Positions 1-64,000 of a stretch of 64,000 nucleotides of DNA are shown here, one piece after another. Positions within the stretch are counted from its first letter, which is position 1; each line of letters opens with the position of its first letter. The notes below the pieces were generated by a model. That model did no database searches. It was given only the letters and a program-made list of their open reading frames with translations, and was not told where the DNA came from. The translations under genes were made by a program, and so were the position numbers. This DNA is from Edaphochlamys debaryana (lineage: Eukaryota; Chlorophyta; Chlorophyceae; Chlamydomonadales), in NCBI GenBank assembly GCA_016858145.1, contig JAEHOE010000024.1, forward strand, positions 124,001 to 188,000, read 5' to 3'.

Positions 1-244
1 AAGGATGGACGGGGGCGAGGAGCTGGAGGAAGCGGGGCCCATGGGCCTGGACGCTTGCGCTCAAGACCCCTTCACCACGCCTTCACTCCACCCCATCCTC
101 TCCCCACCCCCCAGCTCCGGCATGCGGCTGGTGACCTAGAGCATCTCACCCCGCCCCCCAGAACCACCACCCATCTTATACCCACTTATGCCCAACCCCA
201 CACATCTATCCACCACCCCCACCCACCCCCACCCCACCCCCCAG
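1..244 (+). other. intron (or unresolved upstream exon) of the channel gene
   Basis: C-rich intron sequence leading to the acceptor at 243-244. The first 60 bases could hold the end of an upstream exon, but no frame continues the domain III voltage sensor convincingly. Bases 113-133 duplicate the acceptor and first 19 bases of the exon at 245. Confidence 0.5.
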
Positions 245-3200
245 CTCCGGCATGCGGCTGGTGTTCAAGTCCGTGACCATGTCTCTCATGTCCATGGCCA
301 ACGTCTCCATCGTGTGCATCCTATTCTTCCTCATCTTTGCGATCCTGGGGGTGCAGCTCTTCAGCGGCAAGTTCTACAGGTGAGGGGCAGGCTGGGTGTG
401 GAAGGGGGGGGGGGGGGGGGGGGGGGGGGGAAGGCGGCTCTGGTTGGGAGGGTGGGGGAGGCGGCTTGCACTAGGGAGCGGTTGATTACCCTGAATGACT
501 TGACGCTGGCGGCTCCACACACTCGGTTGGCTGGGGCTGGGGCTGGGGGGAAGGGGGCTCAAGGGGACGACGTTGGGGGCATGGGGGGATGGTCGTAAGG
601 GACCGGAGACGGGGAGATGAGGAGGGTGTGGAGGCCGCAAAGCTTGGGCCACGCACCCATCTCGCCCCCCGCCCACCCACCACCGCCCCGCCCCCCCCCC
701 CTTCCGCAGCTGCAACGACCCCACGGTTGCTGGCGTGGAGGAGTGTGTGGGCAACTTCACCGAGCCCTTCACCAACGCCACCCTCGAGAGGCACTGGAGC
801 AACGCCTTCCCCAACTTCGACAACACGGGTGCGCGGCTGTGGAGGGGGGGGAGGACGTGGGGAGGGGGGTTGGGCCTGGGGCAGAGGTTAAAAGTACGAG
901 AGGCAAAGGATGCAGACTGGGATAGGGTACCGGTACTCTCAGCACTCTCCTCACTCTCCGCGCCCTCGGCCCTCTCTGACCACCCTCCCGCATCCCGATC
1001 CCCCCTCCCCCCACCCCCCCTCTGCAGGCAACGCGCTCCTCTGCTGCTTCATCACCGCCACGCTCAACGGCTACACGGAGATCATGGTGCACGCCATGTC
1101 CGCCCCCCTGGACCCCGGCATGCAGCCCAAGCCCTACATCAACCCGGGGGCGTTCTTCTGGTGGGGACCGGGGCCTGGGCCGGATGGCGTGTGGTTTTGC
1201 GTGTGTGCAGGGCCGTGGGCGGGCGTGAGCGCAACCGCGCGCTTCCACCCTCTCTTGACTGCTTCACTGCTCCCTTCGTCACCTTGCTGACCCCTCCCCC
1301 CCCCCTCCCCCCCCCCTCCCCCCCCCTCTACCCCCTCCCCCCCCTCTCCAGGTTCTTTGGCTTCATCGTGGTCTGCGCCTTCACGCTGCTCAACCTGTAC
1401 GTGGGCGTCATCTTCTCGCAGTTCTCCAAGATCCGCATGCTCTCGGAAACGGGATCCGCGTTCCTGACATCGGACCAGAACGAGTGGGCCGAGCTGACCA
1501 AGATGGTCTTCAGGTGGGGGGCAAGGGGGGGCCGGGGGGGAGGCACGGATGACGAGCACAGGGAGACGACCCCGAAGGCGTGCACAGGTGTGAAGCGCTG
1601 ACCATGCCCCTCTCTCACCCCCCCCCCTCATCCCTCTCACCCCCCCCCCCTCCCCCCCCCTCCCTGTCAGGCTCAAGCCCCCCGACAAGGCCACCCTGCC
1701 CACGGGCCGCCTCCGCCGGGGCGCCTACCAGCTGGTCAACTCCAAGGCCTTCGACGTGTTCATATTAGTCATCATCCTGGTCAACATTGGGTTCCTGGCT
1801 GCCACGCACTACGGAGAGCCGGAGGGCTTCGTGCATACACAGAACGTGGTGCGTGTTGGTTGGTTGGGCGGGTGGTTGGGTTGGTTGGGCGGGTGGTGCG
1901 GGGGGAGGAGGTTGAGCGTGGGGGGCTGAAGGGTACTTGGGATGATGTGGATGGGCGGGGGCGAGGGCTAGGCTGCGGGAGGGGGGAGGTGTGCGTGCCG
2001 TCTGCACGTCTGGGCCTTGGGAGCTGGAACCCTTCTGATCCCTCCCCTTCCGATTCCCCCCTCCCCCCTCCCCCCCCTGTCAGGCCAACATTGTGTTCAT
2101 GGCCATCTTTGCGACCGAGGCGGTTCTCAAGATCTTCGCTCTGGGGTGGCTGGGGTACTGGAAGGTAAGGGGGGGTGGGCTTGGGAGGTTGGGGGAGAGG
2201 AGGAGCAAGGGAGGGTACGGAGGTGCAGGGGCTGAGGAGGTGGGAGCGTGCGGCAGGGGCGGTGGGCTTAGGGCCCCACGTGTCATTGCGGTTCCCAAAC
2301 CCCGCCCCCGCTCCCCCAACCGCCCGCCCCTCGAACCCTCCCCCCCCAGGTCTCCTGGAACCGGCTGGATCTGCTCCTGCTGGTGCTGGGGATCCTGGAT
2401 CTGGTCCTGGCCATGGTGCAGTCCAACTTCCTCCGCATCCTGCGCGTGTTCCGGATCCAGAAGCTCATCGCGCTGGTGGGATCCAGGATCCAGGCGGGAG
2501 CTAGCCGCGGGCAGTGTGGGGAGGGCCCTGTCCCGAGGGCGCTGCTCCCTACGGCCCTACCCTCACCCACCAACTCCAACCTCCTCCTCCTCCCCCCCCC
2601 TGTCAGGTCCGCATCGCCCGCTTCGCCCAGGTGGTCAAGTCCGTCAAGGGCATTCAGTCGCTCTTCTCCACCCTCATCTACTCCCTGCCCGCTTTCGGGA
2701 ACGTGGGGGCGCTCATCGGTGCGTGTGGCTGTGGTGGGGGGGGGGTGGGGGGGGCTGGGTTGGACCCACCTCTCCTGCACGCCCGGCCCAGTCCCCGGGC
2801 GGGGAACGGGGTCGCGGGATGAAGCCGCCAAGCCCTCAAACCCATACAGTCACACACAGTTTCCCCCCCTCCCCCTCCCCCCCAGGCCTCTTCTTCTTCA
2901 TGTACGCCTACATCGGCACCTTCCTGTTTGGCAAGGTGCGCCCCGGCATGGCGCTGTCGCGGCACGTCAACTTCCACGACTTCTGGCAGGTGGGCGGGGG
3001 GTAGGAGGGGGCAGGGGGGAGGAGGGGGCAGGGGGGAGGACGGGGGAGTGGGGAGGAGTGGGGAGGAGGTGGGGGAGGAGGAGGAGGGGGGAGGAGGGGG
3101 GAGGGGGGCGGGGAAAGGGGAGGGTAGGGGAAGGTGTCGACTTCCACGACTTATGGCAGGTTGGTGGTGGGAGGGGCTTGGGGGGGAGGGGGGACCCACG

Positions 3201-6200
3201 GCTGCAGAGGGGGGGGGAGAGCCGACAGAGGGGTGACGGGGCCAAGGCGAGAGCTGGCCGGCAAGTTACGGAGGGCGGAAGCACGGGCCGCTGACGCCGC
3301 TCCCGGCCGGTGTTCCCTCCTTCACGTCGCCCCCCCTCCCCTCCCCCCCAGTCCCTGCTTGTGCTCACGCGTGTGGCCACGGGTGACAACTGGGCGGACA
3401 TCATGTTCGACTGCATGGTGCAGCCGCCGGACTGCGACAGGGCGGAGGGTGAGGGGGGGGGGGGGGGAGGGAGGGGCTGTGTGTGCAGGGGGGGGGAGGG
3501 CGAGGCTGCGTGCTGAGTTCGCGAGGTCGCGGGGGGGGGGGGGGGGGTTACGGATACGGTACGGTACCATGTCCATGGGGGTTGTACGGGACACGTGCTC
3601 TTCGGCGCCGAGGGCAGTCCAAGCCCAAGTGTACGGCAGCGGCAGCGGCCTGTCGCCCTCCACCCTCGGGGCCCCCGACCGATCCCACCACTCGCCGACT
3701 CCCTGCCCCAACCCCACCCCTCCCCCACCCCCACCCCTCCCCCACCCCCACCCCTCCCCCAACCCACCCCCACCCCCAGGCGACTGCGGCACCTACATCG
3801 CCATCCCCTACTTCCTCACCTTCGTGCTCATCATCTCGGTCATCCTGCTCAACCTCTTCACCGCAGTCATCATCGAGACCTTCGAGAAGACGCACGAGCA
3901 GGAGGAGTGGAAGCTCAGCCCGCAGGTGTGTGTGGGGGGGGGGGGGGGTGCGGCGTGTCATGTGTGAAGGCGGTGTGTGCTGTGTTCTGCGTGCTGTGTT
4001 CCTGCGTGCTGTGCGCTGTGCCGCAGCGGACAGTAGGCTGTGTGGCAAGGCGGGCTTGTCAAAACCTCTTACCCTCTTCATCGGTACCCCCTCCACCCCC
4101 TCCCCTCTCTACCCACTCCCCCCCTGTCAGGCCCTGGAGGACTTCGTGACCCTGTGGGCCGAGTACGACGATGGATCCGGCACGATCCAGCCCCGGCACC
4201 TGGAGGAGCTGCTGCTGCGGCTGGATCCGCCCCTGGGGCTGGGGCCGTACGCGGACAACAAGGACGTGCTCAGGTGGGGGGGCCGGGCGCAAAGTGGGGG
4301 GTAAAGAGAGGGATAAATGGGCCGGGCCGTCCTTGCGGTTTCCCACCCGTTGGCACCGCCCTTTATCATCCCGACACCCGACCACCGCCCTGACCCTTCA
4401 CCTCCCTCCCCCCCTCCCCATGACTAAGGTTCGTGTACGACCTGGACATCCCCTTAGTCAACGGCCGCGTGCCCTTCCACAAGACCGCCTTCGAGCTGGT
4501 CAAGCGGTGCAGCCAGGCCACCATGCCGGAGGGTGGGATGGGGGGGGGGGGGAAGGGGGCAGGGGGGCTGGGTGCGGCCCTGCACACCGTCGTCGCGTCG
4601 AGCCCTCTACCCCGGCTAGCAGCCCCCAACACCCGCCTGGCCAACTCCCTCCACCCCGATCTCCAACCCCCTCCCCCCTCCAACCCCCACCCCCCCAGGC
4701 GCCATCAAGCAGCAGATCGACCGATTGGTGGACAAGTTCTTCAAGGAGCTGGCGACACAGGTCCGTGGGGGCGGGGGGGGGGGGAAGGGGCCCGTGCGTG
4801 TTTTGAATTTTGGGGTGGCGCCGCGACCCGTCCGTCCGGCAGCTGCCAGACTCACCCCGGCCTTTCCTTTCCTCCCCCCCACCCCCCTCCCCCCTCCCCC
4901 TCCTGTCAGGACGAGATGCTCAACTTCTCAGTGGCAATCACCGTCATGAAGGTAGGGGGGAAAGGGGGAGAGGGTGTCATGTATTGGATGGGGTGGGGAC
5001 AGGCGGCGCAGCGTGTGACGTTGTGACACTCCCCGAAGCCCCACTCCTCCCCCACCCCACCCAACCACCACCCGACCACCAATCCTCCCCCACCCCAACC
5101 ACCACCTCCCCCTACTCCTCCCCCCCCCAGGTCCAGCGCAAGTGGCGCACCCGCATGCGGGCCGCCAAGCTGCGCCGCAAGAAGGAGTGGCGCCGGGAGC
5201 GGGAGGAGGCGCCGGCCTACGCGGAGCTGTGCCTCAACAAGCAGCTGGTGGCGGAGAGGTGGGGGGACGAGGGGGGGAGGGGCGAATGGGGGGGGGACGA
5301 GGGGGGGCAGGGGAGGGGTGCAGGGGTGTGCAGGGGCGGGAGCGCACTGCAGACTGCACCCGGTCGGGGTCGGCGATCAGAGGACTGATGCTCCCCCCTC
5401 CCCCTCTCCCCCTCCCTCCCCTCCCCCCTCCCCCCCTGTCAGGTACGAGGCGTACCGCGAGGCCCAGCGCGAGTCCGCCAAGGCATGGGAGGCACAGCAG
5501 CTGTCGTACGACAAGAAGGTGCGCACTGTCGTACTGGCACCCGGGGAGCACTGTGCCCGCCCCCTTGCACACCTCTCCCCCTCACGTTACCCTCCTCACC
5601 CTGCTCCTTCCCCCCCCCAGGTGGACAAGGCCGACCTCGCCCGCCGCGGTGAGGCGCGGTGGCGCTTCAACCCCAAGTACGCCCCGCCCTTCCTGGTGGC
5701 AGCGACCAAGGAGAAGGTGTGTGGGGGGGGAATCAGGGGGGCTGGGGGCGGGATGCGGGTCCTTGGAGGGCGCTGGGGAGTGCATGGGAGTGGGGGGAGT
5801 GGGGGCGGGTGGGACCGCCTGTTTGTGACAACTCCACCCCCTCATTGCCCCTCTTACCCTCACACCCTCCCCTCCTTCCCCCTCCCCCCTCCCCCCTCCC
5901 CCCCAGACCGGGCTCCTGGGTCTGGGCAAGACCGCCATGAACGTCAACAAGCTGGTGGGGCTGCTGAGGGGGGGGCTGCTGGGGGGAGGCGCAACCGTGG
6001 CGCCCGCGCCCCCCGCAGCCGGGGCCGGGGCCGTGTCGGCGCCTCTGGACCCCCTTGGCGGTACCCCGGTTCTGCCCATGCGTGGGGCTGCGGTAACGGC
6101 ACCCGGGGAGATGAACGGCCAGGGCCAGCCCAACGGCGGGGCGGGCAGTGCGTGGGGCGCCAACCCCCGCGCCGCCAGCCCCGCCCCCGCCAGCCCCCTG

Positions 6201-6449
6201 CCGCGGCTGCTGCGCGCGCTCACGTCCACGGCGCTGGGGGGCGGGGGGGGCGGATCGCAGGATGGGGCGGGGCCCAGCCGGCGGGGCGGGCCCAGCACGA
6301 ACGGCGGCCCTGGCTCGGGGCTGGGGGCGGGGGCGGGGGGGGGTCTGGGCGGGGGCATGGGGGGCGTGGCGGCGCCCCGGAGGTCACTGTCCATGTCCCC
6401 CGCGTCGCCCACGCGCCGGGCGCCGGGGCTGTCGTCGGACGGGCGGTAG
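245..6449 (+). CDS. four-domain voltage-gated cation (Ca2+-type) channel, 3' part
   Basis: Pore subunit of a Cav/Nav-type channel; domains I, II and most of III lie upstream of the window. Nineteen exons join in phase to about 861 residues: 245-379, 710-828, 1028-1160, 1352-1513, 1671-1848, 2084-2164, 2350-2475, 2607-2718, 2886-2989, 3352-3448, 3780-3925, 4131-4273, 4429-4532, 4699-4760, 4910-4951, 5131-5258, 5443-5518, 5621-5716, 5907-6449 (TAG). In order: domain III S5, pore loop (TATLNGYTEIM) and S6; a short III-IV linker; domain IV S1-S3; S4 with repeated Arg/Lys (LRILRVFRIQKLIAL then VRIARF); domain IV pore (RVATGDNWADIM) and S6 (LLNLFTAVIIETFEK). An EF-hand-like segment (EYDDGSGTIQ), an IQ-like helix (VMKVQRKWRTRM) and a Gly/Pro/Ser-rich tail follow, as in Cav channels. 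The filter residues visible are Asn (III) and Asp (IV). The ion selectivity is therefore inferred, not shown. Confidence 0.9.
404..430 (+). repeat. 27-base poly-G run
   Basis: An uninterrupted G homopolymer lies just downstream of the donor at 380. It is the longest of many G runs that follow donors in this gene. The exact length may be affected by sequencing. Confidence 0.9.
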
Positions 6450-7476
6450 GGAGGAGAGCGGGGGAGGAGAGCGGGGGGAAGGGGGAGGATTCTGTGTGGC
6501 TTGGGCAGGAGGGGGCTGGGAGGGTGGGGGTTGGGGTTCCTGGGGTGGTGGGGTTCACTTGCGTTGCCTCGGCTGGGCCATGTGAGCTGGGTGCACGAGG
6601 TTTGCAGGGGGCAGGGCCATGGGCAGGTCCCCATGAAGTTCCGTTCCCCACTAGTAACCCCGTGCGGTTGTGTGGTTGCCGGCTGCGTTCAGCCCGGCCC
6701 CCCGGCCGGGGCGTCGCCGCTTGCTCCCAGACCCGAGCCAAGGGTTGAAACGACCCTCGGTGACGGCTGAAGCTCGGCGGCAATCGCATAAAGGGTTTTC
6801 CGAGCAACTGAGTATCGTCGAGCGTATCGTGTGCTTCCCTGTTTTCCTGAGAGCTCCTGTTTTGAGAGTCTCTCGGCGGGCCCGCCCCTTGCTCGATGCA
6901 CAGGCTTGTGTTGCACACAGCCGCTAGCAATCATAAGGGGCCGCATATCCATTCCCCAAGGGGTTTTCTGTCAATTGCTGGGGCCTTCATCTTTCGTGAC
7001 TTTGGTATTGATGGGGGGTGGAAGCACTGTCGGATGGCCGGGAAGGCGGCCGCACTCTTTTGCGTACGGCTTGCGGTTGGCGTCGAGTGTGTGGGTTAGC
7101 TCTTGAACGGACGCGAGAGCGCGCTCAGCAATAAAAGTTACTGCCCGCCGGGGCATGCGTGCATGGTGGCTACGCTTTTGGGGGGCTGCAACCTAGCTAG
7201 GAACCAACCGCGGGCGTCATTCATCGCATGTACTGTGTGCATGCTGGCCTGGGGCTGGGCAGGCCTGCAGGGAGCCGCGTGGCACTGAGGGCGTAGCAAT
7301 GGGTTGGCATGGTGGATGGGCGGCGGGCGGGTACTACCCGGATTAGTAATCCGGCGAAGGCTGCGGTCCCTGCGGTGATGGATGCGGCGTGCGCTCCCGA
7401 AGCCGCTGCAGTGGGGATAGAGGGAGCCAGGGGGTGGCAGGTGCCCCCTTGGCCGGCGTCGCCTCGCCGTGTGTGT

Positions 7477-7481
7477 TGTAA
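7477..7481 (+). terminator. TGTAA polyadenylation signal, channel gene
   Basis: First clear TGTAA, the volvocine polyadenylation signal, about 1 kb after the channel stop codon. Assignment is by position only. Confidence 0.4.
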
Positions 7482-8123
7482 GGAGGCAATGTATGCTGAC
7501 GCAAATGAGCTGCGTGCTGTGCCATGCATGCGGGGCTGGCTCAGCTAGTGCTGGCCGCGCGCCCACGCAGCCTGCTGTCCAGAGCCCTACCTACCGTCGC
7601 GATGTCCCAGATAGAGGTTTGCGGTACCGGAGCCTTGCCGTGCTCTTGACCTGCTCAGCTCTGCTGCAGCCCCCGTCTCGTGCGCGCATGCATGCGTGCC
7701 GCTCCGCGCTTGGTGCGCAGGCAGGGGTGGTGCGCACAGTAGGCGTGCCGTGCGGGCGTGCCATGCAAATCGAACCCCGGGGCCATGGGCAAGGGCGATG
7801 CGAATCTGCGTCTGCGGACCATGAATCTGCGGAACCATACATAGAGGCCTTCCTCATATTGGTGCCGTCTGTGTGGGGGGTGGCGGCTGCACCCACGCAC
7901 CGTGGACAGAAGCCCCGCCTTAGGCCCGAGACACCACACGCACGCTCGCAGCTTGGGCCTCCCCTGCCGCAGCCCTCGCCTGGCACGCACTTCGCGCACG
8001 TGTCACAGCCAGGCCACGTACGGCACCCACGGATGTCCAAGCACAAGCCGTTCGTCCCGTGAGTGGGGTGTCGGCTGCGGCCTCCGCAAGCACCTAGCGG
8101 CTCTTCGGGGATCTACAGCCACG

Positions 8124-8128
8124 TTACA
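8124..8128 (-). terminator. TGTAA polyadenylation signal, SPKP protein gene
   Basis: Minus-strand TGTAA about 400 bases after the stop at 8532, a usual 3' UTR length for this lineage. Confidence 0.5.
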
Positions 8129-8531
8129 TACGTACGTCTGCCTGTCGTCTGTCCCCGTCTGTCCAACGACCGTTCTGTCCCCACCCCCTTTCCCACAGGT
8201 GCCCCGTATCAGCGTCTGGTGCCGGCCCCTTCCCCGTGACCGTTCCCAGCCATGACATGGTGCCATTGGTCAGGTATCCCATCAACCGCCGCCATCGTGC
8301 CACTCAACAGCTACCGTATCCGAGTTAGCTTAGCTCAGCTCTGCCTGACGAGCTTGAGATCACGAGTGGCTCGTCCTCGAGATTCCATTCCACTCGCTCC
8401 AGCCAGGGCCGCAGAGAGGGGGTGCGTCGAGCGCCTCGCCCGCGATCCGCCGCTGGGGCCGGGGCCCGGGGGCCCGGTTCCGGCTTGAAGGTCTCGCAGC
8501 CGGGGCGGGTTGAACCTAACTCATCAGTCCC

Positions 8532-10503
8532 TCACCCGCGGGCAGGGCTCGGGCTGGGCTTGGGGCTGGGCTTGGGGCTGGGGCTGGGCGAGGGGGACCG
8601 GTTCCGGCGGTTGCGCCGGGGCCGCGTGCCCTTGAGTCCCTTCCGAGGCCGGCGGGGCTGCGAGTGCGGGAGCCACGCAAGTCAGTGTTCGTTCAACGTG
8701 CGCGAGGCATGGCTTCGGTCAAACGATGCACTCTCACTGATAGAGCAGGCTCTGCGGTACCAACGGACGCCGGCTCGCCCCGCCCGCTGCAGATTGCATG
8801 CGCCCTCCTAACCCATGGTTGCCGCCTTACCTTGGGGCTTGGGCCTGGCTTGGGGCTAGACTTGGGGCTTGGCTTTGGGCTGCTGGGCTTGGGGCTTGGC
8901 TTGGGGCTTGGCTTGGGGCTAGGCTTGGGGCTGCTTGGCTTGGGGCTCGGGTTGGGGCCGGGCTTGGGGCTCGCCGAGGGGCTGGGCCTGGGGCTGCGAC
9001 CTGCCGCTGGCTTGGGGCTGGGGCTGGGGCTGGGGCTCCCTGCGCGGCCGAGGAAGGGGGCTTACCGCAGGTGCTGAAGCTTTCACGCCGCCAGGCGGAA
9101 ACGGCGCTAAACGTTTGGCTGCATAGACATGTTGTCCGCTAATTAGCAAGCCCCAACGCGCACGCTCCCCGCACAAGGGTTAACCCTGGCAGGCCCCCGG
9201 TCAGCACGTCCGTCAGTCCGTCACATGCATGCACGCACCCGGTTTGGGCAGGGTTTTGGGCAGGGCGTAGTCGGCTTGGTTGTAAAGGAGCGCAGCGGCG
9301 GACGCGCGCGCACCCCAGCCGCGGGGCATGGCGGCCAGAGCGCCGCTGCAGGACTGACCCGCGGCGGCGCCGGCAGCGGGGGCGCAGGCGAGGTCCGTCT
9401 TGTCGCCGCCCCCGTTACGGCGCCAGTAGGGCTCGGCCCACATGCGGAGCACGGCCTTCCTGCACGGGCGCAGCGCGAATGCCAGGTTTGAGGGCAGGGG
9501 GGGGGGGTCAGGGGGGGAGGGGTGCGTGCTGTTGGGGAAGCAGCAGTACTGTCAGGGGCGTAAAGTTAGTACAACCTAGCGCCCAGTCGGTCTAAAGCGA
9601 GGGCTCATACTGCCGGTACCTACCGGTGCCAGGGGCCACAGCTTTCGGACCCCTTCCGACGTCTCCTGGTGGGCGTGTCCGTCTAACGGTATCTACCTGT
9701 CCTGCCGCCGGCAAATTCTCTTATCCGTCCTTTGAAGACCTCCGCCACTGCCCGTTCCCGCCTGTCACTCCGGCACTCACCCGAACTGTGCGCTGCAGTC
9801 TCCCCCCGAGCAGCTGCATGACAGCCTGGCGGACTGGATGGCGTCGTCCCAGCCGCCGCCGGCGGAGCCCTGCAGCGGGAGCAGCAGCGGAGGAGCAGTC
9901 AGGCGCGAGGTAAGACCTAGTAAGAAGAGCGAGCCTTGTGGTTGGACAAGGTAACGGTAATGGTTGGGCCAAGGGTTGGTACGGAAGACCAACCGGCGGG
10001 CGGCCACCGGCAGTCCGGCACCGGCACCGGTCGATGTATCCCCGCGTTGCCCCGCCGCGTGTGCCGGCCGGACGCAGCATTCGGAAAGCGCACAAGGCGC
10101 TTTCCGGTTTCCACCTAAGTGTGCCACATTGCAAGCATGCTCGTGCGCGTAAGTGCGTGCGAATGCGGGGAGCGCAAGAAACGGTAGAGCGAGGGCACGC
10201 GGCGTGCAGTGCACACTCACCCGAGGGGACATGGCGAGGTCAAACAGGACCGCCTTGTCGCTTGTGCATCCCACGCACGGAGTGAGGCTGAGTGTAAGAT
10301 TGTCGCCACCAAATGAGGCCATGCTGTAGAAGTTCGCTGTGCAGGAGATGGAAGCTGCGTGGGGCACGATGGTTTGAAGTATCGATTAGCCGCCCGACTT
10401 GTCACACGGCGGTGCTCGCATGGGTTTAATCGTTTCCGCTTAAGCTTTGCTTACCTTGAGCTGTTACCAATGAAGCGAGGAGGAGAAGCACTGCAGCGCC
10501 CAT
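8532..10503 (-). CDS. secreted Cys-rich protein with SPKP (hydroxyproline-rich) stalk
   Basis: Six minus-strand exons join in phase to 275 residues: 10503-10455, 10354-10221, 9869-9781, 9459-9239, 9039-8831, 8657-8532 (TGA). The start gives a clean signal peptide (MGAAVLLLLASLVTAQ). Residues 17 to about 165 form a Cys-rich module with motifs such as TPCVGCTSDKAVLFDL and SCSCSGGDCSAQFG, which I do not recognise. Then come about 70 residues of SPKP/SPSP repeats, a short basic stretch, and a second SPSPKP block ending SPARG. Such repeats are typical of hydroxyproline-rich extracellular glycoproteins of volvocine walls and matrix, so an extracellular or wall-anchored role is inferred. If the last donor-like GTGAGG at 8535 were used instead of the TGA, the protein would be longer. 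Confidence 0.7.
8831..9039 (-). repeat. coding SPKP minisatellite
   Basis: Reads on the minus strand as tandem AGCCCCAAGCC-type units encoding Ser-Pro-Lys-Pro and Ser-Pro-Ser-Pro. It forms most of one exon of the secreted protein. A shorter block of the same kind lies at 8545-8600. Confidence 0.75.
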
Positions 10504-10575
10504 GTTGCCCGAGAATCGCGGCCTTAACTCCGAACGAGCGATAGAGCGGCTTATGGGCACAAAGGCATGTGACAT

Positions 10576-10590
10576 ACACATATATGTATA
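10576..10590 (-). promoter_or_regulatory. TATA-like element of the SPKP protein gene
   Basis: Minus-strand TATACATATATG about 75-85 bases upstream of the ATG at 10503, in otherwise GC-rich DNA. This is a plausible core promoter that supports the chosen start. Confidence 0.45.
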
Positions 10591-11545
10591 AGCAGGTGTG
10601 ATACACGAATGCGGGGCGGGGCGGACTCGGGCCCGCCCACGCATGCCGTACTTTTGCCGGCGTTAAGAAGGTACCCCAATACCCTGCGCGGCGCGCCTCC
10701 GGCACGACACTCGAGCACTCTGGGTCCCTAGAAGCATAAATTATGTTGGTCAACTGGTTACGGGGAATATAGGACGTGCCGCCGCAAAAGTGCCGTTCGC
10801 AGACGCCACGGACAAGCGGGAGGGAGCTGAGCCTACGAGAGCGTTTTACGGGCGCTGCGGGGGGCACTACTCCCCACACCCCGCGACCTTATCCCGCCCA
10901 TGCCTTACGCATCAACGCTTCGTGGCTGCCCACGCACTGGGCGGTGGTGGCGGTTGGAAAAAGCCCGAGGGCGGTGGGCCACTATGCGGTGGTGGCGTTG
11001 GCCCCAGCCCGAGGGCCCACGCACCCGCCCAATACCACTGCCTGGCACCCAACCCAGGGCGTCTGGCCCCGACCCGAGCGAGCGGCAACGGTCCTGCAGA
11101 GCAGTACCGGTACCGGCACAGCTGGATGGGGTCAGCCATGTTCACAACTCGGTGCACTTGCTTGCCCAACACGCTGTCGTCCCTCCCCCGGAGCAAGGCC
11201 GCCGTAGCAGGTCCTTGGGAATGAAGGAGTTCCTGTGAGGCTGGCCAGTCGAGGCTGGCGCCTTCCCGTTCGTTGGAGTCAGAGCCTTTCATTGCCAGCG
11301 TTACCAGTCCTTGGCGACCCCAGCCCCATCAGCCTGTGTACACTCTCTCTCCCTTTTTGCTGCAATGGGCCCCAAAGCGACGGCCGGATTCACACCCCGC
11401 ACCTGCCCCGCATCCCTGGACACGTCCTCTGGTCCGTGCTTCTGTCAGGCGTCAGCTGCCACGCACCTCGTTCGATCCGGGCCGGGGACCCAGGTCGAAC
11501 GTCGAAATGTCAGACATACGTCAAGCCCGAGTCACTTCACGTAGA

Positions 11546-11550
11546 TTACA
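11546..11550 (-). terminator. TGTAA polyadenylation signal
   Basis: Minus-strand TGTAA about 265 bases after the stop at 11813 of the upstream minus-strand gene. Confidence 0.5.
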
Positions 11551-11812
11551 CGCCAGAGCCCCCGGAAGGGGGAAGGCACATGATGGCGTACGTGTATCAC
11601 ACAAACAGACCTCCATCGCACTGTCGCACGCATCTGCTCCCGCGCCCGCCCAGCTCCAGAGGCTTCAAGTCGCTAATCCAATCTTCCTGCTGCCTGCCGA
11701 CATGAGCTTTCCTGCGTCGCCGCCTTCCTACCTCCCTAATCCTCCCCTGTCCCGACCCACCTCCTGCCCATGCCCCTTTGCTTGCCTGCCTCCCCCCCCC
11801 CCGGGGCGGCGG

Positions 11813-13301
11813 TTAGGCTGCACCCCGCCACCGGCAGCTGTTGTACTGCCAACTGCTGTTCAGCAGCTCACACACAACCTCTTCCCCGCCGACATAACCG
11901 CCTCCCCGCGATGGAAAGAAGCGAGCCTCGAAGGATAGGGACCCGCACGGGCCCTCCGCCGCCTTCTCCCCTGCATCGTCATGCGACCCCGTCGCCCGGG
12001 CCGCCTTTTGATGATCAGCAGATGAAGGGCCTCTCGCTGCCATGCGTAATGCATGCGCATGCCACATGTCTGCCGTGCCGCCCGTGTACAGCAGTGCCTC
12101 TGACAAGGCGCCCGCCTCGTCAGCTTCCGACGGGTCGGCGGACAGCGATCCGCAGACCTGAGCCAGGGGGGGTTGGAGGTACAGCACAGGGGCGGGTTAG
12201 GGCTTGGGCCCTACTAGCTATGGCCTACTGACTGGCGTGCCAAACCCTCGCATGTCTCCCAAACCCTGAGGAGCGTGGACTGATGCTGCGGGTCGTGGAG
12301 GGCGGGGGATGGAGGTGGGGCGAAGTGCTGCGAGGGCAGTCCCCGACCGGGTCACCGGCGGCGCCCGGCTGAGGGCTCCTCTAGAATGCAAGCTAGCTTC
12401 CTACAGGAGCGTGCTAGCCCCCCTCCCCATGCTTGGCTGGATCCAGGATCCTCCCTGGAACGCATGCAGCAACTGCTGCCCCGGCCAGGCCTCGTCACGT
12501 GACGCCCGCTGCAATGCATGTGCACGTGCGCTTGTTTGCAACAGCCGCCCACGCGCTTTCCCTACCTCCAGGTCCAAATGGTAGTAATGCGAACGCTTAG
12601 CGCCCGCCACTGCACCGCCGCCGCCAGGGCGGCCAGTACGACACTCGGTCACGTGAAAGCCGTACAGGTCGTCCAAGAGGTTTTCGGCCATGCTCGGGCT
12701 GCCGCCGAGCGCGAGCACTCGCTTGGACATATCGGCGCCGTACGAGTGCCGTAGATGTACGAGCGCGTGGGCACATTCGCCCGGCTCGGAATCTTGCTGA
12801 TCTAGATGTTGTGGATCCGGATTCTGCAGTGAGGGCCCGCCTTCTTGCAGTAGCTTGCGGGGCTTGCGGTCATCCTCCTGGGAGGGCTTGCGCCAGTCTT
12901 GCAGCCGAAGGACCCATCTCAGGCACACATAGCCGCAGGCTGCGGGTCCTGTGGCGTTGTCGGACCCCGCTGGACTTATTGACGCGGCGCCGCTGGCCCG
13001 GGCGCTCTGGGTTCTGTGCGTGTGTGTAGGGGGCAGGAGGGGGAGAGGAACAGCGAGTCACGAGGTGTGCAGGGGGCGGCGGGGAGTACGGCTGGCCGTC
13101 TAGGGAGGGTTTCCTTAAGCATGCATGAGGCTGTTTCAGGGGCAAGAGCCGTGGAAGGCAACTGGGATGCGGAGTGCGGAGCGAGGCGTCGACATTTTGC
13201 GAACGCACCCCACGCACCGCCGCACGCACCCACCCGCTCACGCCGACCATCGCCGCGACCACCAGCATGTTCAAGCTTACAAACGAATACGCAGAACGCA
13301 T
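11813..13301 (-). CDS. unidentified protein, possibly secreted
   Basis: I do not recognise the family. The best model has three phase-0 exons: 13301-13242, 12823-12566 and 12157-11813 (TAA), giving about 220 residues. Exon 1 supplies a hydrophobic start (MRSAYSFVSLNMLVVAAMVG), a weak signal peptide or anchor. Exon 2 ends at a good donor (GAG|GTAGGG) and includes MAENLLDDLYGFHVTECRTG. Exon 3 has several Cys and ends NSCRWRGAA. Six spaced Cys and one NSS glycosylation motif suit an extracellular protein. The 5' end is uncertain: an ATG at 13672 with a donor at 13547 could instead join in phase to an acceptor at about 12945, giving a different N-terminus without a signal. The two downstream exons are better supported than the first. 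Confidence 0.45.
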
Positions 13302-13983
13302 GATCGCAACGGTCCGCAAACTTGGTCGAATCGCCGCGAGCGCAACGTTCCGGGCGCTAGCGAACTGTAGATGCAGGCGAAGCAGCGTGCTGAAGTCGTT
13401 ATGATCTCTAGTTTCTGTCCGTGAAGCAAGTGTGGAGCGCCCCGACGGCCGCGCGCCGCATCCATCTGTCGTCGACGCCCATGTGACAGACGCGTCGCGG
13501 CCTCTGCGAACCGGGCCCGCCCTCGGCCCGCCCGCCGGCGCTTACCGAACTGCATGAGCACAACACCATGTGTGCTATAATACAGCGGTGGAAGAGCACC
13601 ATAGCTCCTGCAGCTGTCTTTCCACATGTCGATGCCAGCATGTCTTCGCGAGACGAGTGCGCTAATGGCCATAACTAACTAAAGAGGCCCAGATCACCCA
13701 TGCTACCCCATTCCTAGCTCCCCCGGGGCACAAGGTCGCTCCGTCGCATCCCGCAGACCAAACGCTTCCAACACGCATCGTCGACCCGGTCCGCCTGGTC
13801 CAACTTCCTCTCACACACCACGCGCCTTCTCTCGTCCTCTCAATCGCACAACACCACTTCTAAAGCACGCGGCCAGATAGCCCAGCCAAGGATCACAGTC
13901 CCACCCCGCCACACAAATAGTCAGCCCTGCACCGCGTCAGACTACTCTGACCCGGACGCTCTCTGCGGCGCAGTCCTCGGTGT

Positions 13984-13988
13984 TTACA
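13984..13988 (-). terminator. TGTAA polyadenylation signal, candidate end of the mTERF-like gene
   Basis: First minus-strand TGTAA downstream of the mTERF-like exons. It implies that 14-15.2 kb is 3' UTR or holds exons that I could not assign. Confidence 0.35.
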
Positions 13989-14273
13989 ATGAAGGACCCC
14001 CCTGGGGTCACAGCGCTGAACGCTGGGGCCAAGCGACCCACCTCACGGGCTTGCCCCCTGCAAGCCAGAACGCAAGTCCCTGTCATAACTTGCACTGACC
14101 ACACTCAGGTCCCACCTTAGTCCTTGGCACGCAATGACCATGCTCAGCGTGTATCGATGGCCCCTCCTCGGTCGCGCCTCCTACCAGTAACCGTTCACCG
14201 TTCATCATGTGCTCACACTGTTGGCCGTACACCTCTCGATCCTGGCTCTCCCGACCCCACATTCACTCCCACT

Positions 14274-14463
14274 CTGCGGCTCCCTCCCGTTTGTTATGCG
14301 CCGCAGAGGACTATGTCCCCTTTCCGCAAGGTGCACATCCCATCAAACGCCACGTGTAGCTCACCCGGTCCCCGCCCCTGCCCTGCGGCTCCCTCCCGTT
14401 TGTTATGCGCCGCCGGGCGAAACCCCCCCCCCCTGCGGCTCCCTCCCGTTTGTTATGCGCCGC
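14274..14463. repeat. 31-bp direct repeat, three copies
   Basis: Copies of a 31-bp unit beginning CTGCGGCTCCCTCCCGTTTG and ending ATGCGCCGC lie at 14274-14304, 14383-14413 and 14433-14463. They look identical to each other. Spacing is uneven, with unrelated sequence between copies. Confidence 0.9.
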
Positions 14464-14683
14464 AGGGTGTGCCCCGCCTCCATCAAGGGGCGTCCGGGCC
14501 TGCATACTGCACTGATCCGTCCGCCCTGGCCGCTAGGAAAGGGTGGTCGGTTGGGACCTCATCCCAGCCCCTGTGCGTGAGCCCAACCTCCGCAAAACAC
14601 TGCAAACGGCCCTCAAACTCGCCTCGTGCTACTGCTAAAGCCTGTGCGGCGCAGGCCTCGCCCCCACATGGCCACTCCACACA

Positions 14684-14836
14684 ATGTCCCCGGCTCAGAA
14701 GCGCACCCAACGGCGGTTGGCAACCAACCGCAGGCCCAGGAGGGCCCGGCGGCCGGCCCGGCGGCCGGCCCGGCTGCTCCAACGCCAGGCCCACACGGGC
14801 CCACACACATGTCCCCGGCTCAGAAGCGCACCCAGC
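14684..14836. repeat. near-identical 25-30 bp direct repeat, two copies
   Basis: A segment containing TGTCCCCGGCTCAGAAGCGC occurs at about 14684 and again at about 14809, 125 bp apart. GGCCGGCCC triplets lie between the copies. This is the same offset range as the exon-edge duplications found in introns nearby. Confidence 0.85.
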
Positions 14837-15183
14837 AGCGGTTGCACTCTCCGATGCAGTCACCTGCGGGAGCGGGACATGCCTCGCAGGTCAACACAAG
14901 GTGACGTCAGGCGTCGAGTGCTTAGTTTGCTACCCCCCTACCCCCCTCGCTCCGTTGATGTCTTCTACCCCCCCTTCAGCCTCACCCCCAGGCCGCAGCC
15001 CTAGGGTCCAAGCCTCCACCCAGCATCTGACCCTAGTCCTCAAATCCTCACCCCAAACGTCTCAACGTCCCTGAAAGCCCTGCCCATTCGTCTCCCCGCT
15101 CCCCCCTCACCTCCGCAGTCCACGCTGTACCCCAGCGCCTGGCCCGGTCCCCCCCTCCGCTCCCCCCCTCCATTTCTTTCTCC

Positions 15184-17375
15184 TCACACCCTCCTCTTCC
15201 CCCCCCCCAAACACCCACCTCCGCAGTCCACGCTGTACCCCAGCACCTGCGGCTGCCGCAGTACCGCCTTGGACAGAGCCGCGCCCTGGGGGTGGGGCGG
15301 GGTTGGGGGGTGGAGGGTTGGAGGGTTGGAGGGTTGGAGGGTTGGAGGGTTGGAGGGTTGGAGGGTTGGAGCGTTCAAGAGTCGGAGGGTTGGAGGGTTG
15401 GAGGGCTGGAGGGTTGGAGGGCTGGAGGGGTGGAGGGCTGGAGGGCTGGAGGGGTGGAGGGGTGGAGGGGTTACATCAAGGCGAGCGACGAAGGGGTTAG
15501 GGTTGGAAGGAGGGAGGGATGGCATGGAAGCGGCAGGGTGCTCAGCGCTGTCCGTGCTCGCGCGGGGTATTACAAAGGCGAGTGACGAAGGGGTGAGGGT
15601 CGGAAGGAGGGCGGGCCCGCGCGCTGCGGGTCAGGGTGCGGAGGGACGAGGCTGGGGAGCGTTCGCTTGCACTTCGTGCAATCGAGCGGGGCCAAGCCCT
15701 CCTCCCTCCCGCTCAGTCCACCCGCCCTCCTTCCGCATCCCAACCTCCTCCCCCCCCGCCCAGCACCCCTTCCCCACCTCCAGGCCAGCTTGGGCCTGAA
15801 CCCCACCCCGACGATTGCTCTCCCCCACACGGCCACAGCCCTCAACCCACCTCCAGCCGCCACTGCTTCTGCAGCTGCGCCGTGTTGGCCCTCAGCCGGG
15901 ACTCGGTGTCACAGGCGAGGAGCTCGGGGAAGGCCTTGACCACCTTGGGGGGGGGGGCGGAGGGGGAGGGGGGCGCAGGGGGTGTTGGTTGCTGCTGAGT
16001 GGGATCGCGCCGGCTCCAAGGGCGTAGGGAGGAAGGGGTGCGTAGGACCCAGCCCGTTTTGGAGCGCGTGTCTGGACGCCCCCACACCCATCAGCCTCTA
16101 CCTCGGAGCGCTGCCACCCCTCATCAAGCGGTTAGGGTTACGGTTACAGTTACGGTTACCTTGAGCTGCTCCTCCGGCCCCAGCTCCAGGTCGTCCATGA
16201 GGAACTCCAGCACCCCCTGCACCTGGGAGGGGGTGGGCAGCTCCTCCACCTGACAGGGGGGGGGGGGGTTGGGGGGGAGGCATTGGGAGGGGAGGGGTCG
16301 CGGGAGAGTTGGCAACTCACAACCGAACCCATACATGGCATCGGCCTCGCCAAACCGACCTCCTCCAAATCGACTTCGCTTTCGCTTCCAGCCACTTCCT
16401 TTCATGGCCAGGTGCTGTCACCCCGGGCCCATGACACCCCCATGGCCCCATGTCGGCACCGCGCCCCGCAGCCGGTAGACCCCTGACCAGCTGACGTGGC
16501 CGCCTCCGCTCCCGCCCCTGCTCCCCCACACCCCAACTTCCCCTTCCGGAGCCTCCCTCCGCCAGCACGCCTGCGTGGTCCCCCCCTGCCTGCCCGTCAC
16601 CTTCACCCTCCCCCGCCCCCACTTCTTAGACGCTCTCCGGCTTACCAGATTCAAACACCCCCCACTTCCTCCCTCCGCCAACAGGCCTGCGTTGGTCCCC
16701 CCTGAGTGCCCCATCACCGGCACCTTCCCCCACCTTCTCTCGCCGCCAGAACGCCTGAGTGGTCCAACCGAAGGCCCGCGCCAACAGGCGGCTCGCCTCG
16801 TCCTCCGTCAGACCCAGGGAGTCGCTCAGCGCCTCCACGGCGGACTGGGGAGAGGGTGGGAGGGGTGTGGGTAGGGGCAAGGGGTAAGGGGTGAGGGAGT
16901 GAGGGGAGGAGGTGGGGAGAGGAGGAAGGTGAGGGGGGTGAGGACGGAGGGGCAGCGCCGAGGGGGTAGCTCAGGGCAGGGACCGAGGACCCCTGACTGA
17001 GCGTTCTCCAGTTGGGGGCAACCAAGACCCAGGCTCGACCCTCGCACGCATCGCACGCGCATGCCACGCCTTGGGCCGATGCCCTGCCGAGCCACGGCCA
17101 CCCGTCCACCCTCGACCTCCCCCATAATCTGGCCCCCCTCGATACCCTCCCCCCCCCCAGTCGATACACCGTACCTGCCAGCTCTCCGCCTCATCCGACG
17201 CCAGCTCCCGCCCGAGCAGCTCCGCAGTGGCTACCGCTGAGCACACCACGAGGCCAGACACGGCGTGCCGACCGCGAGCGGTCCTGGAGGCGGGTGCGGC
17301 GCGAGCGGTGCGGTGGATGGGCCGCGATGCCAGCGCTTGGGAGGTGGATGGAACGGGTGCGCTGGTGCTCGCCAT
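15184..17375 (-). CDS. mTERF-like chloroplast protein
   Basis: Related to plant mitochondrial/plastid transcription termination factor (mTERF)-like proteins, helical-repeat nucleic-acid binders of organelles. Minus-strand exons: 17375-17175, 16844-16734, 16249-16160, 15943-15851, 15285-15219. Reading on reaches TGA at 15184, but the true last exon is uncertain. The start MASTSAPVPSTSQALASRP is a Ser/Ala/Arg-rich transit peptide. Helical-repeat segments follow, including GLTEDEASRLLARAFGWTT, PSQVQGVLEFLMDDLELG and VVKAFPELLACDTESRLRAN. The motif QPQVLGYSVDCGG resembles the C-terminal end of plant family members as I recall them. The protein is short (about 190-200 residues), so it has few repeats. 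The gene is divergent from the YbaK-exonuclease gene, which suggests a shared promoter region. Confidence 0.65.
15307..15475. repeat. intronic GGAGGGTT / GGAGGGCT minisatellite
   Basis: Tandem 8-10 base units of the GGAGGGTTGGAGGGTT type fill about 160 bases of the mTERF-like gene's intron. Four or more G3 runs per 40 bases on the plus strand could form G-quadruplexes. The sense transcript carries the C-rich strand. Confidence 0.85.
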
Positions 17376-17979
17376 CGGCCGGTCGAGCGTTGGCGCCAAA
17401 CGTAGATCGGCACGCTGGACGCGTGGAGCCTGCGAGTCCAGGTTGGGCAGCGCAGGCGTGGCAGCGTGTGAGGGATGGCCATGCAACGACCCCGACCAGG
17501 GTTCGTCTTGGGCCAGCTCCGGTGCAATTACGGTATCGCCAGCTCACGGTCTGTGTGGCGCTTCGCGCGAGCATCCTGCTGACTGTGCTTGCAGCGGTCG
17601 CGATTGCGGGCCACACGTTAGGTGCGCGGCGTGCGAACAGTCCTTGATGTTTCGCTAGGTCATAGATTCGATTCGCGCGTCTTTAGGGCACGTCGTCGAG
17701 GGCCGCGCACTTGGTGCGGGCCAGAAGGCGCGACCGATCGCGGGTGTGGTCGGGGCGCCACAGACAGGGCTGATAATACAGACACGATAGATAGGTAGCT
17801 GCAGCTGTGTCAACATCAATTGCACCCTCTCGCTTCTTAACCACCACTCGCGGCAATCCATCTCCGCTAGGACGCTCGACCCGAGTAACCACCACTCCAG
17901 TAGCTTGGCTGTTACTCAAGCATAGCGGCCGCCAGGTCGCCGAACCCGCTGGCGCGCTGAAGCCGGCGCGTTGCTGGCC
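17376..17979. promoter_or_regulatory. divergent promoter region, mTERF-like / YbaK-exonuclease
   Basis: About 600 bp separate the two start codons, which point away from each other. I see no strong TATA box. Both 5' UTRs and any shared control sites must lie here. Inferred from gene order only. Confidence 0.45.
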
Positions 17980-20900
17980 ATGCATGCGCGGACTGGATTT
18001 GCCGTCGGCGTGGCCTCGTCGACGACGCCCCCCGCCGCGCCCCTGGCAGCCCCCTCCGTCCCGCCCTTGCCAAGCACACGCAACCATAGCCGCATCCTCA
18101 CGACCGCGTCGGGCAGCCGCCAAGCGCCCTCTGGCTCCCAGTACCGCCGCTGCGGCAACGCCCTGACCGCCAGCGGCCGTGCCGCCATGTGGGTCGGCCG
18201 GCAGCCCCCGGCCCCGGCCCTACGCAGCAGCTCAGGATCCTCTGCCCCCACAGCCACCCCAACCCTTGCCACAGCCTCCTCCCCCGCCGCGGTCGCCACT
18301 ATCCCTGCCGCACCCAGCGCCGTCGCCGACGGCGCCGCTACCGCTGCGGGTACCGCCACCGCCGCCGCCGGGCCGCTGCCGCCGCGCCTCACCGCCGCGG
18401 ACCTTCGCCTCCACATCCAGCGCCTCGGGCTAAGGGCCGCAGTGGTCCCCACGCCCCCGCCCCCCTCGCCCCAGCAACCTTCCCCTCCGCCCGCCGCCCC
18501 CACCCCCTCCTCGGCCACTGCCCCCGCCGCTGACGGCGCCTCTACCACCTCTGCCGCCGCCACTGCCGCGGCCCCTGCTGCTGCCTCTGCCACCGCCCCT
18601 TGCGCTGCCTCGGGCGATGTGGTCCCGGGCTGGGTCCCGGCCGGGCCCCGGCTGGGCCCGGACGTCAAGTCCATCGTGCTGGTGGCGGGGGAGGGCCCGG
18701 TGCTGGCGGTGGTTCCCCTGGCGGGCCGGGTGGACGAACGCAAGCTGGCGGCGTTGCTGGGGGTGAGGGGGTGGGAGGGGGAGGGGCGGGAGGGTGGGAG
18801 GGGTTTCGAGGGAATGATGGGGGGCGGGTCGGAGGGGTGAGGTGAGGGGGGGGCGACTGGGTGTTCGTGGTGGGCGGCAGGGGCAGCAGCAGCGGCCGCA
18901 GCCTCTGTGGAGGTGGCCGATGGCGGCCGGGCAGGGTGAGAAGGGCGGATCCAAAATCCAATCCAGCCGGAGCCGTACACCATGCGTCTAGCCGTACCGT
19001 ACGAACGACAGGGGCGGCTGGTTGCCGAAGTGGCCCTGATGAGGGCAGGCCCAAAGACATTACCCGTAGCCTTGACTCAGACCGCCATGCGTTTCATGCC
19101 ACAAACCACCAACCGCCGCGTCCCCCCCTCCCCTGCTGGATCTGGATCTGGATCCAGATCTCGCGGCGGCGCGTTCGGCTGGCGCGGGAGGAGGAGGTCC
19201 TGGCGCTGAGCGGCTACGTGGTGGGCACCGTGCCGCCGCTGGGTGAGTAAGGGCTGAGTAAGGCCTGCGGATGACAAAGGCCGTGGCTTACTAAGAGGGG
19301 TGGACTAGGGCACGTTGATCTGGGTCAGGAGGGGGGCTGAAAGGGAGCGGGCGCCGTGCGGAACACACGACAAGGGACCCGAACGGCAATGAGGGTAGCG
19401 TTCAGGGGCTTGATCCCAACACGTTAACTTCCCAAACCGGCCGCCAACAAAAGCCGCTCAAACAGCCAGCTCTCAATCCTCGCCCGCGTCGTAGCTCCGT
19501 CGAGGCCCTCTTCACGTATCTTGAGTTCAATAGAAAGCCCCGTCCGGTTCTTTATTAGCTACCATTGCAGCATTGAGCTGCCTGTGGCAGCCGAGGCACA
19601 CCCCGCTCAAACGTCTTGTGGACGTCTTGTGGACCAAGCTATGTGCAGCTATAGGACAAAATATGTTGCTGTTGATCAGATGTGCGCATGTGTCTCACGC
19701 CCCCCTCAACCGGGCAGCGCTGCGCTCCCGGTCCCCCCCGCTGAGGGCGCACGCCGCCGTGCGGCACCCCACCCCTTGCCCCTCGAGCCCCTGCTCTGCC
19801 CCCCCCTCCTCGCTCCACCCCTCAACGACTGCTCCGCCCTCCCCTTCCTCAACCTGCACCCCTTCCTCACCGCCGTACTGGTACTGCCACGCAACACTGC
19901 TCCACGCTTCGCCCCCTTCCTCGCCCTTCTCGTCCCCATTCTCCTCTCCCTGCCCGCCTCCGCCGTCTCCGCCGGGAACCGGGAGCTCGCCCAACCATGC
20001 GTCCATGCACAACACGCGAAGGCCCTCAGCGGAAAGGCCGCGAGCGAGGTCCTCATAGAAGCGATCCAGGCTAGCTGCCGACTGCGACGACATAGACGCC
20101 GTCAGCAGCTTGCGGCCTCGCACGTGCTCCAGAGAGGAACGACGTGTAATGCCGAGATGGGAGGCTCCTTCCGAGCCGCCGCCTTGGTTGTCTGGGCAGG
20201 CGAACTTGCTGCAGATCGCAACCAGGGCGCTGGGGATGGGCGTGTGGTCTGTGGTTTTGAGGGGGTGAGTGCGCGGGGGTTGAGTGTCGCGCGACGGCTT
20301 GGATTCAGCCGCGTGTCGTTTCAGCCCGGTGGCTCACCGAGCGCGAACACAATCGAGTCTTGCTCCGCTCTTGCTCGGTCGCGCTTCAGCGCCAAAGCTT
20401 CATTGGCGCGTGCCAGCTCGGTGCTGCGCGACGTCGCGATGGCGAGACCTTTCGTCGCCTTGAGGGCTTCCACTCGGCCGCTAGCACATAGCTGTAGCGC
20501 GATACATGCTAGAGCAAGGAAATGTCTCAGCCGGGCCATCACCTTCGATGCCGAGCTTGAATGTCCCAGTCGGGTCGATGGCGCACGGCAAAATTCTCGC
20601 GCGGTAACTCCTGCTGGGTCGAGGGAGCGACAGCTAGGGATGCAGTCGTGGGTGGAGAGGGTTTCAGCTTTGGCCTGGGGTCCAGGCCCGCAGGTTACTC
20701 AGGCCACGCAACTCCTAACCGATGGCCTCACGCTGCCTCTAGGGGCTCGTTGGCTCACTGGCAGCCCCTGCACCGCCCTACCTTCCGTCCTTGCGCGAAC
20801 TCGCCCTCCTCATGTGCATAACCCGCTCTCCCTTTCTTGCTCACCCCCGTGGTGCTTCAACTGCCCCCCAGGCCACATCCGCCCCCTGCCCACCTATGTG

Positions 20901-23900
20901 GACGCCTCCATCGCACGTACGGGAGGTGTTGTCTACGGTGGCGGCGGGGACCACGACACGGACCTCGAGATCGCCGTACAAGATCTGCTGCAGGCAAGAT
21001 CATGACTTGAAGCGCGCGCACGAGGAGTCACCAGCTGCGCACCACCCATTCTCCAGCTTTCAACGGGTTTGTCCCAGCCCCCCAGGACCTAGCGCGTCCG
21101 CCCTCACTCTGCTTGGAAGCGTAAAAATGACGTACTGCCAGCACCGGTACCGCTTGATCTCGTGACCTGATCTCCTTTCGTACAATCTGCTCCCATCTGC
21201 CCGCAGTACACCCAGGCCACCGTTGCGGACATCTGCCGCGACCCCTCCTCCGCCTCCTCCTCCTCCTCGTCCCTGGCTTCAGCCTCCCTCGCCTCCGCCT
21301 CACTCGACTATCCCTCTCCCCCCACCTCTCCCTCTCCCTCCGCCTCCGCCTCCGCCTCCTCCCTGACCTCGCTCGCCTCTATCGATGAGGCCTCCCCCGC
21401 AGCCGCGGCCCCCGCACCCCAGCACCCCTCTTCCCGGCCCTCCAGCCCCAACAGCAACACGTCAGCGGCGGTCAGGGCAGAGGCGGCGGCGGCCGAGGTG
21501 GCGGCGGCGGCGGCAGCGGAGGTGGCGGCGCCGCTGCCCGAGCCCTGGGCCCGGGGCAGTGGGGAGGTGTCTCTGGTGGCTGTGGTGGCTCAGCGGCGGC
21601 GGATCGCCAAGCTGCTGCAGGTGGGGCGGGGGAGGGGAGGGGGAGAGGAGGGGCCGGGGGGAGGGGGGAAGGTCGTGATGGTCGAGCGGGGCCCGGGGGA
21701 GACTGGCGTATCACCGGTATGCGGGTTCTCGACGAGCGGCCCGCTCGGGCTGGGCGTAACCTCTGTCTGTTTTCTGTACATGTAACCTCTGCCTGTCTTT
21801 CTGATTCATGAACATCCTCTCTCCCTCCTGCTTCCCCCCCCCCCCAGTTCGTGGTATTGGTCCCCGAGGGTGTCCCCCCCCCGCCCCGCCCCGCGGGCCA
21901 GGCGGTGTGGCTGCGGCGGCTGTGGACAAACCCCGACACGGGTGGGGCGGGGGCGGGGACGGGTGCATGGGCGGGGGAGGGCATCTGATCATGGGCCCAC
22001 GAAACCTCCTCCCCCCACTTGATCGTGTCACGATGTATGGGCGGGGGAGGGCCGGCGAGGGGGGGCGGGCAAGGGGCGCCCAGCAACATTTGACATGGGG
22101 ATGCTTCGCTGCGGACCAGGTTGCGCGGGGAGCTTTCAAGCCCTGTCAAGCCACCCTCGCCCCCCCTGCCCCCCGTGTCTCCCCCAGGCCAGCCCGCCGA
22201 GGTGCAGCTCATCATGGGGAAGACGCTGGAGCGGGCCCTGGGGCGCGAGGGGGCGCAGCGACTGATGGACCAGGCAGGGCGGGGGGGGGAAAGGGGGGGG
22301 GGGTTCAGGAAGGGAAACGGAGGGGGTTCAGGAAGGGAAAGCGATGTGGGGTCAGGAGATCCAGGGTGGCCTAGGGAGTCAGGGTGGCAAGGGAGCAGGG
22401 CCCGGATGGCAGCGATTACAGCGCGGTGTTCAAAGCGAACGTGAATGCCCTTGTTCTCGGCCCAAACGGTAACACGCGAACGCGCTCGGCTGCTTGCCCG
22501 CCTCATCCTCACGTCTTGCGTTGCCACGGCCGCGAGGTGACTGGGGGCCTGGAGCCAAGCGTGCCATCGTGCTCTACGCTGCATTGCGCTTTGCTTTAAG
22601 CCCTTGTTCTCTCTCATTGTAATTCCCCTCAGGTCCGTGTGGGTTGCGTCGTGTCGGTCACCGGCCGCCTGCAGCAGCACCACTCGGCTGCCTCGCCTCC
22701 TCCCCCCTCGACCCCTGACGCCCCCGCCTCGCCCGCATCGGACGCCACGCCTGGATCTAGATCTGGATCTGGACCCGGATCTGATTCTGGATCTCAGCAG
22801 CCTTCCTGCGTGCTGGATCTGGTTGCCTCGAGCGTGGTGGTGCTGCACCGGAGCAAGTGAGGGGGTGGGAATGGTGGGGGAAGGTGCGGGACGAGAAGCT
22901 GAGAAGGCCCGGCCTGCCCGGCGCGCCGACTCTCCGGCAGCCCTCCCAGCATCGGCTCTCAAGGCTCAGGCCGTCTAGGGACGACCAGGGACGAACAAGG
23001 CTCAGGCAGCATGGGGATGACGAGGAGCGACCTGACCCCAACAGCCGCACTGCCCCTTGCCCTCCCCCTCGAGTCGGGAACCCCCTGTCCCGCCTGCACC
23101 CTTACCCCTCTGCCTAAGCCCTCCTCTCTCCTGCCCCCGCCCCTGCTCCCAGGGACGACCTGAACTCGGCCCTCCGCGCCGCCCGCCGCAACGGCCTGGG
23201 CCACCCCACCACCGCCGCTGAGCTCCTGGCGCTGCGGCAGGGGGCGGCGGGGGCGGGGCAGGGGGGGACGGGGCAGGGGGGGATGGGTTCGGGGCGCAGT
23301 GCTGGAGAGAGCGACCGAGCGGAGGAGGCCGAGGGCGGGGACGGGGACGAGGCGGCGGCGGGGGAGGCGGGCGGGAGCAACACCACCCGTGGGGCTGACG
23401 GCCGGGGCCGGCGCCAGCAAACCCAGCCGCCGCGACCGCGTCAGCCAGCTCCTGCCTCCTTCGACTCCTCCACCTCCTCCTCCTCCTCTTTTCCTGGGCC
23501 TGCCGGCTCGGGTGCTGCTGCCACCTCCTCACCAGCGGGGCCTGGGCGGGGCCTGGGGGCGGAGGGTGGGCCCACGGCGGGCCCATGCTGGACCATGGCT
23601 CTGCCCCTCTCCGCCGTACACATGGTGTCTACCGCCGCCGAGGTGGAGGCCATGCAGGCCCAGATTCTGGATTCTGGATCCTTGACCCAGGACGGCCGCG
23701 ACGGAAGCCGCCAGAAGCTGCAGGTGGGCGGTTTTGGGGTGAGGGCGGAGGAGGATGGGGACAGCATGCTCCCTTTCCTCCTCCCGGCTTGCCCAGTGCC
23801 TCCTATCCCTCCCCTTCTTCCGCTCAGGAGGTGGGTCTGGACTGCGAGGGAGAGCCCTCCCTATCCGCCTCCCCCTCCGCCCCCCCGTTCTCCTTGTTCG

Positions 23901-26247
23901 CCTGCCACTTCCTCCCCTTCCACCCTCACTCCCTTCCCCCCCCCTCCCTGCCTCCCCCCTCAGGTGGTGGGTCTGGACTGCGAGTGGGAGCCCTTTGATC
24001 GGGGGCAGCCGCCCACACCCGTGGCACTCCTGCAGGTGGGAAGGCAGGGGGGCAGGGGGCTTGGGGGGTTGGGGGGTTGGGGGGGCAGAGGGGAGTGTGG
24101 GGCCAAGGCCGAGGGAGGACTCTCGGGGATGACCCGTGGCACTGCTGCAGGTGGGGAGGCAGGTGGGGAGGCAGGGGGGTTGGGGGGTTGGGGGTTTGGG
24201 GGGGCAGGGGGGAGGCAGGGAGCTGGGGGGGGGGGATGGGGGGGGCAGGGGAAGTGCGGGGCTGAGGCAGAGGGATGACACGTGGCGTTACTCCATGTGA
24301 AGCCGCCTGGGGGTTAGTGGGACCGGGGAAGGACATGACGGCTTCAGAATCGAATCCAAGCTACCACTATCCAAGCCCCTCCCACCCATGTGGCCACGCA
24401 CTCCCACGTGACCCCTGCTCAGTCCCAGGAGGCCCATGACGTCAACCCCCCTTGCCCCTTGCCCCTGTCGCCCCCTCCCCCTACCCCCCCCCCCCAGGTG
24501 GCCACGCGCACCCACGTGTTCCTGGTCGACCTCCTGGCGCTGATGCAGCCGGGGTCCAGGGGGGGAAGCGGAACCGTCGGGGGAAGCGGAACCGTCGGGG
24601 GAAGCGGAAGCGGCGCGAGCGGCAAGGCCGAAGCCGACGCCCAAGCCGCGGGCGAGGGCGAGGCCGAGGGAGGAGGCCTGCGCTCGGCCCTGGGCGCCGG
24701 CCCCAGCGGCGCCAAGGGCGAGGGTGGGGGCGGCGGCGAGGGCGGGGGCGGGGGCGAGGGCGGGGGCGAGGCCGGCCGCGGTGCGCTGGCGCTGAGTCGC
24801 TTCCTGGAGGCGCTGTGGCGGCGGCCCGGTGTGGTGGTGGTGGGGTTCCAGCTGGCCAGCGGTGAGGGTGGGCATGCGGGGGGGTGGGTGGGTGTATGGG
24901 GAAGGGGGGCGGCGTGGCTGACGGGCTTGAGACTCTGGGGGCCGGTAGCGGAGAGGGCGGGATGGGATCGGGCGGGTGGGGTGGGGTGGAGCAGGGTGCG
25001 GCGGCAAGCAGGGGCAAGCCTGCTGCATGACTACCCGTTGGGTGCTGACACGCGACGCCCATGCGACAGAGCCTGCCCCAAACCCCAGCCCCAACCCTAT
25101 CCACATTCCCCTCCCCTCCCTTCCCTCTTAGACGTGGTCAGCTTGGCCCCTTCCCTTTATCCCTTACCCAACCTTTGCTCCCGTCCCCTCCCATCTTTCC
25201 ATCCCTCCCTCCACTCCCCCCCCCCCTCCCCTTCCCTTCGCCCCCCAGACGTGGACCGCCTGGCCCCCTCCCCCCCTCCCTCCCTTCCCCAAGCCGGCTC
25301 CCATGTTTCCATCCCCTCCCTCCCCTTCCCTTCCCCTCCCCCCCCCCCCAGACGTGGACCGCCTGGCCCACTCCTACCCGGGGCTACCCTGCTTCAGCGG
25401 CCGCCTGCCACACACCGGGGGCCCGGAGCCCGCCCCCTCGTCCCCCTCCACCCACGCCTCCTCCTCCTCTGCCCCCGCCGCTGCCTCCACCTCCGACTCC
25501 GCCAACGGGGCCGCCGGGGGCGGCGGCGCCGGCGCTGTCAACTCCGCCCCCGCCTCCGCCAGCGCTGCCGCTGCCGCCTCCGACGTCGTCGGCGGCGGCG
25601 CTGTGTGGGTGGACGTCGTGGCACTGGCGCGGGCGCTGCGGCCCGAGCTGGAACGGACGCCGCAGGTCGGACTCAGCCGCCTTGTGGCCATGGTGGGTGG
25701 GGTGGGGACCGGGGGGGGGGCGATTGGGGGGGTGGTGAGCGTGGATGGGTTGTTGCCACGTGCAGCGATCTGGGTCAGTCTCGGAGCGTGGAGGCGGGGT
25801 GGAGGGGAAATCGGGCGGACTACGGTACCTATGGGGCTTGGGGTCGTGCAGGGGCAAGCGCCTGATTGGGAGGGATTCGTAGACTGCCGTTTGATGTTGT
25901 GATTATCTACCGCATGTGGGCTTTCTGACGTACTGGTGCCATATCCTCGGTCTCCGCAGGTGCTTGGAGCGCCGCTGGACAAGGCGGAGCAGCGTAGCGC
26001 CTGGAGCGCACGGCCCCTGTCGTACGCACAGGTGTCGTACGCCGCAAGTGACGCGGCGTGCCTGGTGGAGCTGTACGACAAGCTGATGGGGTTGGACGGA
26101 GCGGGGGCCGCGGGGTCTGAGGGGGGCCCGACAGGGGCGGCATCGGGGCTGGGCGGGGAGCAGGAGATCGAGGAGAGGATCCTGGCAGCGCTGCCGCGGG
26201 CGGTGTCACGGCTGCCAGTGACGAGCGCACCGGCTGGGGCCGTGTGA
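17980..26247 (+). CDS. YbaK-type tRNA deacylase / OB-like / DEDDy 3'-5' exonuclease fusion
   Basis: Twelve exons close in phase to 1147 residues: 17980-18762, 19158-19242, 20872-20993, 21207-21620, 21848-21941, 22188-22273, 22633-22856, 23153-23723, 23964-24035, 24498-24861, 25352-25692, 25960-26247 (TGA). The ATG opens an Ala/Ser/Arg-rich, transit-peptide-like N-terminus. The YbaK/ProX-like editing domain spans roughly residues 120-330: VKSIVLVAGEG carries the Lys expected at the active site, then LSGYVVGTVPPLGG and LPTYVDASIARTGGVVYGGG. An OB-like segment follows (EVSLVAVVAQRRR, VQLIMGKTLERALG, VGCVVSVTGRL). A long disordered linker leads to an RNase D-like exonuclease with all acidic motifs: VVGLDCEWEPF (D, E), GFQLASDVDRLAHSYPG (D), YAQVSYAASDA (Y, D). 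Two GC-AG introns are inferred (donors 20994, 22274). Likely role: editing or trimming of tRNA or other RNA in an organelle; the combination of activities is inference. Confidence 0.8.
19695..20539 (-). CDS. possible nested antisense gene, secreted protein
   Basis: Lies inside the 1.6-kb second intron of the YbaK-exonuclease gene, on the opposite strand. Exon 1 (20539-20338) starts with a good signal peptide (MARLRHFLALACIALQLCAS), continues as a helical stretch and ends at a consensus donor (G|GTGAGCC). A second coding stretch to TGA at 19695 includes SAASLDRFYEDLARGLSAEG and LRVLCMDAWLGELPV, then turns Gly/Glu-rich. The joining acceptor is not settled: the one that keeps phase (near 20190) has a poor pyrimidine tract. 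No family recognised. The unusual length of the host intron supports a real insert, but transcription is unproven. Confidence 0.35.
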
Positions 26248-26700
26248 GCCGCTCGTTGCTCGGGGGGAGGGGAAGTTTTGTATGGGTCCAATCAGACGGC
26301 GGGACTCGCGGGGGCTGGCGGGGTCGCGGGCAGGGGCCAGCACGTACCCGGCGGGTGTTGCCCTGAGCCGAAGAGTCTGCAAAGCAAAAGAGCGCTACAT
26401 GACCAACAGGAGTGTCTACATTAATTCCATACGCAGCCTTTCGCCTTTGTGCTGCCAACCCAACACTTCGCTCCGCGAGGGTATTGCTTTGAGCAATTGC
26501 CCAGAACACCAAGCATCTATACGTTTATCGGTTACAGCAGGCGGGCTGGGCTCAAGCAAGCAGCCTTGGCCGCGACAAAGCATAGCCATGGCGAGACTGT
26601 CTTTGAGAGCTTGACCAACTTACATTTAGCCAGCAGAGAGTAGCAGCAGCAAGTTAATCTAGCCTTCGGACGCTCGCGCCCGGGCTGGACAGCTGCGAGC
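26248..26700. other. intergenic, YbaK-exonuclease to BBOF1
   Basis: A head-to-tail gap holding the 3' UTR of the upstream gene and the promoter of BBOF1. I found no TGTAA here, so the upstream gene may use a variant signal. GC content drops relative to the flanking genes. Confidence 0.5.
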
Positions 26701-29700
26701 ATGGCGGACGAGGTGTCTACGGAGCTGACGGCGACGCAATATGTCATTCTCGCCGAGTGAGCAAATTGATGGCGCCCGGGGTTTCTGGTGCGGGTTACGC
26801 GCGGGGCCGCGGCATGTTTGCCGCGGAGCGCCCCGAATGCGCCTACTGGGCTATGTCGCTGCCACCTGGTGATGTTGCGGTTGTGTAGGAACCAGCGCAA
26901 GAAGAAGGCACTCGCCGAGACAAAGAATCAATTCAGCAAGGTCGCGGATGAGAACCGCGTTCTGCTCAAGCAGCTCGAGGACAACCAGCGGGAGAACTAC
27001 CAGGTATGTTGGTCGGGGGGGGGGGGCTTTGGAAGGGGAAACAGGGGAGGGGGGGAGGGGGAGGGGCGGGTCCAGGAGGAAACAAAGGAGGGGCAGGGTG
27101 ACGGGCCATACACGTGGGTCCGGGACGCCGGCGCCGGTGGCCTCCGTGTGGACTGCTGGGCCCTTAGTCCCACAGCCGCGCTTCCCAGGGCTTTGCCTGG
27201 ACGCCGGGTTCACCATCGAGCCTTCGCATGCATCAACGCCCGCACGCTCCCCCCAATCCCGACAGGTCACGGAGCATCTCCGCCGGGAGCTGCTCGCAAA
27301 GACTGAGCACATTGCCTCTCTCGAAGGGGACCTGATCAAGGTAGGGAGAGATCCTAGGGGGGTAGGGGAGGGAGGGAGGGAGGGGGGGTGAGGGGGTTCC
27401 AGGGCGATGGGTTCAGGGCTAGCTAGATCACGCTAGGACCGAAAGTTGGGAGGGACCACCCGGGAGGGACTTGGTCCATTGGGGGGAGGGCCCCAGGGGG
27501 GGAAAGGAGGGGTGCAGAGGAGGAGGGGTCCAGGGGAGGCAGGGGCAGGGAAGGGCCCTAGTGAAGGTGGGGAGGGGCCGGCGTGTCGAAGGAAGGGATG
27601 GAGGGTACGCCAGGCGGAGAGGTTCAGCTTCAGCCTTCGGGGCAGGCTGGGTCGCGCTAAGGCTGAGCTCGGGGAGCTTGGGGAGGGGCCCTGGTACAAG
27701 GGCAGGGGGAGGTCCGGCGGGGCTGGGTCCAGGGGAGGGGGTGTCAAACCAGGGTCGGGTTGGGCAAGGTGACGTGGACAAGGCGATGCCCGCCCTGGGG
27801 TGAAGGCAGCGCGGGGCGAGAGGGGAGGGAGGGGGAGGGAGGGGGCGAGGATGGGCCGGGCCGGGCCGAGCGAGCCGGTTGAGGTACAGGGTACCGTGGG
27901 GAGGGGCAGCCCAGCTCCCCCTCGCTCCCCCCTCCCCCCCCCTTCTCCCGCCCCTCTCCCTTCCCCTCACTCCTTACCCCCCATCCCTCAACCCCCCACC
28001 CCCACCCACCCACCCCCACACACACTCCGGGGTCTCGTCGGGCTTCCTACTTGCTTACGGTTTCCTCGTTGCCTAACACACACACACCTTACCCGCCCAC
28101 CCCCTCCCCTGGCAGCTCGCCCAGGACAAGGACGCTGAGATCAGTGCGCTGCGGGATGCCTCGGAGCGAGACAAGGCCCGCATCCGGGGCGAGGGGGAGG
28201 CGCGGGCGAGGGAGCTGCAGGCCATCATTGACGCACTGCAGGTGGGGGGGAGGGGGGGCCTAGGGGGAGGAGGTCAGGGGGAGGGGAGGAGGGGAGAGGG
28301 GAGGAGAGGGAGGGGGGGGAGGGGGGGAGGTCAGGGGGCGGAGAGGGAGGGAAGGGGGGTAGGCGGGCAAGGGGGCAAGGGGGCAAGGGAGCTGCAGGCC
28401 ACCATAAATGCACTGAGGGGGCCAGAGGAGGGAGGGGAGGGGAGGGGGGCAGGGGTGGGAGGGGAGGGGAGGGGGATGTACCGGATGTGATGGCTGTGAG
28501 TGTGGCGGGGGCCTGAGCGCTTGGGAGTTCCAGTGCCTCTGTCCAGGGGAGCGTGGGCACTTGCCCTTACGCGACGACGTGTCAAGTGCGGGCGGGAATC
28601 TGTACGCCGACGTTGCTGTGACCTTGCTCCACCGCAACGAGACGTGAACTGCGGAGGCGGGTGTCAAGGGGGCACCGTTGCGGTAGTTGGGCTGTACAGC
28701 TGCTCGCAGCTCTCTCACACCCTTCCCTCCTACCCCTACCCACTCCCTCTCCCCCCCGCCCCTACCCTCTCCCCCCCCCCTAACCCCCAAGGCCGACCTG
28801 GACAACGTGCTGGAGTTCAAGGAGCGGCAGCAGGAGGTGGAGGAGGCCCTGATGCGGCTCAAGGAGGAAAACCAGGTGGGGGGGCTGGGGGGGGGGGGAG
28901 GCTGGGGGGGGCTCTGCTCGTGTAAAGACCGAGAGAAGCGTAGGCGCGGTGATTAGCCGGCTGGCCTTAGATACGGAACCAGGTGTGTGTGTGTGTGGGG
29001 GGAGGGTTGGATGAGGTGGGGGTCAGGGGGTGCATGAGAGGAGGTGGGGGAGGGGGGTTGGCCGGGAGGGGCGATGCGAAGGGCTCTGCGGGCTTGGCGG
29101 CGAGCACAGTAAGTCCCGTCCCCCTTGACGGGGTGTGGCGACGCAGGGCTCCTACTCGAGCTCCACCCTGCCACCACCACCACCGCCGTCAACGCCTCCT
29201 CTCCCCCCACCCTCCCCACCCTCCCCTCCCCTCCCTTCCCCCCCAGGTGCTTACGGAGAAGCTGGAGCAACAGCGCGTGGAACTGGACAGGTGGGGGGGG
29301 GGCGGGTGGGGGGGAGGGGGAGGGAAGGTGGGGGATAGGAGCGAGGAGTAGGGGAGGATGGGGAGAGGGAGGCGCGGGGCGGGACACGCGCGTGCGCCCT
29401 CCAACACGAACCCATCACACACACACACACCCTCCACCTCCCCTCCCACACCCTCCCCCATCCCCCAACCCTCCTCCACCCCCCCCCCCGCTTAACAGCT
29501 TCAAACACCCCCTCAAACACCCCCTCCCTCCTCCCCCGTTTCCCCCCCTCAACCCCCCCCCCCATCCCCCCAGGTACTACTTTGAGCTCAACACGCGCAT
29601 GCGCAAGGAGTACGAGCAGCGCCTGGAGGAGCTCAAGAAGAGCGCCGAGGAGGAGGTGGACGAGCGCCTGGACGCCAGCGTCAAGCGCATCCTGGCGCAG

Positions 29701-31333
29701 AACAGGCGCATGGCGGAGGAACTCAAGATCCACGTGCAGGTCCGTACGTGTGCCGTACGGGGGCTGCCGTACGCATGTGTGCCGCACGAGGGTGCTGTTT
29801 AGTCCGGCACCGTGTGTGTGTGCCGTACGATGTGCAAGTGCGCCCTTCTCCTCCGCTCCCCAATCAAACGCCCTACCCCCTCTCCAGACTCCTCTCCACA
29901 CACCCTCCTTCCCCCATTCACACACCCTCCCCACACACCCTCCCCCCACACACACACCCCACACACACCCCACCACCACCAGGAGACCGAGGCGCTCCAG
30001 TCCGAGGTGCGTGTGCTGGAGGAGTCCCGCTCCCGCCTGAGCCGCGAGGTGGCGCTCAAGACCGACCTGGAGGCGGGCTACGCGGCGCGGGGGGCCCGGC
30101 AGGCGGGGGCGCTGCGGGAGGCGCAGGCGCGCATCACGGCGCTGGAGGGCAGCCTGCAGCAGGTGGGGGGGTGGGGGGAAGGGGTGGGAGGGGCGGGGGG
30201 GGGGAACGGAGGGGCGCTGGAGGGCAGCCTGCAGCAGGTGGGGGTGGGATGGGGTGGAGGGTGGGGTGAGGGCTGGTGGGGGTGGGAATGAAAGAGTAGG
30301 TTCACCTGTTCACCTGAGCACTGCTTGCGCCCACAGCGGCCCCCGCCTACCCTCCTCCGCCTAAGCTTGCGGCTGGACGGTGCTGGGGACCGCCAGCGCG
30401 GTGCTGGCCTGACCCGAAATATCCCACGTGCCTCCAAACTTTTCGACTTTGCGAGCACCCCCGAGCGCTCGCTTAGGCCCCACGAACCCCGCCTTAGCTC
30501 CTCCTCAACCCCCCTCCCCCTCCCCTTCTCCCCCAGGTGGTGACGGACTTTGACCGGGAGCGCCAGGCCAGCGCCAAGGCGGCCGCAGCGGCACTCACGG
30601 ACGTGCAGGTGGGGGGGGCTGCTCGCCGGGCCGTGGGTGCCCGGTTATACGGCACCGTCCGGCACCGTGCTGGCGGGCGTTGTGCCGTACAGCGCTCCTG
30701 CTCGTGTACCGGTGCTTAACTCGTGTTGCTGCGTGTTCTTGCTCATGCAGGCCGAGGCGGAGGCGCTGCGGCGGCTGGTGAAGCTCAAGACAAGGGAGCT
30801 GAAGAACGTGCGGAGGCTGGCGCAGGCAAGGCGGCGGGCCCTTAGGGGGGGGGTCGCGAGGGCGCAAGGCGGGGCGCTGTACCCTCACACTCGACTTCGG
30901 GCATGCCTTGCCGCCCACCGACCCCCTTCCGTCTCCCCTCTCCCCCTACTCCCAGGAGGTCCTCCTGCAGCGGTCCGACGTGGAGGCCTTCCTGCTCTCC
31001 TCGCTCCACGCCGTGCGCCGGGAGGTTGAGCGCGAGAGCCTCTTCCCCTCGCACCGGGGCGGCGGCGGCGGCGGCGGCGGCTTCGGCGGCGGCGGCGGGG
31101 GTGCGGACATCAAGGACCTGCCCTGGGAGGACCGCGAGCGTGTGCTGCGGCTGCTGTTCTCCAAGATCAACAACCAGGCGCAGCAGGTTCACTTCGCGTC
31201 GTTGCCGCCCCACCCGCTGGGGCTGGCGCCGGGGATGGGGACGGGGATGGGGGGCGCGGGGTTTGGAGCGGAGGCGTCGGAGCTGATGGGGCCGGGCGTG
31301 GCGACGGAGGCGGGGCCGGCGCCGGAGGTGTGA
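26701..31333 (+). CDS. BBOF1: basal body orientation factor 1 (BBOF1/CCDC176) homologue
   Basis: A coiled-coil protein of basal bodies and motile cilia. Eleven exons join in phase to 456 residues: 26701-26756, 26889-27003, 27266-27340, 28116-28241, 28792-28875, 29247-29290, 29574-29739, 29983-30162, 30537-30608, 30751-30825, 30956-31333 (TGA). Heptad-rich helix runs from about residue 20 to 350. Family-specific blocks are KTRELKNVRRLAQ, the following DVEAFLLSSLHAVRREV, and the C-terminal DLPWEDRERVLRLLFSKIN, which match vertebrate BBOF1 closely as I recall it. A Gly-rich insert (about 12-15 residues) precedes the last block, and a Met/Gly-rich tail ends the protein. The intron after 30825 begins GCAAGG (GC-AG). 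In animals the family maintains basal-body orientation, so the role here is by homology. Confidence 0.85.
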
Positions 31334-31593
31334 GGCTGTGCGTGTGGGTGCGGGAGGAGGAGGAGGAGGAGGAGGAGGAGGGAGGGAGGAGGGGCGGGAG
31401 GTGGAGGGGGGCCAAGGAGGGAGCAGCGCGGCGGTCGGCATGGTCGGACCAGGGTGGCAGGTTGGGGGCAATGAATAGTCCTAACGGTCTGGAAGTTTGT
31501 GGTGCAGGGCCCGGTCCACGGTCACAGGACTCACGGCAGATGGTACGGTGCCGAATGCCGGCACCTCCCCCATGGAGCCTTTGAACGAATCAG

Positions 31594-32293
31594 TGTGAAT
31601 GACACTACCGGTACCCCACCGTGACACGGCGTGCCGCACCCTGCTTTGCGCGGCCCTCGTCGGGCAACCGCGCGCAGGCACTGAGGCGTGCCATACCAGC
31701 CAGCTGGCCCGGGAAAGTCTGGTCTGGTCTGGCATTGTAAGGAGCGGCCTTGCTTCGTAGTCCACGCGCAGTGCACGCAGTTACGTTGGGCGCATGCCAC
31801 CCCTGGCGCATGCAACGCGACTTCAGAGGCGCTAGCGCTGTGCACCAATGCGTGGATAGTGTTGATATGCCAGGACTGGGGCTAAGCTTGTGGTCCCCTG
31901 CCCCGCCTGCGTGCGCCACCAACGGTGCAGGCCTGCACGTGTGCAGGTAGTCGAATCGACACAGCGCGTCGTTCGTTAGGCACGCACTTGCGCCACGCGA
32001 CCGCACGTGTACGCTTCGGGTGTGGCCGGGACTCGACACGCATGCGAGAGGAGCGCACTAGGCAGCGATGGCTGATGCACGGCACCAGCGCGCACGGCGC
32101 TGGGCAAATATCTTCGCGCGGTGACGAGCCGCCGTGCCGTGCCGAGTGTTTCTCGGTGCCGGTGTTGGCCGGTCGCTCGGCGCAGCCTTCCCTAGCGGTC
32201 CTGATCAAAGTAATGTGTATAACACTACCCCACAGTGACACGACGTGCGGCACCCTGCTCTGCGCGGCCCTCGTCGGGCAACCGCGCGCAGGC
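31594..32293. repeat. about 80-bp direct repeat pair, 620 bp apart
   Basis: Copies at 31594-31679 and 32214-32293 share a block of about 30 identical bases containing GCGGCCCTCGTCGGGCAACC and similar flanks (ACACTAC, GTGACAC, CACCCTGCT). One copy is in the BBOF1 3' UTR and the other is upstream of the transporter. They could be remnants of a short dispersed element or of a local duplication. Confidence 0.8.
31736..31740 (+). terminator. TGTAA polyadenylation signal, BBOF1
   Basis: About 400 bases after the BBOF1 stop codon. Confidence 0.5.
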
Positions 32294-32571
32294 TGCTGCG
32301 TGCAACAGCCCGCGCGCTAGCGGACTGGCCCGGTTATTCAGGCGCTATTCGTAGGCGGTCTGACTACGAGCAGCTGAGAAGCGCCCTGCGGGTTACCTCG
32401 CAACCAACTTTGGCCTGGCCTGCGGGCCTGGCCCGCGGTACGGAAACTAATTTTGGGCACAAACACCCCGGGAGCCGCACGCCTGGTTCATTCGCACGCA
32501 CCTGAGGCGCTACCTGGATACAAAGCAGCCAAGCGGCCTTGACGGGCGCTCGCCACTAGCAGCGCGGCACC

Positions 32572-35500
32572 ATGGGACTAACATGGCAGGGCTCGGTCAC
32601 AGTGGCCTTCACGGCCTTCGCCTTCGTTCTGATGGCATTCGACTGGGTGAGAGCGCGCGCTCTTGGAAGGGCGGCATGTCGAGAACAGCTCACAAGTCGT
32701 CGCGATGGGTCAGGTTCGGTAGCAAGCCCACTCACCACTTTGGCCCCCGCTGCCTTCCTTACAGGTGGGACCCGACCTGTGCTTCACGATTCTACTCGGC
32801 TTCTTCACCAGTTTCTACCCCGGGTGCGTGGCCATGGCGGCCGTCGTTACATCGCATGGCCTGGGCCGCACCTGTCGCGAGGACCCTTCTATAGCGCCGC
32901 CATTGGGCTCGGAAGTGTTGCGGAAGGGCGACCAAGGCTTCCCGTCAGCACCTGTTAGGCGCTTCTCCGGTCGCGTCCTGCCGGCCTGCGTGTATACTGC
33001 CCCGCCGCCAACCGCCACGACAGCCTTGCACCCCGCACTCACCTTCGCCTCACCCGCCCTCACCTCGCCCACCCCGCCGGCTCGCCTTCCCGTAGGCAAA
33101 TCGTCACGCTATCCCGGGCAGCAGCGGGCTACGGAAACACGGGTCTGCTCACCGTGGTCTTCTTGTACTGGGTCGCGGAGGGCATCACTCAGACCGGAGG
33201 TGAGGGCGAGGTGCTGCGGCGTATCGGAACATCGGATGGCCTCCGTCGGGGGCCTGCCTTTCACTCCACCGTACACTCATAGATGAGACGGCCCTCACAT
33301 AGCGCATGCGTTGCTGTTTGCCCTTTGAGTTGCACACCCACGCATGGCACTCGAGGCCGTGGGGAGTGCCGCCTCAATCCTTCTTGCCCCTGGATTGTCG
33401 CCACAAGCAACCTGAGGTGTGCTGGCTACACCTCACGTTCGGTAGCCCCTCCCCCACGCGCCCCCAGGTCTTGAGCGCATCATGAACCACGTGCTTGGTC
33501 GCTCTCGGTCCATCCACTGGGCCCTGGTTCGCTCAATGCTCCCAGTTATGTTCCTTTCGGCCTTCCTGTGAGTCGGGGCGGGTTCGGACAAGCAAATTTT
33601 GCGCAGGTCTTCCTTCCTTGCCAACGTTCAGGCTAACTCATTACCGTCACCTGTCGATCTACTTGCCCCCTCGCCTCCCCAGGAACAACACCCCTTGCGT
33701 CACCTTCATGATCCCCGTACTCCTGTCCTGGGCGCGTCGCTGCAATGTGCCGCCCAAGAAGCTGCTGATCCCGCTCTCGTACGCCGCCGTACTGGGCGGT
33801 ACCTGCACGTCCATCGGTACCTCCACCAACCTGGTGATCGTGGGCCTGCAGGTGCGTACGGCAAGGGCATCAGCGATCAGCCTCTCTGCCATCGTCCCGC
33901 GTGCTAACCCCGTTGCCGTCCCCCGTCCACGCCCACTGCAGAGCACCCGCTACAAGGGCAAGGACAACTTCGGAATGTTCGACATCGCCCCCTATGGCGT
34001 GCCGTACGCTCTGTGGGGCTTTGTCTTCGTGGTCATCATGCAGGTGTGTACGGCGGGGGTTGGGCCAGACAGCTGTCTACGCAACAACAAGAGGACGGGT
34101 CATGGCTTCCCACCTAACCGTGGCATGCCTTCCTCTTGTCTCGCCCCCACCATTCCTCTCTGAAGCGCTATGACTATGGCTCACTCACGCGTCACCCTGT
34201 GTCCCTGCCCATCCTCCTTACCGCCCCCCCTCTCCTCCTTCTCCCAGCGCTTCGTGCTCCCCGGCAACTCCTCCCGCTACGCCAAGGACCTCCTCCTGGC
34301 CCTGCGCGTGCTGCCCAACTCGCCCGCGGTCGGCAAGAAGCTGCGGGACTCGGGCATCCGCAACTCCACGGGATTCACGCTGGCGGCCCTCTCGCGCAAC
34401 GGCGTCTTCAACAAGTGAGGCTTGGGGCCCCGCGCGGTGGAGGATGTCAGCCAGGGCTGGGGCCTCAAAAGTGACGGAGAGGTGCACAGGCTGATCGGGG
34501 CTGTACGTGTGCGTGCAATCAACAGCCATCACCCAACTCACGCAGGGTCATTGACCCCGAGTCGGTCCTGGAGATTGGCGATATCCTGTACATCGCTGGC
34601 GAGCTGGACGTTGTCGAGTTCGTTGGGGAGGAGTACGGCCTGGGCCTGGTGACGCAGGTACGGCAGGCACGAACCTGCGGGCCCAGACCTGTGGGCCTCC
34701 TTGGGCCTGCTCGGGCATCGCCTTTGATACGACCCCTGGTCCGCTTCTTGCCGCAGGAGATGGAGCGGACAAAGCTGGATGCCATTGCCAGCGGGTAAGC
34801 GTCGGGGGGGGGGTTCGGGCTGTCAAAAGGGGCTCGGGCTGTCACAAGGGGCTCGGGCTGTCACAAGGCGCAATTTAATCCCAGCGCCCCGCTTGAGCTC
34901 CAGCGATCTTTGGTCCAACCTTCCTCACCCCCGATTTGCCCCTTTCCGTAGTGATGCGGAGTCCACTGCCTTCAACGAGACCGGGGCATCGCCGTACAAG
35001 AAACTGATTCAGGTGGGAAGCCCATAACGGCCCCTACATGCCCCCTCGTTTCCCTCACTTTGCTCCACGCTCGCACTTCTTTTGCCATTACTGGATCTCA
35101 AGCCGCCCGTTCCTTCATTCCCACTCTTCGCAGGTGACCCTGTCCCTCGGCTCAGACCTGGTCGGCCGCTCGGTGCGCGAGGTGCAGTGGCAGGGCCGCT
35201 TCGGGCTCATCCCCATCGGCATCCAGCGCGGCAACGGCCGCGAGGACGGGCCCCTGAGCGACCTGGTCCTGGCCCCGCTCGACGTGCTCATCCTGGACAC
35301 CAGTAAGTCTTGATTGGGCTTCGACTGGGCTTCAATTGGAAGCTGTCGCGGGCCCACCAAGCTGGGCTGTGCATCAGCCTTCAGCTAGCCAATGCGGGGC
35401 TCACCGCACGCGGCCAAGGGGCGAGGGATGTTGGGGGAATTTCCTGGGAACGCGGCGTCCGTCCCGAGCCCTCCCGCCCCGCCCTGTCCCCTGCAGCCCC

Positions 35501-38500
35501 CTTCTACGATGAGACCCGCGAGGAGTTCAAGGCCAACTTCGAGAAGGTCCGCGCCATCAAGGATGGGGCCGCCAAGGAGTTCATCATCGGAGTCAAGGTG
35601 AGGCGGGGGCGCGGGGACTGGGTGCGCCCGCACGCAGGGGCACGCCAGGAGCACGAACTGGCGACGGACGGAAGAGGCGCTGCAGATACAAATGCGGCTG
35701 AGAGGCCATCTCAACCCTGCTGTTCTACCTCTCCTATCCACACAGGTCAAGAAGGGGAGCGAGGTAGTTGACAAGACCGTCTCCGCTGCCGGCCTTCGCG
35801 GTGTACCTGGCATGTTCGTGCTGTCGGTTGACAAGGCCGATGGAACATCGGTGGATTCGTCTGACTACCTCTACAAGATCCAGACGGTTAGTCGGGAGGT
35901 GGTGAACCATGCATGAAACCGTCAAGGGGCTTCTACAGGCAAACCAGCCCAACCAATTCTTGCCCCGGGGAACCCCTCTCCTCCCGCCCCACAGGACGAC
36001 ACGATCTGGATCGCCGCTGACGTGGCTGCCGTACGCTTCCTGTCCAAGTTCCCGGGCCTGGAGCTCGTCCAGCAGGAGCAGGTGGACAAGACCGGCACCT
36101 CGATCCTCTACCGCCACCTGGTGCAGGCCGCTGTGAGCCACAAGGGCCCGCTGGTGGGGCAGACGGTGCGCGACTGCCGCTTCCGCACGCTCTACCATGC
36201 CGCCATCGTGGCAGTGCACAGGTGGGCGGGCTGACGATGGACGGAGCGACTGAACGGCGCAGTGGCGTATTGTTGAGGCGCGGCAATGGTGGGCGGGTGG
36301 CCTGCCTTGTCACCTAGGGCTTGGTGCTGCTCAGGGCTGCATTTGGAGTGTGCCGCTATGCCTGTATAGCGACCGGGTGGGAGTCGTTTCCCTCCCAAGC
36401 AGGTCCCTGCTTTGACGCATTTTTGTCTCCCCACCCCACCGCACAGGGAGGGCGCGCGCGTTCCGCTCAAGGTTCAGGACATCGTGCTCCAGGGCGGAGA
36501 TGTGCTCTTGCTGAGCTGCCACACCAAGTGGGCGGAGGAGCACCGGCACGACAAGGCCTTCGTCCTCATCCAGGTACGGCTGATGTCAGGATGCAGATCT
36601 CTGGAGGCTGTGTGCTTGCAATTCACAGACCTTACTGATTGCATGCGTGCCCTCCCGGCCCTCCCCGCCTTCACTGCCACGCAGACCGTTCCCAACTCCT
36701 CGCCCCCCAAGAACTCCCGCATGATCATTGCCGTACTGCTCGTGATCGGCATGATCCTGACCCAGATCGTGGGCGGCCTCAAGGATAAGGAGTACATCCA
36801 CCTGGTACGCCGTCGCCGTGCTGTGCCGTACATTTCCGTGCCGTACACCGTTCGGCGTTCCTAACACGACTCGCCACCACCCTCCTCCCCGCCTTGCAGT
36901 GGCCCGCCTCCGTCCTCACCGCCGGCCTCATGCTCGTCACCGGCTGCATGAACGGCGACCAGGCTCGCAACGCAATCATGTGGTGGGTAGAACTGAGGGC
37001 CCGCCCCCCTTCAACTCAAACCAGGCTAGGCACCATTCAGAACTTGGGGAGTAAGCAAGTCTGTCCTCTCCACCAACCCCGAGTCCCCGTCCCCGCTCCC
37101 CACGCGCGCAGGGACGTGTACCTGACCATCGCTGCGGCCTTCGGTGTGTCGGCCTCACTCGAGCAGACCGGCGTCGCCAAGGAGTTCGCCAACGCCATCA
37201 TCTCCATCGGAAAGAACGTGGGCGGCACTGGCGCCGGCCTGATTGCCATGTGAGTAGCTCTTGCGTATTGAGAGACAGGCATTGGGTGTTGCCCTGCCCT
37301 TGTTGCTTCTGATGACTCCGTGCGTAACGTGCTCTGACCCCAAGCCACTTGGCCGCGCTTCGTCCGCCGCAGCTACATTGCCACCGCTATTCTGTCCGAG
37401 CTCCTCACCAACAACGCCGCCGGTGCCATCATGTACCCCATCGCCGCTATTGCGGGTGCGTCGGGGCCTGTCAAGGGGCGGGGCCTATCATCATGCTCTG
37501 GGCGAGGCTTGACAGGCGAACCGGATGGAGTGTACTGGGCGTGAACCCATGCCCGCTTCCCCGCCCTCCCCCTCGCCCCCAGGTGATGCCATGAAGATCT
37601 CCCCCCGTGACACCTCGGTTGCCATCATGCTTGGCGCCTCGGCGGGCTTCATCAACCCCTTCAGGTGCGTGGGACAAGGGCTGGGAAGTGCACCGCCTGC
37701 TTTGCGTTGTTGTGCGGGCTGCCAAACAGGGTCCGGGTTGCAAGACTCTTAACCACATGCCCGTTTCCGTCTCCTCTCTACAGCTACCAGACCAACCTGA
37801 TGGTCTACACCGCCGGTAACTACAACGTCCGCGAGTTTGCCACGATTGGCGCACCCTTCCAGGTGCGTGTGCTCGGTTCGCTCGGTTGGTTGCCCACCGA
37901 GCAGGGGCATGCGTTGCCATGCAACGCACCCTTGCGCTGCTATCTATGTATGCACTGAGGTTCAAGCCCTAGGCACGTTACAAACAGCTGCGTGCCACCA
38001 CACAGCCCTGCACACAGCACATGCACGGCAGGTCAGCGTGCCATCGTCATTAACCGCCCTTTCGTCCCCTTCTGATCGCCCTCCCCCCTTCAGGTGTGGC
38101 TCATGGTGGTGGCAGGCTTCATCCTCGTCTACCGCAACCAGTGGCAGGAGGTGGGTCCCTTCCCAGCAAAACCTTGGGCCTGGGCATGGCTGGGCCCGGC
38201 TTGTCCTCGATGGGCCTGGCTGGGCCTGCCTGTTGAACATCACCCTGCCCGTGCCGTGGGCAGCAGGCGACTGGTTCCCCGGGCCTAGGGCTCTTAACCC
38301 TGCCCGTTTGTCAGGACACACCATGGGTTAGAGCAAGGTACTGCCGAGTCGCCGGACCTATACGTGTTCTCCCTGTACGTGCCTCACAGGTCTGGATCGT
38401 GTCGTGGACCTGCACCTTCGGCATCATTATGATCCCCGCCCTGTTCGGCCTGCTGCCCACTCGCATCACCGAGCCTTTCGAGTCCTGGATGGACCGTACG

Positions 38501-38707
38501 GCCGCCAAGATCAACCCCTCCGACGCCCTCCGCCGCTACCGCTCCGCGCGCCTGGTCCGCCAGCACACCAACAAGAGCGGCGCTGGCTCGAGCTTCAACG
38601 ACCGCGACCTGGATGCGATCAAGGCCTCGCCTGACCACAGCAGCGACGAGAGCCGCTCGCCCAAGAAGACCTGGTCCCTGCCCTGGAAGTCCGGGAACAA
38701 GGCATAA
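32572..38707 (+). CDS. SLT: sodium/sulfate symporter-type transporter with TrkA-C domains (SLT/SAC1-like)
   Basis: Plasma-membrane anion/sodium symporter (SLC13/DASS-related), as in the sulfate-responsive SLT and SAC1 proteins of Chlamydomonas. Twenty-three exons join in phase to 903 residues: 32572-32646, 32765-32823, 33096-33199, 33468-33567, 33683-33851, 33942-34043, 34248-34414, 34546-34657, 34757-34794, 34952-35012, 35134-35302, 35497-35597, 35746-35886, 35995-36221, 36447-36573, 36685-36804, 36900-36982, 37112-37249, 37373-37455, 37583-37664, 37784-37862, 38094-38150, 38390-38707 (TAA). Two hydrophobic halves flank a soluble middle with TrkA-C/RCK-type strands (VLEIGDILYIAGELDVVEF, VQDIVLQGGDVLLLSC). 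Paired signature loops are SAFLNNTPCVTFMIPVLLSW with TSIGTSTNLVIVG, and LTNNAAGAIMYPIA with YQTNLMVYTAGNY. The hydrophilic tail ends KKTWSLPWKSGNKA. Substrate is inferred from the family; the paralogue is unclear. Confidence 0.85.
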
Positions 38708-40213
38708 GGTGCTTCAGAGCCTTTAGTTGGTGCCTGCCGGGCGTCTGGGCGTCTTTCCCGGGTCCGGGAGGCACGAGCCCGAGTGCACGCCTGCCGCAAT
38801 GTTTGGAACCAAGCTTGTGCGACCGGCTTAACGCCGGAATTTGCGGGGAAGCGGGGTGAGGGCGGGAGTAGGGTTCGGGGCAAGTAACCTAGCACATGCA
38901 TGGTGGCAATGCTTCCGGATTTCGGAGTCTCGGTGGGGCGCTGTCCGTGTTGTGTGTCTTGGCTTGCACCCAGTGAGTGCGTGATCCGAGGGGCTTTATA
39001 CAAGGATGGGTCGGGCATGCATGGTTCGGCGGGGAGTTGCTTTGTCGCGTGCGCGTTGGTCTGTCTTCATGAATACAAGCGGCTCCAAGGGACTGCTGCT
39101 TTGCAAGGCGCGCCCAGTGCCGCCAATGTTCGATTGGGTCTAGAGGTAGTGGTCTTCCCCTTCCCCGATAGCGCATGTACGATACTGATGAAGCACTGAA
39201 ATGACTGCGCGTTTTGCTCATCTTCGTAAGCCTTCTGACCATTAGTTGCTGCCAGCTTGCGCACGAGCGCCTGGCTAGGGCAACTAGCGAGGGCTGCATA
39301 CTGCTATACACTAGGTATGGCAATGGGTCAGTTGGGCTGAAGCCAAATACACAAACAACCGCTCGTACCCCTGGCCTCTGCGGCCTTGGCAGGCTGGCTC
39401 CGTTCCCTGTGGAGAGGATGAAAGGAGGGCTCGGTCTCCTGCGAGAGATGCCGTAGCACCTTGCTCTGTATGTAAAAAGGTTGACACATGAAGAGAGGTC
39501 TTGTCCCTGTGCGCATCGGTGCGCATCACTCATCCACTCCTATGTTGCATGGCGTCCTTCACCCTCACAGCCTCTGCCCTTTGTGGTCGCATCCCTAAGC
39601 TTTCACCATTCCAGATTGCTGGCGGTGATTACTTTCGCGTCCGCTCAGGCGGGTAGAGGCGGGGCACCGGGCGGGCAGGAGGGACACCAGGGACACGTGG
39701 TGGACGGAAAGGGCTCGCCCCGGCCCCGCCCGCCCCGCCCCGTGTGCCCCAACCGCCCCCAAACCCATGGACCCAAGCCGTCATTACTGTGCAGCACAAT
39801 ACTTTACAAGCGCATTGGTAGGCACCGCTCGCAGCTGAGCGCGATAAGACGCAGCTGAGCGGTCCGGTCCGGTCGGGGAATCATGGTGGGCATGTCCCGC
39901 GCGCACAGCGCAGGCGGCTTGTGGTCTATGACATACTGGCTGGACTGCAAAGCACGTGTAGCGGACTAAGCGCAATGCTGTTCGATAGTCCCGATGCTGG
40001 AAAGGACGGACTGGTCGCGCCCGGACAACTCTCCAACTCTTCCGCTGCGTCTTACCACAGCAATATACACAATAACAAGCACACTCATAGTTTCGCAGCT
40101 CCGCAGCTTCGAAGCTTTCTTAAGTCAAGGACTGCTTGCAGCTGTCCCTGCCAAATTTGCAAGAACAAACCCAGCGCTTGGCCCTGCGGGCTCGCTGGGG
40201 CTATCCTAGCCCT
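38708..40213. other. transporter 3' UTR and intergenic region
   Basis: The 3' UTR probably runs to the TGTAA at 39471. Beyond it I see no gene on either strand up to the ATG at 40214; GC content is lower than in the flanking exons. Confidence 0.5.
39471..39475 (+). terminator. TGTAA polyadenylation signal, transporter gene
   Basis: About 760 bases after the transporter stop codon, in an AT-richer context. Confidence 0.45.
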
Positions 40214-42901
40214 ATGAGCGTCAGCACAGATGCATTTCGCGTGCGGGTGCAGCTGCAGGTGGAGGCCAAGGTGCGCGAGGCAGCAATTTTGCGTAGACCT
40301 TGTTGTCCCGCGCGCGAAGTCCTGCGGCTAAGCTTATCAGGAAAAAATGCTTTATGACAGAATGGTCAACACAAGGAGGTCGTGCGGAAATGCACATCGA
40401 AGGGTGAGGACGAATTTCCCTCGCTGGGAGGGAAGGTGGACTTCTGCAGGCTGTGCGGTAGTACTTCAGCGTGGCTACGCAGCTACGAGGCACGGCAACA
40501 TGTGTTTGACCCGCACGGTCCCCACACCCGCCAAGCCATCCCCAGCTGCCGGTCTGGCGGGTCTGCCGAGCGTGCGCTCTCTCGGTGACTCTCGCATGCC
40601 CGAGTCAGCACCTAACACTCTCCCCCCCTCTCCGCACTGCTCGTCGACCAACAGGCAACGAGGTAGTGGAGGTCGACGGCTTCAAGTTCATCCGCAAGCG
40701 TAAGGCGGTGGACATCGAGCCAGCCCCGGCCCACGACCCCGACCAGCTCAGCGGGGCACCGACCTCCCATGTCTCCGAGAGCTTAGCGACCGATGGTAAC
40801 GCCCCCCAAGGCCCAGGAGAGGACGGGTGCTTGAGCGCTCCAGGCCTCGAGGCAGCAGGCCCTCTATCCGTCGTTCCGCCTCAAGCAGAAGGAGACCGGC
40901 CGGGGCCCGACCCCGCTGACCCGCCAGGCACCAGCGGGCACGCGGCCACCCCCAACAAGCAGCCAGCACCCTCGCCGCAACCACAGCGCTCACCGCAAGC
41001 GGAGGAGGCAGAGCCAGAACCCTCTCCCTCACCCCCGCCGCCGCCCCGACCCCCACGCGACCTGGCCGCGGAAATCTCGCGACTCCCCGACTTCCTGCCC
41101 TCGGGCTGCCCCACGGCCTTTGGCATGACGTGGCTCCTGGAGCAGGCCCTCCGCCTCTCGGTCCCCGCCTCTGACGAGGAGGGCACGGCCGCGGCCGACG
41201 CTGTGCTGACGGCGTTCAAGCAGGGCCTCGAGCAGCAGCTGGCGGCGGCGCAGGCCCTGCTGCAGCGCGGCGGTACGGCAGCACTGCAGCAGTACGACAG
41301 GCTGCCGCCGGCCATCCGACAGGTGCGATCCTTCCGCCGCCCTGGCACCACCCGAGCGCTGCTTGCCGTGGCCTCTGCGTGGTGACTGCTGCCTGCCCCC
41401 ACGCCCCTTGCCCTGCAACCAAGCGCCGCCCGGCAGTGACCTCGCAGTCACCTTCCCGCCACCATCTTCACTCCACTCCACGCCAACCCAACCTCACTCC
41501 CCCACCCAAACCGGGGCCCGCTTGCCACAGGCGTGCGCGGGCGACCGCGTCGCCGCCAGCCTGCGCCAGCGCCTGGCCGCCCTGGAGGCGGAGGAAACGG
41601 CCTGGCTGGCCCTGGAGGACAAGTACTCCCACAGGGCCGGCCCGGACGCCCCCGCCAACCTCACCGCAACCCCCACCACTGCCACCGTCACGACGGGGGC
41701 GGCAGGCGCGGAAGCGGACGGGGCCGCTGCGGGCCCGGATGCACCCGCGCCCGCGTCCGCGTCGGGGGCTGACACGGGGGGCGCGGGAGCAGCGGTGGAG
41801 GAGGCGGGCGAGGGCCAGGGCGAGGGGGCGAAGCAGGGGGAGCTGGTCAGCACCGCCCCGGCACCGCCCGCGCTGCCCACCGTGGACCTGGGCCCTCTGG
41901 AGGAGGCGCAGCGGAGGGCCGACATGCAGCTGAGCTTCCAGGTAAGGGGTGGGGACGGATGGGTAGGGGGTGACCGAGGCGGGGCTCAGGGAGGGATTTG
42001 GCGCGGGAGGAACGCCCGGGACTGCACTGCGGGGGCTCTCGAACATCTGCCTGTACCGTACTCCTCCGCACCACGCGGAGGTGTTGGGCTGCCCCTCCGC
42101 GCCTCCGCCTGCCCGCCCTCCCCTGCCGCCTGCCCCGCACGTGAACCCCTCACATACCCTTGCCCCCGTAACGGGTTCGGGGTGGGCGGGATGGGTCGGG
42201 CTTCGACTTCCCCGGCTCATGCGAGCAGCCCTTGACACCTTGCCCCTGGCCCCTCCCCGGCCCCCCCCCCCCTCCCCGCCAGGTGGAGGCCGTGGGCTGC
42301 ATGCTGGACAAGGCGGAGCGACTGGTGGAGCAGGCGCAGGCCGTGTGCGCGCTGCTGCAGGTGGGGGCGGGGGGCGGGGGCGGGGTAGCTGTGCTGCGGG
42401 GGTTGCGGTCAGAGCGGGTGCGCTGGGGTTGTGGGGAAAGGGCTCGGGCCGGCCGGGGGGGTCCGGGTGTGCGCTGCTGCTGGTGGGGGCGGGGGCGGGT
42501 CTAGCGGCCAGAGCGGGTGCGCTGGGGGTGCCCGGGTGGGAGGGGGGCGGTCGCACCCCTCCTGTGGCGGCGGGCTCCGTCCCGCTGGCAATGGCGGGGG
42601 CTGCCTCGCCTCACCCTCGATGTGGGCGGTCTACCGTGATCCCAAGCCCACGTCGCCATGGCGCTTCGCTCCCGTCATCCCCCATCGCTCTGCACCCCTC
42701 AACCCCCTCAACCCCCCAACCCCCCCCCCAACCCCAACCCACCCCCACCCCCGCCCCTGCCCCCAGGCCGACTACCACAAGGAGAACTTCCAGTCGTACG
42801 CCCACGTCAACTCGCCCCACGTGCTCGTCAAGATCCTGTCGCAGGCGCAGCCCTCACAGCACGTGGACTTCGTGCCAGCGTCGCAGCCCAGCCAGGCCTA
42901 G
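40214..42901 (+). CDS. helical protein of unknown function (possibly kinetochore Dsn1-like)
   Basis: Six exons join in phase to 463 residues: 40214-40270, 40361-40403, 40655-41322, 41531-41941, 42283-42360, 42767-42901 (TAG). A short basic N-terminal block (NEVVEVDGFKFIRKRKAVD) is followed by a Pro/Glu-rich disordered region. Then comes a helical part (SRLPDFLPSGCPTAFGM, LEQALRLSV, QRLAALEAEETAWLALEDKY), a second Ala/Gly-rich linker and two C-terminal helices (VGCMLDKAERLVEQAQAVCALL, trimmed here by exon edge). The end is HKENFQSYAHVNSPHVLVKI plus a short tail. No signal peptide or membrane span. The layout and the C-terminal motif faintly suggest a Mis12-complex subunit such as Dsn1, but I cannot support this beyond resemblance. 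The first exon is the weakest part of the model. Confidence 0.6.
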
Positions 42902-43375
42902 CGGGCGGGTGGCGGTGGCGGTCCGTGGGGCTGGGGTTAGGCAGTGTGCGGCTGGGTGGTTCCGGGGGGCTATCGTGGGTGGCGGTTCGTTAGGGCTGGG
43001 CCGTGGGGCAGGGGTGTGGGGCTGGGGTGAGTTGGCGAGGCATTGTGGCGGGGATGGAATGGGGTGGGGTGGGGGCCGAGCCGGTGCGGGTATTTGTTAG
43101 GCGCGGGGTCGAGGCGCAGCCTGGGAGCGGACGGGTTGCCCGTGCGGTGGGAAGCCCAGCTGAAGCCGAGATTGGCCCAGCGGGGCATCCGTGTGTCAGG
43201 CGCAGTGAGAGACAAAGGCGTTGGGCAAAGGTCGATGCATGTCAGGGCGCTTCATGGCCGCGGTAGGGCTGGGAGCGCAATGCTGACGTGTGAACGGTAT
43301 CGTGGTGTGATGGACCGTACGTTGCGGTGTGTTGACATCCGAACAAGGGGATAGGAATGGAGCGGGCGCGGCTGG

Positions 43376-43380
43376 TGTAA
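43376..43380 (+). terminator. TGTAA polyadenylation signal of the 40.2-42.9 kb gene
   Basis: About 475 bases after the stop at 42901. It nearly abuts the opposing signal at 43410-43406. Confidence 0.5.
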
Positions 43381-43405
43381 GGCGGGGGCTCCAGCTCGCT
43401 GTCAG

Positions 43406-43410
43406 TTACA
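43406..43410 (-). terminator. TGTAA polyadenylation signal of the PAN-domain gene
   Basis: Minus-strand TGTAA about 590 bases after the stop at 43999. Confidence 0.5.
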
Positions 43411-43998
43411 TAATGTCACGGGTTTGGATCCGTCGTTTGAACCCCACAGGAAGCGCACGCTCGCGCCATTCACAATGCTCACCCATACACCAGTCCGCTC
43501 ACACATACGCCAGTCCCAATCCTCGCACCTTCGAGCAAGCTGCAAGCGTACGTTACCATTCTCCCACCCCACCAAAACCCCACCTCAAATGCATAAGTGC
43601 CGCCCCTTACCTAAAGTGCTCTCATGCCTATCCTAACCCCACCTTGTGCTGCACATCTTGCAGCTGCTGAGGACCCCCCCGCAGCAGCCCCACCCTGCCG
43701 TCAGCCCCGCAGGCACCGCAGCTCCAGCAGCACCGCAGCTCCAGCAGGTTGGCCCCACCCACCATCGCCACCAAACGAGGCCGCTCCCGCTCCACACGCC
43801 GTCACCAGGAAATCCCGCACGCCGACGCTCTTCCCTCTGACCAGACCGCATGGCCTCCAGCGCCTGCGTCTACTCGCATCCGCCCCAAGCTCCTTTGGCG
43901 CTGCATGGCCCCACGCAATACCTGCGTCCGCGCGACCACTGCCCCCATTCCGTGAATTTGCCTCCCGCCGGAGGCAAAGGATCGGGCTCTGACGGCGC

Positions 43999-46900
43999 TC
44001 ACGCCAGCATGCGCCGGCCCTTCTTGACCGGCACCACGCCCGCCCACCATGGCACGAACTCGGGCGAGGTCTTGTGCGTGGCACGGAACTCGGCGCTGAA
44101 GCGGCCCTCATGGTTGATCTCCTGGAGAGGGCATCGGGCGTCGGGCAAGGGCGGGGTTTGAAAGGGGCGAAGGGCCGGGGCACAAGGCACGCGGCGGGAC
44201 TGGGCACTGGAGGTGTGGTGTAAAGGGACGGAAAGGATTCGCGGGCGGTCAGGGCCGGTACATGGCCGGCAGGTCCCGGCTGCCGTAGCGTTCCCAATGC
44301 CGTATCCAATGCACGGTAGTGATCCCGATCTCACCAGGTTGCTCTTGGTCAGGTCGGGGTTGTTGTCCCACTTCTCCTGGTGCTTGAGCCAGCAGTCGCC
44401 CGTGGTGTGGTTGTGGATGTCCTGGGATGGAGGGCAGGCGGGCACGGCGGGGGGGCCGCAGGGGCGGTTGGTTGGTAACCCCACATAACACAGCAGCCGG
44501 AGGGAAAGCGGGGGGAAACGGCGAAAAACGGGGCCTTTGCGAGTGGTGTGCAACCCTTGCCTCGTCGAAGAGGCGTAGTGCTAGTAGACACTGTCCGCAT
44601 GTCTGCCCGCAGCGCCAGTCGCAGCCCCTCACGCCAGAAGCCAGGGCCGTGCCGCCCGACGCCCGAGTGGTGCGTACCCCCGTGCCCCGCCCCAGAAAGC
44701 ACCGCTCCCGGTCACTCCCGGGACAAGGGCGGCGGGGGCCCCTGCCTCTTCCCCGCCTCTGTCGCCCCGAGGCCCTCATGGCCAGCTGCCCCTGCACCCC
44801 CACCCGCATCCCCAATTCCCCATGGCCTCCGCCCACACCGCCCCGCAGGCTTGGGCCCGGTAGGTGCCGCCGGCGTGGCTCTGCCAGCTCTGGCCGTGCC
44901 AGGCTGCGGCCGGGGCCGGGGCCGGGGCCGGGGACCGGCCCTGCCAGGGCCGGCGGCACCTACTTGACCCAAGCCTGCCACGGCCAGGGCCAGCCGTGCC
45001 CTCTGCCCGCGTGCTCCGCGGCTGGCTCAGCACGCACGGCATGCACCGCGCCGGCCGGGGCCCCGCACACACACCGTCCGCAAGGCCAGCCAGGGCCAAG
45101 GGTGAAGGGCGAGGCGAGGCACGGGACGCACGGCCGGGGCGTGACGTTCCCGGGCGTGCCCCGATGCGCTCTGGCAGCGGGAGGAGGACACACGTGCGCG
45201 CGCAGCCCAGGCCGGCACGTGCCGCTGCTCGGCCCCCGACTGGTCGTGCGGCCGCGGTGGAGCGCAGGCGGTGCTGGGGCCCTGATGCAGTTGCACCCCC
45301 AGGCGCCTCGCCGCAGGCTGCTTACGCTGCACGATGACACCGCCGCCCCTCCGGTCGCCCGAGCGCTCCGGGTACCGCAGGAGGCGCCTAGGCGCAGCGT
45401 CCTCGGCCCCCCCGCCTGCGGCCCACCCTCCCCACCTCCACCCACCTGCCTGAGCCTCAGCTCCACGCACCCACCTGCCTGAGCTTTTGCCCCTGACCCC
45501 ACACCCTCCATCCCGCTCTACCCCTGGCCGCCGCCCGCCTGCACCCGCCCTGGCTCCGGCCCCCCTGCCTCACCCTCCTCCCAGGCTCACACCCCCCTCA
45601 ACCGCCCACACCGGCCCCCTCCCACCCCTCCCTGCCCTGCCCCTCCCACCCCACCCGGGACCCCCTTCCGCCCCCACCCACCATGGTCCAGCACACGCCG
45701 CTAGGGTCGCCGCACCACACCCACACGTTGCACGGCCGCTGCGGGTGGTCATTCTGGTGCTGCTTGCACGCCGCGCAGCAGTCCGCGGCCGAGGCCTGCT
45801 TGTGCCCCAGGCCCCAGACCACACCGTCGCCTGCGCCAGGGAGGGCCCAATACCGCCATCATACAGATCCCCATGTTATCACGCAGGTGACAGGTGAGGG
45901 CGGGGGATGGAGGCAGGGGCAAGGGCAGGGGCAGGCATGGTCAGGGGCAGGTAGACACAAGGCCGGGGAGGAGGCCAGGAGGCGGCAGTTGGTCAGTGGT
46001 ACGGCATATTGTGCAGTACGGCAACACGTGCGGGTGATGGGAGAAACTCTGTCTGTCATGCGTACCTGCGTAGTCTGCATGGAACTGGGCGTGGCAGTCG
46101 TCGGGGATGGGGAGGTCCAGGATCTGTGGGGGCCAGGAGGGGCGGGCTGGGGACTGAGTTTCAGCAAGAAGGGCAGCTCAGGCCGGGCGGTACGGGCGTG
46201 GGCGGCCGTGCGGGGGTTCAAGCCCGCACAGCATGCTGCAAGGCATCTACGTATAGCAACGCCCGCCCTTCGCATGTCCAATCCCCGACCCCATGCCCCT
46301 GCAGCCTCGATCGGTTAGCCCCGGGGCTGCTTGCGCACCGTAACATGACGCCAGAGTAGCCGCCAGCCCCCCCCCCGCCCACCCCTGCTGCCCCTGCGTC
46401 ATGGTTTTAACCCCACCGTAACCCCAAGTGCCTGGATTTGACCACTTGCCTGAAGCTTTCGCCCCTTGTCGTCTACCTCCACAATCACTTTGGGCTTCGC
46501 GTCCGCAGGCTTAGCTTCAACCGCCTTCACCTCCGCTGGCTTCGCCTCTGCTTGCTTGGCCTCCACTGGCTTGACCTCAACGGTTTTAGCATCAGCGGGC
46601 TTGACCTCAGCGGGCTTCACCTCTGCTGGCTTTGCGGCTGCCGCCTGCTGTGTGCTTGCCGGCTTGGCTTCCACTTGCGGCTTAGCTGCCACCTCTGCCC
46701 CCGTGATGGGAGACGGCTTGTTCACCCGCTCTGGCCGGCCCTGGCCAAACTGCAATTGGCGTGGGGACGGACATGAAGGGCGGAGTGGATGGGCACGTAA
46801 GGCACAGACCGCAAGGGGGACGTGCAGACTGCGCGGGAGCCGTGAGGCCTGCAAGCAACGGGCAGGTGTGCAGGTGTTGCGCACCTGTGCCGCCACAAAC

Positions 46901-47187
46901 GCTCCAGAGGCTGCAACACAGCGCAACGGGACACCGTCAAAGCGAATGTCCGACGCACAGCCTTCAACGATGGTCCCGCATTAGCTAGCCCCGCATGGCA
47001 GTCGCTGTCCTGTGCGCGGCCCCTGCCTGGGCGAGCCCTGACCTTCGATGGCGCCTTTGAGTTGATCGCGACCAGCATACGACGCAAGCACGATAAGCGT
47101 CAAAAACAGCGCCAGTGGGAGCGCCGAGACTACGCGCGATGTTGTCCCCGCGCCCGCAAATGGGGGTCGCACGTACGCCCCTGCCAT
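43999..47187 (-). CDS. type II membrane protein with PAN/Apple-like module
   Basis: Minus-strand exons: 47187-47043, 46749-46450, 46123-46066, 45830-45682, 44421-44335, 44121-43999 (TGA), about 287 residues. The N-terminus has one membrane segment (SALPLALFLTLIVLASYAG) without an obvious cleavage site, so a signal anchor is likely. Next is a roughly 100-residue charged stalk of KPAEV/KPADAK repeats. The C-terminal module (from LDLPIPDDCHAQFHADY) has the CCAAC, NVWVWCGDPSGVCW and GDCWLKHQE pattern of PAN/Apple-like domains. Those bind proteins or sugars, so a Golgi or cell-surface role is inferred. The tail ends VKKGRRMLA. The intron after 46450 begins GCAAGT (GC-AG). The join between the first two exons is out of phase by one base with the sites chosen, so a small exon or different site is missing there. 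The other joins are in phase. Confidence 0.65.
44845..44978. repeat. 30-bp inverted repeat (foldback) in an intron
   Basis: Arms at 44845-44874 and 44949-44978 are inverted copies with 27 of 30 positions paired; both contain GTAGGTGCCGCCGGC or its complement. The loop is about 74 bases and GC-rich. The element lies in the 1.26-kb fourth intron of the PAN gene, far longer than that gene's other introns. Confidence 0.8.
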
Positions 47188-47549
47188 GTTGCGCAGAGGT
47201 GCCTCTCAGCAGGGCTCGCGCGGAAGAGCGACAGCAGGGCTTGCACTGTCCTCGGTTGCAGGCAGGTCAGCGCTAGCCCGGGCTGGGGCCTAGATGTGAC
47301 GGTAGTGCTACGTCATACGGGAGGAATATCGAGAGCAGCGGGAGGAGCGGGTGCATGGCATCCCATGCGGGACGGGTTCCGCGTTGCATCGAGCGCGGGT
47401 CACTGCCAGCAGCGACACCCGGTAGCCGCCGTCGTTGTCACAAACGATAGACACTGCAGCCCCCTCCACTGATTGCTCAGCTCCAGGTCACTCAGCCGCT
47501 CACGGCGTGCCGCGACACGTTCCCAGTAGCAATCGGAGCCCCCAGGACC
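47188..47549. promoter_or_regulatory. divergent promoter region, PAN protein / RHIP1
   Basis: About 360 bp between two start codons that point apart. No clear TATA box. Assigned from gene order only. Confidence 0.4.
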
Positions 47550-50311
47550 ATGGGCGAGGCCGAGCCCAAGGACGGGAGCTCTACCTCCTTCCAGCAGACG
47601 TTAGAAGGGGTGCGGGCTCAGGTCGGGACCACAGTAGCGGATGCGCAGGCGCAGTTGGATGGGGCCCTGCAGACAGTCGCTGGCTTCGCGCGGCAAGGTT
47701 TGGGCTTGATCGGAGGCGGCGTTCGAGAGGCCTACAACGCGGCGGCTGACGTAGCTGAGGCTGGAACGGTAGGTGCCGCCCGTTCGTGTCCTCCCTGAAA
47801 CGCTTTTCTCCCGCAGTTGAGTCGCTGTTCCCCCCGGCTTCCCCGGAGCCGCTGGCCGAGCCCCCTCGTCTTCCCGGCCGCAGGCCTACGCCAACCATGG
47901 CCTGGACCAGCTAAAAGCAGTGGAGGACGCGACCGTCGCGGAGATTCGACGTGAGTTTGGCCCCGGCGCCGGGCAACAGCCGCCGCCCCACGGCCGTGCC
48001 AACCGCAAGCGCCACCTTTCGCCGCCAGCCCCAGGACGCAGCTGTCGTACGCTGAACTCCTCATAATGGTCGCATCCGCAATCCTTTCCTATCGCAGGCG
48101 GCCTGGACGTCGTACACGCCAACCCGTACGTGTCGTACCCGCTGCTGGCGACGGGCGGCATGCTGCTGCTCCCCGGTGAGGCTGCAAACCTGCCCCACGC
48201 CAGATCACACGCCAGATCACACAATGCCGAAGCGCATTGGGCAGTGATCTGCTGCCCGGGGTCTTGCGGGGTTCACGTGACGCACATGTCGGCGGGCCCA
48301 GGAGCAGCGGCGCCAGCCAACACACGAGCTGCCCCTGCGGCCGCCCCCCGCCTGCGTCTCTCCAGCCCTTCTCCCGGGCCTCCCTGCCCACGCTCCCCGA
48401 TGTGGGTCGGGCCGGGCCCCACACGCCAACCACCAACCGTCAACCGCCAACGGTCCCCGCAGGCACGCGGCGGCTGCTGTACCGCGCCACGCTTGGGCGG
48501 CTGCGGTCCGTGGACAACATCCTCAAGGGCAGCGAGGGCAAGGTGGAGGGCCTGCGCGTCAAGATGGGCGACTTCAGCAGTGAGGCCAAGAAGCTGCAGG
48601 CGAGGGCGGGAGAGGGGGAGGGGAGGGGAGGGGGCGTGGGGGCATGCGGAGGAGGAGAGGGGGCACGGGGGAGGAGGAGGCAAGGGCGGAGGTAGAGAGG
48701 GGGCCGGGGGCGAGGCCAAGAAGCTGCAGGCGAGGGCGGGGCATGGAGGGGGGAAGAGGAGAGGGGGCTTGGGGGAGGAGGAGGCAAGGGCGGAGGTAGA
48801 GGGGGGGCCGGGGGCGAGGCCAAGAAGCTGCAGGCGAGGGCGGGAGGAGGCTGGCTGGGGGAAGAGGGCAGAGGGGGGCAGGGGGGGCTGAGGAGGCGGG
48901 CGCATGGGGAGGTCGGGGGGCGGGGCCAGGAAGCTCGTTGCCTAACGTTGACCCTATGTCACTCACCCCTCAGGAGCGGCTGGCTGTGGCGGAGGACGAG
49001 TACGTTCGGGGCCGCCAGAAGCTCAAGTGAGAGCCACAGCCTGCGGCCGAGGGGGGTGGGGGGCATAGCCTCCATGCAGTGCACTTGTAACAGGGCTGTC
49101 TAGCACTACACGGAGCGGTATGCGCAGCAGGTGTAGCCCGAGGGGGGTGGGGGGCTGCAGCCGTGCAGGTGCATCGGCTGAGGCGGGGACAGGCAGTGCT
49201 TTGGGTGAGTCCCCTCACACATGCCCAGCCTCCTCGAAACCCGCACCCCCTCCGTGCCCCCCAACCTCCTAGGGCCACGCGGCAGGAGCTGCAGCGGCTC
49301 GCCTCCGTGGTCGCCAAGAGCGAGCGGCAAGCGGCGGGTGCGTGGCGGGAGGATGGTCAGAGCGAAGGGCTCGGCGACCCAAGGCGATCCTCTCCCTGCG
49401 CCGCGGCCCCTTTACACGCGTGCTTGGGGCTTCCCTCCCAGTCGGCCCACAACATGGCACCCTTGCTGCCCTCCCCTCATCCCTTCCTGCCCTTCCTCCT
49501 TCCCCCGCCCGGCTCGCTGGCTGCCGCTCCTGCTCTCCTTCCGCTCTCCAGTTTGTACGAAAATCTCCCCCCCTCCCCCCCCCCAGGCGTGCTCGAGGAC
49601 CTGCGCAGCATCAAGAAGGCGGACAAGGCCACGCAGCTGCGGGCCGAGGTGGGGGCGGGAGGGGGGGGCGAGGGGGGGGCAAGGGGGCGGGAGGGTACGC
49701 AGCTGCGGGCCGAAGTGGGGGCAGGAGGTAGGGGAGGTGGGGAGGTGGGGGGGGTGCTGCTGAGGGCCGAGGGAGGGGCGGGAGGGGGCGGAGGGGGGAG
49801 GGTATGCAGGCCGTGGGAGGCCACCCCCTCACGCGGGGAAAGCCGCACTTGGCAGGGGGAGGAGGGTCAGCTGCGGGCAGAGGAGGCGCTAGGGGAGGAA
49901 GGGCGCCAGCCTGCGAGCCGACGTCACACGGTCTTTTCGCCCCGGCCCTGACACCGCACCGACTTACCTGCTCTCTGCGCGCCCCTTTCCCCCTCCCCCT
50001 GTCCCCGCTTGCACCCTCACCCGCAGGCCGCATCGCAGGTGTCCTCGCTGCGGGCGCAGCGTACGGCACTGCAGTCGTACATCTACCGCATCGCATCCAA
50101 GGTACGGCAGGCTCGGGGGCAGGCCTGGCGCACGGGCTTGTGTTGCCCAATGCCGAGTAGGATGGGTAGCACTGAAGGCTGTGGTCGCTGCGGCGCTGGT
50201 TAGTTAAGATGCGGCAGGGGCAATGGTGGAAGGCCCTGCCGACCACGCCAGTTGTGCCACGATTCCCACTTCTAAAGGTTTGATCCCGCCTTTTGCCGCA
50301 GGACATCTGAG
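47550..50311 (+). CDS. RHIP1: RHIP1-like (RGS1-HXK1-interacting protein 1) homologue
   Basis: Nine exons join in phase to 254 residues: 47550-47768, 47884-47950, 48098-48175, 48463-48599, 48974-49026, 49273-49337, 49587-49648, 50027-50101, 50303-50311 (the last encodes only D-I-stop). The N-terminus resembles an amphipathic helical domain. One short hydrophobic segment (YPLLATGGMLLLPG) precedes RRLLYRATLGRLRS, then a long coiled coil (EYVRGRQKLKATRQELQRLA, KADKATQLRAEAASQVSSL) ends in RTALQSYIYRIASKDI. Order and motifs agree with Arabidopsis RHIP1 (At4g26410) as I recall it, a small membrane-associated protein reported to bridge RGS1 and hexokinase 1. The intron after 48599 begins GCGAGG, and the same exon end recurs twice downstream. 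Function in an alga is unknown. Confidence 0.65.
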
Positions 50312-50402
50312 CGTGGAGGGCTCTTCCCGGCTGGGGGAGCAGCCCGAGCCTGACCATGGCGCTGGCGGGTCTTCCTCACTCCCTGGCAGAGGCCGCCTTC
50401 AC

Positions 50403-50480
50403 GGAGGGGCCAGTTGGGGGGAGGGGCCTTTTCGGTGCGGCGGAGGGGCCAGTTGGGGGGAGGGGCCTTTTCGGTGTGGC
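50403..50480. repeat. 39-bp tandem duplication
   Basis: Two adjacent copies of a unit containing GGAGGGGCCAGTTGGGGGGA and CCTTTTCGGTG, differing at one base, in the RHIP1 3' UTR. Confidence 0.85.
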
Positions 50481-51205
50481 CTGGCCGGAGCCGATGTGGG
50501 TCGGCCGCAAGTAATCTGGAGCAGGAGTGAGGGCAACGCCAGCCAGAGGAGGGCGGCGCCGAGGCCCCTGACGGCCCAACGCTGGCGCCCTCGCTGGTCG
50601 TTCATGGGTTGCTCCCTGCTAGTGGATGCTAGTGGAGAGCGACTCGCCCTGTTTGGTAGGCAGGCGGTGATGTGAGGTAGCATGCGCGTCGCTTGGTGAG
50701 GGGGAGCCAGGCCCGCCCGCGAGGCTGCTTGAGATTACGTCGGCAGCCGGACGGGTCGGCGGCAGGACTCCGGTTACTGAGCTTATCGGCTGACGTTTGA
50801 TGCTGGCTCTGTACGGCACGGGCTGTGCTGAAATGTACGGCTCGGTACGACAGAACCAGATCTCGGACGGCGGCATAGCAGAGGTCGCGAATTCGTAGTG
50901 CGGCTGTAGCAGATCGGGGGCCGGACATTTCGGGCTGCCTGGCGGAACTGGGGCGGGCGGCAGCAGGACTGATACCGTTCATAGTAGCAGACCGTGCCAC
51001 TGGGATAGCCGGGCTTGGGCGTGGGCTTGGGCTTGGGATCTTGCGGGAGTGGGAGGGCTTGATGATGCAGGAAGGCATCCGCACGGTGGGGGCGTTGGAG
51101 TGCAGGAACGCCAGGGCCCAGGCACGGAGCCTGGGCGTGGGCCTGGGCGTGGCATCGCTCGATTGTGAGTGGGTGGCAATAACGTCACTTGATCGTTGGT
51201 CCTGC

Positions 51206-51210
51206 TGTAA
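51206..51210 (+). terminator. TGTAA polyadenylation signal, RHIP1
   Basis: First TGTAA after the RHIP1 stop codon, about 900 bases downstream. Confidence 0.4.
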
Positions 51211-51769
51211 TCGTCACATCTCACATCGGACTGCGCATCAACGCTGCTGCAACCTGCAACTCTGCAAGCATGCGTGACACGATGCGTTCAGATGCCCATG
51301 CTCGCTCTCTGACGGCCCTCCACCTCTTTGGCAGCACAGCCTCACTGTGTCACACGCGCACGGCAAGACAAGAGCTTTCGATTGCTTGCGGCCGCAGCAC
51401 GCAGCAGGTATTGCAGCTCGGCGCAGGCTGCCCGTGCTGATTAAGCCCCGCCTTGCCCCGCTCCTGGGAGACGCCTGAGCGGGGCACCCGGCCCTTTCCG
51501 TCGTGGGTTGCGGCAGCCACATCGAGGCCCTCAGCCGCGTGCCCCTTTATCGTCCTTGCTACACTGCACTGTCCTGCCAAGCCCCCAGCTCAGGCACCAG
51601 CCACCAAGCCATCAGATGGCCCCCCCCAGGGGATGCCCAGCTCCGCGCCTCCGACGCTTCGAGACCGTTAAGGCTTGATGGCCACTTGCTGCAGCCGTCT
51701 GCGGCGCGTCGGGCGCTGGGTGCGGGCGCTGCCTGGTGCCTGCCTGCCATGGCCTTTTAGCAGTGGTGC

Positions 51770-51812
51770 ATGGCAAGGCTTGGCAAGGCTTGGCAAGGCT
51801 TGGCAAGGCTTG
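51770..51812. repeat. GGCAAGGCTT decamer tandem repeat
   Basis: About four perfect head-to-tail decamers upstream of the starch branching enzyme gene. Confidence 0.9.
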
Positions 51813-52787
51813 GAGGGCAGGCGGAGGCGTGTGAGGGATTGAACAGAGCGGATGGGGATAGCGGACGGAGACGACGGGATCCCGCGCGGCGCGAGATTCC
51901 CTCCTCGCATACGTGTTGCACAAAGTCAGCCCGCTTGAGCGCCAGTCGACCGTCAGTCAGGCATGGTCAGGCGCCGTCCCTCGACCGTCGTCCCTCGCCT
52001 GCCGGAAGCGCTTCAGCACCGGTCCGGAGGGGGCCGGCCTGGGGCCTGTCGGGGCCTCTCCCGCTCAGCAAGATAGCGAGATATGCAGGAGCCTGGACCT
52101 GCGTGTCTGGAGGCTGGAGCAGCCGCCACAAGCAAACCCCGACCTGCGACCTCCTCCAACAGTCCACGCCAAGACCGTTCGAGACCGGGTGAAGGGATGG
52201 CGGTGCCCAAGCTGGAGCTCGAGCGAGCGCAGAAGCCGAGCGGGCAATTGGACCTACGTATGAAATGGGCGGCACTCGTATGCGGTATGCCCTTTGTCGT
52301 CGCTGCACGCGTCGCGGTGTCAACGATGTGCGCCGCCCGTTCCGCGCGACGGCCTCGCGTAGCCCGCCCGGAACCAAGAACGCAGCGACAGCATACTGGG
52401 TACTCCCAAACATGCTCGTAAATGCCGGGCACGTCGCGCGAGACGGCTCGTCGCCAAGCCCTGGTCACCGTTGGCGCGCCAGTGCGCGCGAGCGGCCGGG
52501 CCTCAAGCAGGCGGCTGCCGAGTGGCCCTACGCAGTTGCTTGTAGTGCTGGCTTCACACCGGTCGCAAGACCTTGAGCGTTGCACCGGCCAACGAACTAA
52601 GGATAAGTGCCAATTCGGGGCATTTTGCTCTGACCGGTCCCCGTTTGCCGCATTCCCGCTCCGGGACACCGTTGCCTTCACACTCTTCACATACAACTTC
52701 GTAGGAGTCAAGCACGAGGCTTGAGCTTGCTTGAGCGCGTCGGGGCTCACAGTCCCTGTTCGCTGCGCCTTCGTGCGCCGAACCATT

Positions 52788-55700
52788 ATGCAGCTCGGCA
52801 AACTGCAAGCCGGAGGCCGGCTCCAGGCGGGCGGTGCGGCGCAGAAGGCTCGCCGTGGTAAGAGGCTTTTGCGGGGTCGATCTCCATCGGCTGCCTTTAC
52901 TGACTGTATCCACTCGCAGGCGCCTCGCCCAGGAGCGCAGTGGTCACGGCCGCTGCTCCTGGTGAGAAGCTGTCGGCGCTGGAGCTGCTCCGCCGCGAGA
53001 ACGAGCTCCTCCGCCAAACCCTGGATGTGGCCAACGTCCCCATCGACGCCGTCGTCGAGCCTGCGGCTCCCTCTCGCCCCTCTGCGGCCGCAACGGCACC
53101 TCGCCCGACCGCCCCGAGGATGACGTCGCCCTCGGGTGCTGCCCTGAGCCTGCTGGATGAGACCGGTGGCGCAGTGGGCGATGCCTCGCTCATTCCCGAG
53201 GACTACTGGAGCCCGGCCATTGAGGTGCCCGACAACATGGAGTATGTCGACGAGTATGGCGCTATCTCGCCTATCCCCAACCACGATGGCACCGAGTGCT
53301 TCAAGTGGGACAACACCCTCTGGTCCGCTGCCGAGCACTTCAAGGTGAAGACGAGGTCCTTACAGTTGTGATCCTGACTTACACGGACTGCAACAGAGCG
53401 GTTTGGGCGAGGATGGGTGCAGCGTTACGCTAAATCCTATCTCAGCGCGCGTCTTTCTGTCCCCTCGCAGTACCGCTGGAACATGTTCAAGAATATCCGT
53501 TCGGCCATCGACCAGAACGAGGGCGGCTTTGAGAAGTTCTCGCAGGGTGAGCGGCGCCAGGCGGTCCCGGCGACGGACGGTGCTCGCTAGCTGCAGGACC
53601 CGCGCAACAGCTTTCCCCGGCCCAGCCCCCGTTTCTGGGTCTGCCCCTCCAACAACATGCCGCGGCGGATTATGGCAAGACTCCCGACTGACATAGCTAG
53701 GCAGGCCCGAGCCAAGGACGCTGCACCACCACCCCTGACCCCTCGACCCTCACCCCCCGGACTGTCGTCGCTAACCCCCTCCGCCGTCCACCCTCCCGTA
53801 CACTGCCGTACAGGCTACAAGTACTACGGCTTCAACCGTGGCGAGTGCAAGGGCCAGCAGGGCGTCTGGTACCGCGAGTGGGCCCCTGGCGCCAAGGTAC
53901 GTCGACTTGGGGTTGCCTTCGTTTAGGGGGGGAGGCGCGCAAGGCGGGACACGTCCTTCTTCGCAATGGTCAGGAGAGCCCACTCAGTGAGGGGCCGGAT
54001 GTGACGCTGAGGGGTATGCCTTGACAGGGGCCACAGTGCCTGGCTGTCGCTGGCCCCCCATTCTCCCCCTCCCTTGGTTTTCCTCCTTCAACTCCCGCCA
54101 TCCCCCGCCTCCCAATCCCGCTCAGCAACAAAAACCCCGCCTCCCGCCCCCGCCCCCCACAGGCCATGGCCCTGGTGGGCGAGTTCAACAACTGGAGCCC
54201 CACCGACGCGCACTGGGCCTTCAAGAACCAGTACGGCACCTGGGAGCTGTTTCTGCCCGACAACCCCGATGGCACGTCCGCCATCCCGCACAGGTCAGAC
54301 TGGGCCCTGGCAGGGTCGTGACTGGGGGCTCAGGGCACGGCGCGGTCGGGGACCGGGGCTCGGCGCTTTTGCGAGGGGTGTTGCTGGCTCGACAGAGGGG
54401 CCAGGTGCGAAAGATGCTGGCCGGGTGGTGGGATACATGCGGGCCGGCGCTGGGCTGGTGCTGGCGGTGTAGGTTCCACAAACGAGGGTGGAAAGGCGGG
54501 AGGCGGGGAGCGGGGAGGCCGGCAATGCACACAAGCCACTGCGAGGACGCCCTTGAGCGGCAGCGGCTTGCTGGTTGCCTGCATTCGGGGCGGCAGGATA
54601 CACGGGACTGGCCTGCAGTAGCTAGCAGGATTGATAGATGGAAAGGGCATCCGGGGCCGCAGAGCTGTGGCGGGGGTCTAACAGGGAGCCTCGAGGCATG
54701 TGCATGGGAGCGAGGACTGGAACCGAACGGCGGGGCCAGAGCATTAGCGGGCGGCCGGGGGAGGGTCGAAGTGTGGAACATGAGTGCACCAAGTGTGTGC
54801 CTCAAGGGAAGGGATACCACAATGGGCCAGAAGGTCACCCTGCACGTTCCCCGGACGGCCTCTCCTCCCCTCTGTGACAGGGCCCTAACTACCCGTGCGT
54901 CCTCCCCCTGGCCCTCTCCCCTCCCCTCCTCCTGACAGGACCAAGGTCAAGTGCCGGCTGGAGGACGTGAACGGGCACTGGCACGACAAGATCCCGGCCT
55001 GGATCAAGTGGTCGACCCAGGAGCACAACGAGATCCTGTTCAACGGTGGGCGGGCTGAATCCGTTTGGGCTGGCCCACCACAACCCCTACTGTTTGCCAT
55101 TCCTGCTCCCAAGCAGATAGCAGAGCAGGCTCTCCTCGTGTAACCGCGCCCTCGCTAAACCCTAAACCCTCCAAACCTCCAAACCGAAACCCTAACCGCA
55201 CGCAGGCGTGTACTGGGACCCCCCCAAGGGCAAGGGCGCCCCGGGCGAGATTGACCCGGAGAAGACATACACCTTCAAGTACCCCCGCCCGGCCAAGTGA
55301 GGCGCAGGGACGGGGGTGGGGCGAAGGCGCTTGGCCTCTTGTCGCTCGAAGGCAGGAGTGCGGGGTACACACTGCGCAACTGCAGCCCGCCCGATTGGAC
55401 GGGGTGTTCGCGTGATGCGAGTGCGGTTTGCGCTATACCGGCCCACAGCTCCCACTAACCGCACCCCACCCGCACCCTCCTCCCTCCCCTCACCCCCTCC
55501 CTGTCAGGCCGCGGGCCCTCCGCATCTACGAGTGCCACGTGGGCATGTCGAGCGAGGAGCCCAAGGTCAACTCGTACCTGGAGTTCATGCGGGACGTGCT
55601 GCCGCGCGTGCGCAAGCTCGGGTACAACGCCATCCAGGTGCGGAGCGGTGTGCGCCCCCCGTCTAGGGTGTGCATGGGTTGTTACTGGGATTGTGGGAAT

Positions 55701-58700
55701 AAGGGTGGACCTCCTCGGCCAGCACTAGCAGCAAGCTCGGGTACAACGCAATCCATCAGGTGCGGGGCGGAGCGGATGGGGTGCGGGGCGGTGCGGAGTG
55801 GGCGCGCTTGGGGCCCTGCTCTCGGGGTTGTGGGATGGAGGGGTTGCAGTTACGCAGGCGGGCAGTTGCAGGGGTTTGCTTCCCGGGGTGCAATTCCGAC
55901 GAGGTGCAGCGCGCGCTGTTGTTGGGGGTGGGGCCTCCCATCTGGGGGTGTGTATAGGGTTGTTACTAGGGTTGGGGGAAGAAAGGTCTGCTTATCCCCC
56001 GCCAGCACCAGCAGACAGCTCGGGGCTTGCAATGCGATCCAGGTGCGGTGTGGACACCAGAGTGGGGTGAAGCACAATCCACGTGCGGTGGGGCGCGGAG
56101 GACCTCAGATATGGCCCTGCGAAGCCTGGACACGGCACCGGGGGACTGGCCAACGGAATGTGGGCTGCCGGGGGCGTCTCGTGGCTGGCATAAGGGGGCC
56201 CTTTCCCCCACAAGGCGTCCAGATGCAGGCGTGGCGGAAGTGAAGTACTGGAAGTGGAGTGGGGCTGCGTGGGCACCCGGGATGGAGGGGGCTCCCCAGC
56301 CACGTGCGGAGGCGATTCGCAGTCCCGGCCAGCTCAACCCCGGGACTGCGGATCGCACCCCACATGGCTGGCAAACCCCGGCTGCTCCCACACAGCCCGT
56401 GACGCCTGCGGTTCCTGGACGAGCACGTCCGCGGCTGGCACGTGCCGTGCGGAGGCCTCCCAGACTCCCCGTCTCCTACCAAGCACCTCACGGCCCCCCA
56501 CCCCCCCCTCCTCCCCCCTCCTCCCCCTCCCCCTCCCCCCCTCCTCCCCCCCCCCCCCTCCCCCCTCCTCCCCCTCCCCCTCCCCCCCAGATCATGGCCA
56601 TTCAGGAGCACGCCTACTACGGCTCGTTCGGCTACCACGTGACCAACTTCTTCGGAGTGAGCACGGGGGAGATCGCGCACTGGGGCGGCGGCAGGGGACC
56701 GCGGAACTGGCGGAAGCTACGGAGCGGGGGCCTCCATCCCTCGAGAGCGGCCTGGAGAGGCGCTGCGCGGGGGCTGAAATGCGTGTGGCGACTTGCGCGG
56801 GAACGAGCCAGAAACTGACGTTTTGTAACCCGATTCGTACTTGCAGGTTTCGTCCCGCTGCGGTACGCCCGACGAGCTCAAGGCGCTGGTGGACGAGGCG
56901 CATCGCCTGGGCATCATCGTGAGTCATGATGCGGATCCTGGATCCAGGCTCTTGGGGCATCCAGGAATGGATCCCGGATTCTACGGACGGGGCTGTTGAC
57001 CACGCCACGGGGTAAAGCCAGCCAGTCCGGACCGAGCCAGGCGCGCGGACCTGTGTAGGGGCTGACCAAGGGGGTGCTGTGGCCACGCCTACCCACCCCA
57101 TCCCCTCCCATCCCTGCAGGTCCTGATGGACATTGTGCACTCGCACGCCTCCAAGAACACCAACGACGGCATCAACATGTTTGACGGCACCGACGGCATG
57201 TACTTCCACGGCGGGCCGCGCGGCAACCACTGGATGTGGGACTCGCGGTGCTTCAACTACGGTGGGCGGAGGAGGGGCTGGCGGAGGGGGGGGGTGTGCG
57301 TGGGGCTTGGGGTGGTGATGCAAGGGTCTTCGGTTGGGTCTTGGGGACGAGGTGTACTTTGCCAGGGTGTGCGGAGCAGGGCGGACGGTGGCAGAAGGGT
57401 CCAACGCGGTCCATATCAGAGCCACACGTGTCCGGCCCTGATCATCCTCATGACATTGAGTTCATTCAGTTCATTGAGATCATCGGCGACGTTCTGTTGC
57501 GCCAAACAGGCAACTGGGAGACGCTTCGCTTCCTTCTGTCCAACGCGCGCTGGTGGATGGACGAGTACAAGTTCGACGGATACCGCTTCGACGGCGTCAC
57601 GTCGATGATGTACCACCACCACGGCCTGTCGTACACCTTCACGGGTGAGTGCTGCCGTACATGCCGTACTCTTTCCGAAACGTGTTGACAGCACCAGCTC
57701 GGGCCCTGGCAAGACCATCACAAGAGCGCCGGCCAGGCCTCGACGATTTGGGTCGGCTCAATTACCTTAAATGCCGCCCAACAACCAACCAACTGCCAAC
57801 CGTCTTAACCGCCTCAACCGCCAATCGCAGGCAACTACGGCGAGTACTTCGGCATGAACACGGACACGGACGCCGTTGTGTACCTGATGCTCGTCAACAA
57901 CCTGCTTCACGACCTCTTCCCCAACTGCATCACCATTGGGGAGGATGTGTCGGGCATGCCCGCCTTCTGCCGGCCCTGGTGAGGGCGGGGGAGGGGCTGT
58001 GGGTAAAGGCGCTGCGGAGGCAGGGGTCCGTGAAGAAGCAAGCTGAGAGCTTCAAGGTCGTAGTTAGGACAGACAGCCCTCCGCTCACACAAAACACACC
58101 CTCGCCTTGGCCGGCTAGTCACCGCGCCTCCGACTACCCGGCTCATGCGAGCAGCCCGTCACACCCGCGCATTGCCGCTCGCCCCCGGGTACTCCTAAAC
58201 ACGCACACCCTTCACCCCTTGACACTACCCCCAGGACGGAGGGCGGTGTGGGCTTTGACTACCGCCTGCAAATGGCCATCGCGGACAAGTGGATCGAGGT
58301 GGGTGGGCCTGAGGGGTTGAGTGGGGGAAGGAAGCGCTCGGGAGAAGTGACGGAGAGCACGCGGAGAGCACACGGGGTGGGGGCCGGAGAACGCGCGGGA
58401 TAAGATGGATTGAATGGTGATGAGGGAATGGGAAGGAGAAGGAGTGGGCAGGTGCATGGGAAGCCAGGCAAGCGGCGCTTTGGCCGTGGTGGCAAGCCAA
58501 GCTGAGGACGTCAGCAACCGCACCACCCAGCACGGCGGCATCGCGATCCCCATCCTGCTCCTTCCCCTCCGCCCCACCCCAACCACCGTCGTCGCGATCT
58601 CGCTCAGCAACAAACACCCCGCCCCCCCCTTCACCCCCAGGTGATGAAGCTGCACAACGACTTTGCCTGGAACATGGGCAACCTGGTGCACACGCTCACA

Positions 58701-60917
58701 AACCGGCGCTACGCGGAGGCCTGCGTGGGCTACGCGGAGAGCCACGACCAGGTGCGGTGGGGGCCGGTGTAGGAGGGGGAGGCCGCGTGGAGGGGGGGCG
58801 CCCCTTCTACAGGACGGGCGGATTAGCACCACACCGCGGGCTGGGCGGGGTAGGAGGATGCCGAGAACGGGTGGGGAAGCTGGGGAGTCGCGGAGTGGGG
58901 CTGTCGAGGAGGACGGATGGTTTGATCCGACCCTGACCGGCCTGCCACGTCATCCCTCCCCTCAGGCGCTGGTGGGCGACAAGACCATCGCCTTCTGGCT
59001 CATGGACAAGGACATGTACGACTACATGGTGCGTGCGCCGTACTTGCAACCTCACTCCTGCTGCCGTACAACCGCGCACGCGCACGGGCCGCACCGCCGC
59101 GATCCGCATTCCCGTCGCGATTGCTCCTCCCCACCACCACACCCGTCCCCTACCCCTCCTCCCCTCCCAGGCCGTGCCCGGCTCGGGCCCCCAGTCCATG
59201 ATTGTGGACCGCGGTATTGCGCTGCACAAGCTCATCCGCCTGCTCACCATCGCCCTGGGCGGGGAGTCATACCTCAACTTTATGGGTGAGTGGCGGAGGG
59301 GGCGCGGGGCTGTGGGGCTGTGCATAACTGTTGGGTAGAGGGCGGGGTCTGGCACACTCCGAGCAGGGGTCACTGAGGGGAAGGGTGAGGGCCTGCCTGG
59401 GTCACTGGTGGGAAAGGGCGGGCTCTGCGACGAGCCGAGCAGGGGGCCTGGCTGGCCAACGGTTGCGGGCTTGCCCGTGCATTCGCCGACCCCAGCCCTC
59501 CACACCTCCCTCCTCACCCCCCCTCCCTCCCCCATCCCCGCCCCCACCACCCCGGCAGGCAACGAGTTCGGCCACCCCGAGTGGATCGACTTCCCCCGCG
59601 TGGACTCGTACGACCCCTCGACGGGCAAGTTCGTGCCCGGCAACGGCGGCTCGCTGCACCTGTGCCGCCGCCGCTGGGACCTGGCCGACGCCGAGTTCCT
59701 CAAGTACAAGTTCCTGCAGGCCTTTGACCGCGCCATGGTGCACCTGGACAAGGTGGGGCCGTGAGCTTTTGGCTATTTCCTAATGCAGTTCATTGTTTCC
59801 GGTAGTGCGTGGGGCTGTCGAGGGGGGTAGAGTGGGACCGTGTCAAGGTGCACCTGGACATGGTGCGTGCCCTTGTAGGTAGCAGTTCGGTAGCCGCAGA
59901 GCGTCGCGTCTTTGCAGAATGGTGCTGTCAAGGGGTGCTGGGGCTGGGGCGTCGTGAGGGCAGGGAAAGTGACGGCCCTTCTCCTGCGCCACGGCTTCCT
60001 ATGACCGTCAGCGCAAACCTCTCTCAACCCCTCCTCCCCCCCCTCCACTCCTCCTGCTCCCCGCCCCCAGGCCTTCGGCTACATGTCTGCGCCCAACTCG
60101 TACATCAGCCGCAAGGACGAGGCCGACAAGGTCATTGTCTTCGAGCGCGGCGACCTGGTGTTCGTCTTCAACTTCCACCCCACCCAGTCGTTCCAGGACT
60201 ACCGCGTGGGCTGCCGCGAGCCCGGCCCGTACAAGGTGCGTGCGTGCGCGGTTTTAGGGTTTTTCCCGCAAGAGGCAGGGATGGATGAGTGCAAACGAGC
60301 GTCGGGAGTGCAGGCAGCGCGGTGACTCTTGCCTCCGCGCTGTGCCAGCCCCGCAATCCCTCGGCCCAGCCGCAACACCCGCCGCCCTCTGCCTCCCACC
60401 CGCGCAGCTCATCCTGTCCTCTGACGAGGAGGTCTTCGGCGGCTACCGCAACATCACCAAGGACGCGGACGCCGCCTTCCAGACGCAGTCGGGCAACTAC
60501 GACAACCGCCCGCACTCGTTCCAGGTGAGGCGAGTGGAAAGCTGTCGAAGCGGTTTGGGGCCGCTGAGAGCGGTTGCCTGCTGCCCTGCGTTCGCTCCCA
60601 CTCACACACGCCCGCGCCCACGACTCCCAGGCCCGTGCGAGCAGCCCTTCACACACGCGCGCGCGCCTCCTCCGCCCCTTCTGCCTCCTCTGCTCCGGCC
60701 TGCACAACACGGCGTGCGACTGGCTCGTTCCTCACCTCTCATCCCCCACCTCCTGCCCCCCACCCCCACCCCCATGCCTACCCCCCAGGTGTACGCGCCC
60801 GCCCGCACGTGCGCCGTGTACGGCCCGGCCGACTGGGCCGACAAGGACGCCGACCGCAAGCCGCACGGCATCCCCGGCCTGGGCGTCAAGGACCTGGGCC
60901 CGTACTTCTCCAGGTAG
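52788..60917 (+). CDS. SBE: class II starch (1,4-alpha-glucan) branching enzyme
   Basis: Cuts alpha-1,4 chains and re-joins them by alpha-1,6 bonds to make amylopectin in the chloroplast. Twenty-one exons join in phase to 877 residues: 52788-52857, 52920-53344, 53471-53546, 53814-53896, 54163-54293, 54939-55045, 55206-55296, 55508-55637, 56591-56656, 56847-56918, 57120-57261, 57510-57644, 57831-57978, 58235-58298, 58641-58751, 58966-59028, 59171-59285, 59559-59752, 60071-60235, 60408-60524, 60789-60917 (TAG). A basic transit peptide is followed by a short coiled coil ([17 protein letters not shown]) and a Pro/Ala linker. CBM48 follows ([20 protein letters not shown]), then the GH13 barrel: region [22 protein letters not shown] (nucleophile Asp), [14 protein letters not shown] (acid/base Glu), IV YAESHDQ. 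The C-terminal domain ends at GPYFSR. All catalytic residues are present, so the enzyme should be active. Confidence 0.95.
55155..55196 (+). repeat. interstitial telomere-like repeat (CCCTAAA type)
   Basis: Intron 6 of the branching enzyme gene contains CTAAACCCTAAACCCT followed by degenerate CCAAACC and GAAACCCTAACC units just before the acceptor at 55205. CCCTAAA is the plant-type telomere unit, while Chlamydomonas-type telomeres use CCCTAAAA. Confidence 0.75.
55614..56050 (+). repeat. tandem repeats of a branching-enzyme exon edge
   Basis: The exon end and donor at 55614-55645 (AGCTCGGGTACAACGC, ATCCAGGTGCGG) recur at about 55734-55765 and, more diverged, at about 56021-56052. Shared intron sequence such as TTGTTACT and CCAGCAC lies between them, inside the 950-bp intron 8. 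Confidence 0.85.
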
Positions 60918-61800
60918 ACTGGATCAGATCTCAAGGCCTGCGGTCTGATCCAGTCCGATCTGATCTTGTCCGGTCCGGTCAAGTTTGGTCTGGTCTGGAG
61001 TCCGGTCGGGTCTGGTCTGGTCCGGCGGAGGCGTGGCGGGGATCCTCGCGTGGGGAAGAGTCGCGCCGGGGCCCTGAGCTCGCGTGGACTGCGGGGCTGG
61101 AGCTGCGGGGACGGAAGGGCCTGGGGGTGAGAAAAGGGACTGGTGGGGGCGCGAGGTGTGAGCCAAGGGGTGGCGGGACTTGAGGGGCTCCGTCGCGGCC
61201 GGAGCGGAAGGAGAAGAGCAGACGGTAGCAGCACTGGGGTCGGCGCGGGTGAGGAGGACGCTGGTGGCTGCGTAAGCCGGCGGTAGAGCAGGAAGGCCTG
61301 GTCAGCCGCCCTGGATTCGGCCCTGCCGCGCCTCTCTCCGTCGCGCCTTGGTCCGTTGTTGCCGGGCGCGAATCGGAGAGGCGCTGGCGGCGGCGAGTTC
61401 AGGATGGCGAGCGCGCGGGCAGGCCGAGGCTTGGGTTTGGGCCCGGAAAGGGGTTCGTGTATGTACTACGATAGCTGATGCTGCTGAGTTTTGGGCCAAC
61501 GTGTAGCTGTTCGTTCGTGTTGGGGCGTTTTGACTTTCGAGGCCTTGACGATTTTCGCGGCAATTTCGAGCGAGTGACTGCGCGACGCTAGGGCGAGGCA
61601 AGAAGAGGCTGTGCATGTGCGCTGCCGGAGCATGTGCCGCGCATACACGGTTTGCTGTTGCTGTGTTCCTGGTACTGCTGTGTTAGCTTGGACCGTTCTC
61701 TGCATTCCTTGGGCGGTTGGTGCCATGACCGGTAGCGTGACTCGGGTTGGATTTTGGCCGCGCTCGCGACGATTAGCGGTGACAGGCCGTTGTAAAGCAT
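60918..61800 (+). other. branching enzyme 3' UTR
   Basis: Runs from the stop codon to the TGTAA at 61791. Its first 110 bases are a degenerate TCTGGTC/TCCGGTC repeat. I see no gene on either strand. Confidence 0.5.
61791..61795 (+). terminator. TGTAA polyadenylation signal, branching enzyme gene
   Basis: TGTAA in the run TTGTAAAGC, about 875 bases after the stop codon. Confidence 0.5.
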
Positions 61801-63806
61801 TGCTGCAGTTATGAGCCCGACAGTTCCCGGTCAGGTGCCTTAGGGATTCGAGGTGCGCTGCTGCTGGATCGTGCCGGGTCGGAGGGCATAGCCTCCAGTC
61901 AGTGCACAAGCAGCAAGGCTAGCTAGCACCAAAGCGGGGATGCGGGACGTTGCGGGGATACGTGCCCTGGATAGGCTGCGAGACTGGCCAACGGCGCCGT
62001 TTGGGCCAGCCTCAGGCGCCACATGGGCAAAGTCCCAGCATTGCGGACACGCAACGAAGCTATTCAGGGGAGGACGCCACATCAATCAGCGTGCCCCGTT
62101 GTGGGATATGATCCGTGCGGCCATGCCCTCCACACATGGTATTCCCCGCTTCCGCGTGAGCCCGCGACAAGCTCGGACCACCAGCTCTGGTTTTTTTTTA
62201 CATTCGGATGCACACGATGCAAGGGGGTGCACACGCCTGCACCCAGGCCCTGCGCGGGCGGTGTCTTGCTGCGAGTTCGGCCGGCCCCTGCCCCCTCGCC
62301 GATACGCACGGCCCGTTTCCTCATTCTTTTACTCCGTACCCAATCAGGTCCCTGAGATCGTAGCCGTCGTACATCAGGGACCTCTTGGGCACCCCATTTG
62401 GTCGTTGAGGCCTGGGCGCACCCCCATCCGCCTGTATAATCTTTCTCACTGTGTACTCTCTCAAGGCACGGTGTGGGGGAAAGGAGACACGGGAGAGGGG
62501 GAGGTCGTGTGGGTCAGTAGGTGTGTCAGGACACACCATGGGATGACATATCGGGAGCGCTGGGAGCAAAGGTGAATGCTCGAGATGTCCGGGAACCCTT
62601 TGCGAGAGCCCCGATATGTGGGCTGCAGGGTAGACAGCTGTGCACACGCTAGTCGTGATGCACTGATGGCGCAGCCAATCAGCTGATTATGGCAGAGGTA
62701 CCGATCAGCAGCCGTGGGGATGGAGGTGTCCCCAGCAGGCGATGGTGTGGCGCGTACCGTACCGTGTGCTGACAGGTGGTGTGGGTCGGGTTGGAGCGTG
62801 CCTCCTGTGCAGCCTGTCCCTCAGCGGGTCGCCGATGCCCACCCTTGCCCCCGCGCTCCCTAAACTGCAGGGAGGCAGCTGGAGTCCCCCTTCAAAGGAG
62901 CTTGTAGCCTTCCAACGGACACCCTCGTCCTCAGCCTCGTCGGCTGATAGTCCGGACACTGGCTGGCATGGGCCGAATGGGCGCGGTCGCTTTATCGCAT
63001 TGGGTGAGAGGGATGGCTTGTACGAGTCAGGGGGTAGGGTTTTAAGAATGCTCTTGCGTCCAGGGGCGTGTTCGGGGCGCGCGGGTGAGATACCAAGTCC
63101 GGGCGAGGGATCCCGCCTCGGGATGTTGCGGAGATGTTTGGTCCGACACGCGGCCTGCATATACCCTGCGCGACTTGCCCAGAGCAGAGCCAGCGCTGTG
63201 GGAGGCCACTGGAGTGCACGCAGGGGGTTTGGTCGAAGGCCGCTTTGGCCGGCGTCTCATCCCGTCCCGCCCGTTGTGACCTCGCTCAACGCTCGGCCTA
63301 CGTGCCCCGCACCCTGTAGTCTGCACTGTTAGGCCCTGATACACGTAGATCATCACCGATCACCTGCAAGGGTTGACCATACTCGTAGACTGATAAATTG
63401 AAAGCCGGACCGAGCTCCGCCAGAGGCAGCCGCCGTATAGCCCCTGAGGACGTGACATAACTCAGTCACGGCGCAGGGCGCAAGAGCCAGGGTCAGCGCT
63501 CAACAAGCCTATTTCATTCCTCCAAATGGCGCGGAATGAGCAGCCGCAGCCATTGGAATCTTACCTATAGGGCTCATGAACGACGTGATCGACGGCCGAT
63601 GAACGACGTGCAGGAGGATATCGAGGGCATCGCCAGGTGCGGGATGGAGTTGGGAGGTAGCAGCGCCGTCCTTCCCAGCTCCCTGCGGCATCCGCTAAGT
63701 GCTTACCTGCCTGCTGGCTTCCTTGCAGCGGGTCCGCGATCGCTGGCCGACACAGGGGGCACAAGCAAACCAAGTCGGAAGCGGGAGGACACTTCAACGG
63801 ATATGA
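61801..63806. other. intergenic region with no supported gene
   Basis: GC content is lower than in the genes. Open frames on both strands lack splice or family support. Short matches to other parts of the window occur: TGTCAGGACACACCATGGG at 62526 is also at 38312, and GCATAGCCTCCA at 61887 is also near 49063. These hint at degraded dispersed elements. Confidence 0.4.
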
Positions 63807-64000
63807 ACACACATTGAAAGGTGGTGCGATGAAGGTGTCTTCACCGAAGAAGTCACAGTCGACATGGACGGCTGTGGCCAGCAGGTGCGTGTTTGGCAGC
63901 AGCAGGCCATCCGCAGCTGGCCATCCGCCATCCTCAGGCAGCTGTCTTTGGCGAAGTGCGGTTTTGAGGTCCAGCTGCTGCCTCCACCGCAGGCTGTGGT
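63807..64000 (+). CDS. possible exon of a gene running off the window
   Basis: A frame stays open from 63807 to the window end and includes GVFTEEVTVDMDGCG and LSLAKCGFEVQLLPPPQAVV. A donor-like CAG|GTGCGTG at about 63884 offers an alternative reading in which an ATG at 63830 opens a short first exon. Composition is coding-like, but there is no family match, so this is only a candidate. Confidence 0.2.

What the first reader, a model, noticed from the sequence alone, without database searches (positions are those of the whole stretch)
17980..26247. Single-chain fusion of a YbaK-type tRNA deacylase, an OB-like domain and a DEDDy exonuclease
Seen: one set of phase-consistent exons links a YbaK-like domain (with the Lys of VKSIVL and the GYVVGTVPPLGG loop), a segment with OB-fold-like spacing, and an RNase D-type exonuclease with all acidic motifs and the Tyr of DEDDy. 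Known: YbaK/ProX proteins hydrolyse mischarged tRNA, and RNase D-like enzymes trim tRNA 3' ends. I do not recall this combination in land plants or animals. Inference: one protein could deacylate and then trim or destroy faulty tRNA, probably in an organelle given the N-terminus. This is the best candidate here for an undescribed system.
Basis: partly seen in the sequence, partly recalled or inferred. Interest (0 to 1): 0.82.

Follow-up and report, generated by a model that had tools for sequence, protein, structure and literature searches.

The report
tRNA-deacylase, OB and exonuclease in one protein
A gene of a green alga encodes one long protein that joins a domain of the kind that strips wrong amino acids off tRNA, a predicted nucleic-acid-binding domain, and an RNA-trimming domain; the same trio occurs in other green algae and in a brown alga, so it is real, but what the combination does is untested.

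Summary
A 12-exon gene with coding ends at exactly 17980 and 26247 encodes 1147 residues: presequence-like N-terminus, INS-superfamily (YbaK/ProXp) aminoacyl-tRNA deacylase domain (Pfam E 1e-20), OB-like domain, DEDDy 3'-5' exonuclease (7e-15). Catalytic residues are intact. Six annotated proteins, five green-algal and one brown-algal, have the same order. One gene, not two: exon 4 holds the YbaK end and the OB start, exon 8 the OB tail and the exonuclease start.

Corrections: by sequence the exonuclease is nearest Mut-7/Nibbler, not RNase D. The OB fold is predicted; synthetase anticodon-binding OBs lead the fold matches (34 of 50 rows), but MCM and PolC OBs tie within 1 Z, and sequence homology to synthetases is not shown. 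The same genome has a second locus with exonuclease and YbaK exons, apparently a Mut-7 homologue.

Best reading: an organellar tRNA 3'-end surveillance enzyme that removes a wrong amino acid, then trims the freed end. Anatomy is shown; coupling, substrate and location are inferred. My searches found no paper on this architecture.

The parts
17980..18762 (+). Exon 1: N-terminus without acidic residues up to aa 116, then the first part of the YbaK/ProXp domain with Lys230 (codon at 18667)
19158..19242 (+). Exon 2: YbaK/ProXp domain with the GXXXP loop (GYVVGTVPP)
20872..20993 (+). Exon 3: YbaK/ProXp domain; followed by a GC-AG intron
21207..21620 (+). Exon 4: end of the YbaK domain (YTQATVAD), low-complexity linker, and start of the OB-like domain (from about 21537) in one open frame
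21848..21941 (+). Exon 5: OB-like domain
22188..22273 (+). Exon 6: OB-like domain with EVQLIMGKTLE; followed by a GC-AG intron
22633..22856 (+). Exon 7: OB-like domain with a low-complexity loop
23153..23723 (+). Exon 8: conserved stretch after the OB (DDLNSALRAARRNGLG), linker, and start of the exonuclease domain (WTMALPLS, from 23589) in one open frame
23964..24035 (+). Exon 9: exonuclease motif I, D798/E800 (GLDCEWEP)
24498..24861 (+). Exon 10: exonuclease domain with a long low-complexity insert
25352..25692 (+). Exon 11: exonuclease motif II with D939 (codon split by intron 10), low-complexity insert
25960..26247 (+). Exon 12: exonuclease motif III, Y1079/D1083 (YAASD), stop codon

Best explanation
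One nuclear gene of a volvocine alga (probably Edaphochlamys debaryana) encodes a three-domain enzyme. Shown by sequence: an INS-superfamily aminoacyl-tRNA deacylase domain with its Lys and GXXXP loop, a conserved middle domain, and a DEDDy 3'-5' exonuclease of the Mut-7/Nibbler kind with its catalytic residues, linked in one open reading chain and kept in this order in other green algae and one brown alga. Predicted: the middle domain is an OB fold. Inferred: the protein enters the plastid or mitochondrion; the OB domain holds a tRNA; the YbaK domain hydrolyses the ester of a mischarged tRNA, which otherwise blocks the 3' end; the exonuclease then removes nucleotides from the freed CCA end, so the faulty tRNA is taken out of use and either rebuilt by CCA addition or degraded.
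Confidence: 0.45

Rival explanations
1. One chain, two tethered but uncoupled activities: the exonuclease trims small RNAs or other transcripts as Nibbler/MUT-7 do, the deacylase edits tRNA separately, and the OB is a general nucleic-acid binder.
For: Exonuclease nearest to Nibbler by sequence (E 3e-27); the OB also resembles OBs of MCM, PolC and SSB; long low-complexity linkers between the domains.
Against: The order is conserved between green algae and a brown alga, and a second locus of the genome pairs the same two domains, which is more than loose tethering predicts. Mut7-C, said to be in most MUT-7 homologues (PMC11347159, start of abstract), was not found here.
Confidence: 0.33
2. The YbaK domain no longer edits; it and the OB recognise tRNA ends and target the exonuclease to uncharged tRNA or tRNA-derived fragments.
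For: INS-family domains recognise acceptor-stem elements (PMC11295145, passages); exonucleases of this kind need a free 3' OH (general knowledge).
Against: The Lys is kept in 7 of 7 and the GXXXP loop in 6 of 7 sequences, which points to kept catalysis.
Confidence: 0.15
3. Two adjacent genes wrongly read as one.
For: Automatic models in this group do merge neighbours: the Gonium model P0003 runs on into the next gene. No transcript evidence was available.
Against: Exons 4 and 8 span the domain boundaries in single open frames, and conserved residues run across the exon 7/8 junction in the five green-algal rows examined (10-13 of 20 identities to the window, four rows). Same order in six annotations. 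No TGTAA motif (volvocine poly(A) signal, recalled) lies near 22.9 kb; the nearest is at 22618, in intron 6; but none lies between the stop and 27500 either, so this test says little.
Confidence: 0.03

Closest known systems
ProXp-x / YbaK trans-editing enzymes of the INS superfamily (TTHA1699 2cx5, APE2540 1wdv, E. coli YbaK 2dxa)
   Same: Homologous domain with the Lys and GXXXP loop; about 100-110 residues matched
   Different: Those are free-standing; 79 of 80 prokaryotic YbaK-relative loci (best 80 of 163) gave open frames of 152-373 aa, single-domain in size. Here the domain is joined to an OB and an exonuclease
MUT-7 / Nibbler / EXD3 exonucleases (7jw2, 7jw6)
   Different: No Mut7-C found; YbaK and OB stand in front instead
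Mut-7 homologue with a YbaK domain: annotated P0007 of Chlamydomonas sp. UWO 241, and the C33 locus of this genome
   Same: YbaK and a DEDDy exonuclease together
   Different: Order exonuclease-YbaK-Mut7-C; the two YbaK pieces form their own group in a weakly resolved tree (100/97). The C33 gene was not spliced into a full model
Anticodon-binding OB domain of class IIb tRNA synthetases (Lys, Asn, Asp)
   Same: Leads the fold matches of the predicted OB
   Different: Ties with MCM and PolC OBs; sequence homology not shown; no synthetase domain
T. brucei MCP3 (INS domain with N-terminal extension) and plant ProXp-ala (INS domain with helical C-terminal domain)
   Same: Eukaryotic INS deacylases with an added part (PMC11286415 and PMC9425024, abstracts and passages)
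   Different: Neither paper's abstract or passages seen describes an added OB or nuclease

Membership tests
[quoted passage not shown]
   74.1 bits against 25.5
[quoted passage not shown]
   K230 and GTVPP; Lys in 7 of 7, loop in 6 of 7 sequences that hold the domain
[quoted passage not shown]
   needs an assay
YbaK, Cys-tRNA(Pro) deacylase (TIGR00011) | Equivalog cut-off | tested here: not met
   60 bits against 153.25 for the window's domain piece; not filed as YbaK
ProXp-x | Closest to 2cx5 within the superfamily | tested here: inconclusive
   Profile and fold favour 2cx5; the window's domain alone scores YbaK 2dxa slightly better (4.5e-12 against 1e-10); tree unresolved, E. coli YbaK on a long branch beside the green domains
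DEDDy 3'-5' exonucleases | PF01612 over cut-off, four acidic residues and Tyr | tested here: met
   55.7 bits against 23.6; D798/E800, D939, Y1079/D1083
MUT-7 / Nibbler / EXD3 | Nearest exonuclease subgroup by sequence | tested here: met
   Nibbler 7jw2 3.2e-27 and 7jw6 3.6e-24, next EXD2 3.6e-17, RNase D 9f7g 1.1e-8 and 1yt3 6e-7
MUT-7 / Nibbler / EXD3 | C-terminal Mut7-C domain (PF01927), in most members | tested here: not met
   not among the families at E up to 1
RNase D (TIGR01388) | Equivalog cut-off | tested here: not met
   50.6, 37.8, 30.2 and 34.9 bits against 298.95 in P0001, P0004, P0005, P0008; the window's own exonuclease was not scanned with this library
OB fold | Five strands with a helix between strands 3 and 4 | tested here: met
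   by prediction only, on the C. incerta relative: pLDDT 60.5 (whole) and 70.8 (domain alone)
Class IIb synthetase anticodon-binding OB (PF01336) | Fold or sequence nearest to that class | tested here: inconclusive

The most novel reading that the evidence does not exclude
A one-chain 'unblock and destroy' tRNA surveillance enzyme of algal organelles: an OB domain holds the tRNA, the ProXp-type domain removes the wrong amino acid that shields the 3' end, and the Nibbler-type exonuclease at once consumes the CCA end, so that a mischarged tRNA is withdrawn rather than recycled. The pairing would have arisen twice in one lineage (YbaK-OB-exonuclease, and exonuclease-YbaK-Mut7-C), and the first form is shared by green algae and a brown alga.
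Probability: 0.28. Interest if true: 0.82.

Novelty: new variant of a known kind. Interest (0 to 1): 0.62.

Why it matters
[quoted passage not shown] A chain that joins such a deacylase to a 3'-5' exonuclease, kept in green algae and a brown alga, would link translation proofreading to tRNA turnover. It makes a direct test possible: does deacylation by one domain feed the exonuclease of the same molecule? It also gives a clue to what YbaK domains do in Mut-7-like proteins.

Tried and rejected
Two-gene reading: rejected on exon and junction evidence. RNase D assignment: rejected. Viral relatives: one viral-contig scan with the family alignment matched 27 stretches, none confirmed. Prokaryotic source of the OB: 36 pattern matches, none confirmed. 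Prokaryotic fusions: 163 YbaK relatives found, best 80 kept; 79 gave an open frame, 152-373 aa; these were judged by length only, not scanned for a second domain. Origin of the YbaK domain: 90-row tree with few columns; five of six fusion rows group weakly (77/84, together with E. coli YbaK on a long branch), the brown-alga row lies elsewhere; Gonium was not in the tree; one origin of the fusion is neither shown nor excluded. OB homology to synthetases by hhalign: not shown. In VIA on the whole model the rows covered the exonuclease only, hence the separate fold of the OB.

Land plants: the third protein search, built from the Mut-7-YbaK type, returned 4 proteins, one from Chlamydomonas eustigma and three without a named organism; candidates were capped in all three searches, so this is no evidence of absence. 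I recall that a plant Mut-7-like protein (At5g24340) may carry both domains; a paper search for that name found nothing; unverified. No row marked as encoded by the window came back; why is not known.

Literature: 10 searches. Those that join YbaK, tRNA_edit, PF04073 or deacylase with exonuclease, mut-7, DNA_pol_A_exo1, PF01612 or Chlamydomonas are; none gave a paper on this architecture (one search used a spelling that may miss 3'-5'; one search listed one E. coli paper, not opened; one search listed two, one read in passages, one not opened). Most subscription papers and all preprints are missing from the library.

Full report
What is there. The window lies in a 141.9 Mb, 502-contig genome. 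Of the eight assemblies in one published table, Edaphochlamys debaryana (142.14 Mb, 527 contigs) is nearest in size and contig number (PMC8226300, passages); this assignment is inference. Between 17980 and 26247 on the + strand, 12 phase-consistent exons give 1147 residues. Introns are GT-AG except 3 and 6, which are GC-AG. Pfam gives PF04073 and PF01612 over their cut-offs and nothing else at E up to 1.

Is it one gene. Exon 4 is one 414-base open frame that holds the end of the YbaK domain and the start of the OB. Exon 8 is one 571-base open frame that holds the conserved stretch after the OB and the start of the exonuclease. At the 11 junctions the C. incerta protein has 8 to 18 identities in 20 aligned residues; at 8/9 they lie almost all after the junction, and the Gonium and brown-alga rows are gapped or weak at some junctions. 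Six annotated proteins have the same order: P0001 C. incerta, P0002 Pleodorina starrii, P0003 Gonium pectorale, P0004 Scenedesmus sp. PABB004, P0005 Scytosiphon promiscuus, P0008 Tetradesmus obliquus. The C. incerta annotation used RNA-seq (PMC8226300, passages), but I saw no reads. As a caution, the Gonium model runs on into the next gene, whose homologue lies in pieces at 26899-31330 of the window; merged models do occur here, though that case lies outside the three domains.

Second locus in the genome. PF04073 matches at C33:419647 over its cut-off, PF01612 at C33:418358 on the same strand, and pieces like the N-terminal part and Mut7-C of P0007 flank them. P0007 of UWO 241 bears all three Pfam domains. 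I did not splice a full C33 model, so that it is one chain is inferred from P0007. Its exonuclease piece is 43% identical to the window's over 155 residues, linkers removed; its YbaK does not group with the window's in a weakly resolved tree.

Reading. The most economical function is 3'-end quality control of tRNA: OB binding, ester hydrolysis, then trimming. Only the anatomy and residue conservation are shown. Substrate, coupling and location are inferred. The Nibbler-like exonuclease and the unspecific OB match leave room for other RNA targets, which is the main rival.

Novelty. Each domain is known, and the architecture exists in public automatic annotations. Six targeted paper searches found no paper that describes it. 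I file it as a new variant of a known kind: an INS deacylase in a new architecture.

Noticed in passing
G000:C33:411000-425000 (L006, L007): Exonuclease, YbaK and Mut7-C exons in one locus, as in the annotated Mut-7 homologue P0007 of Chlamydomonas sp. UWO 241: a second YbaK-exonuclease gene in the same genome, not fully modelled.
   Followed up: partly
window 23820-23858 and 25216-25276: Partial copies of the starts of exon 9 (90% over 39 nt) and exon 11 (75% over 61 nt), each with an acceptor-like CAG, lie in introns 8 and 10: decoy or former tandem exons.
   Followed up: partly
window 26899-31330: The next gene downstream encodes a protein 65-100% identical, in eight pieces, to the tail of Gonium P0003; the neighbourhood is conserved and the Gonium model fuses the two genes.
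   Followed up: partly
P0005 (Scytosiphon) and P0006 (Ectocarpus): Brown algae hold the OB and exonuclease (with YbaK in Scytosiphon) plus a long extra C-terminal part; the Ectocarpus model starts after the YbaK position, perhaps a truncated model.
   Followed up: no
G000:C2:3570796-3571336 (L002, L004): Another DEDDy exonuclease gene (PF01612 over cut-off), not examined.
   Followed up: no
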